A stretch of DNA of 64,000 nt, from NCBI GenBank assembly GCA_021413845.1, contig JAIOPP010000094.1:1-64000 (forward strand), in the 5' to 3' direction. Shown here in pieces: positions 1-64,000 of the stretch. Under the pieces are notes generated by a model. It was not told the origin of the DNA, made no database searches, and was given only the letters and a program-made list of their open reading frames with translations. Made by a program: the position numbers and the translations under genes. How positions within the stretch are numbered: the first letter of the stretch is position 1; each line of letters starts with the position of its first letter. The stretch comes from Planctomycetia bacterium (GTDB taxonomy: Bacteria > Planctomycetota > Planctomycetia > Pirellulales > PNKZ01).

Positions 1-12
1 GGCTCGTCGGCT

Positions 13-2715
13 TTAGCGTTTCGCGAACTCCGCGATTTCGCTCGGCGACAGGCAGCGGTCGAAGATCAACGTCCGGCCGATGAGTCCGCGGTAATAGGCG
101 TGGTGAAAATAGAAGATCTCGGTTCCGAAGACGACCGAAGGAACGACCGGCGATTCGGAGGAGAACTTCTTCGTCGTCCCTTCGCCGGCCTGTTTGCCGT
201 CTACGAAGAGGCGCACGTGCCACTGCATGGCGGAAGGCTCGGCGGTCATTGCGACATGGTACCAACGATCGGCTTCCAGCTTCGTATCGGAAACGAAAGC
301 GTCGCTGACGTTGATGTAAGACGCTAATTGATAGGGGGCTTTGTCGCCTTGCAAACTGAGCACGAAGCGCCGCCCGCCGAAGCCGACGATATCTCCCTTG
401 CCGGGATGCGTGCTGATCCCCATCGCCGGTGCAGGCTTGATCCAAGCGGAAATGGTGACCCCTTTCAGCGGCGCTCCGCCACCATGATGGCCTGCCAACG
501 CAGCGGGGACCGTATTCTTTCCTTCGTAGCTCGGATTGCTCAGATAGAAGCGATTCAAGCCGCTGTCGATGCGATAGTCTTTGCGGCCTGTCGTGTTCTC
601 GGCGAAGCGCAGCGCCGGCCGACCGGCATCGACGACCCAGTCGACGTTCGCCAAGTCGAGATGCCCGAGCGAACTGCCGCCGACCGGAGCGCCGGCGGCG
701 TAGTTCAAGACATTCAGCCCTTGGCCTTCTTCCATCCGATAGTCGGCGATCGCGCCGGCCGGAGCGGCAGAGAAAGCCGGAGGGACTTGCTTAGGGCCGT
801 GAGCGACGTCGTTCGCCGGCTGTTCGCCCTCGCCGAGCTTGCGAAACTCGACATCGGTCACGAGCATCGCGCCGGTGCCTGCGTTGCCGAACGCGACGGC
901 TAGAGAGCCTCCTTCTTCCGGCACTTCGAAAACGAAGCCTTGTCGTTGCCAATCGAAGCTGCCGTTGCCGACGAAGTGGCGCAACTCGCTGAGCGGCTTG
1001 CCTGTCTTCGCCTGCGAGACCGTGACTTCGATCCGACCTCCTTCGCCGTGCGCGTTTACGGATTTTACGAGCGCCGTGACGACATAGCGCCCTTTCGCCA
1101 GCGGGCTCGTCGCCGAGCTCGCTAGCGGCAGATTCGCTTTGCCGAACGACGCCGGGCCGAGCTTCATCGCAAAGCCGCTGCCCGCCCCGCAGTTCTTTTC
1201 CAGTTCGTAGCTGGGGCGCACGTTATGCGCCGTCATAAACGGCGTTCGCCCGTAGATCCAGGTCTCGCTCATCGGCACGAACTGACCGAACGTCAGCTTC
1301 GGCCATTCATCGGCGAAGATGTAGTGATGCTTCGGGTCGAGCGTCGGCGCGTCGTAAACTTTCGAGTGCTCGAAGAGTTTTTTGGCTTCTTCGACGGGAT
1401 AGCCGGTGTAGCGATACTTCACGCGCACCTTCGTGCCCGGGGGGGACGTTTCCGTAGCGAATGCCACGGCCGTATCGTAGAACGCCGCGCAGACGGCCGT
1501 GTCGAGCTTCCGATGCATCGGCTTCGCCGGATCTTTCGGATCACGGTTCCATTCCGGCGAAATATCGTATTCGATCGTCGGAGCGACTTGCTGCCGGTCG
1601 ACGTGTCGGCCGTACCACACACGCAAACCATAGTACGTTTCTAGGTCGTATTGCGGGCCGGGATCGACCGGGTACAACGGCCGATGATACAATTCTCCTC
1701 CCTTGCGCTTGGCGATCAAATATTGCCAACGAAACGGATCGAGCGGCGTGTGATGCTCGAAGTCGAAGCCGTAGCGGAAATGAAACGGCTCGCCGGGAAG
1801 CACTTCCAACTCGCTCTCGATGTCGTAGGTATACATCCCTCGATCGGCGTCGAAGCCGACGGTGAGCTTGCTCTTCGTCGTGAAGCGGCTGTTGAGGCTT
1901 AAGGCCGACCAAGTCGCTTGCAGGCTTTCGCCGCCGCCGCTTACGACGGGATCGGTCCACTTCTGTTTCCCTTCGGGAAACGCTCCCTGATTCTCGATCC
2001 CCCAATGGGAATCGAACGTGAGCTGCGGTTTGTAGCCGGGCTTGAGCTTGGCGAAGCAACTCGGATCTTTCACGTTGTGAAGTTGCAGGATCGGTTCATT
2101 GCCGTCGAACACCCAAGGCCGGCCCCCCAGCCAAGTGCGCAAGGCGAACTTCCTCGGCGCCGGTTTCATCGCAACGGTCGTAGACTCCGGCGGCGCTGTC
2201 TTCAGTTCGACTTTCTCAAACGCGACACGCGCGCCGCTGCTCACGCCGATGCCGACGCGGCCGGTCGTGAGCGGAAGAAACGTATCGCGATAGCGGATCT
2301 TTTCTTGGCCGTCGACGCTTACGACGATTTCGGAGCCCCGAGCGCTGACGACGATCACGTACGGCTTTTTCAATTCGATCGCGCAGGGGGCGACTTGCAC
2401 GTAGCCCCCTTCCGGGTACTTCACCAGCGCCACGTCTTGATACTTGTGCGAGAGTTGTACGCGGTAGCCGCTCTGCTCCGCGGCTCGAATCAGAACTGCC
2501 GCCTCGTAGCCTTGGTCCGCGAATTCGGCCGAAGGCCAAGCCGACCAGGAAGAGCCGAAGAACGAAAACTGCTTAGCGGCTTCGAGCAGCGTGACCGTCG
2601 CCGAGAGTTCGGTCGTCCATTTGTCAACGTCGTCGGCCCGGCTTATGTTCGTGCCGAGCATTAGAAATAGCATGGTCCAAGCAAGCAGAGATCGGCGGTA
2701 TATCGCTTTAAGCAT
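13..2715 (-). CDS. Secreted LamG / concanavalin-like domain protein
   Basis: A 900-residue exported protein. The ATG at 2715 is preferred over a TTG four codons upstream because it starts a clean signal peptide (basic MLKAIYRRS, hydrophobic core, SRA-DD cleavage near residue 27). Residues about 30-175 resemble the concanavalin-A-like fold seen in DUF1080-type proteins (end ...VAFEKVELK). The middle is an unrecognised region rich in aromatic residues. About 720-900 is a LamG jellyroll domain, with the typical 'VTISAWIKP', 'RWYHVAMTAE' and 'LFVDGKQAGEG' strand motifs. The role is inferred to be carbohydrate binding or processing at the cell surface or periplasm; no catalytic residues can be assigned. 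It is divergent from the sialate O-acetylesterase gene at 2957, which fits a polysaccharide-degradation locus. The stop codon lies at 13-15, so the gene is complete. Confidence 0.75.
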   Translation of the reverse strand: MLKAIYRRSLLAWTMLFLMLGTNISRADDVDKWTTELSATVTLLEAAKQFSFFGSSWSAWPSAEFADQGYEAAVLIRAAEQSGYRVQLSHKYQDVALVKYPEGGYVQVAPCAIELKKPYVIVVSARGSEIVVSVDGQEKIRYRDTFLPLTTGRVGIGVSSGARVAFEKVELKTAPPESTTVAMKPAPRKFALRTWLGGRPWVFDGNEPILQLHNVKDPSCFAKLKPGYKPQLTFDSHWGIENQGAFPEGKQKWTDPVVSGGGESLQATWSALSLNSRFTTKSKLTVGFDADRGMYTYDIESELEVLPGEPFHFRYGFDFEHHTPLDPFRWQYLIAKRKGGELYHRPLYPVDPGPQYDLETYYGLRVWYGRHVDRQQVAPTIEYDISPEWNRDPKDPAKPMHRKLDTAVCAAFYDTAVAFATETSPPGTKVRVKYRYTGYPVEEAKKLFEHSKVYDAPTLDPKHHYIFADEWPKLTFGQFVPMSETWIYGRTPFMTAHNVRPSYELEKNCGAGSGFAMKLGPASFGKANLPLASSATSPLAKGRYVVTALVKSVNAHGEGGRIEVTVSQAKTGKPLSELRHFVGNGSFDWQRQGFVFEVPEEGGSLAVAFGNAGTGAMLVTDVEFRKLGEGEQPANDVAHGPKQVPPAFSAAPAGAIADYRMEEGQGLNVLNYAAGAPVGGSSLGHLDLANVDWVVDAGRPALRFAENTTGRKDYRIDSGLNRFYLSNPSYEGKNTVPAALAGHHGGGAPLKGVTISAWIKPAPAMGISTHPGKGDIVGFGGRRFVLSLQGDKAPYQLASYINVSDAFVSDTKLEADRWYHVAMTAEPSAMQWHVRLFVDGKQAGEGTTKKFSSESPVVPSVVFGTEIFYFHHAYYRGLIGRTLIFDRCLSPSEIAEFAKR

Positions 2716-2956
2716 GGCTTCGTTCAATCTTGTTTTAGGGGCGAGATTCAGGCACTCAGCTTAAGCGAGTGTGATGCCATTAGCTTAGTTTGTCTACGCG
2801 CAGAGGGATAGCTTCGGCTTCGCCGGGGTGAGTGCTGCTGCTCATATCAAGCTTGCTTGAATTGTCGGTGAGTTGATCCGATGATGGGGCGAGGTGTCTT
2901 CGTCGGCGACGACGGAATCTCAAACCGAAATCTTTGATTCGTGAAGCGAACCCCCA

Positions 2957-4579
2957 ATGCTCACTCGTCTGCACTACTTCAGTTTCGCGTTACTGATTCT
3001 CACTGCGACGACATCGCGAGCCGAAGTCCGCACGCATGCGCTGATCTCCGACGGCATGGTTCTCCAGCGCGATCAACCGGCTCGGCTTTGGGGAACCGCC
3101 GCCGTCGGCGAGAAAGTTACCGTCGAGTTTCGCGACAAGACCGCTACGACCGTAGCAGGCAGCGACGGCAAATGGCGAATCGAACTCGATGCGCAAGCCG
3201 GCGGTGGCCCGTTTCCGTTGAAGATCGTCGGCGAGAACGTGATCCGGTTCGAGAACGTCTTCGTCGGCGACGTTTGGCTCTGTAGCGGTCAATCGAACAT
3301 GGGCTGGCCCGTTGCGACGCGCCCCGGCTCCGGCGAACTGCTCGGGACGGAGAACCCGCGGATTCGCTTGTTCACCGTGCCGCAGCGATTGCTCGACGAG
3401 CCCGTGAGCGAAGTGGCGGGAAGTTGGTCGGAGTGCGGTCCGACGACGCTCTTAAACTTTTCCGCCGCAGCTTATTATTTCGGTCGTGAACTCGAGCAAA
3501 CTCAGAAGGTTCCGATCGGGCTGATACATGCTTCCTACGGCGGCTCGGGGGTCGAGCAATGGCTCGGCGGTTCGGCGATGACGGAAGCTCCCGAGCTCGC
3601 TCCCTTGCGCGCGGCGCGAGCAAGCGAAAAACAAGCGGCGGCTCAAGCACGACTGCGCATACAACCGGAAATCGAGCGCTATCAAGCGGCGCTTGCGGAA
3701 GCGAAGAAGAACGGCACGCCGGTTCCTAAGCCGCCGCGCGGCATGCACGCCGCACCGACGACGTCGCAACTCTACAACGGCATGATCGCACCGTTGCTGC
3801 CGTACGCGATTCGCGGAGTCATTTGGTATCAGGGCGAGGCGGATACCAACAAGCCGCAAGATTACGAAGCACTGTTCTCCGCGCTCATTCGCGGTTGGCG
3901 GCGCGATTGGAAGCAAGGGGAGTTCCCGTTTCTCTTCGTGCAGATCGCGCCATTCGGAAAAATAGTCGTAGGGCCGGCATCGAGCCAGTGGGCGGCGCTC
4001 CGCGAAGCGCAGCTCAAGACCAGTCACACGGTCGAGCGAACCGGCATGGCCGTCGTGACCGATTGGGGGCATGAGACCGACATTCATATCAAGCAGAAAA
4101 AACCGGTCGGCCACAGGCTCGCGCTGCTGGCCCGCGCGCTGGTCTACGGCGAAAAGCTCGTTTTCTCAGGCCCAACATTCACCGCTTTGAATGTGAAAGG
4201 AAACGAAGCGGTGCTCGGCTTCGAGCATGTTGGCGCCGGCTTGGTCGCTAAGCGAATGATTCTCGAAGACGTGAGCACCGACCCTCGGACGGGGCCGGGT
4301 GGCGCCTTGCACGTTGCCGAAGATGCTTCGGACGCGCCCGTTCAAGTGCAAGGTTTTACCGTTGCCGGCGCCAATCGAAAGTTCGTCGCCGCACATGCCG
4401 AGATCCGGGGCGACACGGTCGTGGTAACGAGTTCCGAAGTCGCCGAGCCGGTGGCGGTGCGTTACGGTTGGGCCGACTACCCGACCGGTAATCTATTCAA
4501 TCGCGACGGTCTCCCCGCTTCGCCGTTTCGCACGGACGATTGGGAGTTGTCGTCTCCGGCGCCGATCGGTCGACGCTAG
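2957..4579 (+). CDS. Sialate O-acetylesterase (SASA family)
   Basis: A 540-residue exported esterase of the SGNH-like SASA family, which removes acetyl groups from sialic acids or other acetylated sugars. A signal peptide covers residues 1-22 (...TATTSRA). The nucleophile block is SGQSNM at 110-115 (Ser113). The conserved WYQGE block is at 290-294, and the Asp-x-His pair is D375/H377 in 'DIHIKQK'. Length and block order match bacterial 9-O-acetylesterase homologues that are abundant in planctomycetes. The gene is divergent from the LamG protein gene across a 241-bp gap and ends four bases before the convergent rluA-family gene. The true substrate (sialate, or acetylated plant or algal polysaccharide) cannot be told from sequence. 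Confidence 0.88.
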   Translation: MLTRLHYFSFALLILTATTSRAEVRTHALISDGMVLQRDQPARLWGTAAVGEKVTVEFRDKTATTVAGSDGKWRIELDAQAGGGPFPLKIVGENVIRFENVFVGDVWLCSGQSNMGWPVATRPGSGELLGTENPRIRLFTVPQRLLDEPVSEVAGSWSECGPTTLLNFSAAAYYFGRELEQTQKVPIGLIHASYGGSGVEQWLGGSAMTEAPELAPLRAARASEKQAAAQARLRIQPEIERYQAALAEAKKNGTPVPKPPRGMHAAPTTSQLYNGMIAPLLPYAIRGVIWYQGEADTNKPQDYEALFSALIRGWRRDWKQGEFPFLFVQIAPFGKIVVGPASSQWAALREAQLKTSHTVERTGMAVVTDWGHETDIHIKQKKPVGHRLALLARALVYGEKLVFSGPTFTALNVKGNEAVLGFEHVGAGLVAKRMILEDVSTDPRTGPGGALHVAEDASDAPVQVQGFTVAGANRKFVAAHAEIRGDTVVVTSSEVAEPVAVRYGWADYPTGNLFNRDGLPASPFRTDDWELSSPAPIGRR

Positions 4580-4583
4580 ACGA

Positions 4584-5582
4584 CTAGCGCTTTTTCTCGC
4601 GCGGATTCTTTCGAGAAGCGTCAGCCGGTTTGGTTTTCCCCGCAGGTGCATCGCCGAGCCGTTCATCAGGGAATAGCTTCGCCAGCGGCTTCGGCAGCGG
4701 CGACTTCAAGCTGATCGGCTCGCCGCTCGTCGGGTGAGCGAACGTGAGCGCGAAGGCGTGCAACGCCAGTCGCCCGCAAGGATCGGTCGTCGCTTCGTAC
4801 AGGCGATCTCCCGCGACGGGACAGCCGATCCCGGCGAAATGCACCCGAATCTGATGCTTGCGCCCCGTCTCCAATCGGGCCTCGACGAGCGACCAATCGT
4901 CTTTCGTTTGCAAGACGCGATAGTGGGTCGTCGCTTGTCGCGAATTGTCTTCTGCTGGATCGCGACTGCTATACGACTTCAACGCCGTGCTTTCGGTGAT
5001 GTAGCTGCTGATCGTTCCCGCGGCCGAGCTCGGGCGTCCTTCCACGACGGCCAGATACCGCTTCGTCACGGTCGACCAAGCATCTTGGAGCGTCTTCTTC
5101 ACCAGGTTGTTCTTGGCAAACAGGACGAGCCCCGAAGTGCCTTGATCGAGGCGATGGACGACGACTGCACGCGTCGGCTGCTTAAGATCTCGTCGGCGCA
5201 AGTATTCGTTCAGACGATAAAAAAGAGTGTCGCGCTTGTCGTTCTCCGTGGCGACGGTCAGCAGGCCCGACGGTTTATCGATGACGATGACCGCGTCGTC
5301 TTCGTAGACGAACTGAATGCGGGCCGAGGCCAGTCGCTCGACCGCCGAGGCCGTGCGCAAATCGCTCACGGCGACGTCGTCGCCTGGTGCGAGAAGATGG
5401 TCGAACTGCCGCACGACTTCACCGTTCACCGCGACCGCGCCGAACTTCAGCAGGTTCTTGACGACGGTTCGTTTAAGCCCGAGCGAATCGAGCAAATACG
5501 CCAAGAGGGGCTCGGCACGAGGGACGGTAACTTTACGCAAAACGGCGATGGCTTTCTCTCCCGAAAAAAACGGCGATTCCAA
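4584..5582 (-). CDS. RluA-family 23S rRNA/tRNA pseudouridine synthase
   Basis: A 332-residue pseudouridine synthase that isomerises specific uridines in rRNA or tRNA. An S4-like RNA-binding domain lies at about residues 25-75 (LLAYLLDSLGLKRTVVKNLL). The catalytic domain has the RluA signature HRLDQGTSG at 143-151, with catalytic Asp146. The C-terminal tail is Lys/Arg-rich. A stop codon (TGA) directly precedes the TTG at 5582, so the start must be this TTG or an internal codon; no good ribosome site is visible. The gene begins 10 bases after the msrB stop on the same strand, so the two are probably co-transcribed. Which member (RluA, RluC or RluD-like target) cannot be decided. Confidence 0.88.
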   Translation of the reverse strand: MESPFFSGEKAIAVLRKVTVPRAEPLLAYLLDSLGLKRTVVKNLLKFGAVAVNGEVVRQFDHLLAPGDDVAVSDLRTASAVERLASARIQFVYEDDAVIVIDKPSGLLTVATENDKRDTLFYRLNEYLRRRDLKQPTRAVVVHRLDQGTSGLVLFAKNNLVKKTLQDAWSTVTKRYLAVVEGRPSSAAGTISSYITESTALKSYSSRDPAEDNSRQATTHYRVLQTKDDWSLVEARLETGRKHQIRVHFAGIGCPVAGDRLYEATTDPCGRLALHAFALTFAHPTSGEPISLKSPLPKPLAKLFPDERLGDAPAGKTKPADASRKNPREKKR

Positions 5583-5592
5583 TCACGAACGA

Positions 5593-6012
5593 CTACGACC
5601 CCGCGGCCTTGATCATCGGAGGCAACTCTTGGCCTTCGGCCGTGAACCGCATCGAGATCGAATTGACGCAATGCCTTGTGTTCTTCGGGGTCATTCGTTC
5701 GCCGAGAAACACATGGCCCAAGTGCCCGCCGCAATTCCGGCAGACGATCTCGGTTCGCCGGCCATCGGGATCGAAATGCCGCTCGACCGCGCCGACGATC
5801 TCGTCGTCGAAGCTCGGCCAGCCGCAATGGCTGTCGAACTTATCTTTCGACCGATAGAGGGGGGCGTTGCATTGTCGGCAAATGAAAGTTCCGGCATCGT
5901 GCAGGTCGGTATATTCTCCAACGAAAGGACGCTCAGTTCCTTTGTTGACGATCACGTGCGACTCGGCCGCCGTTAGTGGATTGAACGGGGTAGCGGATTT
6001 CTCGGCAGCCAT
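5593..6012 (-). CDS. msrB: Peptide-methionine (R)-S-oxide reductase MsrB
   Basis: A 139-residue cytoplasmic repair enzyme that reduces the R-epimer of methionine sulfoxide in proteins. The zinc site is formed by two CxxC pairs (C45/C48 and C91/C94). The catalytic cysteine is C115 in RHCVNSISM, and C63 in HCGWPSF is at the usual resolving position. I start at the ATG at 6012 because AGGAGAGG lies eight bases upstream; an in-frame ATG six codons earlier overlaps that ribosome site. It is the first gene of a probable msrB-rluA unit. The window also encodes a free-methionine-sulfoxide reductase (12819-13316). Confidence 0.95.
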
Positions 6013-6154
6013 AGTGCCCTCTCCTAGCAAGCTGATTATTTCGTGTAGAGACTATTTTAGCGTATCCCTCCCGTCTCGGCGAACCGTGGACGAAGCTGAA
6101 TTTCGGGGAGCCCGTCGCCCGCTTGACGCCGTTCCGGTCGCCGGAATAGAACGA

Positions 6155-6586
6155 ATGCTCTCGAATATCCCGCTGCGAAAAGCAAACGAGGCACGTTTTA
6201 TTTTTACCTCGCATTTAGAAGCCTTCGCCGACGACGAAACGCTTCGTGCGCGCGTGCTCGACGTTCTCACGGCGCTCCCGGCGGAAGTTCAGCGCGACTT
6301 TCTCGACGACCCTCGCTTTCGCATCGCGAAGGAAACGTTCGTTCCCGGCAAAGGCTGGACCCATTGGATGGAGAGCCCCGGTGCGACGGGAAGCGTCAGC
6401 CGTTGCGTGCTGCTCCGCGCGCGCCTCGGTTCCAGTTCGACGGCGTTCGCCCATTATGTGATCGCCCACGAATTCGCGCATGCGTTTCTACGCAACGGCG
6501 GCTGGGGCGAGATCACCGATCGCGAAGAAGCCGCCGACGCGTTGGCCGCCAGTTGGGGCTTTCGTCGCCCCACCGACGGCCGCTGA
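6155..6586 (+). CDS. Small HEXXH putative metallopeptidase-like protein
   Basis: About 143 residues. The visible hallmark is HEFAH at 105-109 in 'YVIAHEFAHAFLRNGGW', followed about 15 residues later by DREEAADALAASWGF, where a glutamate could be the third zinc ligand, as in ImmA/IrrE-like gluzincins. There is no signal peptide, so it is probably cytosolic. The reading frame is open further upstream (to 5867), but that part is antisense to msrB and reads as low-quality protein. The ATG at 6155 is the first sensible start, with no clear ribosome site. It is convergent with the cytochrome peroxidase gene that ends at 6596. The substrate is unknown; the family assignment is inference from the motif. 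Confidence 0.6.
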   Translation: MLSNIPLRKANEARFIFTSHLEAFADDETLRARVLDVLTALPAEVQRDFLDDPRFRIAKETFVPGKGWTHWMESPGATGSVSRCVLLRARLGSSSTAFAHYVIAHEFAHAFLRNGGWGEITDREEAADALAASWGFRRPTDGR

Positions 6587-6595
6587 GATCGCGTC

Positions 6596-8140
6596 TTATA
6601 GCTGGCGCATGTAGGCGACGAGATCTTGTTTCTCTTGCGCGTTCAAGTCGAGCTTGAGGACGAGATTGAAGAACTCGACCGTGTCTTCCAACGTCAGGCA
6701 GCGACCGTCGTGCAGATACGGCGGCGAATCTTTGATGCCGCGGAGCGTGAAGGTTTTGATCTGTCCGGTCGGCGCTTCATTGATGAATCGCTCCAGCTTC
6801 AGATCGTGCATCTGATGATCCAGGAAAAACGGCGCGGGATGGCAACTCGCGCAGCGCGCTTTGCCGACAAATAGTTTCTCGCCGCGCAATTCGCTTTCCG
6901 TGGCAACCTCCGGCATTAAGCGCCCTTCCGGATCGAGCTTGGGAGCCGGCGGAAAATCGAGCATGTTTTGGAACTGGGCCATGTGGCTCACCGGCACGCG
7001 ATCGAGAATCATAAATCCTTTTTTCATCGCATGGATCGGGTCGCCATTGAAGTACGCGGTTCGCTGCTCGAACTCGGTAAAGTCTTCGACGGAACGCAAG
7101 CTCCGCTTCGAGCCGTGAATCTGCTGCTGATTTAAGCCACGCAGGCTGACCGTATCCAAGCGAAAGCGGCGCTGCTGCGGACGATTGTCGGGATTGAGAT
7201 GAAACTGTCCGGTCGTATGACCGTTAACATGGCAATCGAAGCAGGTAACTCCTAAGCTCGGCTGGAGCGATTTTCGATCATCGGTCGGGTTGAATTCTTC
7301 TTGGGGGAACGGCGTCAGCAAGAGCCGCAGGCCGTCGAGTTGGACGGGCGTAATGAGATCTTTGAAGAGCCGGTAATAGTTGTTGATCGACACGACTTCG
7401 CCGCGCGAGACGTCGCCGAGTTCCGTACGATTTTGCAGGAAGATCGCCGGCGGAAATTCCGGTACGAACGCCTCGGGCAGATCGAAGTCCACGTCGAAGC
7501 GTTGCAGTCGGGGAAACATCTCGATCTGCATTTGCGGAAAAACTTGTCCCCCCGGAGTATGCTTCGGGTGCGGCAACGAGGGATAAGGGAACGTGCTGGC
7601 TTTGCGAATTTCATCGGCCGACAGTTTGGCGAGCGAGTCCCAAGTGTTTCCCTCGCGCAAGCGGGCCGTCGGGCCGACTGCGAGCGGCTTGCCGCGGCTC
7701 ATCTTCGCTTCGGGATCCAGCCGAGGTTGAAGATCGTAGCGCGATTCCAGCAGCGCACGTTGATCGGCCATCACCTTCCCCTTCGCCGCCACATCGGCTT
7801 CGTAGCTTTGCTCGAAGGTCGTTAGCGGAACCTTGGCGTTCAAAGGATCGCGCACGAAGTCGAAGCCCTTGATTTGCCCTTGCTCGGGTTGAGCGTTCAA
7901 CACATCCGACGAGGCCGGCGCATTCGCAGCCGAGAACTTATCGGAACGATCCTGCTCCGTGGGCTGTTGCTCGATACGCTTCACTTCGACCGCTGCGGGC
8001 GTTTGTGCATTCTGAATCGCATCGGCCGGCGCCGCCGGTTTCGCAGCGGCGGGTGGATTAGGAACTTGATTCCCATAGACCGCGATCGCAACGACGGCGA
8101 TTCCCAACGACAAGCAGAAGAGCCGGATGGGGGCGAACAT
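6596..8140 (-). CDS. Di-haem cytochrome c peroxidase / MauG-like protein
   Basis: A 514-residue exported c-type cytochrome. The ATG at 8140 has GGAG eight bases upstream and begins an N-terminal hydrophobic export segment (MFAPIRLFCLSLGIAVVAIA); a longer frame begins 20 codons earlier. A low-complexity Ala/Pro/Gln linker follows (about 28-85). Two haem attachment sites are visible, CFDCH at 300-304 and CASCH at 430-434. The C-terminal 'TLRGIKDSPPYLHDGR' with 'LEDTVEFFN' is typical of the MauG/CcpA-type peroxidase fold. In the family, one haem transfers electrons and the other reacts with peroxide; whether this is a peroxidase or a modifying enzyme is not decidable. It stands alone, 235 bp downstream of the CinA-family gene on the same strand. 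Confidence 0.82.
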   Translation of the reverse strand: MFAPIRLFCLSLGIAVVAIAVYGNQVPNPPAAAKPAAPADAIQNAQTPAAVEVKRIEQQPTEQDRSDKFSAANAPASSDVLNAQPEQGQIKGFDFVRDPLNAKVPLTTFEQSYEADVAAKGKVMADQRALLESRYDLQPRLDPEAKMSRGKPLAVGPTARLREGNTWDSLAKLSADEIRKASTFPYPSLPHPKHTPGGQVFPQMQIEMFPRLQRFDVDFDLPEAFVPEFPPAIFLQNRTELGDVSRGEVVSINNYYRLFKDLITPVQLDGLRLLLTPFPQEEFNPTDDRKSLQPSLGVTCFDCHVNGHTTGQFHLNPDNRPQQRRFRLDTVSLRGLNQQQIHGSKRSLRSVEDFTEFEQRTAYFNGDPIHAMKKGFMILDRVPVSHMAQFQNMLDFPPAPKLDPEGRLMPEVATESELRGEKLFVGKARCASCHPAPFFLDHQMHDLKLERFINEAPTGQIKTFTLRGIKDSPPYLHDGRCLTLEDTVEFFNLVLKLDLNAQEKQDLVAYMRQL

Positions 8141-8375
8141 GGTGAAGTCTCCGAATGCGGGGGGCGGCAATTGCGAATCGCGATGAAACACGAATCGCAA
8201 AACCTATACCATTCGGAGGATCGGGCGATAACTCGGCGTTCCGGTGCCGATTTATAAGCTCGCACCTTCGACTGTGTACAAAGAACGGTCAGTCGGTGCA
8301 TCGATGATCCACGACCTGCCACATGGCGGATCGATGGAGCCACGCCGCGAGACCGTTGCCGATGCGAGGCATTGG

Positions 8376-9641
8376 TTATTTCGGTTTCGACAACTCCAAC
8401 CGTAGCAGGTTGAGCGCCTGCTTTGCGGCCCGCGGCACTAAGATGGCCGAATGGCCTGCGAACGGCATCGGCTTCACGACCGTTCCGTTGCGATCGGCAA
8501 GCGCGAAGCAAATCTTCGGCGGTGTCGGGGCATCGGCGAGAATCGCCGGCGCACGTCCTGCGGCGAGCCCGATGTCGGCTCCGAAACGAGAACGGGCGGC
8601 TTCCGCGAGTAACGCCGTCGTGCGGCTCAGGCAGGCATCGTCTTGCGCGAGCGTTTCCGCCGCGCGCACATCGGGAGACGTCTCCAGCCATTTGATCGCG
8701 GTCATGTCGCTGGTGACGAGCGTGCTCCCCGAGAAATATCCCTCGGCACCCGCTTCGGCCAACCAGCGCGCGAGCACGCCGCCGGTCCCCCATTCGGTGA
8801 TGGCGAGCGTCAGATCGCGTTGCTTCAGCAGTCGCACGACGGCGTGCTGCAACTCGTCGTCTTCTTCTCCGAACACCAACTCGCCGAGGCATTCGTAAAT
8901 CGTTCGGGCCGTCGGCTCCATCGCTTCGCGGCACTCCGCTTCATCGCGGCCCGAGGCGGTGATGCGCAAAGTAATCGTCGCTTCGTGAACCGTGATGCCG
9001 ACGCTCGGCACTCGGCCGCGCCGAATCAAGTCGGGCAACATCTGCTCGAGATCGCTTTCGCCGACGCCGAAGCATTTGATCCGCCGATGACGAATCACGC
9101 GTGCCTCAGGCAGCATCGCGCGAATCGCCGGTTCGACGGTCGCTTGCCACATCTCTTTCATCTCGGCCGGAACGCCCGGCAGCGCGAACGCTCGGCATGG
9201 ATTTCGGCCTGTGCGCGGCACGTCGATATCGATGCCCGGCGCGGTCCCTTGCGGATTCGGAACGACGCGGCTCCCCTCCGGAAAATAGGCTTGGATCTTA
9301 TTTCGCTCCGGCATCGGTCGGCCGCGCCGTGCGAACAAACCTTCGACGTGTCGTAAGGCGGCTTCGTCGAGCACCAGTCCTTTGCCGACGGACTTAGCCA
9401 AGACTTCGCGCGTCAGATCGTCGGCGGTCGGGCCGAGTCCGCCGGTCGAGACCACGATGTCGGCACGGTCGAGCGCGTTGCGAAACACGTCGATGTTCGC
9501 CGCTTCGTCGTCGGCGACGGTCGTGTGAAACGCCGTCTCGACTCCCAACTCGGCGAGCCGCAAGCTGAGCCATTGGCAATTCGTATCCAGCCGCTGGCCG
9601 CTCGTTAGCTCATCCCCGATCGAGATCACTTCCGCACGCAT
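8376..9641 (-). CDS. cinA: CinA-family protein with degenerate amidohydrolase domain
   Basis: A 421-residue two-domain protein. The N-terminal MoaB/MogA-like domain (COG1058, about 1-165) carries TGGLGPTADD at 66-75, the binding signature of the family, which in characterised CinA proteins hydrolyses ADP-ribose. The C-terminal PncC-like domain (about 265-420) normally deamidates NMN. Here its AESxTGG signature reads TEWGTGG (282-288), so the conserved Ser is Trp284, and the later GIAGP motif is not recognisable. The first domain is therefore expected to be active and the second probably not (inference). ATG start at 9641; no operon partner is evident. Confidence 0.85.
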   Translation of the reverse strand: MRAEVISIGDELTSGQRLDTNCQWLSLRLAELGVETAFHTTVADDEAANIDVFRNALDRADIVVSTGGLGPTADDLTREVLAKSVGKGLVLDEAALRHVEGLFARRGRPMPERNKIQAYFPEGSRVVPNPQGTAPGIDIDVPRTGRNPCRAFALPGVPAEMKEMWQATVEPAIRAMLPEARVIRHRRIKCFGVGESDLEQMLPDLIRRGRVPSVGITVHEATITLRITASGRDEAECREAMEPTARTIYECLGELVFGEEDDELQHAVVRLLKQRDLTLAITEWGTGGVLARWLAEAGAEGYFSGSTLVTSDMTAIKWLETSPDVRAAETLAQDDACLSRTTALLAEAARSRFGADIGLAAGRAPAILADAPTPPKICFALADRNGTVVKPMPFAGHSAILVPRAAKQALNLLRLELSKPK

Positions 9642-9771
9642 CGAAAAACGCTCCGCACGAATAGAACCTGAATAAATGAACGGGTCATCTTACTCTTTCT
9701 CTTTCAAGATGGGCAAAGCGTCGTTTTCGGCAGCGGTGGAGAAGTCGTCGTCGAGACGCATGCGGAGAAAA

Positions 9772-9777
9772 TATAAT
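9772..9777 (+). promoter_or_regulatory. Candidate -10 element upstream of the 9896 gene
   Basis: A perfect TATAAT lies 119 bases before the start codon of the frameshifted secreted gene. No good -35 box sits 16-18 bases upstream, so this is a weak promoter call based on one element only. Confidence 0.3.
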
Positions 9778-9895
9778 CCGGGATGATTCGCGGCGCGGTG
9801 GGCGTTGTTAGAGTGGAACCGTCGTAGACCTAGTCGATTTCAGGCTCGACCCCCGCCGGCAATACCCCCACCCTCGCCGAAGAATCGAACGCCAT

Positions 9896-11054
9896 ATGTG
9901 TTATGCAGCACGCTACTTGTCGTTGATTCTCATCGCGATCGTTTGTGTAGGACCGGTCGTCGCTGCGGAGAAAGCAGATGACTTTCTCATCGGTGGTCCG
10001 CTGGCAGGCATTCAGTTGCCGAGCGTCGGCGATCCGGAAGTCGAACTCTATCCCGACGCCGTCGAACGGTTTCGCATGAACGTCGGTGGAATGGACTTCC
10101 ACTACGGGATGTTCGACAAGCAAACGCAGCTGAAAAACTGGACCGTGCCGAACATTCCGGGAAGCGAAGGGCTCGCGCTCGAGCAATTTCTCGGCAAACG
10201 TAAAAAGGTCGGCAAGACGCGCGAGACGATCGGGCTTGTCGACGTTGTGCGCTGCAAGATCAAAGCCCCGGTGTTCAAGCTCGATCTCGGCGAACTCGGC
10301 CACGGACTCTATGCGATTCGCGTCGTTGCCGCCGCCGAAACGGCGAAGATGAAGTCGCCCTACGTGCCGCTCTACGTTGCGTTGCGGGTGAACGACGGCC
10401 TTCGCGGCGAGACGAATCAGTACCGCGTTTGTTGCGCCGCGACGGACGTTCTACCCGATTGCCGAAATCTTCTTTCATGCACCCGAGCGGCGACGCTATG
10501 AAGCGGAACTCTGGGTCGACGCCGGAAGCGAAGTCGAGCCGCTGGTGCATAACATCACGCTCGACGACGTGCTCGCAGGCACCGAACGCCGCCCGATCAA
10601 GACCAAGCGCGTACTCACAACAGCCGAAGAGTTCGACTCGCTTTATAATAAAATTCGGGCCTACGAAGCCGACCAGGCAATGAAGTTCACCCCGGCCGAG
10701 CGGGCCGCTCGCGATGAGCAAATCTGGAACTGGTTGCCGCCGATCAACGCTCAAGGAGTGAGCGATTATCAAAGCCTGTTCGGCGCCAATGCGATTCCGG
10801 AATACGGCGATTGGGAGCTCGTGGATCAGGGAGCGTTCAAAGAGTTCGATCCTCGCATGGGTTTCGCCTTGCGCCGCGGACCCGAGCATGGACAAACGCT
10901 GCTCGTGAACAAGAAGGCGAACCTCGTCTATACGATGGCCGATCTTCGCGCCGGCAAGCCGCTGCCGGGAACGACGCTGCCCGGCGGGCGGACGCGCGTC
11001 GACATTCCGACAGCGAAGTTCGCTGAGGGAGCGATATTCCTCAAGGTCGAGTAA
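9896..11054 (+). pseudogene. Frameshifted secreted protein of unknown function
   Basis: Two consecutive reading frames form one gene. The first (from ATG 9896) encodes a signal peptide (MCYAARYLSLILIAIVCVG..VAA) and runs through 'LRVNDGLRGETNQYRV'. After about 10430 it becomes nonsense and stops at 10501. The next frame, read from 10431, continues with sensible protein (VAPRRTFYPIAEIFFHAPE...) to the stop at 11054. Removing one T from the GTTT at 10427-10430 gives a continuous product of about 385 residues. The C-terminal half is rich in charged and aromatic residues and ends KFAEGAIFLKVE. I recognise no family. It is either a recent pseudogene or a sequencing/assembly indel; codon use on both sides looks like normal coding sequence. 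Confidence 0.75.
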
Positions 11055-11170
11055 CGCACGGACTTTGCGACCTGCGTACGTCGGAAGGCATCGTCAATCT
11101 TTACTCGTATTTCGAGGGAAGTCGGGCGGACTTGATCGCGCGCTTCGTGAGGCTTTGCCGCACATCGATG

Positions 11171-12571
11171 TTATCCGAACAGTTCCATCAGCGGTTTTCC
11201 CGTGGTGATCGGGCGCGAAATGCCGCTGTTGTTCTGCGGTTCGTTGAGCGGAACGCCGAGTGCGTGGTAGATGGTCGCCGCGAATTCCTCGGGGCGAACG
11301 GGATTGTTCGAGACGTACGCGCCGTGTTTGTCCGACTTGCCGTAGACAGCGCCGCCGGCGATCCCCGCTCCGGCCAGGATGGACGAAAAGCAACTGGGCC
11401 AGTGCTGGCGTCCGGGAGGAATTTGAGTCAGCACATTCGGTGTGCGGCCGAACTCTCCGGTCGCGACGACGAGCGTGTTCTCCAGCATGCCGCGCTCTTT
11501 CAGGTCGGAGAGGAGCGCGGACAGCGCTTGGTCGAGCCGCGGCAGGCAAAAGCCCATACCGTACGAGCCGTTGCCGAAAGCGTTGCCCATCCCCATGTTT
11601 CCGCCGTGCATGTCCCAACTGCTGCTAGGTGGGCCTGCGTTCTCATGCGGCGCTTGGCCGGCCCAGCCGTTGACGGTGACGAACCGGACGCCGGCTTCGA
11701 CCATGCGCCGAGCAAGCAGCAGGTTCTGACCCAGCGGATGGCGGCCGTAACGGTCGCGGACTTTTGCCGGCTCGCGATCGAGCTTGAACGCATCTCGACC
11801 CTCGACACGCGTTAAGGCATCGTAGCCTTTCTCGCGCAAGTGTGCCCAGTCGATGCCGCGAGCGTCTTTGGTCATCACATCGCTCTCGATGTCGGAGAGC
11901 AACTCACGGCGCTTGTCGAGCCGATTCCGGTCGACGGAATCGTAAATTTCCGGAGCCGTAAAAGTATCCATCGCAGGATGATTTTGCGCCGAGCCTACGA
12001 ACACCGGCGCATAGGCCGAGCCGATGTAGCCGCCGATGCCGATATTCGGCGCACAGAAAACCGAATCGCCGACGCACTTGATCAGCCACGCGTTGGAGAC
12101 GATGTTCCGCTTGCTCGGGTTGTACTTCGCAACGTATGAGCCGATGTAAGGCAGGTCGTCCGCCACCCCCTGGGCGACGCGTTTGTCGGATTGGCCGCTG
12201 AGCAAATTGTGCATCGCATCGAAGTGGTTGCTGATGGCACCTTGATGCGTCATCGAGTTGATGAGCGTGAACTGGTCGGTCACTTTGGCCAACTCCGTGT
12301 GCATCTCGTTGATGCGCATGCCCGGCACTTTGGTGGCGATGGGGACATACGGTCCGCGGATCGACGTCGGGGCGTTGGGCTTCATATCCCAAGTATCGAG
12401 ATGACTCGGTCCGCCGCAGAGCAGCACGAAGATGCACGACTTTTCCGCGGGCACGGCTTTGCCGCTCGCGTCCATCTTGTCGCTTCCCATCACCATGCCC
12501 GGCATGCCGAGCGATAGCGCGCCCATGCCGCCCACGATGAGGGCCTGCCGACGATTCAGTTCTGCGTCCAT
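11171..12571 (-). CDS. DUF1501 protein, Tat-exported (copy 1)
   Basis: A 466-residue member of the planctomycete DUF1501 family, distantly related to sulfatase/alkaline-phosphatase-type folds; function unproven. The N-terminus has a twin-arginine motif and hydrophobic stretch (NRRQALIVGGMGALSLGMPG), so it should be exported folded. Family blocks are present: 'CGGPSHLDTWDMKPNAP' near residue 50, 'NLLLARRMVEAGVRFV', and 'VVATGEFGRTPN'. It ends near LNEPQNNSGISRPITTG. Such genes are usually paired with a DUF1549/DUF1553 cytochrome gene, but none is adjacent here. ATG start at 12571; 247 bp of non-coding DNA lies upstream. Confidence 0.88.
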   Translation of the reverse strand: MDAELNRRQALIVGGMGALSLGMPGMVMGSDKMDASGKAVPAEKSCIFVLLCGGPSHLDTWDMKPNAPTSIRGPYVPIATKVPGMRINEMHTELAKVTDQFTLINSMTHQGAISNHFDAMHNLLSGQSDKRVAQGVADDLPYIGSYVAKYNPSKRNIVSNAWLIKCVGDSVFCAPNIGIGGYIGSAYAPVFVGSAQNHPAMDTFTAPEIYDSVDRNRLDKRRELLSDIESDVMTKDARGIDWAHLREKGYDALTRVEGRDAFKLDREPAKVRDRYGRHPLGQNLLLARRMVEAGVRFVTVNGWAGQAPHENAGPPSSSWDMHGGNMGMGNAFGNGSYGMGFCLPRLDQALSALLSDLKERGMLENTLVVATGEFGRTPNVLTQIPPGRQHWPSCFSSILAGAGIAGGAVYGKSDKHGAYVSNNPVRPEEFAATIYHALGVPLNEPQNNSGISRPITTGKPLMELFG

Positions 12572-12818
12572 AAATTACCTAACTACGTTAAACCGACAAT
12601 TATTCGCTGGGCCGAGCGTGGAGCAATCCAAGCTCGGGTATGCGGGTATGCCTACGACTACTTTATTCGATGTCGACTCATTCGGCCATGTTGATGAGTC
12701 TACGGGATTGCTTAGGACGTTGCAAAGTTAGGTTCGGCACAATCGGCCGGCAGGCTGCTTGACATTTGCAAGCCTATTCCAGCATATTCTCAATAATTCG
12801 GGCGCCGGCATTGAATTA
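12572..12818. other. Intergenic region, 247 bp
   Basis: No gene is visible. A consensus-like TTGACA occurs on the plus strand near 12760, but no plus-strand gene follows it for about 1 kb, so I do not call a promoter. Confidence 0.4.
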
Positions 12819-13316
12819 CTAGGAAGTTTCCGATGCGGCTAAAAGAGCTTCGACGATCGCAAGCAAGCCTTCGGCATCGTCTTGATCGAAGCGGCCGAGC
12901 AGCGGGCTGTCGATGTCCAGCACTCCGATGAGACGTTCTCCCTTGACCACAGGGACGACGATCTCCGAGTTGGATGCCGCATCGCACGCGATGTGGCCGG
13001 GAAATCGGTGAACGTCCGCCACGACGATGGTCTGCCGTTGTGCCGCCGCTGTGCCGCAGACTCCGCGTCCTGGTGCGATTCGTACGCAGGCCGGCTTACC
13101 TTGGAACGGCCCGAGGACCAAGTCCTGCCCGTTCACGAAATAGAACCCCGCCCAATTGACGTTCGGCAGGGCTCCATAGAGCAGCGCAGCGCAATTGGCT
13201 GCATTCGCCAGAAAGTTGCGTTCCCCTTCCGTGAGCGATTTCAACTCGGAAAGCAGTCGGCCGTACAACGCTGGTTTCTCGACCGGATAATCGTCTTCGC
13301 TCGTAGTGGAACGCAT
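12819..13316 (-). CDS. Free methionine-(R)-sulfoxide reductase (GAF domain)
   Basis: A 165-residue GAF-domain enzyme of the fRMsr family, which reduces free methionine-R-sulfoxide using thioredoxin. The three family cysteines are present: C77 (ACVRIAPGRG), C87 (GVCGTAAA) and C111 (HIACDAASNSEIVVP). 'NWAGFYFV' and 'GVLDIDSP' are further family blocks. The ATG at 13316 is chosen; the frame is open to a GTG at 13385, but the extra 23 residues do not belong to the family. Together with msrB at 5593 this gives repair of both protein-bound and free methionine R-sulfoxide. Confidence 0.9.
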   Translation of the reverse strand: MRSTTSEDDYPVEKPALYGRLLSELKSLTEGERNFLANAANCAALLYGALPNVNWAGFYFVNGQDLVLGPFQGKPACVRIAPGRGVCGTAAAQRQTIVVADVHRFPGHIACDAASNSEIVVPVVKGERLIGVLDIDSPLLGRFDQDDAEGLLAIVEALLAASETS

Positions 13317-13639
13317 TCCGCACCTGCCGGGTGAAATCGCTTTAACTCGGTCATGGCGACCGAGAACACTATACCGAGCGACCACATACTGAGCGACTAC
13401 GATCCATATTCGGCGCCTTTTGCCTGGCGACGTAAGTTACAGTCAACGTGGCCGGGCTAACGACCGATGGCACGAAGATGCCCGGCAAGAAGAACGCTGC
13501 CGATGCGCTGTGCCTGGGCGCTGCACTTAGACGCTGTCAGCGGCGTTCCGGATTGTTCCGGCTCTCAAGCGAAGAAGTCGCGATAGAGCGCTAAGGATCG
13601 TTGCCGACCATTCCAGGCAGAATGTAAATAGTGTGTTAA
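13317..13639. other. Intergenic region upstream of fRMsr and tRNA-Val
   Basis: About 320 bp. I see no convincing coding frame, terminator or promoter here; short open frames in it overlap the tRNA on the same strand and have no ribosome site. Confidence 0.45.
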
Positions 13640-13712
13640 TGGGCGGTGAGGGGCTCGAACCCACGACATCCACGGTGTAAGCATGGCGCTCTACCAACTG
13701 AGCTAACCGCCC
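13640..13712 (-). tRNA. tRNA-Val (UAC)
   Basis: Read on the minus strand it folds into a full cloverleaf of 72 bases plus discriminator A. The acceptor stem is GGGCGGT/ACCGCCC in its standard form, the D-arm is GCTC..GAGC, and the anticodon stem is CCATG/CGTGG with loop CTTACAC, giving anticodon TAC (valine, GUA codons). The T-arm contains GTTCGAGCC. The CCA end is not encoded. Confidence 0.96.
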
Positions 13713-13873
13713 GACGGTCTGCTGCGATGGTAACGAGCGCCTGATGCCTATGTCAATCGGGCGGCGGCAGCGTGGCGTTCGTCGCCCGAGGGTTTTCATT
13801 GTTTCGCATCGACTTCAAAGGTAGCATGAAGGCCGTTTCTTCGACTTTCATTTGCACCGCGACGCGACAACCG

Positions 13874-14734
13874 ATGCCTATCACGATTCTTTGTCCGAAC
13901 GGCCATAAGCTGACGTGTCCTGATTCGCTGGCAGGCAAAGCAGGAAAGTGTCCGCATTGCGGAGCCAAGTTTCGCATCCCGGAACCGACTCCACCTACGA
14001 CTCCGGCCATCGGTGCGGGCATGCCGGTCATTTCGATGACGAGGCCGAAAGCAAAACCGAAGCCGGCAGCGACTGCGGCTCCAGCCGCGGCACCGGCGCC
14101 TAAGGCCGTCGAAGCAGTGGCGACCGTGCAACCGGCCGCGGAACCTGCGGCTGCGCCGGCTCCCGTCGTCGCGGCAGTCGCCGAACCGGAACCGGAAGCA
14201 TCGCCGATTCGAAGCATCGACTCCGCCGGCGATGCCGAGCCCGGTGACGATGAAGTCGTGTTCATGTGTCCCGAGGGGCATCACCTTTGCGGTCCCGCCA
14301 CGCTTGTCGATCAACCGGGGGAATGCCCGATTTGTCATGTGAAGTTCATCGTGCCCGGCCCTGAAGAATTGGTCGAAGAGCAAGAACCTGAAATTCATCT
14401 CGATCAGCTTTTGGCCTCGGCTGCGGCACCGGAGGGATTCTCGTTCGGCGACAATTCCGAAGAAGGCGCGCCGCGCGGACTCGGCGCATTATTTCTACAG
14501 CTTTGGAAATATCGCGCTCAGGGTTGCGCGATCGAATTGCACCTCGGCGAAGGACGCGTGCTCGTTCCGAGTGGTTTCGCCGTCGAATCGGCGGGCCTGA
14601 GCCACGGGCTGTTCACGGTCGGTGAACCGAACGGCGCGGTGACGATGACCGTCGTGGCTTGGGACACGATCGAGCGGCTCAACGTACGCGGCTTGTTTCA
14701 TCTACCGCGCGGGATCACGTTCGATCTGCCTTAA
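13874..14734 (+). CDS. Double zinc-ribbon protein with Ala/Pro linker
   Basis: About 286 residues. Two zinc-ribbon-like modules are visible. The first is at residues 7-33 (CPNGHKLTCPD.. KCPHCGAKF). The second is near 135-160 (CPEGHHLCGP.. ECPICHVKF). They are joined by a long Ala/Pro linker (about 38-120). A globular C-terminal domain of about 110 residues follows, with no motif I recognise. I start at the ATG at 13874 because the protein then begins MPITILCPNGH, directly at the ribbon. An ATG at 13826 with AAAGG just upstream is possible and would add 16 residues. There is no signal peptide. The function is unknown; nucleic-acid or protein binding is inference. Confidence 0.7.
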   Translation: MPITILCPNGHKLTCPDSLAGKAGKCPHCGAKFRIPEPTPPTTPAIGAGMPVISMTRPKAKPKPAATAAPAAAPAPKAVEAVATVQPAAEPAAAPAPVVAAVAEPEPEASPIRSIDSAGDAEPGDDEVVFMCPEGHHLCGPATLVDQPGECPICHVKFIVPGPEELVEEQEPEIHLDQLLASAAAPEGFSFGDNSEEGAPRGLGALFLQLWKYRAQGCAIELHLGEGRVLVPSGFAVESAGLSHGLFTVGEPNGAVTMTVVAWDTIERLNVRGLFHLPRGITFDLP

Positions 14735-14751
14735 AGCCGAACGTTCGATTA

Positions 14752-15357
14752 CTATCGCTCGCCGAGAAGCTGCTGCAATTTATCAAGCGAACGCGTAAGC
14801 ATCACGCGCACGGCACCGTCGGTCTTGCGCAGCTTTTGCGCTATGTCTTTAGTCGGCAGTCCGTCGACGTAGCGTAACCGCAGCGCTTCGCGCTGGTCTT
14901 CGGGCAGGGTGCCGAGCGCTTCCCACATTCGAATTTCACGCTCATCGCGCGAGAAAGCCTTGCTCGGCGTCGTGATGCTCGCGACCAATAGCCCGAGGAG
15001 TCCGCCGCCGCCATCGGTGGAAACCGGTGAACCTTGCAAGGGGACTTCTCGTCCGGCGTCTCGTTTTTGAGCTTCGATGAATCGCCGATGGGCGTCGACG
15101 ATGCTCTCTTGCGCCAAGTGGCACAACACGCCGAACGGGTCCCGATCGGCCGAAGCGAAAAGATGCGGATGGCGCACGGCGCGAATGACCGCGTCTTGTA
15201 CGATATCGTCCGGTTCGACCTTGGCGCGCAGAGCGTAACCGAGCTGACGTGCGACATAGACGAGCAATTGCGGTCGTCGCACTTCGGCGAGTTCGGCGAC
15301 GGCGTTCGGTTCGCCGCTTCGGACTCGTTGCAAAAGCTCATCGGAAATTTCAGACAT
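14752..15357 (-). CDS. ECF-type RNA polymerase sigma factor (kinase-linked)
   Basis: A 201-residue extracytoplasmic-function sigma factor. Region 2 has 'DDIVQDAVIRAVRHPHLF' at about residues 49-67. Region 4 has 'LPEDQREALRLRYVDGLPT' followed by the helix-turn-helix KDIAQKLRKTDGAVRVML (to about 190). The linker is unusually long and Gly-rich (about 110-135). It is transcribed divergently from a membrane Ser/Thr kinase gene that starts 84 bp away, the usual planctomycete arrangement in which kinase signalling is thought to control the sigma factor (inference). The stop lies 17 bp from the convergent zinc-ribbon gene. Confidence 0.9.
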   Translation of the reverse strand: MSEISDELLQRVRSGEPNAVAELAEVRRPQLLVYVARQLGYALRAKVEPDDIVQDAVIRAVRHPHLFASADRDPFGVLCHLAQESIVDAHRRFIEAQKRDAGREVPLQGSPVSTDGGGGLLGLLVASITTPSKAFSRDEREIRMWEALGTLPEDQREALRLRYVDGLPTKDIAQKLRKTDGAVRVMLTRSLDKLQQLLGER

Positions 15358-15441
15358 CGTTCGCTCTCGCGCTCACGCGGCGGTTTCGCCTCCTTTGATG
15401 CTAACGTGCGGCGCTGGACCGGAATAGCCCCAAGGAGTAGG

Positions 15442-17742
15442 ATGCGAGCTGACCGTAGCGCGGCGAAAAGTCGGAGAATGGTCGTGCCCACTGCTGCGGA
15501 TGACATGAAGATCGACGCGGCGTCGCAGGTGTGGGTGGAGTTGTCTGCGCGCGTCGAGCGATTCGTCGAAGCTTGGGAAGCGGCCCAGGATCCGCCGGCG
15601 ATCAGCGCGTATCTCACGGATCTGACTCCCGCAGTGCGCCGGATGACGGCGATCGAGTTGATTAAAGTCGACTTGGAGTATCGTTGGGTGCGCGTGAGGC
15701 TCCCGCGACGGATCGAAGAATACCTCGCCGAGTTTCCTTTTCTCAACGAAGACATTCCCGTCGACTTGTTGTATGAGGAGTATCACGTTCGGCGCCAGTC
15801 GGGCGAGACCGTCGTGCCGGGCGATTCTCTTTTTCGGCGCTTTCCCGAACAGGCCGAAGAACTCCAACGTCTGATCGGGGCGGGCGTGGCGTTGAAAAGC
15901 ACGACGCTCGTAAAGCCAGGTCCGCGCAAAGGCCTCGGGCTTGTTGCCGGTGAGACCGTCGACGACTTCGACCTCATCGCGAAGCTCGGCGAAGGGGCGT
16001 TCGGCGATGTGTTTCTCGCTCGGCAGCGAAGCATGCAGCGCATCGTGGCGCTGAAGGTGACCGCTGATCGTGGTAGCGAGCCGCAAACGCTTGCGCAGCT
16101 CGACCACGAGCATATCGTGCGGGTCTACGATCAGCGGCGATTGCCGGAGCGCGGTATTCGGCTGATGTATATGCAGTATGCCGCCGGCGGGACCTTGGAC
16201 GCCGTGATCGAGCGCCTGCGACCGATACCTCCGAACGAACGAACCGGGGCCGACTACATTCGGGCCGTCGATGCTGTCGTGCATAAACGAGGTGAAGAGC
16301 CGCCTCATGAATCGTTGTTGCGGAATCGTCTTGCGGCGATGGCCTGGCCGGAAGTGATCTGCTGGCTCGCGGCTCAATTGTCGCGGGCATTGGATTACGC
16401 CCACCATGTCGGTGTGCTCCATCGTGACGTGAAGCCTGCGAACGTGTTGCTCACCGCCGAGGGCTCGCCGAAGCTGGCCGATTTTAATATTAGTTTCAGC
16501 TCGAAGCTCGATGGAGCCACGCCTGCCGCTTACTTCGGCGGCAGCTTGGCGTATATGTCGCCCGAGCAACTCGAGGCCTGCAACCCGGCCCATGACCGGA
16601 CGCCGGAGGAACTCGATGGACGGAGCGATCTGTATTCGCTCGGCGTGATGCTGTGGGAGCTCCTTACCGGTCTGCGCCCTTTCGATGACGAACAGATGGA
16701 ACGCTCTTGGGGGCTGACGCTCGCGCAGATGACCGATCGTCGGCGACGCGGCGCACCGACGCACCTACTCGAACGCTTGGTACGCGATAAGGCACCCGGC
16801 CTGCATCTCGTCTTCGCTCGTTGTTTGGCGTCGGATGTCGAGGGCCGATTTTCTTCGGGCACGGAGATGGCGAGGCATTTCGATCTTTGTCTCTTGCCGC
16901 AGACGCAGCGGTTGCTCATGCCGCGCGACGACCGGTGGCATTCCTTCGTTTGCCGGCATCCGATTCTCACGATCGTCGGCCTCACGCTCTTGCCGAACGG
17001 GGTCGCGGGAGCGTTGAATTATCTTTACAACAAGCAAGAAATCATTTTGAAGCTGCCGAATGCCGAAGCGGTATTCGAGCAAGTGCAGACGATCATCAAC
17101 TTGGTGTTCTTCCCGTTGGGAGCGATGTACGGTGCGTATCGTGTGTCGACCATCGCCAAGTTTTTGAGCAACGCGAAAGCTCGCGACGGTCTCGATGACA
17201 ACGGAGCGGCCGACTTAAGACGCCGGTGTCTTTTCATCGGCCATGAAGCTTCGATGATCGGCGTCTCGATGTGGGTCGTCGCCGGGGTGCTCTATCCGAT
17301 CGGCATGCATCTCGGGCTCGGCGACGTGCCGATGACCGTGTACATGCATTTTTTTACGTCGCTGCTGTTGTGCGGATCGATCGCTGCGGCGTATCCGTTT
17401 CTGTTGATCACGTTCGTTTCGCTACATCACTACTATCCGGCGTTCGTCCGTTTGGAATCGATGTCGTCCGTCGATCGAACGCATCTCGAACGAATGCGGC
17501 GGTTCGCCTGGACGTATCTCGGTCTCGCCGCACTCGTGCCGATGTTGTCCGTGGCGACGCTTGCCTTAATCGGTTCACGATTGCAACTCGCGCTCGTGAT
17601 CATGGCCGTCGGCGGCATCATCGGCTTCCTCGCTGCGCTCGTCGGGCTGCGCGTGTTTCAAGCCGACTACGAGGCGCTCGTCGTCACGACGCGCAAAGGC
17701 CAGATCCGTAAGCCTGCTACGTTCGACGAAACGTTGAGATAA
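15442..17742 (+). CDS. Membrane Ser/Thr protein kinase
   Basis: A 766-residue Hanks-type kinase. ATG 15442 is preceded by AAGGAG and avoids overlap with the divergent sigma gene; a longer open frame upstream is antisense to that gene. Residues 1-170 form a helical N-terminal region. The kinase domain (about 174-470) has GEGAFG at 183-188, Lys205 in VALKV, HRDVKPAN at 327-334 and SPE for APE. The DFG motif reads DFN (347-349), a variant I believe is common in planctomycete kinases. About 480-755 holds five or six hydrophobic segments, so the kinase is membrane-anchored with its catalytic domain in the cytoplasm. It probably acts on the neighbouring ECF sigma factor or its own membrane part (inference). 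Confidence 0.9.
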   Translation: MRADRSAAKSRRMVVPTAADDMKIDAASQVWVELSARVERFVEAWEAAQDPPAISAYLTDLTPAVRRMTAIELIKVDLEYRWVRVRLPRRIEEYLAEFPFLNEDIPVDLLYEEYHVRRQSGETVVPGDSLFRRFPEQAEELQRLIGAGVALKSTTLVKPGPRKGLGLVAGETVDDFDLIAKLGEGAFGDVFLARQRSMQRIVALKVTADRGSEPQTLAQLDHEHIVRVYDQRRLPERGIRLMYMQYAAGGTLDAVIERLRPIPPNERTGADYIRAVDAVVHKRGEEPPHESLLRNRLAAMAWPEVICWLAAQLSRALDYAHHVGVLHRDVKPANVLLTAEGSPKLADFNISFSSKLDGATPAAYFGGSLAYMSPEQLEACNPAHDRTPEELDGRSDLYSLGVMLWELLTGLRPFDDEQMERSWGLTLAQMTDRRRRGAPTHLLERLVRDKAPGLHLVFARCLASDVEGRFSSGTEMARHFDLCLLPQTQRLLMPRDDRWHSFVCRHPILTIVGLTLLPNGVAGALNYLYNKQEIILKLPNAEAVFEQVQTIINLVFFPLGAMYGAYRVSTIAKFLSNAKARDGLDDNGAADLRRRCLFIGHEASMIGVSMWVVAGVLYPIGMHLGLGDVPMTVYMHFFTSLLLCGSIAAAYPFLLITFVSLHHYYPAFVRLESMSSVDRTHLERMRRFAWTYLGLAALVPMLSVATLALIGSRLQLALVIMAVGGIIGFLAALVGLRVFQADYEALVVTTRKGQIRKPATFDETLR

Positions 17743-17772
17743 GAAGCGGCCCTAGCCGGGCTCTATTCGCAC

Positions 17773-19275
17773 TTACGACAATGCGTCGTGGATCACTTTG
17801 CCTTCGACGAGCGGCAACGGGCGCCCGAGGGCGTCGTGGATCCAGGTGTGGTGATCGATTCCCAACAGATGGTACATCGTCGCCAGCATATCTTTCGGGC
17901 TGATCGGATCGCGAGCGACGTCGCTGCCGTGTTTGTCGCTGGCTCCGAGCACCGCTCCACGCTTGATTCCGGCTCCGGCGAGCATCGTCGAATAGACGCG
18001 CGACCAGTGGTCCCGCCCGCCCCCCTTGGCTTTGTTGATGGTCGGCGTTCGGCCGTGTTCGCTTGTGCAAACGACGAGAATATCGTCGAGCAAGCCGCGC
18101 CGATCGAGATCGGTGATTAAGCCGTGCCAGCCGAGGTCGAGGCCGGGACACAACTCCTTTTTCATTCGCGCGAAGTGATCGTGGTGCGTGTCCCAACCGG
18201 TGCCGGCGAGACCGAACTCGTCCCAGAATACGCTGACGACTTTCGTGCCGGCCTCGATCAAGCGGCGGGCCGCGATCAGCGACTTGCCGAAGATCGTCTG
18301 TCCGTAGAGGTCGAGCGTTTCCGTCTTTTCTTTGCGCACGTCGAGCGCAGTTCGCAGCGTGTCGCTGTTAAGCATCGCATACGTCATCGAGCGATAGCGA
18401 TCGAGCGATTGACCGGCTGTGGTTTGTTTTAAGTCGCGACGGGCTTCGTCGAGTTGCTGAATCAGCGTGCGCCGCGTGTCGAGCCGATCGAGGGTGACGT
18501 CGTTTTGCAGGCTCGTCGCCGAAGGGACCGTGAAATACGAGTCGGGCGTGCAACCGATATACGGATCGTTATCGGTGAACTTCATATCCTGGAGCGTTTT
18601 GATATACCCCTTCGTGGCGCTGCCGACGAAGTCGGTCCAAATCGGATTGTATTCCGAGCCTAAGAACGCCGCATAAGGGCCTGCACGGGGCACCTCGCCC
18701 ACACGGCGCGAGCTGAATGGAAACGGCAGAGCGATGTTTTGCGGAACCGAATGGGGAGCGGTCCCCTTTTGCCTTTGCGACTCGATGTAGTCGACGACCG
18801 AGCCGAAGTAGGGCCAGTGCTTGGGATCGCGAGGGCTCAACTCCATCGCGACGTCGATGACAGGGACGCCGGTCGTGGCGTAGGCGACGCCGTGGAGCGG
18901 ATAAGGATGCGTCATCGAACGCATCACGGTCGTGCGGTCCATCACCTTCGACAAGTTCGGCAGCAACTCGCTGACGTTGCAGCCCGGCAGGCTGGAAGGA
19001 ATGCAGCCGAATTCGCCGCGGATCTCCAGCGGGGCATCCGGCTTCGGGTCGACCGTTTCCAATTGGCTCGGCGATCCGTAAAGGTGGATCAGGATGATCC
19101 CCTTCGCCTTGCCGAAGCTGCGAGGGCGTGCCACGTCGGCCGCAGCGGAAGCGGCTTGCAACTGCAACAGCTGCGGCAGGCTTGCCCCGGCCATGCCGAG
19201 TCCGCCGATGCGAAGCATGTCGCGCCGCGAATAGCCGTCGCAAAGCTTGCGCGTCGAACCGAGCACTCGCAGCAT
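17773..19275 (-). CDS. DUF1501 protein, Tat-exported (copy 2)
   Basis: A 500-residue DUF1501 protein. The Tat motif is SRRDMLRIGGLGMAGASLPQ at about residues 18-37. Family blocks are 'HLYGSPSQLETVDPKPDAP', 'SLIAARRLIEAGTKVVSV', 'CTSEHGRTPTINKAKGGGRD' and the C-terminal 'MYHLLGIDHHTWIHDALGRP'. It is convergent with the kinase gene (30-bp gap) and has no partner cytochrome gene next to it. Compared with copy 1 it has a longer middle region. Function in the family is unknown; an exported hydrolase-like role is inferred only from fold similarity to sulfatases. Confidence 0.88.
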   Translation of the reverse strand: MLRVLGSTRKLCDGYSRRDMLRIGGLGMAGASLPQLLQLQAASAAADVARPRSFGKAKGIILIHLYGSPSQLETVDPKPDAPLEIRGEFGCIPSSLPGCNVSELLPNLSKVMDRTTVMRSMTHPYPLHGVAYATTGVPVIDVAMELSPRDPKHWPYFGSVVDYIESQRQKGTAPHSVPQNIALPFPFSSRRVGEVPRAGPYAAFLGSEYNPIWTDFVGSATKGYIKTLQDMKFTDNDPYIGCTPDSYFTVPSATSLQNDVTLDRLDTRRTLIQQLDEARRDLKQTTAGQSLDRYRSMTYAMLNSDTLRTALDVRKEKTETLDLYGQTIFGKSLIAARRLIEAGTKVVSVFWDEFGLAGTGWDTHHDHFARMKKELCPGLDLGWHGLITDLDRRGLLDDILVVCTSEHGRTPTINKAKGGGRDHWSRVYSTMLAGAGIKRGAVLGASDKHGSDVARDPISPKDMLATMYHLLGIDHHTWIHDALGRPLPLVEGKVIHDALS

Positions 19276-19520
19276 GACGTCGCCTCAATGGCCGAAACGG
19301 GAGGACGGAAAAGAATACCGGCCGGGTCGAGCTTACTCGGCCCGATCGCAACGCAACAGCGCGAACGCTAGCGTCGTGAAAGGTAGATAAGGGTGGGCTG
19401 ATGCGATGATTATCGTATCATTAGCCCCCTCGCCGGTAAAGACTTTTCGCCCTTCCGCTCGTTTTCCTTCGATCATTCCATCGCCGCTAAGGCTGCTGAG
19501 ATTCAGCGTTAGTCGGATGC

Positions 19521-19829
19521 TTAGTAGCCGAAAATCGCTTGAGGGCCGAACCCAAACGCGGCCGGGCTGGCAAACGAAGCTGCGGGGTTTCCGTAAACCG
19601 TGGGGTAATAGCCGTACGGACTGTAGCGAGGCACGTAAGTGCCGTAACCGCCCCCATAGCCGACGCCGTAGTTGATACCTGAGGGGTAGTAGCCGTAAGC
19701 GGCCGAAATACCCGGCGGATAAGCTCGATATCCGTTGTGATACCGATGTGGATAACCTGCTGCGGCGGGGGCCGCACCGATGCTCACTAGGCTGCCGACG
19801 ACTAAAAGTAACGACAGGAAGCGTTTCAT
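19521..19829 (-). CDS. Small exported Tyr/Gly-rich protein
   Basis: About 102 residues starting at ATG 19829, which has AAAGGAG seven bases upstream. The frame is open for 44 more codons upstream but without a ribosome site. Signal peptide MKRFLSLLLVVGSLVSIGAAPAAAG ends near residue 24. The mature part is dominated by Tyr, Gly and Pro (YPHRYHNGYRAYPPG, YGYYPSGINYGVGYGGGYG) and ends AFGFGPQAIFGY. There is no cysteine and no known domain. Similar composition occurs in the much larger exported protein at 51097-52737. A cell-wall or extracellular matrix role is a guess. Confidence 0.7.
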   Translation of the reverse strand: MKRFLSLLLVVGSLVSIGAAPAAAGYPHRYHNGYRAYPPGISAAYGYYPSGINYGVGYGGGYGTYVPRYSPYGYYPTVYGNPAASFASPAAFGFGPQAIFGY

Positions 19830-20076
19830 GGGGAACTCCTTTATTTCATAGCCACTCATCGATCCAAAGCCGTACCACGCTTGGCTACAGAGGTAGGGTG
19901 CAACCGCCGTACCGTTCGCGATTGATGTGAATCGAGCCCGCAAAAGCGGGAGCGCGTTCAAGAGCTTCTAACCTCCGGAACACCGGTTCGTCGTCGAATT
20001 GATGACGAATGCGACTCGAATCGAGACGCGAGTCTGCGCTCTGGTTGGGAGCGGCGGCAGGTTTCGCGAGGCTTGA

Positions 20077-20868
20077 TTACGCGGCGTTAGGATCCGCGCC
20101 CACTCCGACGAAGAAAAAAGCTTGCAACTCGGCGCGGGTGTTCACGCCGAACTGCTTATGCAATTGCTTGACGTAGTCGTTGACCGTGTGCTGGCTGATG
20201 TTCATGCGCGACGCGATATTCTTGTGGCTATAACCGGAGAGCAAGAAGATCAACGTCTGACGCTCGCGCGGCGACAGGCCGAGCGAGACTTCGCGCGCCT
20301 CTTCGTTCATGCCGTATTTGTGGAGCCAATCTACTTGGCTGAAGACGGTTTGCACGATCGTCTTCTCGCGCAAACTGAAATTCGGCTTGCCGCGCCGACG
20401 ATGCAGCCCGAGGTTGCTCGAAAAGTTTTCGTTCAACGGATATAGGGAAAGCAGGAAGAATTCAAAGCCGGTCTGCTTCCATATCTCCATCAAACGCTCT
20501 CGATCTTCAGGCGGAAAGATTTCTCCCTCGGAGAACGTCGTGCGACGCCCCTCGACCATGCAGTCGTAGGCCTTTTGCAAACCCTGGCGTCCGAACTCGG
20601 GAGAGCTGATGACCGTGTACACGGCAAATTGCTCTGCTTCCGATTTCCAGCCTCCGTCGATGACGCAAGTCGTCATGAAGTCGCCGGGCAGGTCGTGGTT
20701 AATGGCCGTGCTCGACCAAATGTAGACGTCGGCATCGACGAGGCGTGCGAGACCTTCGATCAATACTCGCCGGCGATCGGGCACGCTCAATCCGAGCAAA
20801 GGATCGGTCGACTCATTCAGCAACTTCACGATCCGTTCGATGTCCGTAAAGTCGAGCGTTTGCGTCAT
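20077..20868 (-). CDS. LuxR-type helix-turn-helix transcription regulator
   Basis: A 263-residue regulator. The C-terminal LuxR DNA-binding domain is at about 198-258 (LSPRERQTLIFLLSGYSHKN, IASRMNISQHTVNDYVKQLH). The N-terminal 190 residues form a GAF/PAS-like sensory region with no receiver Asp signature, so it is not a standard response regulator. It is monocistronic and divergent from DUF1501 copy 3, across about 300 bp, and could regulate it (inference). ATG start at 20868, with no clear ribosome site. Confidence 0.85.
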   Translation of the reverse strand: MTQTLDFTDIERIVKLLNESTDPLLGLSVPDRRRVLIEGLARLVDADVYIWSSTAINHDLPGDFMTTCVIDGGWKSEAEQFAVYTVISSPEFGRQGLQKAYDCMVEGRRTTFSEGEIFPPEDRERLMEIWKQTGFEFFLLSLYPLNENFSSNLGLHRRRGKPNFSLREKTIVQTVFSQVDWLHKYGMNEEAREVSLGLSPRERQTLIFLLSGYSHKNIASRMNISQHTVNDYVKQLHKQFGVNTRAELQAFFFVGVGADPNAA

Positions 20869-21171
20869 CAGCGGCGAGTTCCTAGCCTGAGAAGAAACAC
20901 ATCTTGCGCTTCATTAAGTCAACCTTATACACCGCAACGTCGTCGGCGTGCAGCTATCCGACTAAAGAACGAGCTTCGAGAACATTTTTTGGTCGCTGAT
21001 ATTACTTCGAGTGAATTGCTTCGCGGTTGGGAGCGACTCGGAATCAACTTGCCGCAGCCGTGAGGCGTCGGTATCATCAACAGCGACTGATGGAATCGTC
21101 GGAGTTTGTTCGTAGGCCTACCTCGCAGCCCGGCTTCGGTCGGGTCTCTCACTACGGCAAAGGGTGTCGTC
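20869..21171. other. Divergent intergenic region, 303 bp
   Basis: It lies between the LuxR-type regulator and DUF1501 copy 3 and should hold both promoters. I see no strong -35/-10 pair, no operator palindrome and no small gene. Confidence 0.4.
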
Positions 21172-22623
21172 ATGCTTACCGCGCTCGGCGGCTACCACCG
21201 CAATTGCTCAGGCCTGAGCCGGCGTCGACTTCTGCAAGCCGGCGGAGCAGGGCTCTTCGGCCTTACGCTGCCGAAGCTCTTAGCGGCGGAAGAAGCGGCG
21301 AGGCCGTTGCGGCCGAGAGCGAAAAGCGTGATCTTTCTGCTGCTCTACGGCGGGCCGAGCCAACTAGAAACCTTCGATATGAAGCCCGACGCGCCCGACA
21401 CTTTGCGCGGGCCGTTCAAGCCGATCGCTTCGCGCACGCCCGGCTTGCGCATCTGCGAGCATCTGCCGAAGCTCGCGACATCTTCCGACAAGTTCTGCGT
21501 CGTGCGTACGGTCTCACACTCGTACAACGACCACAGCACCGCCGGGCACTACATTCAAACCGGGCATCCTTGGCATATTCCGATCGGGGCGGGTTTCAAT
21601 GCCACGCCGAAAGACTGGCCGTCGATGGGCTCGATCGTCGAGTACATGGAGCAGCGTCGCTCCGGCGGCGCGAGCGGAGTGCCGAACTACGCATACTTGC
21701 CGAACCTGCTCGGCCATCTGCAAAAGTTTTCGACGTTGTTGACCCGTCCCGGCGGCTACGGCGGCTGGCTCGGTCGTGGCTACGATCCGCTGGCGACCGA
21801 TATTCAAAAACGAGATCCCGACGACAACCCTTTCATTCGCAATTGCACCGACGACGAACTCGAGTATCGCATCAAGGGGCTTGCCAGCGAAGGGGATGTC
21901 TCGCTCGATCGGCTTGACGGACGGAAGTCGTTGCTCGAACGATTCGACGATGCCCGGCGCGAGCTCGACGTCGCTCAGCCGGGCTCGGCACAAAGCACCG
22001 TCGCTTACGATAAATTTCGTAACCGGGCGTTAGCGCTAGTCACATCGCCGCGCACCCGCAACGCGTTGGATGTCAAACAAGAAACCGCGGCCGTCCGCGA
22101 CCGCTACGGCCGGCATTTGTTCGGCCAGTCGGTACTCGTGGCGCGTCGCTTGGTCGAAGCCGGTTCCCGCTTCGTGACCGTCAATTGGGACACCCCCAGC
22201 GGCTACGGCTGGGACTCGCATATATCGTCGAACGAACAGCGCGACCACCTATTGCCGGGCCTCGACCAAACGCTTTCGGCATTGCTCGCCGATCTTCACG
22301 ACCGCGGCTTGCTCGACGAAACGCTCGTCGTCTGTTGCGGCGAGATGGGTCGCACTCCGAAGGCGAATGCCGGTTGGGGGCGCGGTCATTGGAGCATGCT
22401 GTTTCCCGCGGTCTTGGCCGGGGCCGGAGTGCGCGGCGGAGCGGTGTATGGTCGAACCGACAAAAACGCAGCTTATGCGGACGAGAATCCGACGTCGCCG
22501 GAAGATCTCGCCGCGACGATCTTCACGGCGCTCGGCATCGATCCGGAGCAACGGATCTTCGATCCTCAAGGAAGGCCGGTTGCTTTGGTCGACAACGGCA
22601 AACCGCTACCGATCTTCGGCTAA
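21172..22623 (+). CDS. DUF1501 protein, Tat-exported (copy 3)
   Basis: A 483-residue DUF1501 protein starting at ATG 21172, with AAAGGG seven bases upstream; 22 additional in-frame codons precede it but lack a ribosome site. The Tat motif is LSRRRLLQAGGAGLFGLTLP. Family blocks are 'LLYGGPSQLETFDMKPDAPD', 'SVLVARRLVEAGSRFVTVNW', 'WDSHISSN' and 'VVCCGEMGRTPKANAGWGRG'. The end (DPQGRPVALVDNGKPLPIFG) is standard. An S8-family protease gene begins 70 bp downstream on the same strand, so the two may be co-transcribed. No DUF1549/DUF1553 partner is adjacent. Confidence 0.9.
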   Translation: MLTALGGYHRNCSGLSRRRLLQAGGAGLFGLTLPKLLAAEEAARPLRPRAKSVIFLLLYGGPSQLETFDMKPDAPDTLRGPFKPIASRTPGLRICEHLPKLATSSDKFCVVRTVSHSYNDHSTAGHYIQTGHPWHIPIGAGFNATPKDWPSMGSIVEYMEQRRSGGASGVPNYAYLPNLLGHLQKFSTLLTRPGGYGGWLGRGYDPLATDIQKRDPDDNPFIRNCTDDELEYRIKGLASEGDVSLDRLDGRKSLLERFDDARRELDVAQPGSAQSTVAYDKFRNRALALVTSPRTRNALDVKQETAAVRDRYGRHLFGQSVLVARRLVEAGSRFVTVNWDTPSGYGWDSHISSNEQRDHLLPGLDQTLSALLADLHDRGLLDETLVVCCGEMGRTPKANAGWGRGHWSMLFPAVLAGAGVRGGAVYGRTDKNAAYADENPTSPEDLAATIFTALGIDPEQRIFDPQGRPVALVDNGKPLPIFG

Positions 22624-22693
22624 GAGAAGCCGGTCGACCTTTTCCATCGCTTATTACTCCGCTTCCTCCGTTCGTGCTTCTAGGGTTCGTTTC

Positions 22694-23689
22694 ATGCATG
22701 CTTATCGCTTTGCGTCCGTCGTCGTCTTCGCTTTCGCTCTCGCTCTCGTTGTTTCGGCGCGAGCGGCTGAGCCGGTTCAAGAAGGGGGCTTCGCTCAGGC
22801 CCGCATCCTCGATGTGTGGACGAAGTATGGCGATGTGTTGACGTTCGGGAGCGGCCAGACTCTCGCTTTGGTCGACGATGGTTGCAAGCCGGGAATGCCA
22901 GAGTGGACGACCCCGGTCGACGGCGTGGCGAAGGTGCTCGCGTCGTACGACAGTATCGACGGCGACGACAACCCGGCGCATGGCAAGAGCGGCTACCACG
23001 GTTCGACGATCGGAATGCCGTCGTCGCTCAACTATCAAGGGAAGCGCGGGGTCGCGTTCAACAATCAAGTCGCGATCGTTCGCGGCGTCGAGTCTTGCCA
23101 TTGTAAAATCGCCGAAGGAGGAACCTTGGCGAAAGCATTGCAATGGGTCCTGGAGAATCATAAGAAATACCGCATTACGACGGTCAATCTTGCGCCGGTC
23201 GACGACAAAGAGCATGGAGAGCCGGTGCCGACCGACATCGATGCGAAGCTCGCCGAGCTACGACGCGCCGGTGTTTGGGTAAGCGCACCGGCCGGCAATC
23301 ATAATTTTACCAAGGGGATTTCTTGGCCGGCTTGCCAGCCGAATTGTATCGCCGTGGGAGCGGTGACCGTCGGCGGTGATGCGGTTTACCTTGACCGACA
23401 TGAAAAAGTGGTGCTCGTCGTGCCCGCCGCGGCGACCAGCTCCTCGAACGCGATCGCGTGCGGAGCGGCGATGATTTTGCGCGAGGCGATCGAAAAGAGC
23501 GAATACGATTGGTCGGCCGACGGTCCGACGTTGCCGGAAGCGATGCTCGCGGTGATGCAAAAGACCGGGAAGCAAGTCGTCGATAAAGGGAGCGGTCGCA
23601 CGTATAGCCGGCTCGATCTCCTTGCGGCCGTAGATCATGTCGCCGGTAAGGGAAAGAAGCCGCTGAGCGTAAAACCGAAGGCCCCTTAA
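22694..23689 (+). CDS. Secreted S8 (subtilisin-like) serine peptidase
   Basis: A 331-residue exported protease. Signal peptide MHAYRFASVVVFAFALALVV..ARA covers about residues 1-24; the frame stays open upstream inside the DUF1501 gene but is not coding there. The S8 catalytic blocks are recognisable: Asp61 in LALVDDG, His102 in YHGSTIGM, oxyanion Asn202 in SAPAGNHN, and the nucleophile Ser249/250 in ATSSSNAIACGAAM, which replaces the usual GTSMA. Length is at the short end for the family and no pro-domain is visible. The altered serine motif makes activity likely but not certain. Confidence 0.8.
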   Translation: MHAYRFASVVVFAFALALVVSARAAEPVQEGGFAQARILDVWTKYGDVLTFGSGQTLALVDDGCKPGMPEWTTPVDGVAKVLASYDSIDGDDNPAHGKSGYHGSTIGMPSSLNYQGKRGVAFNNQVAIVRGVESCHCKIAEGGTLAKALQWVLENHKKYRITTVNLAPVDDKEHGEPVPTDIDAKLAELRRAGVWVSAPAGNHNFTKGISWPACQPNCIAVGAVTVGGDAVYLDRHEKVVLVVPAAATSSSNAIACGAAMILREAIEKSEYDWSADGPTLPEAMLAVMQKTGKQVVDKGSGRTYSRLDLLAAVDHVAGKGKKPLSVKPKAP

Positions 23690-23701
23690 TGTCCGCGACG
23701 T

Positions 23702-24031
23702 TTATTTAACCGGCAATGTTTCGACGAACGCACAGGCCTGATCGATCCAGCTTGCCAGCCGGCGGTCGCTTTCCAAGCCCTCCCCATCGACGACGATCCA
23801 GCCTTTCATCGGTCGCCCGGTCGCGTCGAATTCGCCGACGTGCTCTTGTTTCAAAGCGTCGGCCGCCGCTTCCGCACCTAGTCGCACGATCAGCGATGAG
23901 CGCATGATGCCGACGAGCATGTTGCCGCCGAGAAGGAAACAAAGCCCGCCGAACATCTTTTTTTCGGCAATGCCGTGGTGAGCTCGCAGCGCATGGCGAA
24001 CACGGTCGGCAAGAGACAAGCTGTACGTCAT
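23702..24031 (-). CDS. TfoX N-terminal domain protein
   Basis: A 109-residue protein matching the TfoX-N / RmtB fold: 'HHGIAEKKMFGGLCFLLGGN', 'SLIVRLG', 'RPMKGWIVVDGEGLE' and a C-terminal amphipathic helix. Stand-alone TfoX-N proteins of this size are common; in proteobacteria TfoX regulates competence, but here the role is unknown. ATG 24031 overlaps the last codon of the Dph6-like gene by four bases (ATGA), so translation is probably coupled. It is the last gene of a four-gene minus-strand unit. Confidence 0.85.
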   Translation of the reverse strand: MTYSLSLADRVRHALRAHHGIAEKKMFGGLCFLLGGNMLVGIMRSSLIVRLGAEAAADALKQEHVGEFDATGRPMKGWIVVDGEGLESDRRLASWIDQACAFVETLPVK

Positions 24032-24705
24032 GGTGCGTCGTCCGCGGGACCGGCCAAGTCGCAAAAGCAAAATCGCGCGTCGCGCAGAGTTCGCATTCCG
24101 ACCTCGCAAGGCACCGGTGCGGCGAAGTTCGGGCCGTCGACGACGAAGGTATGGAACTCGCCGTTTTCGCCGCAAGGATCGATCTCGGCGGGAAGTTCCG
24201 TCAATAAGCGTTCATCGTAGTCGCGGCCCGCAAAACTTTCGTGCAATACATGCGTGTCGACGCAACAGAGCACGGCCCGAAATCCAAGTCCGATGAATTC
24301 ACGCGCGAGGTGCGGGGTCGGCCGGCCCCAAAGCGGAAAGACGCCGCGCATGCCGGGTGGGAAAAGTCGCTCTTCGCGATACTTCCGCACCTCTTCGAGA
24401 AACAGATCGCCGCAGATGGCCACGGTGACGCCGCGAGCGACATGCTCGTCGAGCGCCGCACGCGTTTTTCTTTCGTACTCGTCGTTACCGCAACCGATCG
24501 AGATTTCGATCGTTTGCAAAGGGTAACCGAGCGCGGTGGCTTGTTTTTCCAGCAGGGTTCGACGCACGCCGTGCATGCTGATGCGGTCGTAGTCGGCAGT
24601 CACGGTCGTAAGCAGTGCGACGATCTCGAACTCGCGGCGCACTTCATACAGCGCGAACGCACAATCTTTGCCGCCGCTCCAAAAGACGATCGCTTTCTCG
24701 CGCAT
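24028..24705 (-). CDS. Dph6-related ATP pyrophosphatase (diphthine-ammonia ligase family)
   Basis: A 225-residue N-type ATP pyrophosphatase. The PP-loop SGGKDCAFAL is at residues 10-19. Later family blocks are 'ICGDLFLEEVRKYREERLF', 'PLWGRPTPHLAREFI', 'CCVDTHVL' and 'PCGENGEFHTFVVDGP'. Eukaryotic and archaeal Dph6 amidates diphthine on EF-2; bacteria lack diphthamide, so this bacterial homologue must use another substrate, which is unknown. It starts 15 bases after the DUF3817 gene and overlaps the TfoX-N gene by four bases. Confidence 0.87.
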   Translation of the reverse strand: MREKAIVFWSGGKDCAFALYEVRREFEIVALLTTVTADYDRISMHGVRRTLLEKQATALGYPLQTIEISIGCGNDEYERKTRAALDEHVARGVTVAICGDLFLEEVRKYREERLFPPGMRGVFPLWGRPTPHLAREFIGLGFRAVLCCVDTHVLHESFAGRDYDERLLTELPAEIDPCGENGEFHTFVVDGPNFAAPVPCEVGMRTLRDARFCFCDLAGPADDAP

Positions 24706-24720
24706 GGCATTCGAGCTCGG

Positions 24721-25065
24721 TCAAATGTTCTCGATCGGCGCACCGACGGCATCGGCCGCTTCGACTTTCTTGAGCCAGGCGTCGAACCAAAACGTGCCGA
24801 AAGGAAGGAGCGAAGCGACGAACGCATACTTCCAGAACCGGCCCGACCACCACGGACGTCGAATCGAGACTTCCAGAACCGAAGCAAAAAACAGAATGAA
24901 CAGCGCGCCATGCGCCGAGCCGACGATCCGAACTGCCGACGGATAGCCCGCCAGATACTTCAGCGGCATCGCCACGCCGAGCAGCAAGAGATAGGAAATT
25001 CCTTCGACGACGCCGATGAAGCACAGGCGGCGAATCGGCGTACTCAACAGCGGCACTCGAACCAT
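24721..25065 (-). CDS. DUF3817 integral membrane protein
   Basis: A 114-residue membrane protein with three hydrophobic segments (about 13-33, 45-64 and 77-95). The family pattern RRLCFIGVVEGISYLLLLGV, 'KYLAGYPSAVRIVGSAHGA' and 'LPFGTFWFDAWLKK' matches DUF3817. ATG 25065 lies 25 bases after the stop of the acidic gene, with GAGG about 11 bases upstream. Function is unknown; it is encoded in the middle of a four-gene unit. Confidence 0.87.
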   Translation of the reverse strand: MVRVPLLSTPIRRLCFIGVVEGISYLLLLGVAMPLKYLAGYPSAVRIVGSAHGALFILFFASVLEVSIRRPWWSGRFWKYAFVASLLPFGTFWFDAWLKKVEAADAVGAPIENI

Positions 25066-25090
25066 CGGCGGCGCATCCTCAGCTTGTCGT

Positions 25091-25492
25091 TCAATCGTCG
25101 GCGAGACCTTCGTAGCAAGCGAGCAGCTTCTTGCCGACTTCCGCCACGACCGGCAACGCGGCAATGTCTTTCTCACCCGCCGAGATGGCGATCAACGCCG
25201 CGACGATTTTCTTTTCCTCTTCGTCGTCGAGAACTTCATCGTCGAGATATTGCTGATGATAAGAGTCCCAAGCGGCCGTGATCCCGATCCACACGATCGC
25301 TTCGTCTTCCGGCTCGGCGTCGCTCATCAGGTCGATTTCAAGCTCTTCGAGCGTCATGTCGAGGTAGGGGCCGATGACGCCGTAGACGACTTCCATCTGT
25401 TCGCTCACCTCGGGCGAGAGCGCTTTATGCCCCGTACGACCGGCTCGCAAGGGATCGGAACCGTCGTCTGAGGCAGCTGCGTCGCTCATCAT
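25091..25492 (-). CDS. Acidic hypothetical protein
   Basis: About 133 residues, strongly acidic (DDEVLDDEEEKK, ELEIDLMSDAEPEDEA), predicted helical and soluble. I start at ATG 25492 (MMSDAAAS); a second ATG follows immediately. I recognise no family. It is the first gene of the run acidic-DUF3817-Dph6-like-TfoX-N, whose gaps are 25 bp, 15 bp and a 4-bp overlap, a clear operon layout. A perfect 11-bp inverted repeat lies 37-72 bases upstream in its leader. Confidence 0.65.
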   Translation of the reverse strand: MMSDAAASDDGSDPLRAGRTGHKALSPEVSEQMEVVYGVIGPYLDMTLEELEIDLMSDAEPEDEAIVWIGITAAWDSYHQQYLDDEVLDDEEEKKIVAALIAISAGEKDIAALPVVAEVGKKLLACYEGLADD

Positions 25493-25528
25493 GTTCGCTC
25501 GCGTCGAATAGAACCGGATATCAAAGCC

Positions 25529-25564
25529 AAGGATGCCCTGCATTCCAAGATGGAGGGCATCCTT
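25529..25564. promoter_or_regulatory. Perfect 11-bp inverted repeat between acidic gene and csrA
   Basis: AAGGATGCCCT at 25529-25539 and AGGGCATCCTT at 25554-25564 are exact reverse complements with a 14-base loop. On either strand there is no long T-run after the stem, so a simple terminator is unlikely. It sits 37 bases before the start of the minus-strand operon and may be a leader hairpin or an operator. Confidence 0.5.
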
Positions 25565-25684
25565 GTGTGGAGGTCCGATTCTAGTGATCGAGTCGCTCGC
25601 TTACGACCGCTAGCGAGGCCGTTCGGTATGAAATCGCTTGTTTTTAGGGCAAAACGACGACAGAAAATTTCTTCATAAGAGAAG

Positions 25685-25714
25685 TTGACATGCGTACACT
25701 ACTGCGGCTAAAGT
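25685..25714 (+). promoter_or_regulatory. Candidate sigma-70 promoter of csrA
   Basis: A consensus TTGACA (25685-25690) is followed 18 bases later by TAAAGT (25709-25714, 4 of 6 matches). Transcription would start near 25721 and give a leader of about 65 bases before csrA. Confidence 0.45.
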
Positions 25715-25715
25715 C

Positions 25716-25777
25716 GGAGTGTCATCGGAAGACATCGCCGGAGACGGCGCTTTTACTACTTATTAAGTCACGGAGGA
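25716..25777 (+). promoter_or_regulatory. csrA leader with five GGA motifs
   Basis: GGA occurs at 25716, 25727, 25740, 25772 and 25775. The third lies in a small hairpin CGCCG-GAGA-CGGCG (25736-25749), and the last two form the ribosome site GGAGG. CsrA binds GGA, preferably in loops, so this looks like a self-repression leader (inference from known CsrA specificity). Confidence 0.45.
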
Positions 25778-25784
25778 TGCGGCC

Positions 25785-26012
25785 ATGCTCGTACTTTCCC
25801 GGAAGAGCCAAGAATCGATCGTCATCGGAGGCGAGATTGAAGTCCGGATCATCTCAATTCGAGGCAACATGGTCCGCCTCGGCATCGAAGCGCCGAAAAA
25901 CGTCTCGATTCTTCGCAGCGAGATTTGCGAACCGACGCGCGAAATCCAAGTTCACGACCTTGCCTATTCCAGCGTTGCTGCGCCGTGTGCCGCGAATCAT
26001 TGCGCGGTATGA
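25785..26012 (+). CDS. csrA: Carbon storage regulator CsrA
   Basis: A 75-residue RNA-binding translational regulator. The start [20 protein letters not shown] and core '[18 protein letters not shown]' are the canonical CsrA strands, including the N-terminal strand and the Arg of the VxR segment that contact RNA. The C-terminal extension (about 58-75, with two Cys and a His) is not conserved. Ribosome site GGAGG is eight bases before ATG 25785. In planctomycetes and other flagellated bacteria CsrA commonly controls motility and carbon storage; no flagellar gene is nearby. The leader suggests autoregulation. Confidence 0.95.
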
Positions 26013-26109
26013 AACGAGGATTCGTCGAAAGGACTTGTGACTCGGCCCGATCGCGCGATAATGCTCGCTGCTTCGAACGTTCGATTTCCTCGTAAGGCCG
26101 AGCTGCGAC

Positions 26110-26931
26110 ATGTCCGACGAACCTTTGATCGCCGTGTTCATCGATTTCGAGAACCTCGCGATCGGCGTGCGGCACATGAACAACGCCGGGCAGTTTCAGA
26201 TTCCTCTCATCTTGAAGCGGTTGCTCGAAAAAGGGCGCATCGTCTACAAGCGAGCCTATTGCGATTGGAGCAACTATCGCGATGCCGTGCGGGAATTTCA
26301 TACCCACGGCATCGAGCTGATCGACATTCCGCAAAGCAAAATGAGCGGCAAGAACAGCGCCGATATTCGCATGGTCGTCGATGCGATGGATCTCTGCTAC
26401 GCGAAGCAGCACATCGATATCTTCGCTTTGATCTCCGGCGACAGCGACTTCTCGCCGCTCGTCTCGAAGCTCAAGGAAAACAATCGTCGCGTGCTCGGTT
26501 GCGGCGTGAAAAGTTCGACCTCCGACTTGCTGATCGCGAATTGCGACGAGTTTATTTACTACGACGATTTAATTCGCGTAGCGAAAAAAGTGCCTGTCAA
26601 AGAAGTCAGAACGACGAAGGAAGGAAGCTCGAAGCCCGACAAGCTGCAAGAAGCGATCGAACGGGTGCTGGAAGTATTGCACTCGATCGAGCAAGACTTC
26701 GATCCGCTCTGGGGTTCGACGCTGAAGCAGGCGATTCGCCGGGTGTTCCCGGGCTTCAACGAAGGCTATTACGGCTACAACAGCTTCTCGGAACTACTCG
26801 AAGCGATCGACGATAAAGGACTGATCGAACTCGAATACGATGAAAGCAAGAAGAACTACAAGGTGTGGCCTGTCAGAGAAACCACCGGCCGACCGCCGAC
26901 CAAAACCGCGGCACCGAAACCAGCGCGGTAG
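26110..26931 (+). CDS. NYN-domain putative ribonuclease with OST-HTH/LOTUS domain
   Basis: A 273-residue protein. Residues 5-150 form a PIN-like NYN nuclease domain with acidic residues in the expected places: Asp11 and Glu14 in VFIDFENLAIGV, 'SADIRMVVDAM' and 'ISGDSDFSPLV'. About 180-258 is a winged-helix OST-HTH (LOTUS) domain, with the block 'RRVFPGFNEGYYGYNSFSEL' followed by 'LIELEYD'. This pairing is common in bacteria and is thought to target RNA; the substrate is unknown. It follows csrA by 97 bp on the same strand, an attractive but unproven link to RNA control. It is convergent with the SRAP gene (11-bp gap). Confidence 0.88.
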   Translation: MSDEPLIAVFIDFENLAIGVRHMNNAGQFQIPLILKRLLEKGRIVYKRAYCDWSNYRDAVREFHTHGIELIDIPQSKMSGKNSADIRMVVDAMDLCYAKQHIDIFALISGDSDFSPLVSKLKENNRRVLGCGVKSSTSDLLIANCDEFIYYDDLIRVAKKVPVKEVRTTKEGSSKPDKLQEAIERVLEVLHSIEQDFDPLWGSTLKQAIRRVFPGFNEGYYGYNSFSELLEAIDDKGLIELEYDESKKNYKVWPVRETTGRPPTKTAAPKPAR

Positions 26932-26942
26932 TTTCCGCAGTT

Positions 26943-27596
26943 TTAAAGCGGGTTGATGCACCACGGGTCGTCGTTACGCGGGCTATTCACAAAGCTGCCG
27001 ACCGGCGTGGCGAGCAAGTCGTCGCTCGAATACGGCTTCAAGATTCCGAGCAAGGCTTCCTTGCCCGGGAATTGCGGATCGAGCCACAGTTCGTACGCCT
27101 CCTTCGGCAGAATGACCGGCATGCGGTCATGAATCTCAGACATCATCGGGCTGGCCTCGGTCGTAAGAATCGTCGCCGAGTCAATCGCGCGATCGTCTCG
27201 CTCCCAATGATCTGCCAGCCCGGCGAAGGCAAACGGGCGGTCGTCGGCCATGCGGATATAGTACGGCTGTTTGACTTTGCCTTCTTGTTTCCATTCATAG
27301 AAGCCGTCGGCGAGTATCAAGCAACGGCCTCGGCGAAACGACGAACGAAACGTCGGTTTCTCCGCAACCTCTTCCGCTTTGGCGTTAATCAACGTGCTGC
27401 CGACTTTCGGATCGTCGGCCCAAGAAGGGATGAGCCCCCAGCGGGCATAAGAGAGTCGCCCCTCTTTGACGATCGCGATGTTTTGCGTCGGAGCGACATT
27501 GAATCGCGGGGCCCAAACCAATTTCGTAGGCGGCTCGAACGCGAATTCCGCGATGAGATCTTTGAGCTGGCTCCGCAATGTAAAGCGTCCGCACAT
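26943..27596 (-). CDS. yedK: SRAP/YedK abasic-site DNA-protein crosslinking protein
   Basis: A 217-residue member of the SOS response-associated peptidase family (YedK, human HMCES). The catalytic Cys2 follows the initiator methionine (MCGRFTL), so the methionine must be removed. Other conserved residues are the Asn in 'RFNVAPTQ', 'WGLIPSWADDP', 'NAKAEEVAEKP', Glu in 'GFYEWK', and His in 'SEIHDRMPVIL'. It forms a thiazolidine crosslink with abasic sites in single-stranded DNA and shields them. Full length for the family. Single gene; no LexA box recognised upstream. Confidence 0.93.
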   Translation of the reverse strand: MCGRFTLRSQLKDLIAEFAFEPPTKLVWAPRFNVAPTQNIAIVKEGRLSYARWGLIPSWADDPKVGSTLINAKAEEVAEKPTFRSSFRRGRCLILADGFYEWKQEGKVKQPYYIRMADDRPFAFAGLADHWERDDRAIDSATILTTEASPMMSEIHDRMPVILPKEAYELWLDPQFPGKEALLGILKPYSSDDLLATPVGSFVNSPRNDDPWCINPL

Positions 27597-27913
27597 GACG
27601 TCGTTCTTCGGACAAGTGAGGAAGGAGGCGTGGTCGGTTCGTTCCGTTTTCGGCCGCCGTTATTGTAGGGAGCGCGACAACGGAATCCGTGAGGATTGCG
27701 TGCAATTTCTTGCGGAGTCGTCGAAAGTGCGGCAAGAATTGCGATGAATCTAGGATAAGTCGCATCCCCTCCTCGACGACGGATGCTAGAATAGCGACGG
27801 CATCCGAGGTCGCCGCTCCTTGCGGTATGAAAGCCGGATTGCTCGCTCGGCGATCGATTCGCCGACTCTCTTGATCCGAACGACGAAGTTCGGCCCCCTG
27901 TATTAATGCTTAA
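27597..27913. other. Divergent intergenic region, 317 bp
   Basis: It lies between the SRAP gene and the Lys/Ala-rich gene. A TAGAAT near 27786 could be a -10 element for the latter but lacks a -35 partner. No small gene seen. Confidence 0.35.
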
Positions 27914-28555
27914 ATGGATCCGATGAGTAAGCTTCTTTCCGTAGCGCTGTTAAAAGCCGGCGATCAGTTCGAGTTCGTTTCGTTTCGGTCCGAAAGTTCG
28001 CCCCTTTCCGGCACGAAAGATCATCACGAGACGCTGGTCGTCGCGAATATGCCGCAGGTGAATAAGGCGGCGAATTCGTGCTTTTTCCGTTACAAGTCCC
28101 AGACCAATCCCGAAGACGGCAATCGAAGCTGGAACGGGACCGCGGATATTGAAGTACGCTTGCTCACGGATCGTCCGTTGAGCATTCCAGCCGCGATGCC
28201 GACTCCCGCATCACCGGCTGCAGCAGCCGTTTCGACCACGAGCGCGACTCCCGCCGTGAAGCGGAACGAAACGAAGTCGAGCAGCGAACTTCCGACGATC
28301 GAGAAGTCTGCGGAGCCCGCGGTTGTGGTGGATTCGACAGAGGATTCTCCAGCGGAGCAGCCCACAAACGAACTGGCGGAAAGCAACGGTAAGTCGGTCA
28401 AAAAGAAAACGGCCGCGAAGAAGACTGCCGTCGGGAAGAAGAGTGCGACGAGCGCTATCGTGAAAAAGAAGAGCGCTAAGAGCTTGCCGAAAAGCGCTCC
28501 GTCCGAGAAATCGGCAAAGAAGCCCGTGAAACGGCCGAGCAAGAAGAAAGTTTGA
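27914..28555 (+). CDS. Hypothetical protein with histone H1-like Lys/Ala tail
   Basis: A 213-residue protein. Residues 1-95 are globular (MSKLLSVALLKAGDQFEFVS, 'ADIEVRLLTDRPLS'). About 96-160 is an Ala/Ser/Pro linker, and about 160-213 is a lysine-rich tail made of KKKTAAKK and KKSAKS-like repeats ending KRPSKKKV. Such tails bind DNA or RNA non-specifically in bacterial H1-like proteins, so nucleoid or RNA binding is inferred. The N-terminal domain matches nothing I know. Two ATGs (27914 and 27923) are possible; neither has a good ribosome site. Confidence 0.65.
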   Translation: MDPMSKLLSVALLKAGDQFEFVSFRSESSPLSGTKDHHETLVVANMPQVNKAANSCFFRYKSQTNPEDGNRSWNGTADIEVRLLTDRPLSIPAAMPTPASPAAAAVSTTSATPAVKRNETKSSSELPTIEKSAEPAVVVDSTEDSPAEQPTNELAESNGKSVKKKTAAKKTAVGKKSATSAIVKKKSAKSLPKSAPSEKSAKKPVKRPSKKKV

Positions 28556-28838
28556 TTGCGATCGTGCCAGGCTCGATGGATTAACGATCTTCCATCGCTG
28601 AACCATCTTCCAGCGTCGAACGATCGTCTTGCTCGCGATGACCTTCCGTTCGCTCGGAATAGCCGCTGCAGCGAACTATGGGCTGCGGCGGATACTTTGG
28701 AAATCGCCGATCGCTCTGCGATAGCCGGCAAAGGATGAATCGCGAGCCCTTCGCCGAGACGACTTCCTTAAGCTGGGCGCATGCGTAGCAAAGCGACTGG
28801 ATGCTCAAAGATATTCTTTCGAGGTGGTTCCGCGGCGG

Positions 28839-29687
28839 CTACTCGGCGATGCTTTCAATCCGCTCGATTTCTTCCGGCGATAAGCGAAAGTTCAACGCGT
28901 CGAGATCCGCCTGCATGTGCGCTGCGTTGGTCGTACCGGTCAACGGAACCATGTCGACGTCCAACGCGAAACGAAACACGATTTGGGCGACCGTGCGGCC
29001 GTGTCGTTGCGCGAGATGCAAAAGCTCGGGATGTGCGAGCGCTTCGCGATTGGCCGTCAGCAGCGAGAACCCTTGGTAGACGATCTCGTTCGCTCGACAA
29101 AACTTCCGTATGTCGCGGTCCCAACCTTGCACGGCGAAGCAACGGTTTTGCACGAAGCTCGGCCGTACCTTCGCCTTCTCGCAAAGCAACTTGAGCTGAG
29201 CCGCAGAGACGTTGCTGATTCCCAGTAGGCCTGCGCGACCATCGGCATGCAGTGCTTCCATCGCCCGCCACGCTTCCCAGTCGGGAGCGGCAAGCCCGAC
29301 GCGCTTGCTGGGACCATGCAGCACGTAGGAGTCGATCTTCTCTAAGCCGAGATGCTTCAATGAACTCTCGAACGACTGCGCGACCTGTGCGACAACCGAG
29401 GCGGCGGGATCGTACGGCAGACGATGATCTTGGCCGGCTTGGAAAGTGAACTTCGTTTGCAGAAATAAATCGTCACGCGTGATCAATCCGGCGGCGATCG
29501 CCTCCGCAATCGCTTCGCCGACCGCCGCTTCGTGGTAATGTTTCCTTTGATTCGCCGTGTCGATCCCTCGAAAGCCTTGTTGCAAGGCGAGCGCGACGAG
29601 ACGTTTCGTCTCCGCTTCCTTCCACGCCGTGCCGTAAAGGAATCGTGGAACCGTTCTGCCTTGGATTTCGAGAGTTCGACTCGTCAT
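28839..29687 (-). CDS. Aldo/keto reductase
   Basis: A 282-residue NADPH-dependent oxidoreductase of the aldo/keto reductase TIM-barrel family. The catalytic tetrad is Asp43 (GIDTANQ), Tyr51 (KHYHEAAVG), Lys79 (LQTKF) and His124 (YVLHGPS). 'VPLTGTTNAAHMQADLDAL' near the end is the cofactor-binding segment. The start is ATG 29687; a longer frame upstream reads into the A+T-rich intergenic region. The natural substrate is unknown. Stand-alone gene, with a 283-bp non-coding stretch downstream. Confidence 0.9.
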   Translation of the reverse strand: MTSRTLEIQGRTVPRFLYGTAWKEAETKRLVALALQQGFRGIDTANQRKHYHEAAVGEAIAEAIAAGLITRDDLFLQTKFTFQAGQDHRLPYDPAASVVAQVAQSFESSLKHLGLEKIDSYVLHGPSKRVGLAAPDWEAWRAMEALHADGRAGLLGISNVSAAQLKLLCEKAKVRPSFVQNRCFAVQGWDRDIRKFCRANEIVYQGFSLLTANREALAHPELLHLAQRHGRTVAQIVFRFALDVDMVPLTGTTNAAHMQADLDALNFRLSPEEIERIESIAE

Positions 29688-29802
29688 CGGAACCACGATG
29701 TTTCGTTTCGCTGCGAGGTTTTGCTGCGAAGCAGCGAAGCGCATAAAAAACCCGAAGTAGTTGACGATCAACTACTTCGGCTCCGGCAAACGTCGAAAAA
29801 AG

Positions 29803-29876
29803 TACACCCGACAGGGTTCGAACCTGTAACCTTCGCCTTCGGAGGGCGACGCGCTATCCAATTGTGCCACGGGTGC
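29803..29876 (-). tRNA. tRNA-Arg (CCG)
   Basis: Minus-strand cloverleaf of 73 bases plus discriminator A. Acceptor stem GCACCCG pairs with CGGGTGT (a G-U pair at position 1-72). Anticodon stem TCGCC/GGCGA encloses loop CTCCGAA, giving anticodon CCG (arginine, CGG codons). The T-arm contains GTTCGAACC. No CCA is encoded; a T6 run follows directly, which may act in termination. Confidence 0.95.
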
Positions 29877-30043
29877 GGAAGAGCCTCGTTGCTCGCCGAC
29901 AAACGATCGTCGACGGTCAAGCGGCCTGGATGGCTCGCTATTCTACAAGATTTCCCCTCGTTTGCCATGGACCGAAGCGGGAAGATCAGGTGACATAAAA
30001 GGGATCGAAACCCAGGACAATGAGATCGTTCAGGAGAAGCGGG

Positions 30044-30631
30044 ATGTTGCGTTATCTGCTCTGTCTTTCGTTCGGCCTCATATCGTCGTTCGTCGCTGCC
30101 GAAGAACTGGGCGCGATTGCCGAGTCGAAGCTGGTCGATATCGACGGGCAGAGCCACGATTCGGCCGAGTGGAAAAACCGTAAGGCGACCGTACTGATTT
30201 TTCTCGGCACCGATTGCCCGGTCTCAAACGGCTATGCTCCCGAAATCCAGCGGATCTACGAGAGCGGTAAGAGCAGCGGCGTTGCGGTGCTCGGTGTTTA
30301 TTCCGATCCCAGCGTTACGCTCGAAGATGCCCGAACGCACGGCAAGGAATACGGCTTCACCTTCCCACGCGTCCTCGACGGCGATCAGCGACTGGCGAAG
30401 CAAGCCGATGTGAAACGCATTCCAACGGCGATCGTGCTCGATCCTTCAAGCAAAATCGTTTATCGAGGTCGGATCGACGATCGTTGGTCGCCCGAAGGGA
30501 AGCGGCGCGACGTGCCCCGAACGCGCGAGCTGCGCGCCGCGATCGAAGCCGTGGTCGCGGGCCGAGAGCCGGCCGTGCGCGAAGCACCGACGTTCGGTTG
30601 CCCTCTCCCTACGACCCGGCTCGGAAAATAA
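30044..30631 (+). CDS. Exported thioredoxin-fold redoxin (AhpC/TSA-like)
   Basis: A 195-residue exported protein. ATG 30044 has AGGAG seven bases upstream and begins signal peptide MLRYLLCLSFGLISSFVAA; an ATG eight codons earlier is less likely. The thioredoxin-fold core shows 'ATVLIFLGTDCPVSNGYAPE' with a single Cys58 (no CxxC), 'VLGVYSDPSVT', and the cis-proline strand 'VKRIPTAIVLDPSSKIVYRG'. Members of this family are frequent in planctomycetes, often fused to or beside cytochromes. With one active cysteine it is more like a peroxiredoxin-type than a disulfide oxidoreductase. The far C-terminus (REAPTFGCPLPTT) carries a second Cys that is typical of the group. Confidence 0.82.
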   Translation: MLRYLLCLSFGLISSFVAAEELGAIAESKLVDIDGQSHDSAEWKNRKATVLIFLGTDCPVSNGYAPEIQRIYESGKSSGVAVLGVYSDPSVTLEDARTHGKEYGFTFPRVLDGDQRLAKQADVKRIPTAIVLDPSSKIVYRGRIDDRWSPEGKRRDVPRTRELRAAIEAVVAGREPAVREAPTFGCPLPTTRLGK

Positions 30632-30778
30632 AGTGCGGCCAGATCGCTTCTTCAAAGCGATGAAACGACGCCGGCCTCGGGCATCCTTGCCTTCGGCCGG
30701 TCGTGCTGCACGAACGTGCTTCGGTGTCGCATCCTGCGCAGCGAAGTCGTTCGTATCGTAATCGGATCGGTATGCGAA

Positions 30779-31069
30779 TCAGGGGCCGATGCCGCGCGGG
30801 TTGGCCGACAAGAAATCGCGCGGTGCGCGAACCGTGTAGTAAGGGTAAGCGACCGCGGCGCCTCCCGGCCCTCCTGCGCCCATGCCCCCCGCACCACCTC
30901 CACCGCCGCCGCCGCCGTTTCGGTTGCAGAGGCCTTGTCGGCAGGCGTCGGAGCCGTGGTTCGAAAACAGGCCGCTCCGGCCTCCGTTGCATTGTTGGCA
31001 ATCATTGGCGCAGCCACTGCCGGCGATCATCATGACGAGCGCGAAGCTCGCGATCAGAAATCGGTTCAT
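30779..31069 (-). CDS. Small exported Cys/Gly-rich protein (possible lipoprotein)
   Basis: 96 residues. Signal peptide MNRFLIASFALVMMIAGSGC: the Cys at residue 20 could be lipidated, although the preceding GSG is a poor lipobox. The mature part has CxxxCxxC (C20, C24, C27) and two more cysteines near 43 and 48, then a run of glycines and a GAGG/GPGG stretch. No family recognised. Purine-rich GGGGGAAG upstream of ATG 31069 could be the ribosome site. Convergent with the redoxin gene. Surface or cell-wall location is inferred. Confidence 0.55.
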   Translation of the reverse strand: MNRFLIASFALVMMIAGSGCANDCQQCNGGRSGLFSNHGSDACRQGLCNRNGGGGGGGGAGGMGAGGPGGAAVAYPYYTVRAPRDFLSANPRGIGP

Positions 31070-31439
31070 CGTTCTCTTCCCCCTGGTGCGTTCGGCGAAG
31101 CTCTGGCGCTTGACGAACGAAATTGGATTTGGACGGAATGTCGAAGCTGGATCGCGAAAGCGGAAGAACTCCGACGTGTGAGGGCACGCGGGTACTTGAA
31201 CTTTGCGTTCGTGCGACCGTCTCCGAGCGGCACAGGCGTGGTCGCGGGAACCAAGACCTGTTCCTAATGGCTTATCGTCCCGTACAAACGGGAGAATTCA
31301 GAAAATCGGTACTTTCGGTATTACCGCGGAGTCGCGCATTTTCGGCGAAAGCGAATCCGGGGCCCCTAGTAAGCTCCGAGTTGTATCACGCTACAATCTG
31401 GTCGGCGTTAAAGTCTGCCTATCTTTCGGAGTCGCTCGG
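31070..31439. other. Divergent intergenic region, 370 bp
   Basis: It lies between the small exported protein and the GH88/105 gene. The plus-strand frame of the hydrolase stays open through part of it (from 31203), but the sequence there does not read as protein. No other element seen. Confidence 0.4.
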
Positions 31440-33140
31440 ATGAAGCCGTATTTGCGAGGTTTCGTGTGCATTGTGATGCAACTTGGTGCGGCCGCGGCGA
31501 CCGTGGCAGGCGCGGAGCCCAACGCTACGACGGACTCCGTGAAACCGACCGCGATCGGCGTAACGAGAGAAGGGAACCCGATCGAAGCTTATATCGCCGA
31601 GCCGAACGGCTACGAGAGTAAGAAGATTCGCGTTTTGCTTGTCTCGGGTCTGACCGGCAGGAACGCGTCGGGGTTGCTGCCGAAGGCCGGCGTCGACGGC
31701 GAGCTTTCGATCTCGACCGTATCGCTCGATCGCAACGCCGCGAGCGATGCGAAGCCCGGCACGCATCAGTTTCCTCCGAGCGGCGACTTCTATCAAAGCC
31801 CGACTCAAGTCGAAGCTCAGTATTTGTGGCGTTGGATCGGTATGCATGCGCCGGATTTGGTTGTCGAGGTGGTGACCGGCGATGCGGAAGAGTTCCACTT
31901 GCCCGCTTCGAGCTTCCCGCGATTAAAAACGCTTTCGACCCACTTGCCCAATCTGCAAGTGCGCCCCTTTTCGGACGAACCTCTGACATGCCTGAATGAA
32001 ACCTCGCCTTGTGCCGTGGGGATCGTTCCGGCGATGCGAGTCGTCGCGAAAACGGATGCTTATTGGAATACGTTGAAGCGAGCGCTGACGGAAAGTAAGT
32101 TGCCCCCATCTTCGGCGCGCATCGAAATCCAAAAGCGACTCGCTCGCACGCCCGAGCAAGTCGCTGCGCAATTGCTCGAGGTTTACGGGAAGCAACTGAG
32201 CTCGGTGCAATATATTCCGGCGCTCGCGCTCGTCGGCCGGTTGCGACATGAGCTGAGCAGAGAACAAAAGGACGCTCCTGTATCGCCGATCGTCTTAGCC
32301 GCCGTCGAACCGTATCTGTCCAGCGCGAAGCCCACGCTCGCTCCGAAAGCCGGAGGGTCGGGCACGGCGGGCAACTTGCTGTTCGGAGAGCTTGCTGCGA
32401 TCATCGGCGAGAAGCGTTACGTCGAGTTGGTGAAAGCGGCGGCCGATCAAGCATTCGACTCCGACGACAAGCCGCGCGAAGCGATGCCGGCCCATAGCGA
32501 AATGAGCGACGCGGTGTTCATGGGTTGCCCGATCTTGGCGCAGGCGGGGAAGCTGACCGGCGACGACAGATACTTCGACGCTTGCCTCCGCAATTTGCGA
32601 TTCATGCAGAAGCTTTGCCTCCGCAAAGACGGTCTCTATCGACATTCGCCGCTTGATGAATCGGCATGGGGACGCGGCAACGGCTTCCCTGCGCTTGGGC
32701 TTGCGTGGTCGCTTGCGGAGATCCCGGAGTCGTACGCCGGACGAGCCGAAATGCTCGACGCCTTTCGCAATCACATGGACGCAGTGCTGCCGCACCAAGA
32801 CGCGAGCGGTTGCTGGCATCAAGTGATCGACCATCCGGAAAGCTACCGCGAGTTCACTTGTACCGCGATGACGACGTTTGCGCTGGCGCGCGGCGTCCGA
32901 CTCGGTTGGCTGAAGTCGGAAAAGTACGACGCTGCGATCAAGCGAGGTTGGGATGCTTTGCGAGCTCGCATCGGAACCGATGGAGGACTGGTCGACGTTT
33001 GCACCGGCACCGGCAAGATGAAAAGCCTGCGCGACTATTATGACCGGACCGCGATTCTCGGCCGGGACGATCGCGGCGGAGCGATGGCTTTGATGGTGAC
33101 GACCGAGATGGAGCTCTATCTGAGAGCGCTCGGTCGCTGA
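31440..33140 (+). CDS. Glycoside hydrolase family 88/105 protein
   Basis: A 566-residue exported protein; ATG 31440 has CGGAG eight bases upstream and starts signal peptide MKPYLRGFVCIVMQLGAAAA. Residues about 35-240 form a separate N-terminal domain. The C-terminal 340 residues are an alpha/alpha-barrel of the unsaturated glucuronyl/rhamnogalacturonyl hydrolase type: 'SDAVFMGCPILAQAGKLTGD', 'LYRHSPLDESAWGRGNGF', 'LDAFRNHMDAVLPHQDASGC' and 'REFTCTAMTTFALARGV'. These enzymes release unsaturated uronic acids from products of pectin or glycosaminoglycan lyases. The protein is longer than usual because of the N-terminal domain. It is not beside other polysaccharide genes. Confidence 0.82.
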   Translation: MKPYLRGFVCIVMQLGAAAATVAGAEPNATTDSVKPTAIGVTREGNPIEAYIAEPNGYESKKIRVLLVSGLTGRNASGLLPKAGVDGELSISTVSLDRNAASDAKPGTHQFPPSGDFYQSPTQVEAQYLWRWIGMHAPDLVVEVVTGDAEEFHLPASSFPRLKTLSTHLPNLQVRPFSDEPLTCLNETSPCAVGIVPAMRVVAKTDAYWNTLKRALTESKLPPSSARIEIQKRLARTPEQVAAQLLEVYGKQLSSVQYIPALALVGRLRHELSREQKDAPVSPIVLAAVEPYLSSAKPTLAPKAGGSGTAGNLLFGELAAIIGEKRYVELVKAAADQAFDSDDKPREAMPAHSEMSDAVFMGCPILAQAGKLTGDDRYFDACLRNLRFMQKLCLRKDGLYRHSPLDESAWGRGNGFPALGLAWSLAEIPESYAGRAEMLDAFRNHMDAVLPHQDASGCWHQVIDHPESYREFTCTAMTTFALARGVRLGWLKSEKYDAAIKRGWDALRARIGTDGGLVDVCTGTGKMKSLRDYYDRTAILGRDDRGGAMALMVTTEMELYLRALGR

Positions 33141-33262
33141 TTTCGGCTCGTTTCGCGAAACCCGGCGGGCTCGCTCATTTCTAGTTCGCAGCTAGAATGG
33201 CGTTACCGATCCACGAATTCGTCGCTCGCTTAAATCGTTTATTCGTTTGAAGAAACTGCGCT

Positions 33263-34057
33263 ATGCCCTCGTCCGCCGCTCGCCTTTCGAACTTGCAACT
33301 TGCTTTAGATCCGTTGCGACGGCAACTTTTCGCGCACCCGATTTACCAAGCAGTCGATTCGCTCCCTCGCTTGCACGCGTTCATGGAGCAGCACATCTTC
33401 GCGGTTTGGGACTTCATGTCGCTCTTGAAGGCCTTGCAACGCAAGCTCACGTGCATCGATGTCCCTTGGCTTCCGAGCGACCACGGCAAGGCGAGCCGGT
33501 TGATTAACGAAATCGTGCTCGGCGAAGAAAGCGATGCCGATGGGCTCGGCGGCTATTCCAGCCACTTCGAGCTCTACACGGCAGCGATGACTGAGACCGG
33601 TGCCGATGTCGGCCCTATCCGCCGCTTCATCGCGTTGCTGCGGCAAGGAGTCGCGCCGCGCATGGCCCTGGTAGAAGCGAACGTGCCCGACACTGCCAGG
33701 CAATTCACCACGGCGACGTTGGACGTAGCGGAGCAGGGTTCGCTTTGTGCAGTAGCCGCGGCGTTTACGCTCGGACGAGAAGATTTGGTCCCCGAGATGT
33801 TTCGGCGGATCGTCTCCGGCTTGGCTGCTACGCCGTCGTCCGGTTTGACGCGCTTCAGCTACTACCTCGATCGGCACATCGAAGTCGATGAAGGAACGCA
33901 CGGTCCGATGGCGTTGGAAATGCTCGCAATGCTCTGCGGCGATGACGACGCCAAGTGGCGCGAGGCTCAAGCGACGGCCGCCGATGCCATTCGCTCGCGA
34001 ATCGTACTCTGGGACGGCGTGCTCGCTGCCGTACGCTCGCGCAGCCCCGTCGCTTAA
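33263..34057 (+). CDS. DUF3050 haem-oxygenase-like protein
   Basis: A 264-residue all-helical protein of the DUF3050 family. Conserved parts are '[20 protein letters not shown]' with [19 protein letters not shown], '[14 protein letters not shown]', '[20 protein letters not shown]' and '[19 protein letters not shown]'. The conserved His and Glu residues in HIxxVWD, EIVLGEE and [11 protein letters not shown] suggest a di-metal or haem-oxygenase-like fold; the reaction is unknown. It is transcribed alone, and its stop codon overlaps that of floA tail to tail (shared TTAA). Confidence 0.85.
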
Positions 34058-35061
34058 GCGTTGGCCTGGAATCGCCCGGCTTCGAACGCCGCGGCCATCG
34101 CCGCCGGTACGGCAGCTTCCGCCTCGACGACTCGGGCCCGATTGCGTACCACGCCGGCCTTCATCTCTTGCTCTTTGGCGATCGCGTTGGCTCGGCGCTC
34201 TTCCGCTTTAGCGCGAGCGACGCGTGTGTCGGCCTCGGCTTGGTCGGCTTGCAGGCGAGCCCCGATGTTTTCGCCGACATCGATATCGGCGATGTCGATC
34301 GAAACGATCTCGAACGCCGTCTGCGCATCGAGCCCACGATGTAGCACTGCTTTGGAAATCAGGTTCGGATTCTCCATCACTTCCAAATGGCTTTCGGCCG
34401 AGCCGATCGAGGTGATGATCCCTTCGCCGACGCGGGCGATGATCGTTTCTTCCGTGGCGCCGCCGATGAGTTGCATGATGTTGGTCCGCACCGTCACGCG
34501 AGCGCGTACCTTCAATTCAACGCCGTTCTTCGCGATCGCCGAAAGGAATGTTTTGCCCGAACCTTGGCTGGGGCAATCGATTACCTTCGGGTTAACGCTC
34601 GTCTGCACGGCGTCGAGCACGTCGCGGCCGGCAAGATCGATCGCGGCCGCTCGATCGAAATCGAGATCGATACCCGCGCGATGCGCAGCGATGATGGCGC
34701 GGATCACGCCGAGGACATTACCGCCGGCGAGATAATGGGCTTCTAGGCGGCGAGTCGTGATGCCGGTCGTCGGGTCGTCTCCCACGGCGGCTTGCATTCC
34801 CATGATCTTCGCTTGCACGATGCCGCGCGCGTTTACTTGGCGCAACGTCATGCCGATCAGGCTGAAAATGCTGACCCGCGCGTTCGACATGTACGCTTGA
34901 AACCACAGGCTGCCGTAGCTCATCATCACCAGCAAAAACACGATGGCGAAAAAGCCGAGAATGGCGATGCCCGCCAGGGCGATGAAGTTCACGCCCGATT
35001 CTTCCACGACTTTAGGTCGCGCTTGAGCGAAGAGCATGAGCGAACAGAAGATGGAATGCAT
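34054..35061 (-). CDS. floA: Flotillin-like protein FloA (UPF0365)
   Basis: A 335-residue membrane scaffold protein. An N-terminal hairpin segment is at about 25-48 ([20 protein letters not shown]). An SPFH-like domain follows, with the FloA blocks 'AQVNARGI'-type '[20 protein letters not shown]', '[20 protein letters not shown]', '[20 protein letters not shown]' and '[20 protein letters not shown]'. The C-terminus is Ala/Glu/Arg-rich coiled coil ending [12 protein letters not shown]. In Bacillus and relatives FloA organises membrane microdomains; the same is expected here. ATG 35061 is chosen over an upstream frame. It lies 147 bp downstream of mnmA on the same strand. Confidence 0.92.
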
Positions 35062-35208
35062 CGTTGTGCAACTCGCGTTGGGAAAGCTGGATCCGAAAGC
35101 GACGACGCTCCCGAAGTCTCGCGCGTGGCGAAATGGGTCCGAAGTCGTCCCCATAGAATAGCGGTTTGCCGCCGGAAAGCGAGCGCCTGCAAGATTAACG
35201 GGCGCGGC

Positions 35209-36351
35209 CTATTCGATCCATCCGCCGCCGAGAACCCGATCGCCGGCGTAACAAACCACGGCCTGACCGGGAGCGACTCCCGCGCGCGGCTCATGCATTT
35301 GAATCTGCATGCGGCCCTGGGGCAGGGGCGTAACCGTCGCCTGGGCCGGTTGATTCTTATAACGAATTTTCACTTGGCACTCGATCGGGCCCTGCGGCTC
35401 TTCGATCAGCCAATTCGCGGCCCGTGCCGTGAGCTCGGTCCGAAGCAGTTCTGCTTGCGTGCCGATGACGACGCGCTTCGTGTCGGCTTCGATGCGGACG
35501 ACGTAGCGCGGTTCGCCGAAAGCTAGGTTCAAGCCCTTGCGCTGGCCGATGGTAAAGTTTTCGATGCCGCCGTGTCGCCCGACGGAGCGGCCGTCGGTCG
35601 TGACGATCTCGCCCGATAGATCGAAGTCGTCGCCGAGCCGGCCGCGCACGAACGAAGCATAGTCGTTGTTCGGGACGAAGCAGATTTCCTGGCTGTCTTT
35701 CTTGTCGGCGACGCGCAGGCCGACTTCGCGGGCCATCTCGCGAATCTGATCTTTGTGGAACTCGCCTACAGGAAATAGAACCCGCTTCAGCACCTCGCGC
35801 TCGATGCCGAAGAGCACGTAGGTCTGATCCTTAGAGTCGTCGACGCCGCGCATGAGCGCCGGCGGAGCGTCGGGGCCGTCGAGATGCTGCAAGCGGGCAT
35901 AGTGCCCCGTCGCGACGAAGTCGGCTCCGACCCCGTCGGCATACTCGCAAAGCTTGCCGAACTTCAACCAGTTGTTGCACATGACGCACGGGTTGGGCGT
36001 CCGTCCCGACGTGTATTCTTCGACGAAATAATCTTGGATTCGTCCGAAGTCGTCGTGGAAGTCGAGAGCGTAGAACGGAATGTCGAGCCGATCGGCGACA
36101 CGTCGCGCGTCGGCTGCATCGCTCGCGCTACAGCAGCCCTGCTTATGACCGGGCGTCGACGGCAGGATATTGAACAGCGGCGCTCCGGCTTTCTTCGTCG
36201 TGCCGGCGTCCGAACCGATCGCACACTCCGTCGGCTCGGCCTCGCCGTGCCGCATGAAAAGCCCGATGACGTCGTGGCCGTCGCGGCGCAAGAGGTGCGC
36301 GGCGACACTGCTGTCGACCCCGCCCGACATCGCTAAAACGACCTTTGCCAT
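35209..36351 (-). CDS. mnmA: tRNA 2-thiouridine(34) synthase MnmA
   Basis: A 380-residue ATP-dependent tRNA thiolase that makes 2-thiouridine at position 34 of Lys, Glu and Gln tRNAs. PP-loop SGGVDSSVAA is at residues 9-18. The catalytic cysteine pair is in 'TPNPCVMCNNWLKFGKL' and 'SQEICFVPNNDY'. 'VDDSKDQTYVLFGI' and 'GRSVGRHGGIENFTIGQRKG' are further family blocks. An insertion near residues 38-70 (Ala/Pro/Lys-rich, before KQGCCSASDAADARRVAD) makes it slightly longer than the E. coli enzyme. The gene starts 93 bp after the large AsmA-like gene on the same strand. Confidence 0.95.
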   Translation of the reverse strand: MAKVVLAMSGGVDSSVAAHLLRRDGHDVIGLFMRHGEAEPTECAIGSDAGTTKKAGAPLFNILPSTPGHKQGCCSASDAADARRVADRLDIPFYALDFHDDFGRIQDYFVEEYTSGRTPNPCVMCNNWLKFGKLCEYADGVGADFVATGHYARLQHLDGPDAPPALMRGVDDSKDQTYVLFGIEREVLKRVLFPVGEFHKDQIREMAREVGLRVADKKDSQEICFVPNNDYASFVRGRLGDDFDLSGEIVTTDGRSVGRHGGIENFTIGQRKGLNLAFGEPRYVVRIEADTKRVVIGTQAELLRTELTARAANWLIEEPQGPIECQVKIRYKNQPAQATVTPLPQGRMQIQMHEPRAGVAPGQAVVCYAGDRVLGGGWIE

Positions 36352-36444
36352 GACGATTCCACTCGCTGCATTCCCGGAAAACTACCGTTGTAGTTTAGAC
36401 ATGCATGCGCCGAGCGGCAAGGCAACGTACGGTCGCATACGGCC

Positions 36445-39400
36445 TTAACGCACCGTGCGATTATAAAAAGACTCTCCGGCCGACATTCGTTCCGTGGGCC
36501 TCGTCGCAGGTTTGGCCGTCGGCAACGGGGCATTTTTCCTCGCCGCCTCTGCATCCGAAGTTTCTTCGAGCGTCGGCTGGGTCGGTCGTGGCAAGACCGC
36601 CTTAGGTCTTGGGGCGTTCAAGAGATAATCGACAGACTCCGGCAGCGGTTTCGCTTCGTTCTTGTTCGGCGTGTTCGTGCGCGGAATATTCAACGCTCGC
36701 GGCTCCGCGGTCGTCGACGTCGATTTCGCACGTTCTCGCTCCGAATCGGTGGAGGTGAAGTCCGCCGGTGCGGCATCGACACGCTTCAATTCTTGCGAAG
36801 CATCGAAGCTGGAAGGGCGCACCTTGGCCGGCGCGTCGCTTTCTAAGGCATTGCTTGGAACGACGCCGCGATCGACGGAAACTTCGGCGTCGTCGGCCGG
36901 TAGCGTTTCCACCTCTTCGCCGAACATGGCTCGCAGTCGCGGGAACATTTTCTTCGCCGGTGCGGCTTTTGCCGGAGCCGACTTCGGCGACGGTTGTTGT
37001 TCGGAGTAGCGATCTGCGCGATCCGAATCGGGAATCGTAGATTCGACACTGTCGGTCCGCTCCGGCTTAGGTCCGATTCCGAACCAACCAGTCACGTTCG
37101 TGAGAATCGACTTCTTCTCTTTCGGTGCCTGTTCGTTCGGCTCGACGCCGTATCGCGAATCATCGCTTCGGTAGTCATCCACGATCGGCGGTCGTGCGGC
37201 CGTGTTCGGCGACTTCGCAGCGAATTGTTCGTGGCCGGTCGTGCGTTCGCGACTTAAGTCTTGCGTGAGCGGTCGACCCGAAGGAGGAATCGATACGTTC
37301 TCATTTCGTAAGTTCGGTTTGCTTTCAGCACCAGAGAGCGTGCTCGCGGCGGATGGTTGATTCGGTTTCTTCGGCGCGCCTTCCGCTGGGTCGGTGAGGA
37401 CCCGATCCGAGTCGTAGCCCACGGTCAGATTGATCGGGCCGGGTGCGGCACTCGGATCGAGAACGCTTCGTGGTTGACGCAGGCCTGCCGTGACGTCTGC
37501 GGAAGTGGGGATCGCGGTAGCGGTCGGAAGTTCTACACCCTTGGGCTTAGCCGGTGCTTGAGGAAGGCCCGTTGTCGTGAACGTTTGGGAAGCGATTTCT
37601 TGCGGAGCGGCGACCGCCGGCTTCGCTGCTTCGGCCGACTTCGCAGCAGCTGTATCATCGGAAGCGGTTCCGAGTTCCGAACGATTCGCTTGCGCCACCT
37701 TAGGCGGAAGCGGGCGTTGCACGACCGGAGTGGCGTTGCCGAGCACTACGGAGGGCTCTTTCCAGGGCTGCCCCGTCGCGACTGCGAAGGTTTGCGAAGG
37801 AAGAGTCTTGATCGGCTCGACAGGCGTTTGCGCGGCGGTCGTGGCCGGCGGCGCAACGGCAGTCGCAGGTGGTGCGGTCGGCGCTGCCTTCAAGGCAGCG
37901 ACGGCAGGTGCTTCGACCGTGGCTTTTGCAGGGGCCGGTTGACTAGCGACGGCAGGACTCGTCGTCGCTGCAACGGTAGGCTTGTCGGCTGGCGTTGGAA
38001 TGTTCGTCGGCATCGCCGAGGTGCGCGTCATCATCGTCGGCTGAATTGTAAACGGCTGCATCGGGGGCGAAGGGGTGTTCGCAGCCGTCGTTAAGGCGGC
38101 GGGTTTGTTGGCGACTCCCGACGAAAGCTGTTTGCCGGTCGTGGTTCCGGAGAGAGCCGGAGCCGGTTGCGGGGCCTGCGTCGTAGAATAAGGAGGAACC
38201 GTCGGCTTCAATTCCGGTGTGGACTCTTCCTTTACGACGGCCTTCGGCAGCGACGCCGTGGCCGTGGTGCTCGCCTTATTCGTGTCGAACGCGAGCACCA
38301 ACTCACGAGCTCCGGCAGTTTGAAGGTGCTTCTTAAATTGCTGGACGACTTCCCCGGGAACGAGCGTTAGCTTCGGATTCGACCAACGTCCTGCGACGTT
38401 CGTATCGATTTGCAATTCCCCGAGCCGTTCCAATCCTTGACGCCAGATGCCGGCATCGATTCCGGCTAAGGGGCCGGACGTCGAAGCCACTTGCAGGCCT
38501 TCCAGCTTGCTCGTCAAACCAACGTCGAGCAGCTCTCGCGAAATCCAGCCGTGTCCGGCAAGCGACGTCGTGCCGGTGCGCTGCGGTTCGAGAGCGCTGC
38601 GCGTCGCGGAGTTGGTGAGCACGGATTCCAACGACAGATCTTGAGCTTCCAAGGTAACGTCGTGTCGTCGTTCCGTGGTGGTCAGTTGGAACGTCGCATT
38701 TAATGCAAGTTGACGGTCTTCGTCTTTGAACGTCAGTTTTGCAGGGCGCGATGCCAACGATGGGCAACTCGAAAGATCGGTCAACGAAAGTCCGCTTTTC
38801 GTGCCGAGCTTCCAACTCGACGGCAAGCGATCGACTTTGATCTGTCGGACTTGCACCAGCGGAACCGAAGTTCCGGAGACTTTATCTCGTTGCGCTCGGC
38901 GACGGCCGACGCAGTCTTTGAAGGCCTGGCTCGTAACGGTCGACGTTTCCAGATCGGCGATTCGTTCGACGAAACCGACGATGCGTTGCACGAAGAGCAG
39001 TCGATCGCAGACGCCGGACCAGTTGCGCACGAGGCCCTGAATTTCCACCGCTCGCAACGGATCTTCGTTGTGCGAAGGTTGTGGGCGATCTTCTTTGAGC
39101 AAAGTCGGTCCGCGGCTGAACATTCCGACCGGGGCGGCTTGCGAGAGCTTGGTCGGGTCGCAGAAGATGCCGGCGACGTTCATGTCGTTGCAAGCGAAGC
39201 GACCACGCAGCATCAGCCCGGGCTCCACGCGAGCGGAAACTTCTTCGACGACGAGCGCCACGTCGGAAGGATGCTCGGGATCGGCGATGCGAAGATTCGT
39301 AACCTGAAGATCACCGTTCCAGAGGTCATACGCGACGACGTCGGCGGTGACATCGGTTTGAAGTGCTGCGGACAAATGTTCCAGCAGGCTACGGCCTACC

Positions 39401-39945
39401 AATCGCGGCGTTTGCATTTGCACCAGCATCGCGGCTGCCATGGCGCAAGAGCAGGCGGCTGCCCATCCGAGCGGACGCACGATCGGTTCGCGCCGCACGC
39501 TCATCTGAGCTACGGTCAGGTTGAGTAAGCTCCGGCGGTGCGTCGCGAAGCGGCTGAACACTTGTGCTAGCGGAATCGAGATCGCCAGCCCTGCGGCAAG
39601 TGAACCCAAGGTGGCGTAATCGTCGAGCCCGAAGAGTGCCGAAAAGGGGCCGGTTCCGAGCTTGGCGAGATGTACGCTCAGGCCGAGTTGGTCTAAGAGC
39701 ATCACCCCGATGGAGCGGGTAAAGCCGGAACCGACGAAGGCCGCGAGATAGCCGCACGCTCCTGCGACGATCAGGATCGATGTCGAGCAGTTAAGCAAGA
39801 CAGCGGCGCAAAGGAACGCCGCGAACGTCAGATTCCACCCGCCGACGGCGCCGGCGGTAAATCCAAGCACGATCGCGGTAAAAATATGGCGTGGCCCATG
39901 TCCGCCTCGCAACAGCGAAGCCAAAAAGCTTTTCAATGCATGCAT
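36445..39945 (-). CDS. Large membrane protein: TIGR03546-like + AsmA-like segment + Pro/Ala-rich tail
   Basis: A 1,166-residue protein in three parts. Residues 1-140 hold four hydrophobic segments (IFTAIVLGFTAGAVGGWN, 'AAFLCAAVLLNCSTSILIVA') and look like the TIGR03546/DUF2062-type membrane domain. After another transmembrane segment (about 162-177), residues 195-520 resemble TIGR03545, the AsmA-like protein normally encoded next to TIGR03546 ('DLQVTNLRIADPEHPSDVAL' followed by VVEEVSARV). From about 580 to the end is a Pro/Ala/Thr/Lys-rich disordered region with short basic patches. The assignment to these families is by pattern and is inference. No frameshift is seen. It is divergent from prfB across 296 bp. 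A lipid or envelope role would follow from AsmA-like proteins. Confidence 0.65.
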   Translation of the reverse strand: MHALKSFLASLLRGGHGPRHIFTAIVLGFTAGAVGGWNLTFAAFLCAAVLLNCSTSILIVAGACGYLAAFVGSGFTRSIGVMLLDQLGLSVHLAKLGTGPFSALFGLDDYATLGSLAAGLAISIPLAQVFSRFATHRRSLLNLTVAQMSVRREPIVRPLGWAAACSCAMAAAMLVQMQTPRLVGRSLLEHLSAALQTDVTADVVAYDLWNGDLQVTNLRIADPEHPSDVALVVEEVSARVEPGLMLRGRFACNDMNVAGIFCDPTKLSQAAPVGMFSRGPTLLKEDRPQPSHNEDPLRAVEIQGLVRNWSGVCDRLLFVQRIVGFVERIADLETSTVTSQAFKDCVGRRRAQRDKVSGTSVPLVQVRQIKVDRLPSSWKLGTKSGLSLTDLSSCPSLASRPAKLTFKDEDRQLALNATFQLTTTERRHDVTLEAQDLSLESVLTNSATRSALEPQRTGTTSLAGHGWISRELLDVGLTSKLEGLQVASTSGPLAGIDAGIWRQGLERLGELQIDTNVAGRWSNPKLTLVPGEVVQQFKKHLQTAGARELVLAFDTNKASTTATASLPKAVVKEESTPELKPTVPPYSTTQAPQPAPALSGTTTGKQLSSGVANKPAALTTAANTPSPPMQPFTIQPTMMTRTSAMPTNIPTPADKPTVAATTSPAVASQPAPAKATVEAPAVAALKAAPTAPPATAVAPPATTAAQTPVEPIKTLPSQTFAVATGQPWKEPSVVLGNATPVVQRPLPPKVAQANRSELGTASDDTAAAKSAEAAKPAVAAPQEIASQTFTTTGLPQAPAKPKGVELPTATAIPTSADVTAGLRQPRSVLDPSAAPGPINLTVGYDSDRVLTDPAEGAPKKPNQPSAASTLSGAESKPNLRNENVSIPPSGRPLTQDLSRERTTGHEQFAAKSPNTAARPPIVDDYRSDDSRYGVEPNEQAPKEKKSILTNVTGWFGIGPKPERTDSVESTIPDSDRADRYSEQQPSPKSAPAKAAPAKKMFPRLRAMFGEEVETLPADDAEVSVDRGVVPSNALESDAPAKVRPSSFDASQELKRVDAAPADFTSTDSERERAKSTSTTAEPRALNIPRTNTPNKNEAKPLPESVDYLLNAPRPKAVLPRPTQPTLEETSDAEAARKNAPLPTAKPATRPTERMSAGESFYNRTVR

Positions 39946-40241
39946 CGACCGAACTCCCCCCGACGCCGTGCGGACGTCGAATGTGATACCGGTTGAATAC
40001 CACGCGCCCCCCGATCGGCACGCCGAGAAAACCGGATAGGTGATCTATTCCGAAGGTATCGGTCGCACTAGTCCGAGAACTTGAACCGCTTCCCCTCCCT
40101 CGCCAAGAGGAGGCGATACGATATAATTCCCAGCGACGGGCTCCGGGCGCTCGGGTGCCGGCGATGCCTGCGCAACAGCGCGATAGACGATGCCCGTCTC
40201 CGACGGCAACCACGAACTAAGGACTGCGAAGCACGAACTCC
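39946..40241. other. Divergent intergenic region upstream of prfB
   Basis: 296 bp. It holds a TATAAT at 40122-40127, about 115 bases before the prfB start, and a small CCTCC/GGAGG hairpin just before it. No gene seen. Confidence 0.4.
40122..40127 (+). promoter_or_regulatory. Candidate -10 element of prfB
   Basis: A perfect TATAAT with TACGA just upstream; no clear -35 element at the right distance. Would give a leader of about 108 bases. Confidence 0.35.
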
Positions 40242-41202
40242 ATGGATAACTCTCTCGTTGATCGTGCCGAAACGATTCGTCGCCGCGTGATTCAGCTCCG
40301 AGACTCTCTTTGACTACGACTCCAAATGGGCTCGCGTCGCGGAGATCGAGAGCCGAATGTCGCAGCCCGATTTTTGGAACGTGCAGGAACGCGCTCAAGC
40401 GACCGTCGGCGAATTGAAGGGCCTGAGCGCGATCGTGAAGCCGATCAAGGACCTCGAACAGTCGTTGGCCGATCTGGATACGATGCTTGAGATGGCCGAA
40501 GAAGACCCGGAGTTCGCGGCGGAAGTACCGGCCGAGCTCGACCGGCTCGACCACGTACTCGCCGATCTTGAATTGAAGGGCCTGCTCAACGGCCCTTACG
40601 ACGCGCACAACGCGATCATGACGATCAACGCTCGCGACGGCGGAATCGACGCGAACGATTGGGCCGAGATGCTGCTGCGCATGTACATCCAGTGGGCGAA
40701 AAAGCAGGAGTTCGACGTCGAAATCATCGACCGCGCCGATAACGAACAAGCCGGCATCTCCAACGCCACGATCGCCGTGCGCGGACCGATGGCCTACGGA
40801 TATCTTCGCGGCGAAAGCGGCATGCATCGCTTGGTGCGCATCAGCCCCTTCAATTCGGAAGGGAAACGGATGACCAGTTTCGCGGCCGTGGATGTTTCGC
40901 CGGAAGTGCCTGACGACGCCGAGATCGAAATCAAAGACGACGACGTGCGGATCGATAAGTTCTGCTCGAGCGGTGCCGGCGGACAGCATGTGAATAAGAC
41001 CGCCAGCGCCGTCCGAATCACGCATTTCCCGAGCGGCATCTCTCAGATTCGCAACTACTTTCAACATCCCGACCAACGGGTCAAAGATTCGCGCACGGGC
41101 TACTCGGCGTCGCACTTTCAAAGCGTGCTCGACGGGGACATTCAGGGCTTTCTCGACGCCGTGTTGCAATGGCGCGCCGGCAAGGAAGTGGTGCAAGAAT
41201 GA
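40242..41202 (+). CDS. prfB: Peptide chain release factor 2 (RF2), +1 frameshifted, internally shortened
   Basis: RF2 terminates translation at UGA and UAA. The gene starts in frame at ATG 40242 (MDNSLVDRAE...). After 23 codons it meets CTT TGA C (40308-40314), the classical RF2 recoding site; slipping +1 there gives LDYDSKWARVAEIESRMSQPD and then an open frame to 41202, total about 319 residues. The stop-recognition motif SPF is at 201-203 and the catalytic GGQ at 246-248 (SSGAGGQHVN). Oddly, right after ITHFPSGI (residue 266) the sequence jumps to SQIRNYFQHPDQRVKDSRTG. E. coli RF2 has about 50 more residues here, including the CQNDRSQHKN segment and a long helix. The gene overlaps the next one by four bases (ATGA). 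Confidence 0.9.
40308..40314 (+). promoter_or_regulatory. Programmed +1 frameshift site of prfB
   Basis: CTTTGAC: leucine codon CTT followed by an in-frame TGA and C, the conserved autoregulatory slip site of RF2 genes. High RF2 terminates at the TGA; low RF2 allows slippage to GAC. The AGGGGG Shine-Dalgarno-like stimulator found upstream of the E. coli site is absent (CTCCGAGACTCT precedes it). Confidence 0.93.
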
Positions 41203-41738
41203 TCGCGACCGTAGGATACGATGCCACGGGCGAGAAGCCGACCGCCGTTTTGGAAACGAGCGGATTACGCGTCGTTTTTTTGCGTCGCAACGATCGGTAT
41301 GCGCATCGCATCGAGGTGTGGGATTCGCGAGAAAACGGCTGGTCGATCGCGCTGGAATCGCGCGAAGGAAGCGACGAAGAGCCTTGGCCGCCGAGTCCGC
41401 CGTTTCAACAGTTGCACGTCGAGAAACGGGCCGCCGGCGACGTCGTGCTGCTGGTCGGCATGGCCGGCAGGTCGCATTGGTCGGCGGCGGTGGAAGTTTG
41501 CGAAGTGCGCAAAGTCCTGAAGTTCGATGTCGCAGTCAGAATTCAAGCCGTTCCCGAGCAACTCGGGACCGCTTACGCGATTTGCGCTTCGGCTGCCGCC
41601 GGTAGGCTCGTCGTCGCAGGCGAAAGTGGTACTGAAATCGGCAGCGGGTTCACGCTTGGTCCGGCGTCGATCGAAAAGTCGCCTCCTCCGGCCACGATTT
41701 GCTGGAAGTATTCGTTGGGCCTGCGCGACGTCGATTGA
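41199..41738 (+). CDS. Hypothetical protein coupled to prfB
   Basis: A 179-residue soluble protein. ATG 41199 overlaps the prfB stop (ATGA), with AAGGAAG upstream inside prfB, so translation is probably coupled. It appears beta-rich ('RVVFLRRNDRYAHRIEVWDS', 'AAVEVCEVRKVLKFDVAVRI') with a proline-rich loop (PWPPSPPFQQLH). I recognise no family and no catalytic motif. Being tied to RF2 expression suggests a role connected with translation or simply shared regulation; this is inference. Confidence 0.65.
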   Translation: MIATVGYDATGEKPTAVLETSGLRVVFLRRNDRYAHRIEVWDSRENGWSIALESREGSDEEPWPPSPPFQQLHVEKRAAGDVVLLVGMAGRSHWSAAVEVCEVRKVLKFDVAVRIQAVPEQLGTAYAICASAAAGRLVVAGESGTEIGSGFTLGPASIEKSPPPATICWKYSLGLRDVD

Positions 41739-41894
41739 TCGTTAAAAATCGAAAATAATCGATGCGCACACTCCGTCGAAGCCGGCAAAACAGCCGGGAT
41801 CCTCGTCCTTGATTTTCCGCCCCTTTCGCGGCACAATAGGCGCTTCTTACGGCAGGCGCAGTTCGTCCTTGTTCTCAGTCGAGTCGGGCCCAAC

Positions 41895-42455
41895 ATGTTC
41901 GAGCAAATCGAGAAGCTGAAGCGCGAGTTTACCGACAAGTACGTCGTGGTCGATGAAGGTCGGCCTGAACTGCATCGCTTTCGAGGAATGACCGGTCTTA
42001 TCAAGACCGTCAATATGAGCGGTCGCGCGCTGGTTCGTTTCGATGCCGACAACAACATCGGCTGGTACGACATCGGCCTCGACTTTTTGAAAGTCGTGCC
42101 GAAGCCGGAACCGAAGCCCGAAGAAGAGAAGCACGCCAAGCCGAAAGCGGCGGCTGCGGCCAAGCCGGCCGAAGCACCGGCCGCTGCCGCGCCGAAGCCC
42201 GCTGCTCCGGCGGCCGGCGATAAGAAGCCGTCGGTAGCGGAAATGTTGCGGGCTCAAGCCGCCGCGAAAGCCGGCGGAGCGGCACCGGCCGCCGCGCAAT
42301 CTGCTCCGAAAGTCGAAGCAGCCCCCGTCGCCGAGGAACCCGTGGTGAAACCGGTTGCCGAAAAGCCCGTTGAAAAGAAGGCGGAAGCTCCGGCCGGCGA
42401 AAAGAAAAAGCTTTCCACCGCCGAGATTCTCGCGGCGTTGAAGAAGAAGCCGTAG
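41895..42455 (+). CDS. KOW/SH3-like domain protein with Ala/Pro/Lys-rich tail
   Basis: 186 residues. Residues 1-70 form a small domain beginning MFEQIEKLKREFTDKYVVVD and including 'GMTGLIKTVNMSGRALVRFD', suggestive of an SH3-like barrel. The rest is Ala/Pro/Lys-rich low-complexity sequence. It contains two related short motifs, KKPSVAEMLRAQ near 111 and KKLSTAEILAALKKK at the end, spaced by the linker. Similar tails occur on planctomycete proteins of unknown function. RNA or DNA binding is inferred. ATG 41895; 156 bp separates it from the previous gene. Confidence 0.65.
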   Translation: MFEQIEKLKREFTDKYVVVDEGRPELHRFRGMTGLIKTVNMSGRALVRFDADNNIGWYDIGLDFLKVVPKPEPKPEEEKHAKPKAAAAAKPAEAPAAAAPKPAAPAAGDKKPSVAEMLRAQAAAKAGGAAPAAAQSAPKVEAAPVAEEPVVKPVAEKPVEKKAEAPAGEKKKLSTAEILAALKKKP

Positions 42456-42488
42456 AGCCCGAACGCCGAACTTTTACGCTAGATCGCG

Positions 42489-45134
42489 CTACTTGCCGAT
42501 CGGCGGCTTCGGAGTCGCTGCGGCAGGGGGCTCCGTGGGTGCGCCGGCCGAACGCTTGACGACGCGAAAAATGAAGAGCGCCTCGCGATAGTCGGCCGGC
42601 AATTCCGTCTCCGCTTGTGCGATTCCTCGAATGCTATTCGGTTCGATCGTCGGCTCCGCTTGCTGCATGAGAGGCGGCGGCTGTTGAACGCCTGCGATCG
42701 CGCCGAGCACCTGTTCCGGGGCGTCGGAAGGGGTTCGCAGCATTTGCGAAGCCGATGCGCCGGGCAAACTGCCTCCCGCGACATTCCCGGTCGGAAGCGT
42801 GGCGGAAGTCTTCGCGTTCAATCGAGGTGCTTCCTTCGGTAACGCTTCTTTGAGTTTAGCGACGTCAATCCGTTCTTTTTCGGACGTTTGCGATTTCGCC
42901 TGCGTAGCTCCATTCACGGCGATTCCTTTGCCTCCTCCGAGGGCATTTTCCTTCTTTGCGACGTCCGACGGAACGGGAGCCGCGTAGCCACCGTAATCGT
43001 TGTTCCGTTTTTCGCCGGCCGGGTTTTTATCGGAAGCATACGACTGCGAATCTTTCGCTGCGATCTGTCCGCCGTTAAAGCGCTGGGAGCGGCTTAAGGA
43101 GTAGCCCCGGCGTTGTTGTAGCTCGTTATTCGCAGCATTCGTTTCGGCGAGCGCACGAGAGGCCGGAGCACCGGCAACCTTCGCGGCAGTCGGAGCGTTT
43201 ATGAGCGAAGCGGCGGCGATCGGCTTGCTTTCGCTCGGCACGGCTCCCGGCGGAGCGCTGATGCCCGCCGCAGCCACGGTCGGAGCGGTCCCGGCCGGAA
43301 CAGCCACGGCCGAAGCGGGTGGCAGCGGTGCCGCTTTCGGAAGCGTCGTAGAAGCAGCAGGCGTCGGCCGTGCATTCGTGCCGGAAAGAGAATCTCCGTC
43401 GGTGATGGCTGCGGGTTTCGCTAACGGCGTGGCCGGCTGTTTGGCGATCTCGGCGAGATGCCCACCCCGATTGTATTCCTGCCACTTCGCCGTCTCTTCG
43501 GCTGCCGCCGTGGCGGGCTCGACGCTGATATTCAGAAAGTAATTCGGCTCCGCACGGAGCGTCTTCAGGGTCGATTCCAGTTGCTCACGATTCGCGACGA
43601 CGTAGACGTATTCGACCTCTTCGCTCTCGCGATCGTTGAACCGGTCTCCTGTTTTCGCCGGCGCGGCCGCGTTCTCCCCTTTAACCATCGGCTGGTCGCC
43701 TGCGAGTTTTGCTTCCGAGCCGCTTTCGCGTCGGGCAGTTGTATTCTTGGCGGCTAGGCCGAGGCCCGCTGCGTTTTCACCTGTTTGCGATTCCATGCCG
43801 CGCGACTCATCTTTCGCTTTGGCGTCGGCCTGCGAGCGCAAGCCGTCGCTTTGGAGCTTAGCCGACTCGGCACCCCAATTCTGCGTGTAGTCGACGATCT
43901 GTTGTTGGCGCAGCACCGGCGTAAACGCCATGTCGAGCGCTTCCGGCGTCACATCGCAACGGACGATCAGTAAGCCGTTGTCGGAGTTCGTCGTCGCTTG
44001 GGCATGACCCAGAGCTTGTTTCCGCTGTCTTGCGTCGTTCTCCGTCAGGGCCAAGTCCGTCGTTGCGCCGCGCCCCGCCCGATCTACGGCACCGAGTCGC
44101 TGGAGTTGACCGGCGTCGAGCCGGCCATCGGGCCGTTCGGTTTGCAACATACGATAGTTGCTGACCAACGACTGGGCGCGCTCGAAATCTTGTCTGACGA
44201 TTCCTTCCACGGAATCAGGTGCCGGTGCCACGTTTATTTGACTGACTGCGTCCATCGGGCCGGTGGGAGTTCTTGCCCCGCCGGTACCGTCTCCGGCCTT
44301 TGCCGCGTGAGGAACCGTGCCATTAAACACGCTGAACATTCCTCCCGCGGTTGCCCCCATCTTGGTCGGCTGCGAAGCGGTCGCCTGTGAAACGGCTGCT
44401 TGCGAAACGGCCGCCTGCGAAGCCGACGCGGGAACCGAAGTGACAGCCGGAGCGGAAGCCGCGAAGCCTCCGTTGGCATCGGCCGACGTCACGGCATCGG
44501 CGACTTTTCCCGTTCCCGATTTGCTGAGCGCCGGCTTTACGGAAAAGGCATCCCCCTTGTCTCTCGCAGTTCCGTCTCTCGCGTTTCCGATCTCAGGCGA
44601 CTGCGGCTTGGCGGGTGCCTGGTTCATCGCCAATTGTTTCTCGTCGAGCGGTGCGAAGCCTCGTTGCTCGGCGAACATCAACGCCAAGGCTGCCGCAACG
44701 GCCGCGATCGACCACACGATTGGACGCAATAAACGTCGTCGATCGAACGGAGCCGCAATTGAAGCCGCAGTCGCAATCGGAACGGCACGTTCGACGATCG
44801 GAGCGGGTGCCGCAGGAGCAGGCAACGGCGTTGGTCCGTTCGAAACACTTTTCGTCGCTTCATCAGGTTGAACGCCGGCGGCAACGCCTCGTAGTCCATC
44901 TTCGCCCCGTAAGACGCTCCGTTCGGCGTTGCGCAAGACCGCGGGAACGAATTCATCGCCGAGCGAAAACTTCGGTAGCGACTTCAGCCCCTCACGCAGG
45001 CCGCGCAGTTCCTCGAACAGCCGCCGTAAGTCGGGGCGATCGAGCAGCAGTTGCTCGGCTCGCAATCGCTCCTCGCGCGACAATTCGTCGTCGAGATAGG
45101 CGCTGATCAGTTCGTCGTCGGGAATCGAGGACAT
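42489..45134 (-). CDS. Very large anti-sigma-factor-like membrane protein
   Basis: An 881-residue protein encoded directly downstream of an ECF sigma gene. The N-terminus (MSSIPDDELISAYLDDELSR.. LRRLFEELRGLREGLKSLP) matches the anti-sigma domain of planctomycetes; it lacks the His/Cys zinc ligands of ZAS proteins. One transmembrane segment lies at about 138-155 (IVWSIAAVAAALALMF). The remainder, outside the membrane, is mostly Ala/Ser/Gln-rich and disordered, with one folded patch near 510-545 (VEYVYVVANREQLESTLKTL) and another at the end (ADYREALFIFRVVKR). Anti-sigma factors are usually 150-300 residues, so this one is exceptional in size. It probably binds the sigma factor from 45245-45799 and senses an envelope signal (inference). 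Confidence 0.75.
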   Translation of the reverse strand: MSSIPDDELISAYLDDELSREERLRAEQLLLDRPDLRRLFEELRGLREGLKSLPKFSLGDEFVPAVLRNAERSVLRGEDGLRGVAAGVQPDEATKSVSNGPTPLPAPAAPAPIVERAVPIATAASIAAPFDRRRLLRPIVWSIAAVAAALALMFAEQRGFAPLDEKQLAMNQAPAKPQSPEIGNARDGTARDKGDAFSVKPALSKSGTGKVADAVTSADANGGFAASAPAVTSVPASASQAAVSQAAVSQATASQPTKMGATAGGMFSVFNGTVPHAAKAGDGTGGARTPTGPMDAVSQINVAPAPDSVEGIVRQDFERAQSLVSNYRMLQTERPDGRLDAGQLQRLGAVDRAGRGATTDLALTENDARQRKQALGHAQATTNSDNGLLIVRCDVTPEALDMAFTPVLRQQQIVDYTQNWGAESAKLQSDGLRSQADAKAKDESRGMESQTGENAAGLGLAAKNTTARRESGSEAKLAGDQPMVKGENAAAPAKTGDRFNDRESEEVEYVYVVANREQLESTLKTLRAEPNYFLNISVEPATAAAEETAKWQEYNRGGHLAEIAKQPATPLAKPAAITDGDSLSGTNARPTPAASTTLPKAAPLPPASAVAVPAGTAPTVAAAGISAPPGAVPSESKPIAAASLINAPTAAKVAGAPASRALAETNAANNELQQRRGYSLSRSQRFNGGQIAAKDSQSYASDKNPAGEKRNNDYGGYAAPVPSDVAKKENALGGGKGIAVNGATQAKSQTSEKERIDVAKLKEALPKEAPRLNAKTSATLPTGNVAGGSLPGASASQMLRTPSDAPEQVLGAIAGVQQPPPLMQQAEPTIEPNSIRGIAQAETELPADYREALFIFRVVKRSAGAPTEPPAAATPKPPIGK

Positions 45135-45244
45135 GGGGCGGAAGTCGTCAGTGGTCGGTTGTCGGTAGTGAATCGTTCCATCGAATCTCGTTCGTCGAGT
45201 CGTGACGCAAGGTCGCTTGCGGTATCACGAAGCTCTGCATGTCG

Positions 45245-45799
45245 TCACTCCATTTGCATCGCGGTCTTTAAGTGGTCTTTTAATTGCAATCTCGCTCGAT
45301 GCAGGCGGCTGCGAACCGTGCCGACCGGCACATCGAGGATCTCGGATATTTGTTCGTAATCGCAACCATCGATCTCGCGCAGCACGACCACCACGCGGTA
45401 ATCGTGCGGCAGCGCCGCCAACGCCGAGCGGACTTGGCAAGCTCGTTCTTCTCGCTCCAGTCCCTCGTTCGGGCCGTCGTCGCGGCCGAGAGGTTCGATT
45501 CCGCTCGACTCGCGAAACTGGTCGATCGAGGCGTGGGTTTTCTTACGTCGTGCCGAGCTGATAGCCGTGTTAAAGGCGATGCGGTAGAGCCACGTATAGA
45601 ACGCACTTTCACGATGAAACGAGTTGAGTTTCACGAAAGCTTGCACAAACGCATCCTGCGCAGCATCGCGAGCGTCGTCCATCGAGCCGGTTACATGCAC
45701 AAGTGCCGTATAAAGGCGATCTTGATACTTGGAAACCAATTGCCCGAATGAGGCCGAACGTCCGCTGAGAGCTTCGTCGATAAGTTGGTCATCAGTCAC
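45245..45799 (-). CDS. ECF RNA polymerase sigma factor (RpoE-like)
   Basis: A 184-residue ECF sigma factor. Region 2: 'DARDAAQDAFVQAFVKLNSF' followed by HRESAFYTWLYRIAFNTAIS. Region 4: 'LPHDYRVVVVLREIDGCDYE' and the helix-turn-helix QISEILDVPVGTVRSRLHRA (about 150-170). GTG start at 45799. The anti-sigma-like gene begins 110 bp downstream on the same strand, so the two form a sigma/anti-sigma unit. It lies 181 bp after lgt. Confidence 0.92.
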   Translation of the reverse strand: MTDDQLIDEALSGRSASFGQLVSKYQDRLYTALVHVTGSMDDARDAAQDAFVQAFVKLNSFHRESAFYTWLYRIAFNTAISSARRKKTHASIDQFRESSGIEPLGRDDGPNEGLEREERACQVRSALAALPHDYRVVVVLREIDGCDYEQISEILDVPVGTVRSRLHRARLQLKDHLKTAMQME

Positions 45800-45980
45800 G
45801 TTTATTCACACACCGTTTCGACGCGGCGACGGACGCGGAAGTTCCACACGGCTCGGCTTTTCCGTTCGCTTCGGGTACCGCCGAGCCGAATCCGCCTCGG
45901 GATTTCGGCCCGATTGCCCTTGTGCTACGGACATCATCCCGAAGGGGAAGGGAAATGTCAAACACTTACCGGAGCATGAG

Positions 45981-47297
45981 TTAGGGAGTGGGCTTCGCTT
46001 GCGTTCGAGGCCAAGCGAAGCCTGCCGGACGCCGTTCGATGTACAGCCAGAGGCAAACCGCCAACCCCAATAGAACGATGCTGATATGTTGCGAAATACT
46101 GAGTTGAGTACCGAACATTCCCGGTTCGTCGATCCGAATTTCTTCCAACAGGAAGCGAGAAATCGGATGCACGGTAAGGAAAAGGGCAAACGTTTCCCCG
46201 TCGCGCCGACTTAGGGGAGTGAAGGCGAGGAGCAGCAAGGTCGCTAAGAAGGCATCGAATGAAGCATATAACTGTGCGGGATGGATCGGTCTGCTGTGTT
46301 CCAACAAGCCCGGCAAAGGCTCGATCGAATACTCGCCTCGATCGGTCGAGATTCGCACAGGAAGATGCCGCTCGGCATAACCGAAGTAGAGGGCCGTTCG
46401 AGCCTTTTCGACGCTGTCTACCGGATGACCGTCGATGCTCTTCACAACCTCGCCGACCTTAAGTCCCGCTCGCGCAGCGGAGGATTCGGGATCGACGACC
46501 GTGATCGTCGGCACGAGCATGGCGGATTCCTCCCCGCCCAGCGGACGACCAGCGACCATGAAGCCGAATGCGCGGCCTTGTTCCACTTGCCGAATATGCG
46601 GCGGCGTGCCGGCCGGAAACTCGACGGCCCAAGGGGCTTCGCAAACGTCGCCGAAGCAGCAGCCGTTGCAGAAGCAACCGATGCGACCGAACGCGAGGCC
46701 GAGCATCATGCCCGGTGCCGCCATATCGGCCAATGGCAATAGCGGAAGCTTGTGCTTACGGGCGAAGAAGAGGATCGCGCCGAGCGCGCCGATGAGGCCG
46801 CCGAAGACGACGAGGCCCCCTTCGGTCATGTTCAAGACCGCCCCGATCGTTTCTTGGAGCGAATCGCGCTGGAAGCTTTTCCAGTATTCGATGACGTAAA
46901 ACGAACGAGCGCCGACCATGCCTGCCACGAAGATCCAAAGTGCGAGCGAGTAGATCAAGTCGGCCGGCATTCCCACGCGCGTTCCGCGATACACCGAGAG
47001 CGCGACACCGGCGATAATGCCGGTCAACAGCATCACGCCGTAGCCGCGCACGGCGATGCCGATCAACTCGCCCACTTCGTTGCGAAGCATGATCCGCGGC
47101 ACGACGTAGATCAGCATCATTTCGATCAGCGCCATCACACCGAGCGAACTGACCAGTTCGGCGCTCCAGCCTTGCTTGCGCGAAAAGAGAATCGCGTAGA
47201 CGACACACCAGACGGCCCAGAGAGCGGCGAAGATCCCGAAGCCGAAGAGTGGAACGCCGCCGATGGACGGGGGAATAACGAACAGCGTTTGTAGCAT
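45981..47297 (-). CDS. lgt: Prolipoprotein diacylglyceryl transferase (Lgt) with inserted PDZ domain
   Basis: A 438-residue integral membrane enzyme that attaches diacylglycerol to the lipobox cysteine of prolipoproteins. Family blocks: 'GLVVFGGLIGALGAILFFAR' at about 161-180, the signature GRIGCFCNGCCFGD at 204-217, 'RPIHPAQLYASF', and the last transmembrane helix at 402-421. Ordinary Lgt is 260-330 residues. The excess is an inserted PDZ-like domain at about 262-330 (PTITVVDPESSAARAGLKVG, 'VVKSIDGHPVDSVEKARTAL'), placed between the active-site region and the final helices. Its role may be binding of exported C-termini (inference). It follows panC by 62 bp on the minus strand. Confidence 0.9.
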   Translation of the reverse strand: MLQTLFVIPPSIGGVPLFGFGIFAALWAVWCVVYAILFSRKQGWSAELVSSLGVMALIEMMLIYVVPRIMLRNEVGELIGIAVRGYGVMLLTGIIAGVALSVYRGTRVGMPADLIYSLALWIFVAGMVGARSFYVIEYWKSFQRDSLQETIGAVLNMTEGGLVVFGGLIGALGAILFFARKHKLPLLPLADMAAPGMMLGLAFGRIGCFCNGCCFGDVCEAPWAVEFPAGTPPHIRQVEQGRAFGFMVAGRPLGGEESAMLVPTITVVDPESSAARAGLKVGEVVKSIDGHPVDSVEKARTALYFGYAERHLPVRISTDRGEYSIEPLPGLLEHSRPIHPAQLYASFDAFLATLLLLAFTPLSRRDGETFALFLTVHPISRFLLEEIRIDEPGMFGTQLSISQHISIVLLGLAVCLWLYIERRPAGFAWPRTQAKPTP

Positions 47298-47359
47298 GAA
47301 TATCCGCGTGTCGAGTCGATGACGCTATGGGCCGGAGCAGGTATTTTCGAGGCGTCGGC

Positions 47360-48229
47360 CTATGCCGACGGTTCGAACAGGCAATTGTCGATGAGTCGTG
47401 TCTTGCCGACGAAAGCGGCGATCAACGCAACACAGGGTCGATCCAGCGTGGCAGGTTCGCGGAGCGTCTCGGCATCGGCGACTACCGCGTATTGCACACG
47501 AATTGCCGGGGTTGCCGCAAGCTCGGTTTGCAGCACATCTCGAATTTTCCAAACATCGCGCTCGCCGGCCTTCGCAATCTGCTCGGCTTTCCGCAATGCC
47601 CGACTCAGCGACAACGCCTGCTGCCGCTCCTCGTTGCTGAGGTAAATATTCCGGCTGCTCATAGCCAAGCCGTCTGCTTCGCGCAGCGTCGGGCAGACTC
47701 GAATCTCGATCGGCAAATCGAAATCGCGCACGAGTTGCTTGATGACGAGCGTCTGCTGGAAATCTTTCCGACCGAAGAACGCAACGTCGGGCGCAGCCAT
47801 ATTGAACAGCTTCAAGACCACGGTTGCGACGCCGCGGAAATGGCCGGGCCGACACTCCCCCTCCAACGGCTCCGTAATGCCGTGCATTTCGACGAACGTC
47901 GCATGACCCGGGGGATAAACGACTTCGGTCGCCGGGGCGAAAATCAGATCCGCTCCATGTGCGGAGACCAGCGCGACGTCGGCCTCGAGCGTACGCGGAT
48001 ACTTGCTGAAGTCTTCCTTGGGGCCGAACTGCGTCGGGTTGACGAAGATCGTCACGATCGTGAAGCCGCATGTGCGTGCCGATTCATCGACGAGACTCAC
48101 GTGGCCGGGATGCAAGGCTCCCATCGTCGGCACCAGCCCGATCGACCGGCCCGCGGCGCGCGCCTCTTGCACGGCGCGTCGCAAATCGGCGACGTCGTGA
48201 ACGATGCGAGGTTGTTTGGTTTCAATCAT
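47360..48229 (-). CDS. panC: Pantoate-beta-alanine ligase PanC
   Basis: A 289-residue cytoplasmic enzyme joining pantoate and beta-alanine to make pantothenate, the coenzyme A precursor. The ATP-binding blocks are visible: VPTMGALHPGHVSLVDE at about residues 33-49, 'TIFVNPTQFGPKEDFSKYPR', 'CRPGHFRGVATVVLKLFNM', 'FGRKDFQQTLVIKQLVRDF' and 'LAMSSRNIYLSNEER' (KMSKS-like). It starts 26 bp after the folK-like gene on the same strand and is followed by lgt. Full length for the family. Confidence 0.96.
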   Translation of the reverse strand: MIETKQPRIVHDVADLRRAVQEARAAGRSIGLVPTMGALHPGHVSLVDESARTCGFTIVTIFVNPTQFGPKEDFSKYPRTLEADVALVSAHGADLIFAPATEVVYPPGHATFVEMHGITEPLEGECRPGHFRGVATVVLKLFNMAAPDVAFFGRKDFQQTLVIKQLVRDFDLPIEIRVCPTLREADGLAMSSRNIYLSNEERQQALSLSRALRKAEQIAKAGERDVWKIRDVLQTELAATPAIRVQYAVVADAETLREPATLDRPCVALIAAFVGKTRLIDNCLFEPSA

Positions 48230-48255
48230 CCGTTCGTTGCCGCCTATCGATTCGA

Positions 48256-49296
48256 TTAACGAGACGCATCCAAAGCCGCGACGAATTCCAGCAACGCTCG
48301 TTCACGATCGGAAGTGTCTAAGTCGACCGTCGGCAAGAACTCAATTTCGAACGGCGAAGCTCGGCGAAGCGTTTCGACGGAAATCATAGGAAGTTCGTCT
48401 TTCGTTCGAAGCGACGCTAGTAGTTTCGGTTGCAACGACGTGCCGACATGCGTCGTTCCGAATGTCGACGCATCCGCGTCTTGGCAAACGGATTTCCATT
48501 CCGAGAGCAAGATCGCACGCTCTTTCTCTTCGAGCCGCCACGCCAGTTCCGCGACTTCCGCTATGATCCAACCGTCGTCGACGATCCACTTGTCGCCGGC
48601 CTCGGCGAGCGATGCGCGAATCGCGTCGATTCGTGCATGTAGAAATTTTATCGCGGCGCTTGCTCGCAGACCAGTCGCGTCCTGCGAACTGTCGGGCGCC
48701 ATGAGTTCGGCGAATGCCGGCACGTCGGCAGCCGTGGCTTCGACGAGCTTCGCCGCTGCGCAGTCGGCGGCTTCCGCCGCGATTTGACTTCGGAAGCCGG
48801 GACTCATTCCGACGAAGGCCACGTAGTTCGGCGCAACGTCGAGGTGTCGCTGTAACTCCACGAACGTGCGATGGAGAATCGGATGGCTCGCCGTGGGGGC
48901 GACCTCGACGACTCCTTGCAGAACGAACTTGCGAAAGCTCAAGCGAGGATGCGGCACGACGAGCCGCGACGTTGCTTGAACGAGATCGTCGTAGATGAGC
49001 AGGTCGAGATCGAGCGTGCGTGGTCCCCAATGCGTTTCGCGCACGCGACCATGCTCGTTCTCGATGTGCTGGAGCACGTTCAGCAGCGCCGTCGGGGGGA
49101 GCGTCGTCTCTAAGAGTGCGGCACCGTTGAGAAACGGTTCTTGATACTCCGGTCCGCCGATCGGGCTCGTTTCGTACCAAGTGCTTCGCCGGACGACCCG
49201 AACGCCGTTGGTCGCATGCAGGGCTGCGAGCCCGCTATCGAGAGTTGCAGCGCGATCGCCGAGGTTCGAGCCCAAACTGACGATCGCCGTCGGCAT
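48256..49296 (-). CDS. folK: FolK (HPPK) fused to a degenerate kinase-like domain
   Basis: A 346-residue protein. Residues 1-155 are 6-hydroxymethyl-7,8-dihydropterin pyrophosphokinase: SLGSNLGDR at 7-15, 'ETSPIGGPEYQEPFLNGAAL', 'HWGPRTLDLDLLIYDDL' at 89-105 with the metal-binding Asp residues, and 'VPHPRLSFRKFVL'. It makes the pyrophosphate substrate of dihydropteroate synthase in folate synthesis. Residues 156-346 are an extra domain starting NYVAFVGMSPGFRSQIAAEA, which resembles the P-loop start of deoxynucleoside kinases but has no GKS/GKT; 'DKWIVDDGWIIAEVAELAWR' also resembles that fold. I infer a degenerate nucleoside-kinase-like domain. First gene of folK-panC-lgt. Confidence 0.85.
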   Translation of the reverse strand: MPTAIVSLGSNLGDRAATLDSGLAALHATNGVRVVRRSTWYETSPIGGPEYQEPFLNGAALLETTLPPTALLNVLQHIENEHGRVRETHWGPRTLDLDLLIYDDLVQATSRLVVPHPRLSFRKFVLQGVVEVAPTASHPILHRTFVELQRHLDVAPNYVAFVGMSPGFRSQIAAEAADCAAAKLVEATAADVPAFAELMAPDSSQDATGLRASAAIKFLHARIDAIRASLAEAGDKWIVDDGWIIAEVAELAWRLEEKERAILLSEWKSVCQDADASTFGTTHVGTSLQPKLLASLRTKDELPMISVETLRRASPFEIEFLPTVDLDTSDRERALLEFVAALDASR

Positions 49297-49349
49297 CCGA
49301 TTCGCTCGCGCTACGTGCTTCGTCGTCGTGAAGAAATTACGACGTCGTG

Positions 49350-49402
49350 AAAAAAGGCCCTGGAGTCATCGTCTTGAAAAAAAGACGTCGACTCAAGGGC
49401 CT
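49350..49402 (-). terminator. Strong intrinsic terminator (minus strand)
   Basis: A 21-bp stem with three mismatches: 49355-49375 pairs with 49382-49402 around a six-base loop (AGGCCCT at one end, AGGGCCT at the other). On the minus strand it is followed by TTTTTT. No protein gene lies immediately upstream of it on that strand. Confidence 0.8.
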
Positions 49403-49532
49403 ATTTCATCGATGCGAGCAGGAATCCATTTGCAGTGAAGCACAAACCGCAGCGGAAAATAGTTGGGAGGGGCATCCAGGCCGCGACATAGTCGCCGAAA
49501 TCGCTCCGTCAGTCACGCCCCCCAAACAATTT

Positions 49533-49568
49533 CGTACCGTTCCCCGAAGCCGTATCGTTCCCCGAAAC
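49533..49568. repeat. Tandem 18-bp repeat (two copies)
   Basis: CGTACCGTTCCCCGAAGC at 49533-49550 is followed directly by CGTATCGTTCCCCGAAAC at 49551-49568, with two differences. Confidence 0.75.
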
Positions 49569-49832
49569 TCGGAGTCGATCGCACCGCCTCGGCGAACTCG
49601 AAAGGTTTTGCTGACGAGCGAACGCCTGCCGCTGCGAATTCCCTGCAGAGCAGTGCGATGATATTTCGTCGGATTCGTCGCCCCTTTCGTTTCGCATCGA
49701 TCCTTCGAAGCGAAGCCGCAAGGTTCGGGTGAATCAGCGAGGAAACTCGTCGTCGGCAAATGGTCAAGATGTCGAACTTAGTCAGCTATGAGTTTCCGAT
49801 CGTGAGATCAGCTACCCGTAGATGAAGAGGGT

Positions 49833-49860
49833 ATTGTGGTGGCGGTCGGTCGCTTGTCAA
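49833..49860 (-). promoter_or_regulatory. Candidate sigma-70 promoter (minus strand)
   Basis: Read on the minus strand: TTGACA (49860-49855), 16 bases, CACAAT (49838-49833). The -35 box is perfect and the -10 matches in 4 of 6. Transcription would run left from about 49826 toward the terminator at 49402-49350. Confidence 0.45.
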
Positions 49861-49999
49861 GCTTGCTAATAATAAAAAACTATTCGGTAGTTCGGTGAAG
49901 AATGCTTGCAATTTTCGAGAGCTTCGCTCCGCTCCGTAAATTGCGAACGGGCGTGCGCGCGACCTCGCCGAAGACGTTCGCCTATGAGAAAAAAATAAG

Positions 50000-50857
50000 C
50001 TAGAAAGTGCGGCGATGTTTTAACGCCGGAAGCTGGGCGCGCACTTCTTCAAGCCGCGTACGCGAGATCACGGCCGACGCGATTCCTTCTTCGTCCTCGG
50101 CCTGCGCCAGCACGACTCCCCAAGGATCGACGATCATCGAATGTCCGTAGGTCTCCAGGGCCGCATGCTTTCCAGTCTGATTCGAGGCGATGAGAAAACA
50201 CTGGTTTTCCAGGGCTCGCACGCGGCAAAGCAACTCCCAATGATCGCGCCCCGTCGTCTTCGTAAACGCCGCCGGCACCACGATCAGCTCCGCCGCCGCG
50301 TCGGCGAATCGCCGAAAAAGTTCCGGGAACCGAAGGTCGTAGCAGATCGCCAGCGCGCTACGAATCGAATGTTCGTCCGCCGCCGACTGGGCTTCGTCGC
50401 GGTGCTTGGCGGGAATCGCAAAGTCGCGCACGACCACGTCTTCGCCCGGCGCGAGCCAAGAGGTTTCGCAATAGGTGAGACGGCCCGGCAGATCGACGTC
50501 GAAGAGGTGCAGCTTGCGATAACGAGCAATGCATTCGCCGGTCGCATCGAAGGTGAGGCTCGTGTTATAAGCGCGGGCGGCGTCGGGCGAGCGCTCGCAA
50601 AACGTACCGCCGACCAGCACGATGCGGAGCTCACGCGCAAGCTCGGCGAGCCACGTCGAGGTCGGGCCGGGAATGTCTTCCGCTTCGGCAAGCATGCTCC
50701 GACGATCGCCGAGGGAATTGAAATACTCCGGCAACACGACGATCCGTGCGCCGGCTTCGACCGCTTGCCGAACCAACGACTCCGCCTTTGCATAGTTCGC
50801 CGGTTTCGATTCTCCGGAGTTCATCTGAACGGCGGCGACGATGAGATCGGATTGCAT
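50000..50857 (-). CDS. Nitrilase-superfamily amidohydrolase (Nit/omega-amidase-like)
   Basis: A 285-residue carbon-nitrogen hydrolase. The Glu-Lys-Cys triad is complete: Glu44 (VLPEYFN), Lys115 (YRKLHLFD) and Cys172 (AICYDLRFPELF). 'FDVDLPG', 'VVPAAFTKTTGRDHWELLCR' and 'RALENQCFLIASNQTGKH' identify the Nit branch, whose members hydrolyse deaminated glutathione or alpha-keto amides (metabolite repair). The ATG at 50857 is chosen because MQSDLIVAAVQMNSGE is the usual start; 18 further codons upstream do not fit. Cytoplasmic, transcribed alone. Confidence 0.92.
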   Translation of the reverse strand: MQSDLIVAAVQMNSGESKPANYAKAESLVRQAVEAGARIVVLPEYFNSLGDRRSMLAEAEDIPGPTSTWLAELARELRIVLVGGTFCERSPDAARAYNTSLTFDATGECIARYRKLHLFDVDLPGRLTYCETSWLAPGEDVVVRDFAIPAKHRDEAQSAADEHSIRSALAICYDLRFPELFRRFADAAAELIVVPAAFTKTTGRDHWELLCRVRALENQCFLIASNQTGKHAALETYGHSMIVDPWGVVLAQAEDEEGIASAVISRTRLEEVRAQLPALKHRRTF

Positions 50858-51026
50858 AGTGAAATAGAAAAAGAGTGGCGGTCGGACTCGAAGGTCGGTC
50901 GAAGCGAGCAACTAGAAAGCCAAGCAACTAGCAGGCAACGATTCTATTTTAGAATGACTTGATGCAAGCCGTCGACCCATCGGTGCGGAGAAAGCCGGCT
51001 GCCGATGCATAGCTTTCCGGAAAACG

Positions 51027-51058
51027 ACACGGCCCCCGATTTTCATCGGAGGCCGTGT
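51027..51058 (-). terminator. Hairpin downstream of the Gly/Tyr-rich gene
   Basis: ACACGGCCCCCGAT (51027-51040) pairs with ATCGGAGGCCGTGT (51045-51058), 13 of 14 bp, loop TTTC. On the minus strand it lies 39 bases after the stop at 51097 and is followed by CGTTTTCC, a weak T-run. Probable terminator. Confidence 0.65.
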
Positions 51059-51096
51059 GCATTGGAAGCGAGCTTTCGTAACGTCGAATTTCGGCG

Positions 51097-52737
51097 TTAG
51101 GTTTTCGGCACCGGAGGAGCCGTCACGGCGGCAGGGCTGAGCTTCGCGGCGAACATGTCGCGCAGCTGCTTCGCCAAGACGTCTTGCGGTGCGAGTTTCA
51201 AGCCTTTGTCGAGTTCTCGAACGGCCTCTTTCGGAAACCCGAGGAAGCCGTAGTGGTAGCCGAGCAGAAATTGCATCGCCGGCGATTCGGTTTTCTCCGA
51301 GGCGGCTTCCAGAGCACGAAGCTGGTTCGTGTAGTCCTGGATGTTGCCGTAGAGTTCGCGATAGTTGCCGACGACGGCGTTCCACTTGTCTTGCGGAACC
51401 CCTTGCAGCGCGGCTTGCAAAGCGCCCGCCGCTTCATCGTACTTCCCGGTTGCGAACAAGCCTTGGCTCATCATCATGACGAGCGTGGCGTTGTTCGGAT
51501 CATCGACTAAAGCATGTTGCCAATCACGGACGGCAGCTTCGTAGTTGCCGGTGCGGAAATCGTTTTCCCCTTGAGCCGCGAAGTCGCCGACGCCTGCTGC
51601 GAGAGTCGGAGCGGTCGCTTGTACCGGCACGGCTTGGTTGCCCGCTATGGGTGCGTAGTTGGCATAGGATCCGTTGCCGTACCCATAGTTATTGCCGTAG
51701 CCATACCCATTCCCATAACCGCCGTACCCACCATAGCCACCGTATCCGTATCCACCATAACCGCCGTAGCCGTAACCCAGCAGCGGACGGATGCCGTAGA
51801 TCGCGCTCGAGAGCAAATAGCCCCACGGATTGCCGTAGCCATAGCCGTAGTAGCCGCCATATCCACCGTAGCCTAAGCCATAACCGCCTAAGCCATATCC
51901 ATAACCACCACGACCATATCCGCCGCCATAGCCGTAACGGTTGTAGCCGTAGTTGCCGTATCCATAGCGATTGCCGCCGCCGTAGTTTCCATAGCTGCCG
52001 TAGTTGCCGCCGTGTCGGTAGCCGTTGTTGTAACCGTTGCCTCCATAGCCGTTACCGCCGTAGCCACCCGTGCCGGTTCCATGTCGATAGCCCCCGGCAA
52101 AAGCGGCTCCGTTCTGCGAACCGGTTCCGACGGCATGCCGAGCATGAAAGCTCGCGCCGTTGGAAAAATTCGCTCCGCCGATGCTGCCCGAGGTTCGTTG
52201 CACTCCACCGCCGTGGTTGTGCATGCCCGAGCCGTTCATGCCCGAGGCATGTCGCGTAGCGAAATTAGAACCTCCGCCGTTGACTCCACCTCCACGCTGG
52301 CCGCCGCCGTTGCCGGAGAAACCCGACGCGCCGAGCGAGGTGCCGACGTGATGTCGCGAATTGAACGACTGCCCGCCGCCGGAGTTGTGATGACCGCCGC
52401 CGAACGACTGCGCGCCGAACGATTGTCGGCCTAGCGAACTGCCTCCGAACGAGCTGCCGCCGTAAGAACGGCTTCCGCTGCTGCCGTGGTGCATGCTTCC
52501 GCTGAAGCTTTGGCTTCCACCGGAGCTATGGTGGCCGCCGCTATAGCCACCGCTGTGATGACCCCCGCTGAAGCCGCTGCTGTGATGTCCTCCCCCGCCG
52601 CCTCCATGATGCCCACCTCCGCCGCCGCCGTGATGTCCGCCGCCTCCTCCACCATGACCATGAGCGGCCAGTGCGCCTGGCACCATCATCAACGCCGTTG
52701 CGATGGCAACGGCCGATCCGAACCATGTATTTCGCAT
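51097..52737 (-). CDS. Exported Gly/His/Tyr-rich protein with C-terminal TPR repeats
   Basis: A 546-residue exported protein. ATG 52737 has AGGGGA seven bases upstream and starts signal peptide MRNTWFGSAVAIATALMMVPGALA. Then come a GGGGGGHH repeat region (about 27-75), a Ser/Gly/His-rich region (to about 220), a Tyr/Gly repeat region with YGG and GYG units (about 225-370), and an acidic folded C-terminus (about 385-546) with at least three TPR-like helices ('GENDFRTGNYEAAVRDWQHA', 'LFATGKYDEAAGALQAAL', 'GFPKEAVRELDKGLKLAP'). The glycine-rich part is probably extracellular and disordered, and may bind metal through the HH units (inference). TPRs mediate protein contacts. A hairpin terminator follows. 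Confidence 0.82.
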   Translation of the reverse strand: MRNTWFGSAVAIATALMMVPGALAAHGHGGGGGGHHGGGGGGHHGGGGGGHHSSGFSGGHHSGGYSGGHHSSGGSQSFSGSMHHGSSGSRSYGGSSFGGSSLGRQSFGAQSFGGGHHNSGGGQSFNSRHHVGTSLGASGFSGNGGGQRGGGVNGGGSNFATRHASGMNGSGMHNHGGGVQRTSGSIGGANFSNGASFHARHAVGTGSQNGAAFAGGYRHGTGTGGYGGNGYGGNGYNNGYRHGGNYGSYGNYGGGNRYGYGNYGYNRYGYGGGYGRGGYGYGLGGYGLGYGGYGGYYGYGYGNPWGYLLSSAIYGIRPLLGYGYGGYGGYGYGGYGGYGGYGNGYGYGNNYGYGNGSYANYAPIAGNQAVPVQATAPTLAAGVGDFAAQGENDFRTGNYEAAVRDWQHALVDDPNNATLVMMMSQGLFATGKYDEAAGALQAALQGVPQDKWNAVVGNYRELYGNIQDYTNQLRALEAASEKTESPAMQFLLGYHYGFLGFPKEAVRELDKGLKLAPQDVLAKQLRDMFAAKLSPAAVTAPPVPKT

Positions 52738-53151
52738 ATCGCTTCCCCTAGCAATTGAGGAATGAAGCATCGGAGCACGGCGAGGCGCTGTGCCGGTCGA
52801 CTCGTCGAGTCGGCGTACCTTCTCATCATGAGCGGTAAGACGCAGTGCTGATTTCCGAATTCACTTCATCCCGAACCATTGCCCGGTCCCCTTACTAGAT
52901 AATACGCGCAATTGACGGCGCTTGTTCGAGATATCCGTTTCGTAATTCCTTACAAGCATTAAGGAAATGCTAAGCCTGGGCTCGTTCTGTCACAGTTTGT
53001 GCATTGCAAGGCTTAGCCGCTCTGTTCAAGGAACGAGCACGCCCTACTTCTTGCGTAGATTTCGCATTCACACGGCAAGGCACGCGACGGCGGTTTTCCG
53101 TAGTCGAACAAATCGCAGAGTTGCGGCGTGTGAAGATCTACCGCCGCTGGG
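52738..53151. other. Intergenic region, 414 bp
   Basis: It separates the Gly/Tyr-rich gene from the CFA-type methyltransferase gene. It holds a short inverted repeat (TTCCTTA / TAAGGAA, seven-base loop, near 52948-52968). On the minus strand a TATTAT near 52904 could be the -10 of the Gly/Tyr-rich gene. No coding frame seen. Confidence 0.4.
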
Positions 53152-54207
53152 TTACTTTGCCGTTGCGGGCGGCGGGGCTTCGATCGAGGCCGTGATCGGC
53201 GGCTTGCTCAACACGAAACGGAAGAGCACTCCGGTTCGTTCGTCGAAGTATTTATACGACGCGGCGAAGAAGACCACGTAACGGTTGTAGGTTTTCACGT
53301 CGACGATCTTCAGCGCTTCGTCACGCTTCGACACTAAGCCCTCGAACCATTGCCGCAGCGTCTTGCGATAGTCGTGGCAAGAAGTGTGCGTTACGCGGAA
53401 GCCCGCCTTCTCGAACTCCTTCGAGAGTTCGGGATACGAAGCCGGTACGTGGCCCGGAAAGAAAAGCTGCGCCACGGTAATCGCCGCCGGGAGCTTGGGC
53501 GTGAGCCGGCAGAAGAAGTGCAACACGAATTTGCCGCCGGGCTTCAGCGCATCGAACAGCTTCTTCAGCACGATCGGATTCTCTTGCGGGCGGACTGCTT
53601 CCCAGGCGCCGATGCTGTAGATCTTATCGTAGTATTCGCGCGGATACTGCGTGGTCACGAAGTTTTCGAGCAACACGCGATAGCCGTAGTTCTCTTGAAT
53701 GAACGCGAGCTGCTCCTTCGAGAGGGTGTAGCCTGTCAGGCCTTCGCGGTCGCCGGTGTGTCGCTCGATATGGCGGAGCATCGAGGCCCAACCGCAGCCG
53801 AGCTCGGCGATCTTCTCGCCGGGCTTAGGGTCGAGCAGTTTCAGAATGTGGTTGGCTTTGTTCGTCTGCGCTTCGATCAGAGTCTCGTCGCCGCGCAGGT
53901 GGTCGGCGCAGGTGTAGAACATGAACTTCGGATCGAGAAAGAGCTTGTAGAACTCATTCGAGACGTCGTAGTGTTCCTCGATGCCGAGCGCCGCGTCTTG
54001 GAATTGCTTGCCGCGTAGAATAAGTCGGCGCAGAAACGATGGCGGCCAAGCTTCGCGAATCCAACGCCTTGCGGACGATTCCGGACCCGTGATGAATCGC
54101 CACACGCGCTCTTCATCGAGCCGCTCGGGATTGTGAATCAAGTAGTTGAGAACGCCGTAGCCGGTGCCGTAGATCAGCGTATCGAAGAAAAAACGAAGAG
54201 CGCGCAT
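53152..54207 (-). CDS. Cyclopropane-fatty-acid-synthase-type SAM methyltransferase
   Basis: A 351-residue methyltransferase of the CFA synthase / mycolic acid cyclopropane synthase superfamily. The family start of the catalytic domain is seen at about 77-103 (EEHYDVSNEFYKLFLDPKFM, 'FYTCADHL'), and the SAM-binding loop is AELGCGWASMLRHIE near 139-153. 'DKIYSIGAWEAVRPQENPIV' replaces the usual 'FEHVG', so one of the residues that position bicarbonate in true CFA synthases is missing. It may therefore methylate lipids rather than cyclopropanate them (inference). The N-terminal 75 residues are shorter than in E. coli Cfa. Single gene. Confidence 0.85.
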   Translation of the reverse strand: MRALRFFFDTLIYGTGYGVLNYLIHNPERLDEERVWRFITGPESSARRWIREAWPPSFLRRLILRGKQFQDAALGIEEHYDVSNEFYKLFLDPKFMFYTCADHLRGDETLIEAQTNKANHILKLLDPKPGEKIAELGCGWASMLRHIERHTGDREGLTGYTLSKEQLAFIQENYGYRVLLENFVTTQYPREYYDKIYSIGAWEAVRPQENPIVLKKLFDALKPGGKFVLHFFCRLTPKLPAAITVAQLFFPGHVPASYPELSKEFEKAGFRVTHTSCHDYRKTLRQWFEGLVSKRDEALKIVDVKTYNRYVVFFAASYKYFDERTGVLFRFVLSKPPITASIEAPPPATAK

Positions 54208-54245
54208 CGTGCTAGGTTACCGATGGATGAGGTCTATGGGATGTG

Positions 54246-56726
54246 TCACTTCGATTGGAATAATTCGCTCTGCACCAACTCATGCACGATCGATCGCAAG
54301 CCGTAACCGCTTTTCGCGGCGGCTTGCACGATGCGCTCGATGGCCGGCTGATCCAAGCCGGTTGCCGGAGCGCCCGTGGAATAGGTGACGAGATGACGCG
54401 TGATGCCTTGCGCCAATCGCTCGGGCTGTGCAATGAGCATCTTGCGTAATTCGCCGATGTCGGCGAAGGGGCGACCGTCCGGAGTTTGGCCGCTGCAATC
54501 TACCGGAAGGCCGTCGCGCCACGTTGGGAGTCCTTGGCGTTTTTGGTATGGCAGCGCCATCACCTCGGCGTCGATCTCGCGGTACTTCGTGCGATAGCCT
54601 CCGGCGACGTCGAAGCTTTCGAGCGCGAATCCGTAGGGATCGAATTTCGCATGGCAAGCCGCGCAGGAGCCCGTTCCTCGATGCAGCGTCAATTGTTCGC
54701 GCAATGTCTTCGCGCCGCGCACGTCGGGCTCGATCGGATTGATATTCGGCGGCGGAGGCGGAATCGGCGTACCGAGCAATCGCTCGGCGACCCACACGCC
54801 GCGCTTGACCGGCGACGTGTTCGTGCCGTTGGCCGTTACCTTCAATACCGAGGGCTGCGTCCACAGCCCTCCGAACGGCGACGACGCGGGCAACGCCACT
54901 TGGCGAAGCTGATGACCTTGCACGGGGGGCAAACTGTAATGCTTGGCGAGGGCTTCATTCACGAGCACCCACGGCGAATCGACGAAGTAAGTCACGCTGA
55001 GATTTTCATCGATCAACCGGCGAAAGTAAGCTTGTGTTTCCAGAATGCTCGAAGGCTTGAGCAGGTTGTTCTTCCCGTACTCGGGATAGAGATTGGCATC
55101 GGGCGAAGTGTCGTCGATCGCTCGCAAGCCGAGCCATTGATTCAGGAAGTCGTTCACGAATCGCGACGACTTCGGATCATGGAGCAGACGCTCGGTTTGC
55201 TCGCGCAGCACTTGCGGATCGCGAAGCTTGCCCGCTCCTGCGAGTTCGAGCAGCTTGTCGTCGGGCGTCGAGTTCCAAAGGAAATACGACAACCGCGAAG
55301 CAAGCGCAAAGTCGTCGAGGCGGCCGGGTTGTTCGATCACGCAGAAAAACTCGGGCGACGTCATCAACGCGGAAACTTGATCGAGAAACACGCGATCGAG
55401 CGTGATGCCGTCGTCGAGTTGCTTCGCAAGCGTGTCGACGATCGCCGTCAGCTCCGAGTCCGTCAGCGGGCGACGAAAGAAACGCGCGCCGATTCGCTGG
55501 AAGGTCGTTTTCATCACGGCTAGAAACTGCTCGCGGTCGATCGATTTCGCCTGTAAATGTTTCGGGCCGGTCGCATTCGCGATGACTTTACGCTGCGCGC
55601 GCAACTCTTCGATCAACGCCGGCGGGAAATCGGCGGTCAACCAGAGATCGCCGGCGAGCGGTAATGTCGGTTGTTCGACATCGATGTATTGCAGTGCCAA
55701 GCCCGGGCCTTTGCATTGCGACGCCTGCGAATTCTTCGGCACCTGAACGCCGAGCCCGAACGGGATAACACGGAGTGCATCGCCGACCGGGGAGCGATCG
55801 TTCAAATCGCGGGTGCGCAAATAGACCTCGGTTTCGATCACGGCCGGTTTTCCCGGCGGCGCTTCCAAGATCGTGAGCAGATCGATGATCTGAGGATACG
55901 CACCGGTGTGACCCGCATAGACGCCGAACGCCATCGGCTTATCGGTCTGATAGCCGTAGACCGCGATGCGCAGCTTGTGCATGCCGGGGCGCGAGGCGGA
56001 GAAGCCGCGGTTCGGGCCGGAAGCCGTGTCGGAATTGAACGAGACTTTCCAGCCGTCGTCGAGTTCGAGAATGTGCCCTTTCGACTGTTCGCTTTCGCGC
56101 GCCACGGAACGAACCACCGCCTGCATGTGCGGCGGATCGGTCGGCTTCGGAGCTTTCGGGACGTATTTCAACATCCAACTTAAAACATCGTCGGTCATCT
56201 TCAGATAACCGGCCGCTCCGGAAGCCGAAAGGGGGAGCGCGGTGCTCACTTTATCGAACCCATCGGTTCGGCCGTCTTCCGGAAGATTCAACCCGACGGT
56301 CGGCCGGACGCCGAACAGGTCGTAGATCGTGTTTGCATATTCCGTGCGGCTCAGGCGGCGAAGCTTGCTTCGTCCTTCCGTCGCTTGTTTCGCGACGAGC
56401 AGCGTCGTGAAGTCGCCGCGGATCCAGTCGACGATCGCTTTGCGTTCCGCCGCGGTAAGCGGCGTTTCGCCATCGGGGGGCATGGCGCCCGACTCGATCT
56501 GGCCGAGCACGCGAAACCAAAGTTGTCGCTCTTCGGCCAGTTGCTCGAGCGAGCGAGGAGCGTCGAGACGGAGCTTCGCTTCCGCGACCTTGTCGCCGTG
56601 GCACTTCGCGCAATGCGCTTGCAAGACGGAGTGAACGCCTGCGCGAAACGAAGTCGCCGCATCCTCGGCCCTTGCGACGACAGAATCGGCAACGATGAAG
56701 CAAAACAGAATCAGAACACGATGCAT
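54246..56726 (-). CDS. Exported planctomycete cytochrome with DUF1587/1592/1588/1585/1595 domains
   Basis: An 826-residue exported protein. ATG 56726 starts signal peptide MHRVLILFCFIVADSVVARA; longer frames upstream are antisense noise. A haem site CAKCH is at residues 39-43, within a short planctomycete-type cytochrome c domain (AGVHSVLQAHCAKCHGDK). A DUF1587-like block ('LRRLSRTEYANTIYDLFGV') follows, then DUF1592/DUF1588 blocks ('ASRLSYFLWNSTPDDKLLEL', 'HYSLPP', 'RGVWVAERLLGTPIPPPPPN', 'TGSCAACHAKFDPYGFALES') and the DUF1585 end ('RHLVTYSTGAPATG'). A second CxxCH is in the DUF1588 region. It is encoded 77 bp downstream of DUF1552, its standard partner. The function of the pair is unproven; electron transfer at the cell surface is inferred. 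Confidence 0.9.
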   Translation of the reverse strand: MHRVLILFCFIVADSVVARAEDAATSFRAGVHSVLQAHCAKCHGDKVAEAKLRLDAPRSLEQLAEERQLWFRVLGQIESGAMPPDGETPLTAAERKAIVDWIRGDFTTLLVAKQATEGRSKLRRLSRTEYANTIYDLFGVRPTVGLNLPEDGRTDGFDKVSTALPLSASGAAGYLKMTDDVLSWMLKYVPKAPKPTDPPHMQAVVRSVARESEQSKGHILELDDGWKVSFNSDTASGPNRGFSASRPGMHKLRIAVYGYQTDKPMAFGVYAGHTGAYPQIIDLLTILEAPPGKPAVIETEVYLRTRDLNDRSPVGDALRVIPFGLGVQVPKNSQASQCKGPGLALQYIDVEQPTLPLAGDLWLTADFPPALIEELRAQRKVIANATGPKHLQAKSIDREQFLAVMKTTFQRIGARFFRRPLTDSELTAIVDTLAKQLDDGITLDRVFLDQVSALMTSPEFFCVIEQPGRLDDFALASRLSYFLWNSTPDDKLLELAGAGKLRDPQVLREQTERLLHDPKSSRFVNDFLNQWLGLRAIDDTSPDANLYPEYGKNNLLKPSSILETQAYFRRLIDENLSVTYFVDSPWVLVNEALAKHYSLPPVQGHQLRQVALPASSPFGGLWTQPSVLKVTANGTNTSPVKRGVWVAERLLGTPIPPPPPNINPIEPDVRGAKTLREQLTLHRGTGSCAACHAKFDPYGFALESFDVAGGYRTKYREIDAEVMALPYQKRQGLPTWRDGLPVDCSGQTPDGRPFADIGELRKMLIAQPERLAQGITRHLVTYSTGAPATGLDQPAIERIVQAAAKSGYGLRSIVHELVQSELFQSK

Positions 56727-56803
56727 GCCGACGACTCTCCGGACGGAATTAACTACGAAAACAAGATATGAGCATTGCGCTGTTCGACGTTTCGGCGCAG
56801 CGG

Positions 56804-58078
56804 TTAGATCAAGCCGTCGATCGTCCCCGAGCCCGAGCCGAATTTGTCGGCCTCGACGCCGAACTTTTGCAGCATGCTGACAAACAGCTTTCCGAGCGGC
56901 GTGTTGTGCTTCACGTCGCCGGCGATGTGGCGACCGTGTTTGTACTTGCCCCCGGCGAGCAAGATCGGCAAGTTGCTTGTGCCGTGGCCGCTGGCATCGC
57001 CCAGGTTGCTGCCGATGAGCACCTGCGTATTGTCCAGCAGCGTGCCCGACTCTTCTTTCGTATTGCGTAGCGAGAGGAGGAAATCGCGGAACGCTTCGCA
57101 TTCGGTTCGTTCGATGATCCGCAGTTGTTCGATCTTCGCCGGATTGCGGCCGTGGTGCGAGAGGCCGTGATGGTCTTCGCTCACGCCGGAGATCGGCGGC
57201 TTCAGATCCATGCCGCGAATGAAGATCGAAACGACGCGCGTCGAGTCGGTTTGCAGCGCGAGCTTAGCGAGGCCGAACATAAGGCGTGCGCGGCCGATCG
57301 TGTCGGCGCGGTCGATCGCATCGGAAGGGGCCGGATCGGCGACTTTGGGTTTCGGCCGGACGACCCAGGCCTCGTCGGCCAGCAATTGCCGCTCCATATC
57401 GCGCACGGCCTCGGCGTAGTCGGTAACTTGTTGCTGATCGCGATTGCTGAGCTTCGGTTTGAGCGCCTCGAAGCGATCGCCCATCCGATCGAGAATGCTC
57501 TGCCCTCGCTTGAGCCGAGCGAGTTCGTTCTCGACATCCTTCGCGTTGCCCGCCAAGAACATGCGCGCGAAGATTTCCGAGGGCTTGTGCAAGGCCGGAA
57601 CGGCGGCGCCGCTGGTCGTGTAGGTGAGCGAGCTACCTCCTTCGATCGTCGCCAGCGACAGGAGCGGAAACCGCGTGGCGTTGCCCACATGCTTTGCGGC
57701 CAGATAATCGAGCGAGACGGTGTTCCGGAATCCACCGGCGGTCGGATGCTTGGCGCTCGTGAGGAAGCATGCCTCCGAGGCGTGGTCGCCGCCGATGTCG
57801 GGATGCGAAATTCCGGAGAACACGGTGAAGTTGTTCCGCAGATCGCCGAGCACCTTCAAATATTCGCTCGGTTCGTAACCCGTGCCGGAAGTCTTGGGAA
57901 AAAACGACTCGCCGTACAAGCCGAAGCCGGTGCAAATGCTCACGATCCGTTGCGGCGGTGCCGTTTCGCCCGCAGCGCACAAACTTTCCAACCAAGGCAG
58001 CGTCAGCAGCGCCGAACCAGCCTGCAGAAATTGCCGGCGCGAAGGTTGAATCGGAGCGCGGAATGTCGAGTCGAACAT
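56804..58078 (-). CDS. DUF1552 protein, Tat-exported
   Basis: A 424-residue DUF1552 protein, related to the DUF1501 group. Tat motif SRRQFLQAGSALLTLPWLES at 13-32. Family blocks: 'GFGLYGESFFPKTSGTGYEP', 'NFTVFSGISHPDIGGDHASE', 'SLDYLAAKHVGNATRFPLLS' and 'LGDASGHGTSNLPILLAGGK' followed by YKHGRH. First gene of the DUF1552-DUF1592 pair, whose members are nearly always neighbours in planctomycetes and are presumed to work together outside the cytoplasm. Confidence 0.92.
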   Translation of the reverse strand: MFDSTFRAPIQPSRRQFLQAGSALLTLPWLESLCAAGETAPPQRIVSICTGFGLYGESFFPKTSGTGYEPSEYLKVLGDLRNNFTVFSGISHPDIGGDHASEACFLTSAKHPTAGGFRNTVSLDYLAAKHVGNATRFPLLSLATIEGGSSLTYTTSGAAVPALHKPSEIFARMFLAGNAKDVENELARLKRGQSILDRMGDRFEALKPKLSNRDQQQVTDYAEAVRDMERQLLADEAWVVRPKPKVADPAPSDAIDRADTIGRARLMFGLAKLALQTDSTRVVSIFIRGMDLKPPISGVSEDHHGLSHHGRNPAKIEQLRIIERTECEAFRDFLLSLRNTKEESGTLLDNTQVLIGSNLGDASGHGTSNLPILLAGGKYKHGRHIAGDVKHNTPLGKLFVSMLQKFGVEADKFGSGSGTIDGLI

Positions 58079-58464
58079 GCAAAGACCTTAGCGGGCGGAA
58101 ACTCAAGGGAGCGATCGTCGCACGATGCGGGCAACGATGTGGTGAAAGTATAATCTAGCAGCAGCGAAACGTCGAAAGTATATGCGAAACCGAACCCAAA
58201 GTAGCAGGCACGTTCCACGTGCCGTCCGCCACTTGCGTCGTTCGGAGATGGAGTCGGATCGGGTTGTTTCGAGTCCGCCGTGGCTACGGCACGTGGAACG
58301 TGCCTGCTACTTTTCTCAGTCCGCAACGAACTCGTAATTGAGCCCACGAGATTGGGTAAGTGCCTTCGTATTTCAGAAGACTCAAAGCATGGTGATCGAA
58401 TACAATCAGCTGTGGATCGACGGTACTTTATTCGGACGATCGTGGAACCAGGCGAATATCGACA
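58079..58464. other. Divergent intergenic region holding a REP-like element
   Basis: 386 bp between the DUF1552 gene and the peroxiredoxin gene. It is largely taken up by the 116-bp inverted repeat at 58198-58313. No small gene seen. Confidence 0.5.
58198..58313. repeat. REP-like inverted repeat pair, 2 x 28 bp perfect
   Basis: 58198-58225 and 58286-58313 are exact reverse complements (28 of 28). Each arm contains its own hairpin GGCACGT-TCC-ACGTGCC (7-bp stem, 3-base loop), so the element is two REP-type hairpins in opposite orientation around a 60-bp spacer. Similar GTAGCAGGCAC-starting sequences are, as far as I recall, scattered in planctomycete genomes; a second copy is not seen in this window. 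Confidence 0.85.
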
Positions 58465-58938
58465 ATGGCAAATCAATCGATCGGCGTCGGTGATCGCGCT
58501 CCGAGTTTCACCGTCGAAACTCACGACGGTCGCCGCTTCTCGCTAGCCGATTTCGTCGGCAAGCAGGTGGTCGTCGTCTATTTCTATCCCAAAGATGGGA
58601 CGAAGATCTGCACGGCCGAAGCGTGTGCATTTCGAGACTCGTTCGAAGATTTTACGAAGGCGGGAGCCGCCGTGATCGGCATCAGCGCCGACACGCTGGA
58701 GCGGCACCGCGAGTTCGCGGCGAAAGAGCGATTGCCGTTTACGCTCGTCAGCGATGCCGACGGCAAACTTCGCAAGCTGTTCGGCGTGCCGACCACGCTG
58801 TGGCTCATTCCCGGCCGCGTGACGTACGTGATCGATCGTCACGGCGTCGTGCGCCACGTCTTTAATTCGCTATTCACTTCCGACAAGCACGTCGCCGAAG
58901 CGTTGGCGATCGTCAAACAGCTCGAACTGGAAAAATAG
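58465..58938 (+). CDS. Peroxiredoxin (BCP/PrxQ type)
   Basis: A 157-residue thiol peroxidase. The peroxidatic Cys49 and resolving Cys54 are five residues apart in TKICTAEACAFRD, the PrxQ/BCP pattern; the usual Pro in TPGC is replaced by Lys. 'VVVVYFYPKDGT', 'GISADTLERHREFAAKERLP' and 'TYVIDRHGVVRHVF' are family blocks. It reduces hydroperoxides using thioredoxin. No signal peptide, so cytoplasmic. ATG 58465 follows the REP-like element by 151 bp. Confidence 0.93.
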   Translation: MANQSIGVGDRAPSFTVETHDGRRFSLADFVGKQVVVVYFYPKDGTKICTAEACAFRDSFEDFTKAGAAVIGISADTLERHREFAAKERLPFTLVSDADGKLRKLFGVPTTLWLIPGRVTYVIDRHGVVRHVFNSLFTSDKHVAEALAIVKQLELEK

Positions 58939-58964
58939 AGCGAGAGTCGGGCCGTCGTCGGATT

Positions 58965-59825
58965 CTACTTCTTGCGCGCGATCACGCGATGGTAGTGCAG
59001 CAGCACTTCTCGATTCACGACGCGCTTCACCCCTTCGACCAAGCAGCGCGGTTCGTTGTCTTCCTGGCCGAGCCGCATGATTTCGGGAAGCGGAGTTCCC
59101 GGCGGAACGGTAAACGTCGATTGCTGGATGATCTGATTTCCGGCATCGAGCTCCGGCACGATGAAGTGGCAGGTCGCACCGAACGTCAGCATGCGCGCGG
59201 CATACGCATCGTGATACGGACGAATGCCCTTGAAGCTCGGCAGCAAGCCGTGGTGTAAGTTGATGATCCGGCCGCCAGCATATTTCCAGCAACTGGCAGC
59301 GGGAAGGATGCGCATGTAGCGCGCCAGAATGATGTAATCGATGTCGTGTTCGTCGCAAAGCTCGATCATTCGATCGTCGTCGGCGAGCCCTTTGTCGTCG
59401 CCGATCGATTCCCACGGGACATCGAACTGTTCGGCCAACGCGCGGCAATTCGGACGATTGCCGATCATCAACGCCGCTTCGGCCCGAATCTCGCCGTCGC
59501 GAATCGCACGCAACAGCGCGAGAGGCGGCTCCTGGCGATACGTGGCGCAGATCGCGATCCTCGGCCGCGACGGTCGAAGATCGGGCGACCAAACGCGAAC
59601 CGAAAGCCCTTTCTCGCGGCCGATCTCCGTCAGGGCATTGCGCAGGGCCGGAAAATCGGCGACTTCCATTTGTGCCCGACAGAGCATCGCGAAGACCCGT
59701 TCTTCGTCGTGGTCGTACATCTGAATCTCGGCGATGTTCGCCCCTTGATCCGTGACGAAGTGGATGATCGGATCGGCGAGCCCTTTGTGGTCGGGCCCGA
59801 CGGCGGTAACGACGATCTGCATCAT
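58965..59825 (-). CDS. purU: Formyltetrahydrofolate deformylase PurU
   Basis: A 286-residue enzyme that hydrolyses 10-formyl-THF to formate and THF. An N-terminal ACT domain (about 1-80, MMQIVVTAVGPDHKGLADPI) is followed by a formyltransferase-fold domain with 'ICATYRQEPPLALLRAIRDG', 'MIGNRPNCRALAEQFDVPWE', 'YIILARYMRILP', 'INLHHGLLPSFKG' (catalytic Asn and His) and 'ATCHFIVPELDAGNQIIQQ' (catalytic Asp). PurN-type enzymes lack the ACT domain, which supports PurU. ATG 59825 gives the standard N-terminus; upstream in-frame sequence to 60050 does not belong. Confidence 0.93.
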   Translation of the reverse strand: MMQIVVTAVGPDHKGLADPIIHFVTDQGANIAEIQMYDHDEERVFAMLCRAQMEVADFPALRNALTEIGREKGLSVRVWSPDLRPSRPRIAICATYRQEPPLALLRAIRDGEIRAEAALMIGNRPNCRALAEQFDVPWESIGDDKGLADDDRMIELCDEHDIDYIILARYMRILPAASCWKYAGGRIINLHHGLLPSFKGIRPYHDAYAARMLTFGATCHFIVPELDAGNQIIQQSTFTVPPGTPLPEIMRLGQEDNEPRCLVEGVKRVVNREVLLHYHRVIARKK

Positions 59826-60432
59826 GGAACGGCAAGTCCTAGAACGGAAACGGAGCGATCTAACGGAAGCGCAGGCGGCACGACACCGGAAGGTATAGAC
59901 GATAGCAAAAGCCGGTCGGCTTTGTCTTTGCCTCGCGGAGTGTTGGGTAATCCTACCTCGAATTCGGTCGCACAGGCTCGATCTTCGAGTCTGAGTTTGC
60001 TGCCGATTGAATCGCTGTAAGTTGCTGTAGGCGTAGTGATTTAGATGCAATCTTGCTGAGTAGTAGCTTTAGCTCTCAGGTGGACACTCGCCACGGCGCC
60101 TAAGATACGGACGAATCGGTTGCCCGTAACGTTAGGCGGATGCCGTTGAGATTGTCGTTTGTTTCAGTCGCAACGCATTTGCTGGTATGTACTTGGGGCG
60201 ATCGCATGCGAGGCGGCGCAAACCCCATATCGGGTCGACTGGTGTTGACTTAAAGCCTCTACTTGTCAAGATGGGTGCTTCTAGCAAATGTGGAAGCACT
60301 TTCGGGAATGTGCCCCCAATCGGCCGCGAAACGGCGAAGGATTGCCGGCGGCCACGCGCTCCCACACGAATGCCACCGCATCGGGGCAGGTTCGTGTACG
60401 CGCGGAAGAGTCCGAAACAGGGAAAGTAATCA
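59826..60432. other. Divergent intergenic region, 607 bp
   Basis: The region between purU and the desaturase gene. It holds a 7-bp perfect inverted repeat with an 11-base loop (GTGCTTC 60275-60281, GAAGCAC 60293-60299) and a TTGACT 30 bases before it. Short open frames here have no support. No RNA gene recognised. Confidence 0.4.
60275..60299. promoter_or_regulatory. Inverted repeat upstream of the desaturase gene
   Basis: GTGCTTC and GAAGCAC separated by 11 bases, 134 bases before the start codon. Could be an operator or a leader hairpin; evidence is the symmetry only. Confidence 0.3.
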
Positions 60433-61488
60433 ATGATCCAAAATTCGGAACACGTGCTCACCAAGATGTACTCCGCAGAGACGGCTGCCGCGGAAGTGCC
60501 GACCGGTACGATCACGGCAGACTCTCCGAACGACGCTCGTTGGCATGCCCGACTCGACGCCGGCGGCCGACTACCGAAGCCGGCTTCGGTTCGCACGAAG
60601 TCGATCATGTGGGACTACACGCTCTCGTTCATCGTGTTTCACGCCGTCTCGTTGCTCGCGTTCTTTCCCTACTTTTTCAGTTGGACGGGCGTCGCGCTCG
60701 CCGTCGCCGGGATGTACGTCTTCGGCACGCTCGGCATCAACCTTTGCTTTCATCGTTTGCTCACGCATCAAGGCCTGATCGTTCCGAAGTGGCTGGAGCA
60801 TACGCTCGCGATTTTGGGTGTTTGTTGCGTACAAGATACGCCGGCCAAATGGGTCGCGATCCATCGCTTGCACCACCAACATTCCGATGAACAACCCGAT
60901 CCGCATAGCCCGCTCGTCAATCTCTTTTGGGGCCACATGGGCTGGCTGCTCGTCGACAATGTGCAGATCAACAATCTGAACCACTATGAAAAGTATGCCC
61001 GCGACGTATTGAAAGACCCGTTCTATTTCGCGCTGGAGCGCAAGCTGATGTGGGTCTGGGTCAACATCGCCAGTTGGGGCGTCTTCTTTTTGGGTGGCTT
61101 TCTCGTTGAATATGCCCTGTCGCGTAATGTTTCTTCGGCCGTGCAGTTCGGCTGGAGCGTGTTGATCTGGGGGGCATTCGTTCGAACGGTCCTTGTCTGG
61201 CATGTTACTTGGAGCGTCAATTCGCTGGCGCATGTTTGGGGGTATCGCAACTACGAGACCGATGAAAATAGCCGCAACAATTGGTTCGTCGGCCTTGTCA
61301 GCAACGGCGAAGGGTGGCACAACAATCACCATGCCGATCAGCGCAGTGCGAAGCATGGGCACAAGTGGTGGGAGCTCGACGTCACTTGGTTGACCATCAA
61401 GTTCCTCTCGGCGGTCGGGCTCGCGAAGAGTGTGGTCGAGCCGAGCCACCGATTGGATAACGTCAAACTAAGCAACACGTCCTCCTAA
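60433..61488 (+). CDS. Acyl-CoA / fatty acid desaturase (membrane di-iron)
   Basis: A 351-residue integral membrane desaturase that introduces a double bond into fatty acyl chains. The three histidine boxes that bind the di-iron centre are intact: HRLLTH, HRLHHQH and HNNHH, in order, with the usual spacing. Four hydrophobic segments flank them (about 58-95 and 195-245). The first 50 residues are a soluble extension. GGGAAAG precedes ATG 60433. A ketoacyl-synthase homologue starts 37 bp downstream on the same strand, suggesting a fatty-acid unit. Delta-9 specificity is likely from the box pattern but not certain. Confidence 0.92.
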   Translation: MIQNSEHVLTKMYSAETAAAEVPTGTITADSPNDARWHARLDAGGRLPKPASVRTKSIMWDYTLSFIVFHAVSLLAFFPYFFSWTGVALAVAGMYVFGTLGINLCFHRLLTHQGLIVPKWLEHTLAILGVCCVQDTPAKWVAIHRLHHQHSDEQPDPHSPLVNLFWGHMGWLLVDNVQINNLNHYEKYARDVLKDPFYFALERKLMWVWVNIASWGVFFLGGFLVEYALSRNVSSAVQFGWSVLIWGAFVRTVLVWHVTWSVNSLAHVWGYRNYETDENSRNNWFVGLVSNGEGWHNNHHADQRSAKHGHKWWELDVTWLTIKFLSAVGLAKSVVEPSHRLDNVKLSNTSS

Positions 61489-61525
61489 CGACGGTGCGGA
61501 AGAGAGCGGACGGACAAGCCCAAGC

Positions 61526-62791
61526 ATGAGCGCCGAAGCAAGCGTAGTTATTACCGGCCTCGGCGTCGTTTCTCCGCTCGGCATCGGCTATCAAGCCTCC
61601 TGGGACGCCCTACTTGCCGGCCGAACCGGGTTGCGCCGCATTACGGAATTCGATCCCGTCAATCTTCGCTCGAAGCTTGCCGGCGAGATCGTAGACTTCG
61701 ATCCGGCCGAGTTCGTAAAGCCCCGTAAATCGCTCAAGGTGATGGCCCGCGATGCGCAACTCACGATCGCAGCTGCGGGCATGGCTCGCGAGCATGCGAA
61801 CCTCGGCGCCGACGATGTCGATCCCGATCGCTTCGGAGTTTTGTTCGGCGGCGGTGTGATTCGTTCGCCGCTTGCGGAAGTCGCGGGACCGTATGCCGCT
61901 TGCACCGACGACCAGGGCTACGACTTCTCGCGCTGGGGCACCGACGGGCTCGCCACTTGTTTCCCGCTCGGCATGCTCAAGCTCTTGCCGAACATGTTGG
62001 CATGCCATATTTCGATCATGCACGATGCGCGTGGCCCGAACAACACGATCTGCCAAGGCAACGCCTCGGGGCTTGTGGCGATCGGCGAAGCGATGCGCGT
62101 CATTCAGCGCGGGCAAGCCGACGTAATGATCGGCGGCGGAGCATCGTCGCGGGCCAATGCCTACGACTTAGTCCGCTTGCAGCTCACCGAAGAGGTGACG
62201 GACTGCGATGATCCCGAACGAGCCTGCCGTCCGTTCGATATCGACCGCAACGGGCAACTGATGGGGGAAGGGGCCGCCGCGCTCTTGCTGGAAAATCGAG
62301 TGCATGCCGAACAACGCGGCGCACCGATTCTCGCCGAAGTACTCGGCGTAGGCACCGCCGGAGAAGCGGTCACCCCGAGCCGACCTTTCGACGGCACGAG
62401 CATTCGCGCCGCGGTTCGACGGGCGCTTAATGACGCAAAGCTGAGTCCGCAAGAGATCGGCTTCGTCGTCGCGCATGGGCTCGCAACGCGCGCCGGAGAT
62501 TTCATCGAAGCGACGGCTTTGGCCGAAGTGCTTCCCGGTCGACCGGTGTTGGGAATGAAAGGCTATATGGGCGGCCTCGGCCCGGCCGATGGAGCCGTCG
62601 AAGCAGCCGTGGCGGTCCTCGCGCTCGACCACGGGCACGTGCCGCCGACGCTGCATTGCGATCGGCCCGACCCGAGTTGCCCTATTTCAGTCATCCACGG
62701 CCGGCCCCTGACGACATTCGCCCGAACCTGCGTCTTGGTGACCTACACGCTCGCGGGCCAAGCCGCGGCCTTGGTCCTCGCGAAACGGTAA
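61526..62791 (+). CDS. Ketoacyl-ACP synthase homologue lacking catalytic Cys (chain-length-factor-like)
   Basis: A 421-residue thiolase-fold protein aligned with FabF (KAS II) over its whole length, beginning VVITGLGVVSPLG at 7-19. In FabF the catalytic triad is Cys-His-His. Here the nucleophile segment reads ICQGNASG (175-182), so the Cys position is Asn179. The first His is kept (His317 in VAHG). The second His, in KSMTGH, becomes Gly350 in KGYMGG; Lys345 remains. The glycine-rich end is also altered (VTYTLAGQAA). It should not condense normally and resembles chain-length-factor or decarboxylase-type partners (inference). It probably shares a transcript with the desaturase gene (37-bp gap). 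Confidence 0.88.
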   Translation: MSAEASVVITGLGVVSPLGIGYQASWDALLAGRTGLRRITEFDPVNLRSKLAGEIVDFDPAEFVKPRKSLKVMARDAQLTIAAAGMAREHANLGADDVDPDRFGVLFGGGVIRSPLAEVAGPYAACTDDQGYDFSRWGTDGLATCFPLGMLKLLPNMLACHISIMHDARGPNNTICQGNASGLVAIGEAMRVIQRGQADVMIGGGASSRANAYDLVRLQLTEEVTDCDDPERACRPFDIDRNGQLMGEGAAALLLENRVHAEQRGAPILAEVLGVGTAGEAVTPSRPFDGTSIRAAVRRALNDAKLSPQEIGFVVAHGLATRAGDFIEATALAEVLPGRPVLGMKGYMGGLGPADGAVEAAVAVLALDHGHVPPTLHCDRPDPSCPISVIHGRPLTTFARTCVLVTYTLAGQAAALVLAKR

Positions 62792-62898
62792 ACGCTGTTC
62801 AATGAGCGGCCACTTTGCTACCTTGGCCCGGTTGCGAACTCTGGTGCCGATGCGCGTGTCGTTCTCATTTGGTTGACCACCGGAACTCCGAGCCGACG

Positions 62899-63417
62899 AT
62901 GTCCGACTCTACGATGCCCTCTTCCATGCCGCATAACTCGATGTTGCCGGTCACGCTCGCCAACGGTGCCGCCGTGGCGCCGCCGTTCGATCCTCGCCGA
63001 CCTCGCCCGACGTTGGCCGAAGGACAATCGCTTTGCGATCATTGTTCGGCGAAGTGCTGCAAGTATTTCGCGTGGCCGATCGAGCGGCCGACCGAACGTG
63101 GCGACTTCGACTACGTTCGCTGGGCGATGCTGCACACGCAGACCACGTTCTTCGTCGAAGACGACGACTGGTATGTTCTCGTCCACACGACCTGTAAGCA
63201 TTTGCAGCACGACAATCGTTGCGGCATTTATGAAACGCGCCCGGAAATCTGCCGTACCTACTCGACGAACGATTGCGAGTTCGACGACCATTACGTTTAC
63301 GAAAAGTATTTCGAGACCCCCGAGCAGGTCGACGAATACATGGAAGTCGTCGTGCCGGATAAGAGTCGCAAGTCGATTCGCAGCCGCAAGCCGGCGCTGT
63401 TGCCGATTCTGGGTTGA
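62899..63417 (+). CDS. YkgJ-type cysteine-cluster protein
   Basis: A 172-residue protein with the Zn/Fe-chelating YkgJ cluster: C(x2)C(x3)CC in SLCDHCSAKCCKYFA, a further Cys in 'VHTTCKHLQHDNRCGIYETR', and RPEICRTY, CEFD. Such clusters bind a metal or Fe-S centre; the role is unknown. The N-terminal 40 residues are Pro/Met-rich. ATG 62899 is preferred to a TTG-like frame start at 62815 because the intervening sequence is not protein-like. The hisS gene follows 63 bases later on the same strand. Confidence 0.8.
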   Translation: MSDSTMPSSMPHNSMLPVTLANGAAVAPPFDPRRPRPTLAEGQSLCDHCSAKCCKYFAWPIERPTERGDFDYVRWAMLHTQTTFFVEDDDWYVLVHTTCKHLQHDNRCGIYETRPEICRTYSTNDCEFDDHYVYEKYFETPEQVDEYMEVVVPDKSRKSIRSRKPALLPILG

Positions 63418-63480
63418 GTGAACTGCTGTTGATTAGGCCTTCTTGCCTTTCCTATTTTCGGTCGGTGTATTTTGAGCGAC

Positions 63481-64000
63481 GTGAAACGAATCGAGCCTCG
63501 AACGCTGAAAGGCTTTCGCGACTATCTGCCCGAGGCGATGATTCCGCGTGAACGGCTGATCGAAACGGCGCGCCGTGTCTATCGTTCTTACGGCTTCTCG
63601 CCGATCGACACTCCGGCGCTTGAGTATTTGGAAATCCTCACGGGCAAGGGGAGCGAAGAGACCGACAAGCAACTTTATAAGTTTCAAGACCACGGCGATC
63701 GCTGGGTCGGCCTGCGTTTCGACCTGACGGTTCCGCTCGCGCGCTTCGCCGCTCAGCACATCAACGTGCTCGGCACGCCATGGAAGCGGTATCATATCGC
63801 TTCGGTCTGGCGCGGCGAGAATACGCAAGCCGGCCGATTCCGCGAGTTCATGCAATGCGACTTCGACACGATCGGCACCTTGTCGCCGACGGCCGATATC
63901 GAAACGGCGCTCGTCATCAACGACTTATTTCTCGCGCTCGGCTTCGACGACTTCACGATCCGCCTGAACAATCGCTTGCTTCTCAACGGTCTGCTCGAAA
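63481..64000 (+). CDS. hisS: Histidyl-tRNA synthetase HisS (N-terminal part, runs off the window)
   Basis: The first 173 residues of a class II aminoacyl-tRNA synthetase that charges tRNA-His. The GTG at 63481 gives VKRIEPRTLKGFRDYLPEAM; a TTG at 63472 in the same frame would add MSD. Motif 2 and histidine-specific segments are visible: 'GFSPIDTPALEYLEIL', 'RFDLTVPLARF', 'YHIASVWRGENTQAGRFREF' and 'QCDFDTIGT'. The reading frame is open to the window end, so the C-terminus is missing here only because of the boundary. Slightly divergent insertions (FQDHGDRWVGL) are normal for the planctomycete/alphaproteobacterial-like branch. Confidence 0.93.
   Translation, partial: MKRIEPRTLKGFRDYLPEAMIPRERLIETARRVYRSYGFSPIDTPALEYLEILTGKGSEETDKQLYKFQDHGDRWVGLRFDLTVPLARFAAQHINVLGTPWKRYHIASVWRGENTQAGRFREFMQCDFDTIGTLSPTADIETALVINDLFLALGFDDFTIRLNNRLLLNGLLE

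Follow-up and report, generated by a model that had tools for sequence, protein, structure and literature searches.

The only prfB gene of this draft planctomycete genome lacks 150 nt at one point, and with them 50 residues of RF2. As judged from the assembled sequence, the gap is probably a local dropout of the assembly. The window (the whole stretch of 64,000 nt that was analysed) is part of contig C94 (165 kb) of a draft genome of 7.08 Mb in 167 contigs, and the closest named relative of this genome is a Pirellula sp. MAG. An earlier note on this DNA had described an RF2 frame with about 50 residues missing near position 41040, in frame and between normal flanks, with the recoding site, the SPF motif and GGQ kept. 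The description proves exact: alignment with the congener G003 and with 74 RF2s places the absence of 50 codons between 41040 and 41041, and all three motifs are found in the translated frame. The gene is laid out as follows.

40242..40313, plus strand: prfB leader in the zero frame, from ATG to the in-frame TGA; 23 codons, with CTT TGA C at about 40308-40314
40312..41040, plus strand: prfB +1 frame, residues 1-243; domains 1, 2/4 and the first half of domain 3, with SPF and GGQ
41040..41041, plus strand: deletion junction; 150 nt (50 codons) absent here and present in the relatives aligned
41041..41202, plus strand: 3' part of prfB, from SQIRNYFQHPDQ onwards to TGA; 78-79% nt identity to the congener, normally conserved

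The opening frame (40242-40310) reads MDNSLVDRAETIRRRVIQLRDSL and stops at the CTT TGA recoding site. A candidate programmed +1 frameshift site is recognisable here, CTT TGA C standing after 23 codons (about 25 in the definition of such sites), and leader and CTTTGAC site are the same in congeners and near relatives (L004-L007). From 40312, the +1 frame runs to a TGA at 41200-41202 and contains both the SPF tripeptide (RISPFNSEGKR) and the GGQ motif (SGAGGQHVNK). The gene would be the ordinary single prfB of a Pirellula-like planctomycete, expressed via the usual programmed +1 frameshift. The stop TGA of prfB and an ATG share nucleotides (ATGA, 41199-41202), and this ATG may open the next frame, which extends to 41738; in two of the three near relatives looked at, prfB ends with TAA or TAG and without the ATGA overlap. 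An open frame of 383 codons lies antisense to prfB on the minus strand (40045-41196) and is most likely a shadow of the prfB coding strand in high-GC DNA.

In the DNA alignment with G003 (L004/L085), about 800 nt match at 79% identity up to 41040, 150 nt of the congener then face 0 nt of the window, and identity is again 78-79% from 41041 to the gene end. The piece lost from RF2 comprises the strand VVQCQNERS, the last of domain 3, and the long helix alpha7 up to GFG, a block that contains invariant and nearly invariant residues. It is retained in full by three congeners (79-85% identical) and by all 74 other distinct RF2s in the alignment, with exactly 50 residues at the gap position in 73 of them and 58 in one. 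Given such constancy across the alignment, chance divergence does not explain the gap. Furthermore, a query of 61 residues spanning the 41040/41041 junction was run against 118 genomes of the order and gave matches in 111 of them. Residues 1-61 were matched whole only in the window's own genome, and none of the 110 other genomes with a hit gave a match over the full join. The match begins at residue 13-18, i.e., on the 3' side of the join, in nearly all other genomes, and reaches residue 7 in G038 and G066, where the split match of G038 shows the extra block. The segment is present in relatives and absent only in this assembly, which is one of the marks of an assembly artefact.

The remaining parts of the gene have diverged in an ordinary way. 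Compared with G003, prfB has 155 changes upstream of the junction (27/18/110 by codon position) and 35 downstream of it (7/5/23), and its divergence from the congeners is like their divergence from each other. The sole departure at a column conserved by more than 90% is a C at residue 218, which is common to the closest congeners. Neither compensating nor relaxed substitutions were found in the RF2 alignment and the codon-position counts against G003. Read from these data, the remaining prfB is under normal purifying selection, neither adapted nor decayed; the loss would therefore date from very recent times, if it exists in the organism at all. Additionally, TGA is the stop codon of 30 of 158 conserved, non-overlapping reciprocal-best genes of the window genome. 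RF1 reads UAA and UAG only, not UGA. A working RF2 is thus required in the cell, because UGA ends these genes and RF1 cannot read it.

The likeliest explanation is that the draft assembly lost 150 nt at one point of prfB, the loss having arisen, as we infer, in the assembly and not in the cell. The living cell would most likely make RF2 at its full length, about 370 residues, and the in-frame length of the gap would be a one-in-three accident. Comparable losses elsewhere in the assembly are another mark of an artefact. In a screen of 1.24 Mb of the window genome against 1.35 Mb of G003, about 42,000 residues were compared, and the prfB gap was the only clean in-frame loss of at least 15 aa with well-conserved flanks among 158 reciprocal-best pairs. 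A second clean deletion, of 122 nt and frame-breaking, was found by DNA and protein chain screens on contig C8 at about 176125-176128 (locus L219, offset about 16126); the nt identity of its flanks is 81% on either side. The deletion hits a conserved Gfo/Idh/MocA oxidoreductase, and the missing sequence coincides at least in part with the NAD-binding domain, which the G003 protein matches in full. The reverse comparison with the same screens gave no clean losses in G003, and small frameshifts, a sign of long-read error, were found in neither genome in the parts compared. A third candidate deletion, on contig C4 at about 20937, was set aside as ambiguous, since two diverged partial matches gave different sizes for it and no clear gene was present.

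Losses of 150 and 122 nt in this genome and none in G003 suggest a defect of this assembly, although comparable losses are few (one, on C8) and either of the two might be a true mutation. Assembly dropouts would ignore the reading frame, and the out-of-frame loss of about 120 nt on C8 would fit this. That assembly can create false pseudogenes is well documented (PMC11017572). As in those cases, a conserved single-copy gene is broken in one assembly only, its surroundings are undecayed, and a further conserved gene is broken; whereas those cases feature frameshifts and internal stops, the loss in the window is clean, 150 nt long and in frame. Some observations stand against a dropout. There are only two convincing deletions and no small frameshifts in the sampled part, and the assembly is otherwise good. 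No direct repeats of note, such as would explain slippage or collapse, lie at the junction, where no more than about 1 nt is shared with the presumed ancestral ends. The contig is also long. Moreover, the C8 deletion could be a genuine pseudogene. An assembly deletion, one of three causes offered in the earlier note, is nevertheless the best supported, in view of the block kept by relatives and the second clean loss at C8, but falls short of proof.

A real, recent deletion of the 150 nt, carried by some or all of the cells sampled and leaving a non-functional RF2, is a much less probable explanation, under which the sequence of a doomed or minority subpopulation may have been assembled. The clean sequence, normal flanks and high continuity are compatible with it, as is the lack of repeats that could confuse an assembler, and a very recent event also predicts the absence of decay. 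However, the use of UGA in 30 of 158 genes needs RF2, a mutant of this kind should not dominate a population, and there is no second copy to compensate. In our ranking, assembly dropout is the likeliest source of the prfB gap, a recent null allele comes next, and a functional minimal RF2 is the least likely of the three.

Such a minimal RF2, in which the last strand of domain 3 and helix alpha7 are dispensable, was another of the causes offered earlier and is very improbable. In its favour, the reading frame is kept exactly across the deletion, the motifs GGQ and SPF, the recoding site and the stop are all intact, and the remaining gene is under purifying selection. Against it, the block is kept in every relative examined, at any distance, and includes invariant or nearly invariant residues; no compensating substitutions are seen. 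The pattern of relatives with the full helix at this locus and only this assembly without it had itself been named as evidence that would speak against a minimal factor. Structure prediction points in the same direction. AlphaFold was run on the window RF2 with a 38-row alignment, and the congener was modelled in the same way. Domains 1, 2 and 4 of the window RF2 are predicted well, but residues 216-242 around GGQ have pLDDT below 50 (about 40) and are without strands or helices, so that the fold of domain 3 is lost in the prediction. The congener model has strands at 212-218, 232-238 and 244-247 and a helix at 253-283, with pLDDT below 50 only at the GGQ loop (221-230) and at 285-287. The low confidence of the window RF2 could partly reflect the odd alignment gap, and the models are support rather than proof. 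Within the ribosome, the acceptor arm of the P-tRNA lies opposite helix alpha7 (PMC6742477). On the models and the alignment, the short RF2 is unlikely to work. UGA is also a common stop here, and a dispensable helix is not supported; it is very improbable that termination at UGA in a living planctomycete relies on an RF2 lacking the strand and helix alpha7, with neither needed for GGQ positioning.

The nearest known system is bacterial RF2 (prfB, TIGR00020), represented by E. coli 1GQE/6OST and T. thermophilus 4V5E. Like bacterial RF2, the window protein has domain 1, domain 2/4 with SPF, GGQ, an in-frame UGA recoding site and a C-terminal SQIRNYF segment, and it is up to 85% identical to the RF2 of congeners; unlike it, the protein is without the 50 residues of the last domain-3 strand and helix alpha7. 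It scores 364.8 bits against the TIGR00020 cut-off of 370, which also weighs against a minimal RF2, while the congener L004 scores 456.6; the shortfall arises because the block is missing. Its PCRF domain is matched in full (profile 3-194 of 194), but the RF-1 catalytic domain (PF00472, 116 positions) is matched only over 2-43, compared with 2-116 in the congener. A profile search of the genome with PF00472 and PF03462 found three genes only: prfA on contig C39 (364 codons, helix intact), a GGQ-domain protein on contig C26 and the window prfB. The search for a second prfB and for prfA proposed earlier thus yielded no second prfB and one intact prfA. A displaced or second copy of the missing block was likewise not found in the genome, the sole match being the RF1 helix. 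The C26 gene (L002, about 107519-107689; 176 codons) codes for a GPGGQH protein whose release-factor catalytic domain is short and which is probably a hydrolase of the rescue type.

In a draft of 167 contigs the true prfB might have been left out, and shortened class-I factors such as RFH exist (PMC1586002); the gene at 40242-41202 could then be a paralogue, the third cause offered earlier, or a specialised release factor (a prfH/ArfB-like rescue factor). This deserves almost no credence: no other prfB-like gene occurs in the genome, and this one retains domain 1 as well as the recoding site, matches the prfB of congeners best and has a partly conserved neighbourhood. Like prfH (TIGR03072), it is a class-I release factor that is shortened and carries GGQ, but RFH misses domain 1 (PMC1586002), whereas the window gene has a full PCRF domain and its gap in domain 3.

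Were RF2 to work without helix alpha7, ideas on what holds the GGQ loop in place would have to be given up. Most likely, however, the gap is a mistake of the draft assembly, and neither a real feature of RF2 nor a smaller version of the protein. It serves as a warning: where one draft genome has an essential gene with a clean gap that keeps the frame, the product can be mistaken for a minimal protein, and normal gene calling may raise no flag. Judging by the second broken gene, on C8, other shortened conserved genes of this assembly are suspect as well.
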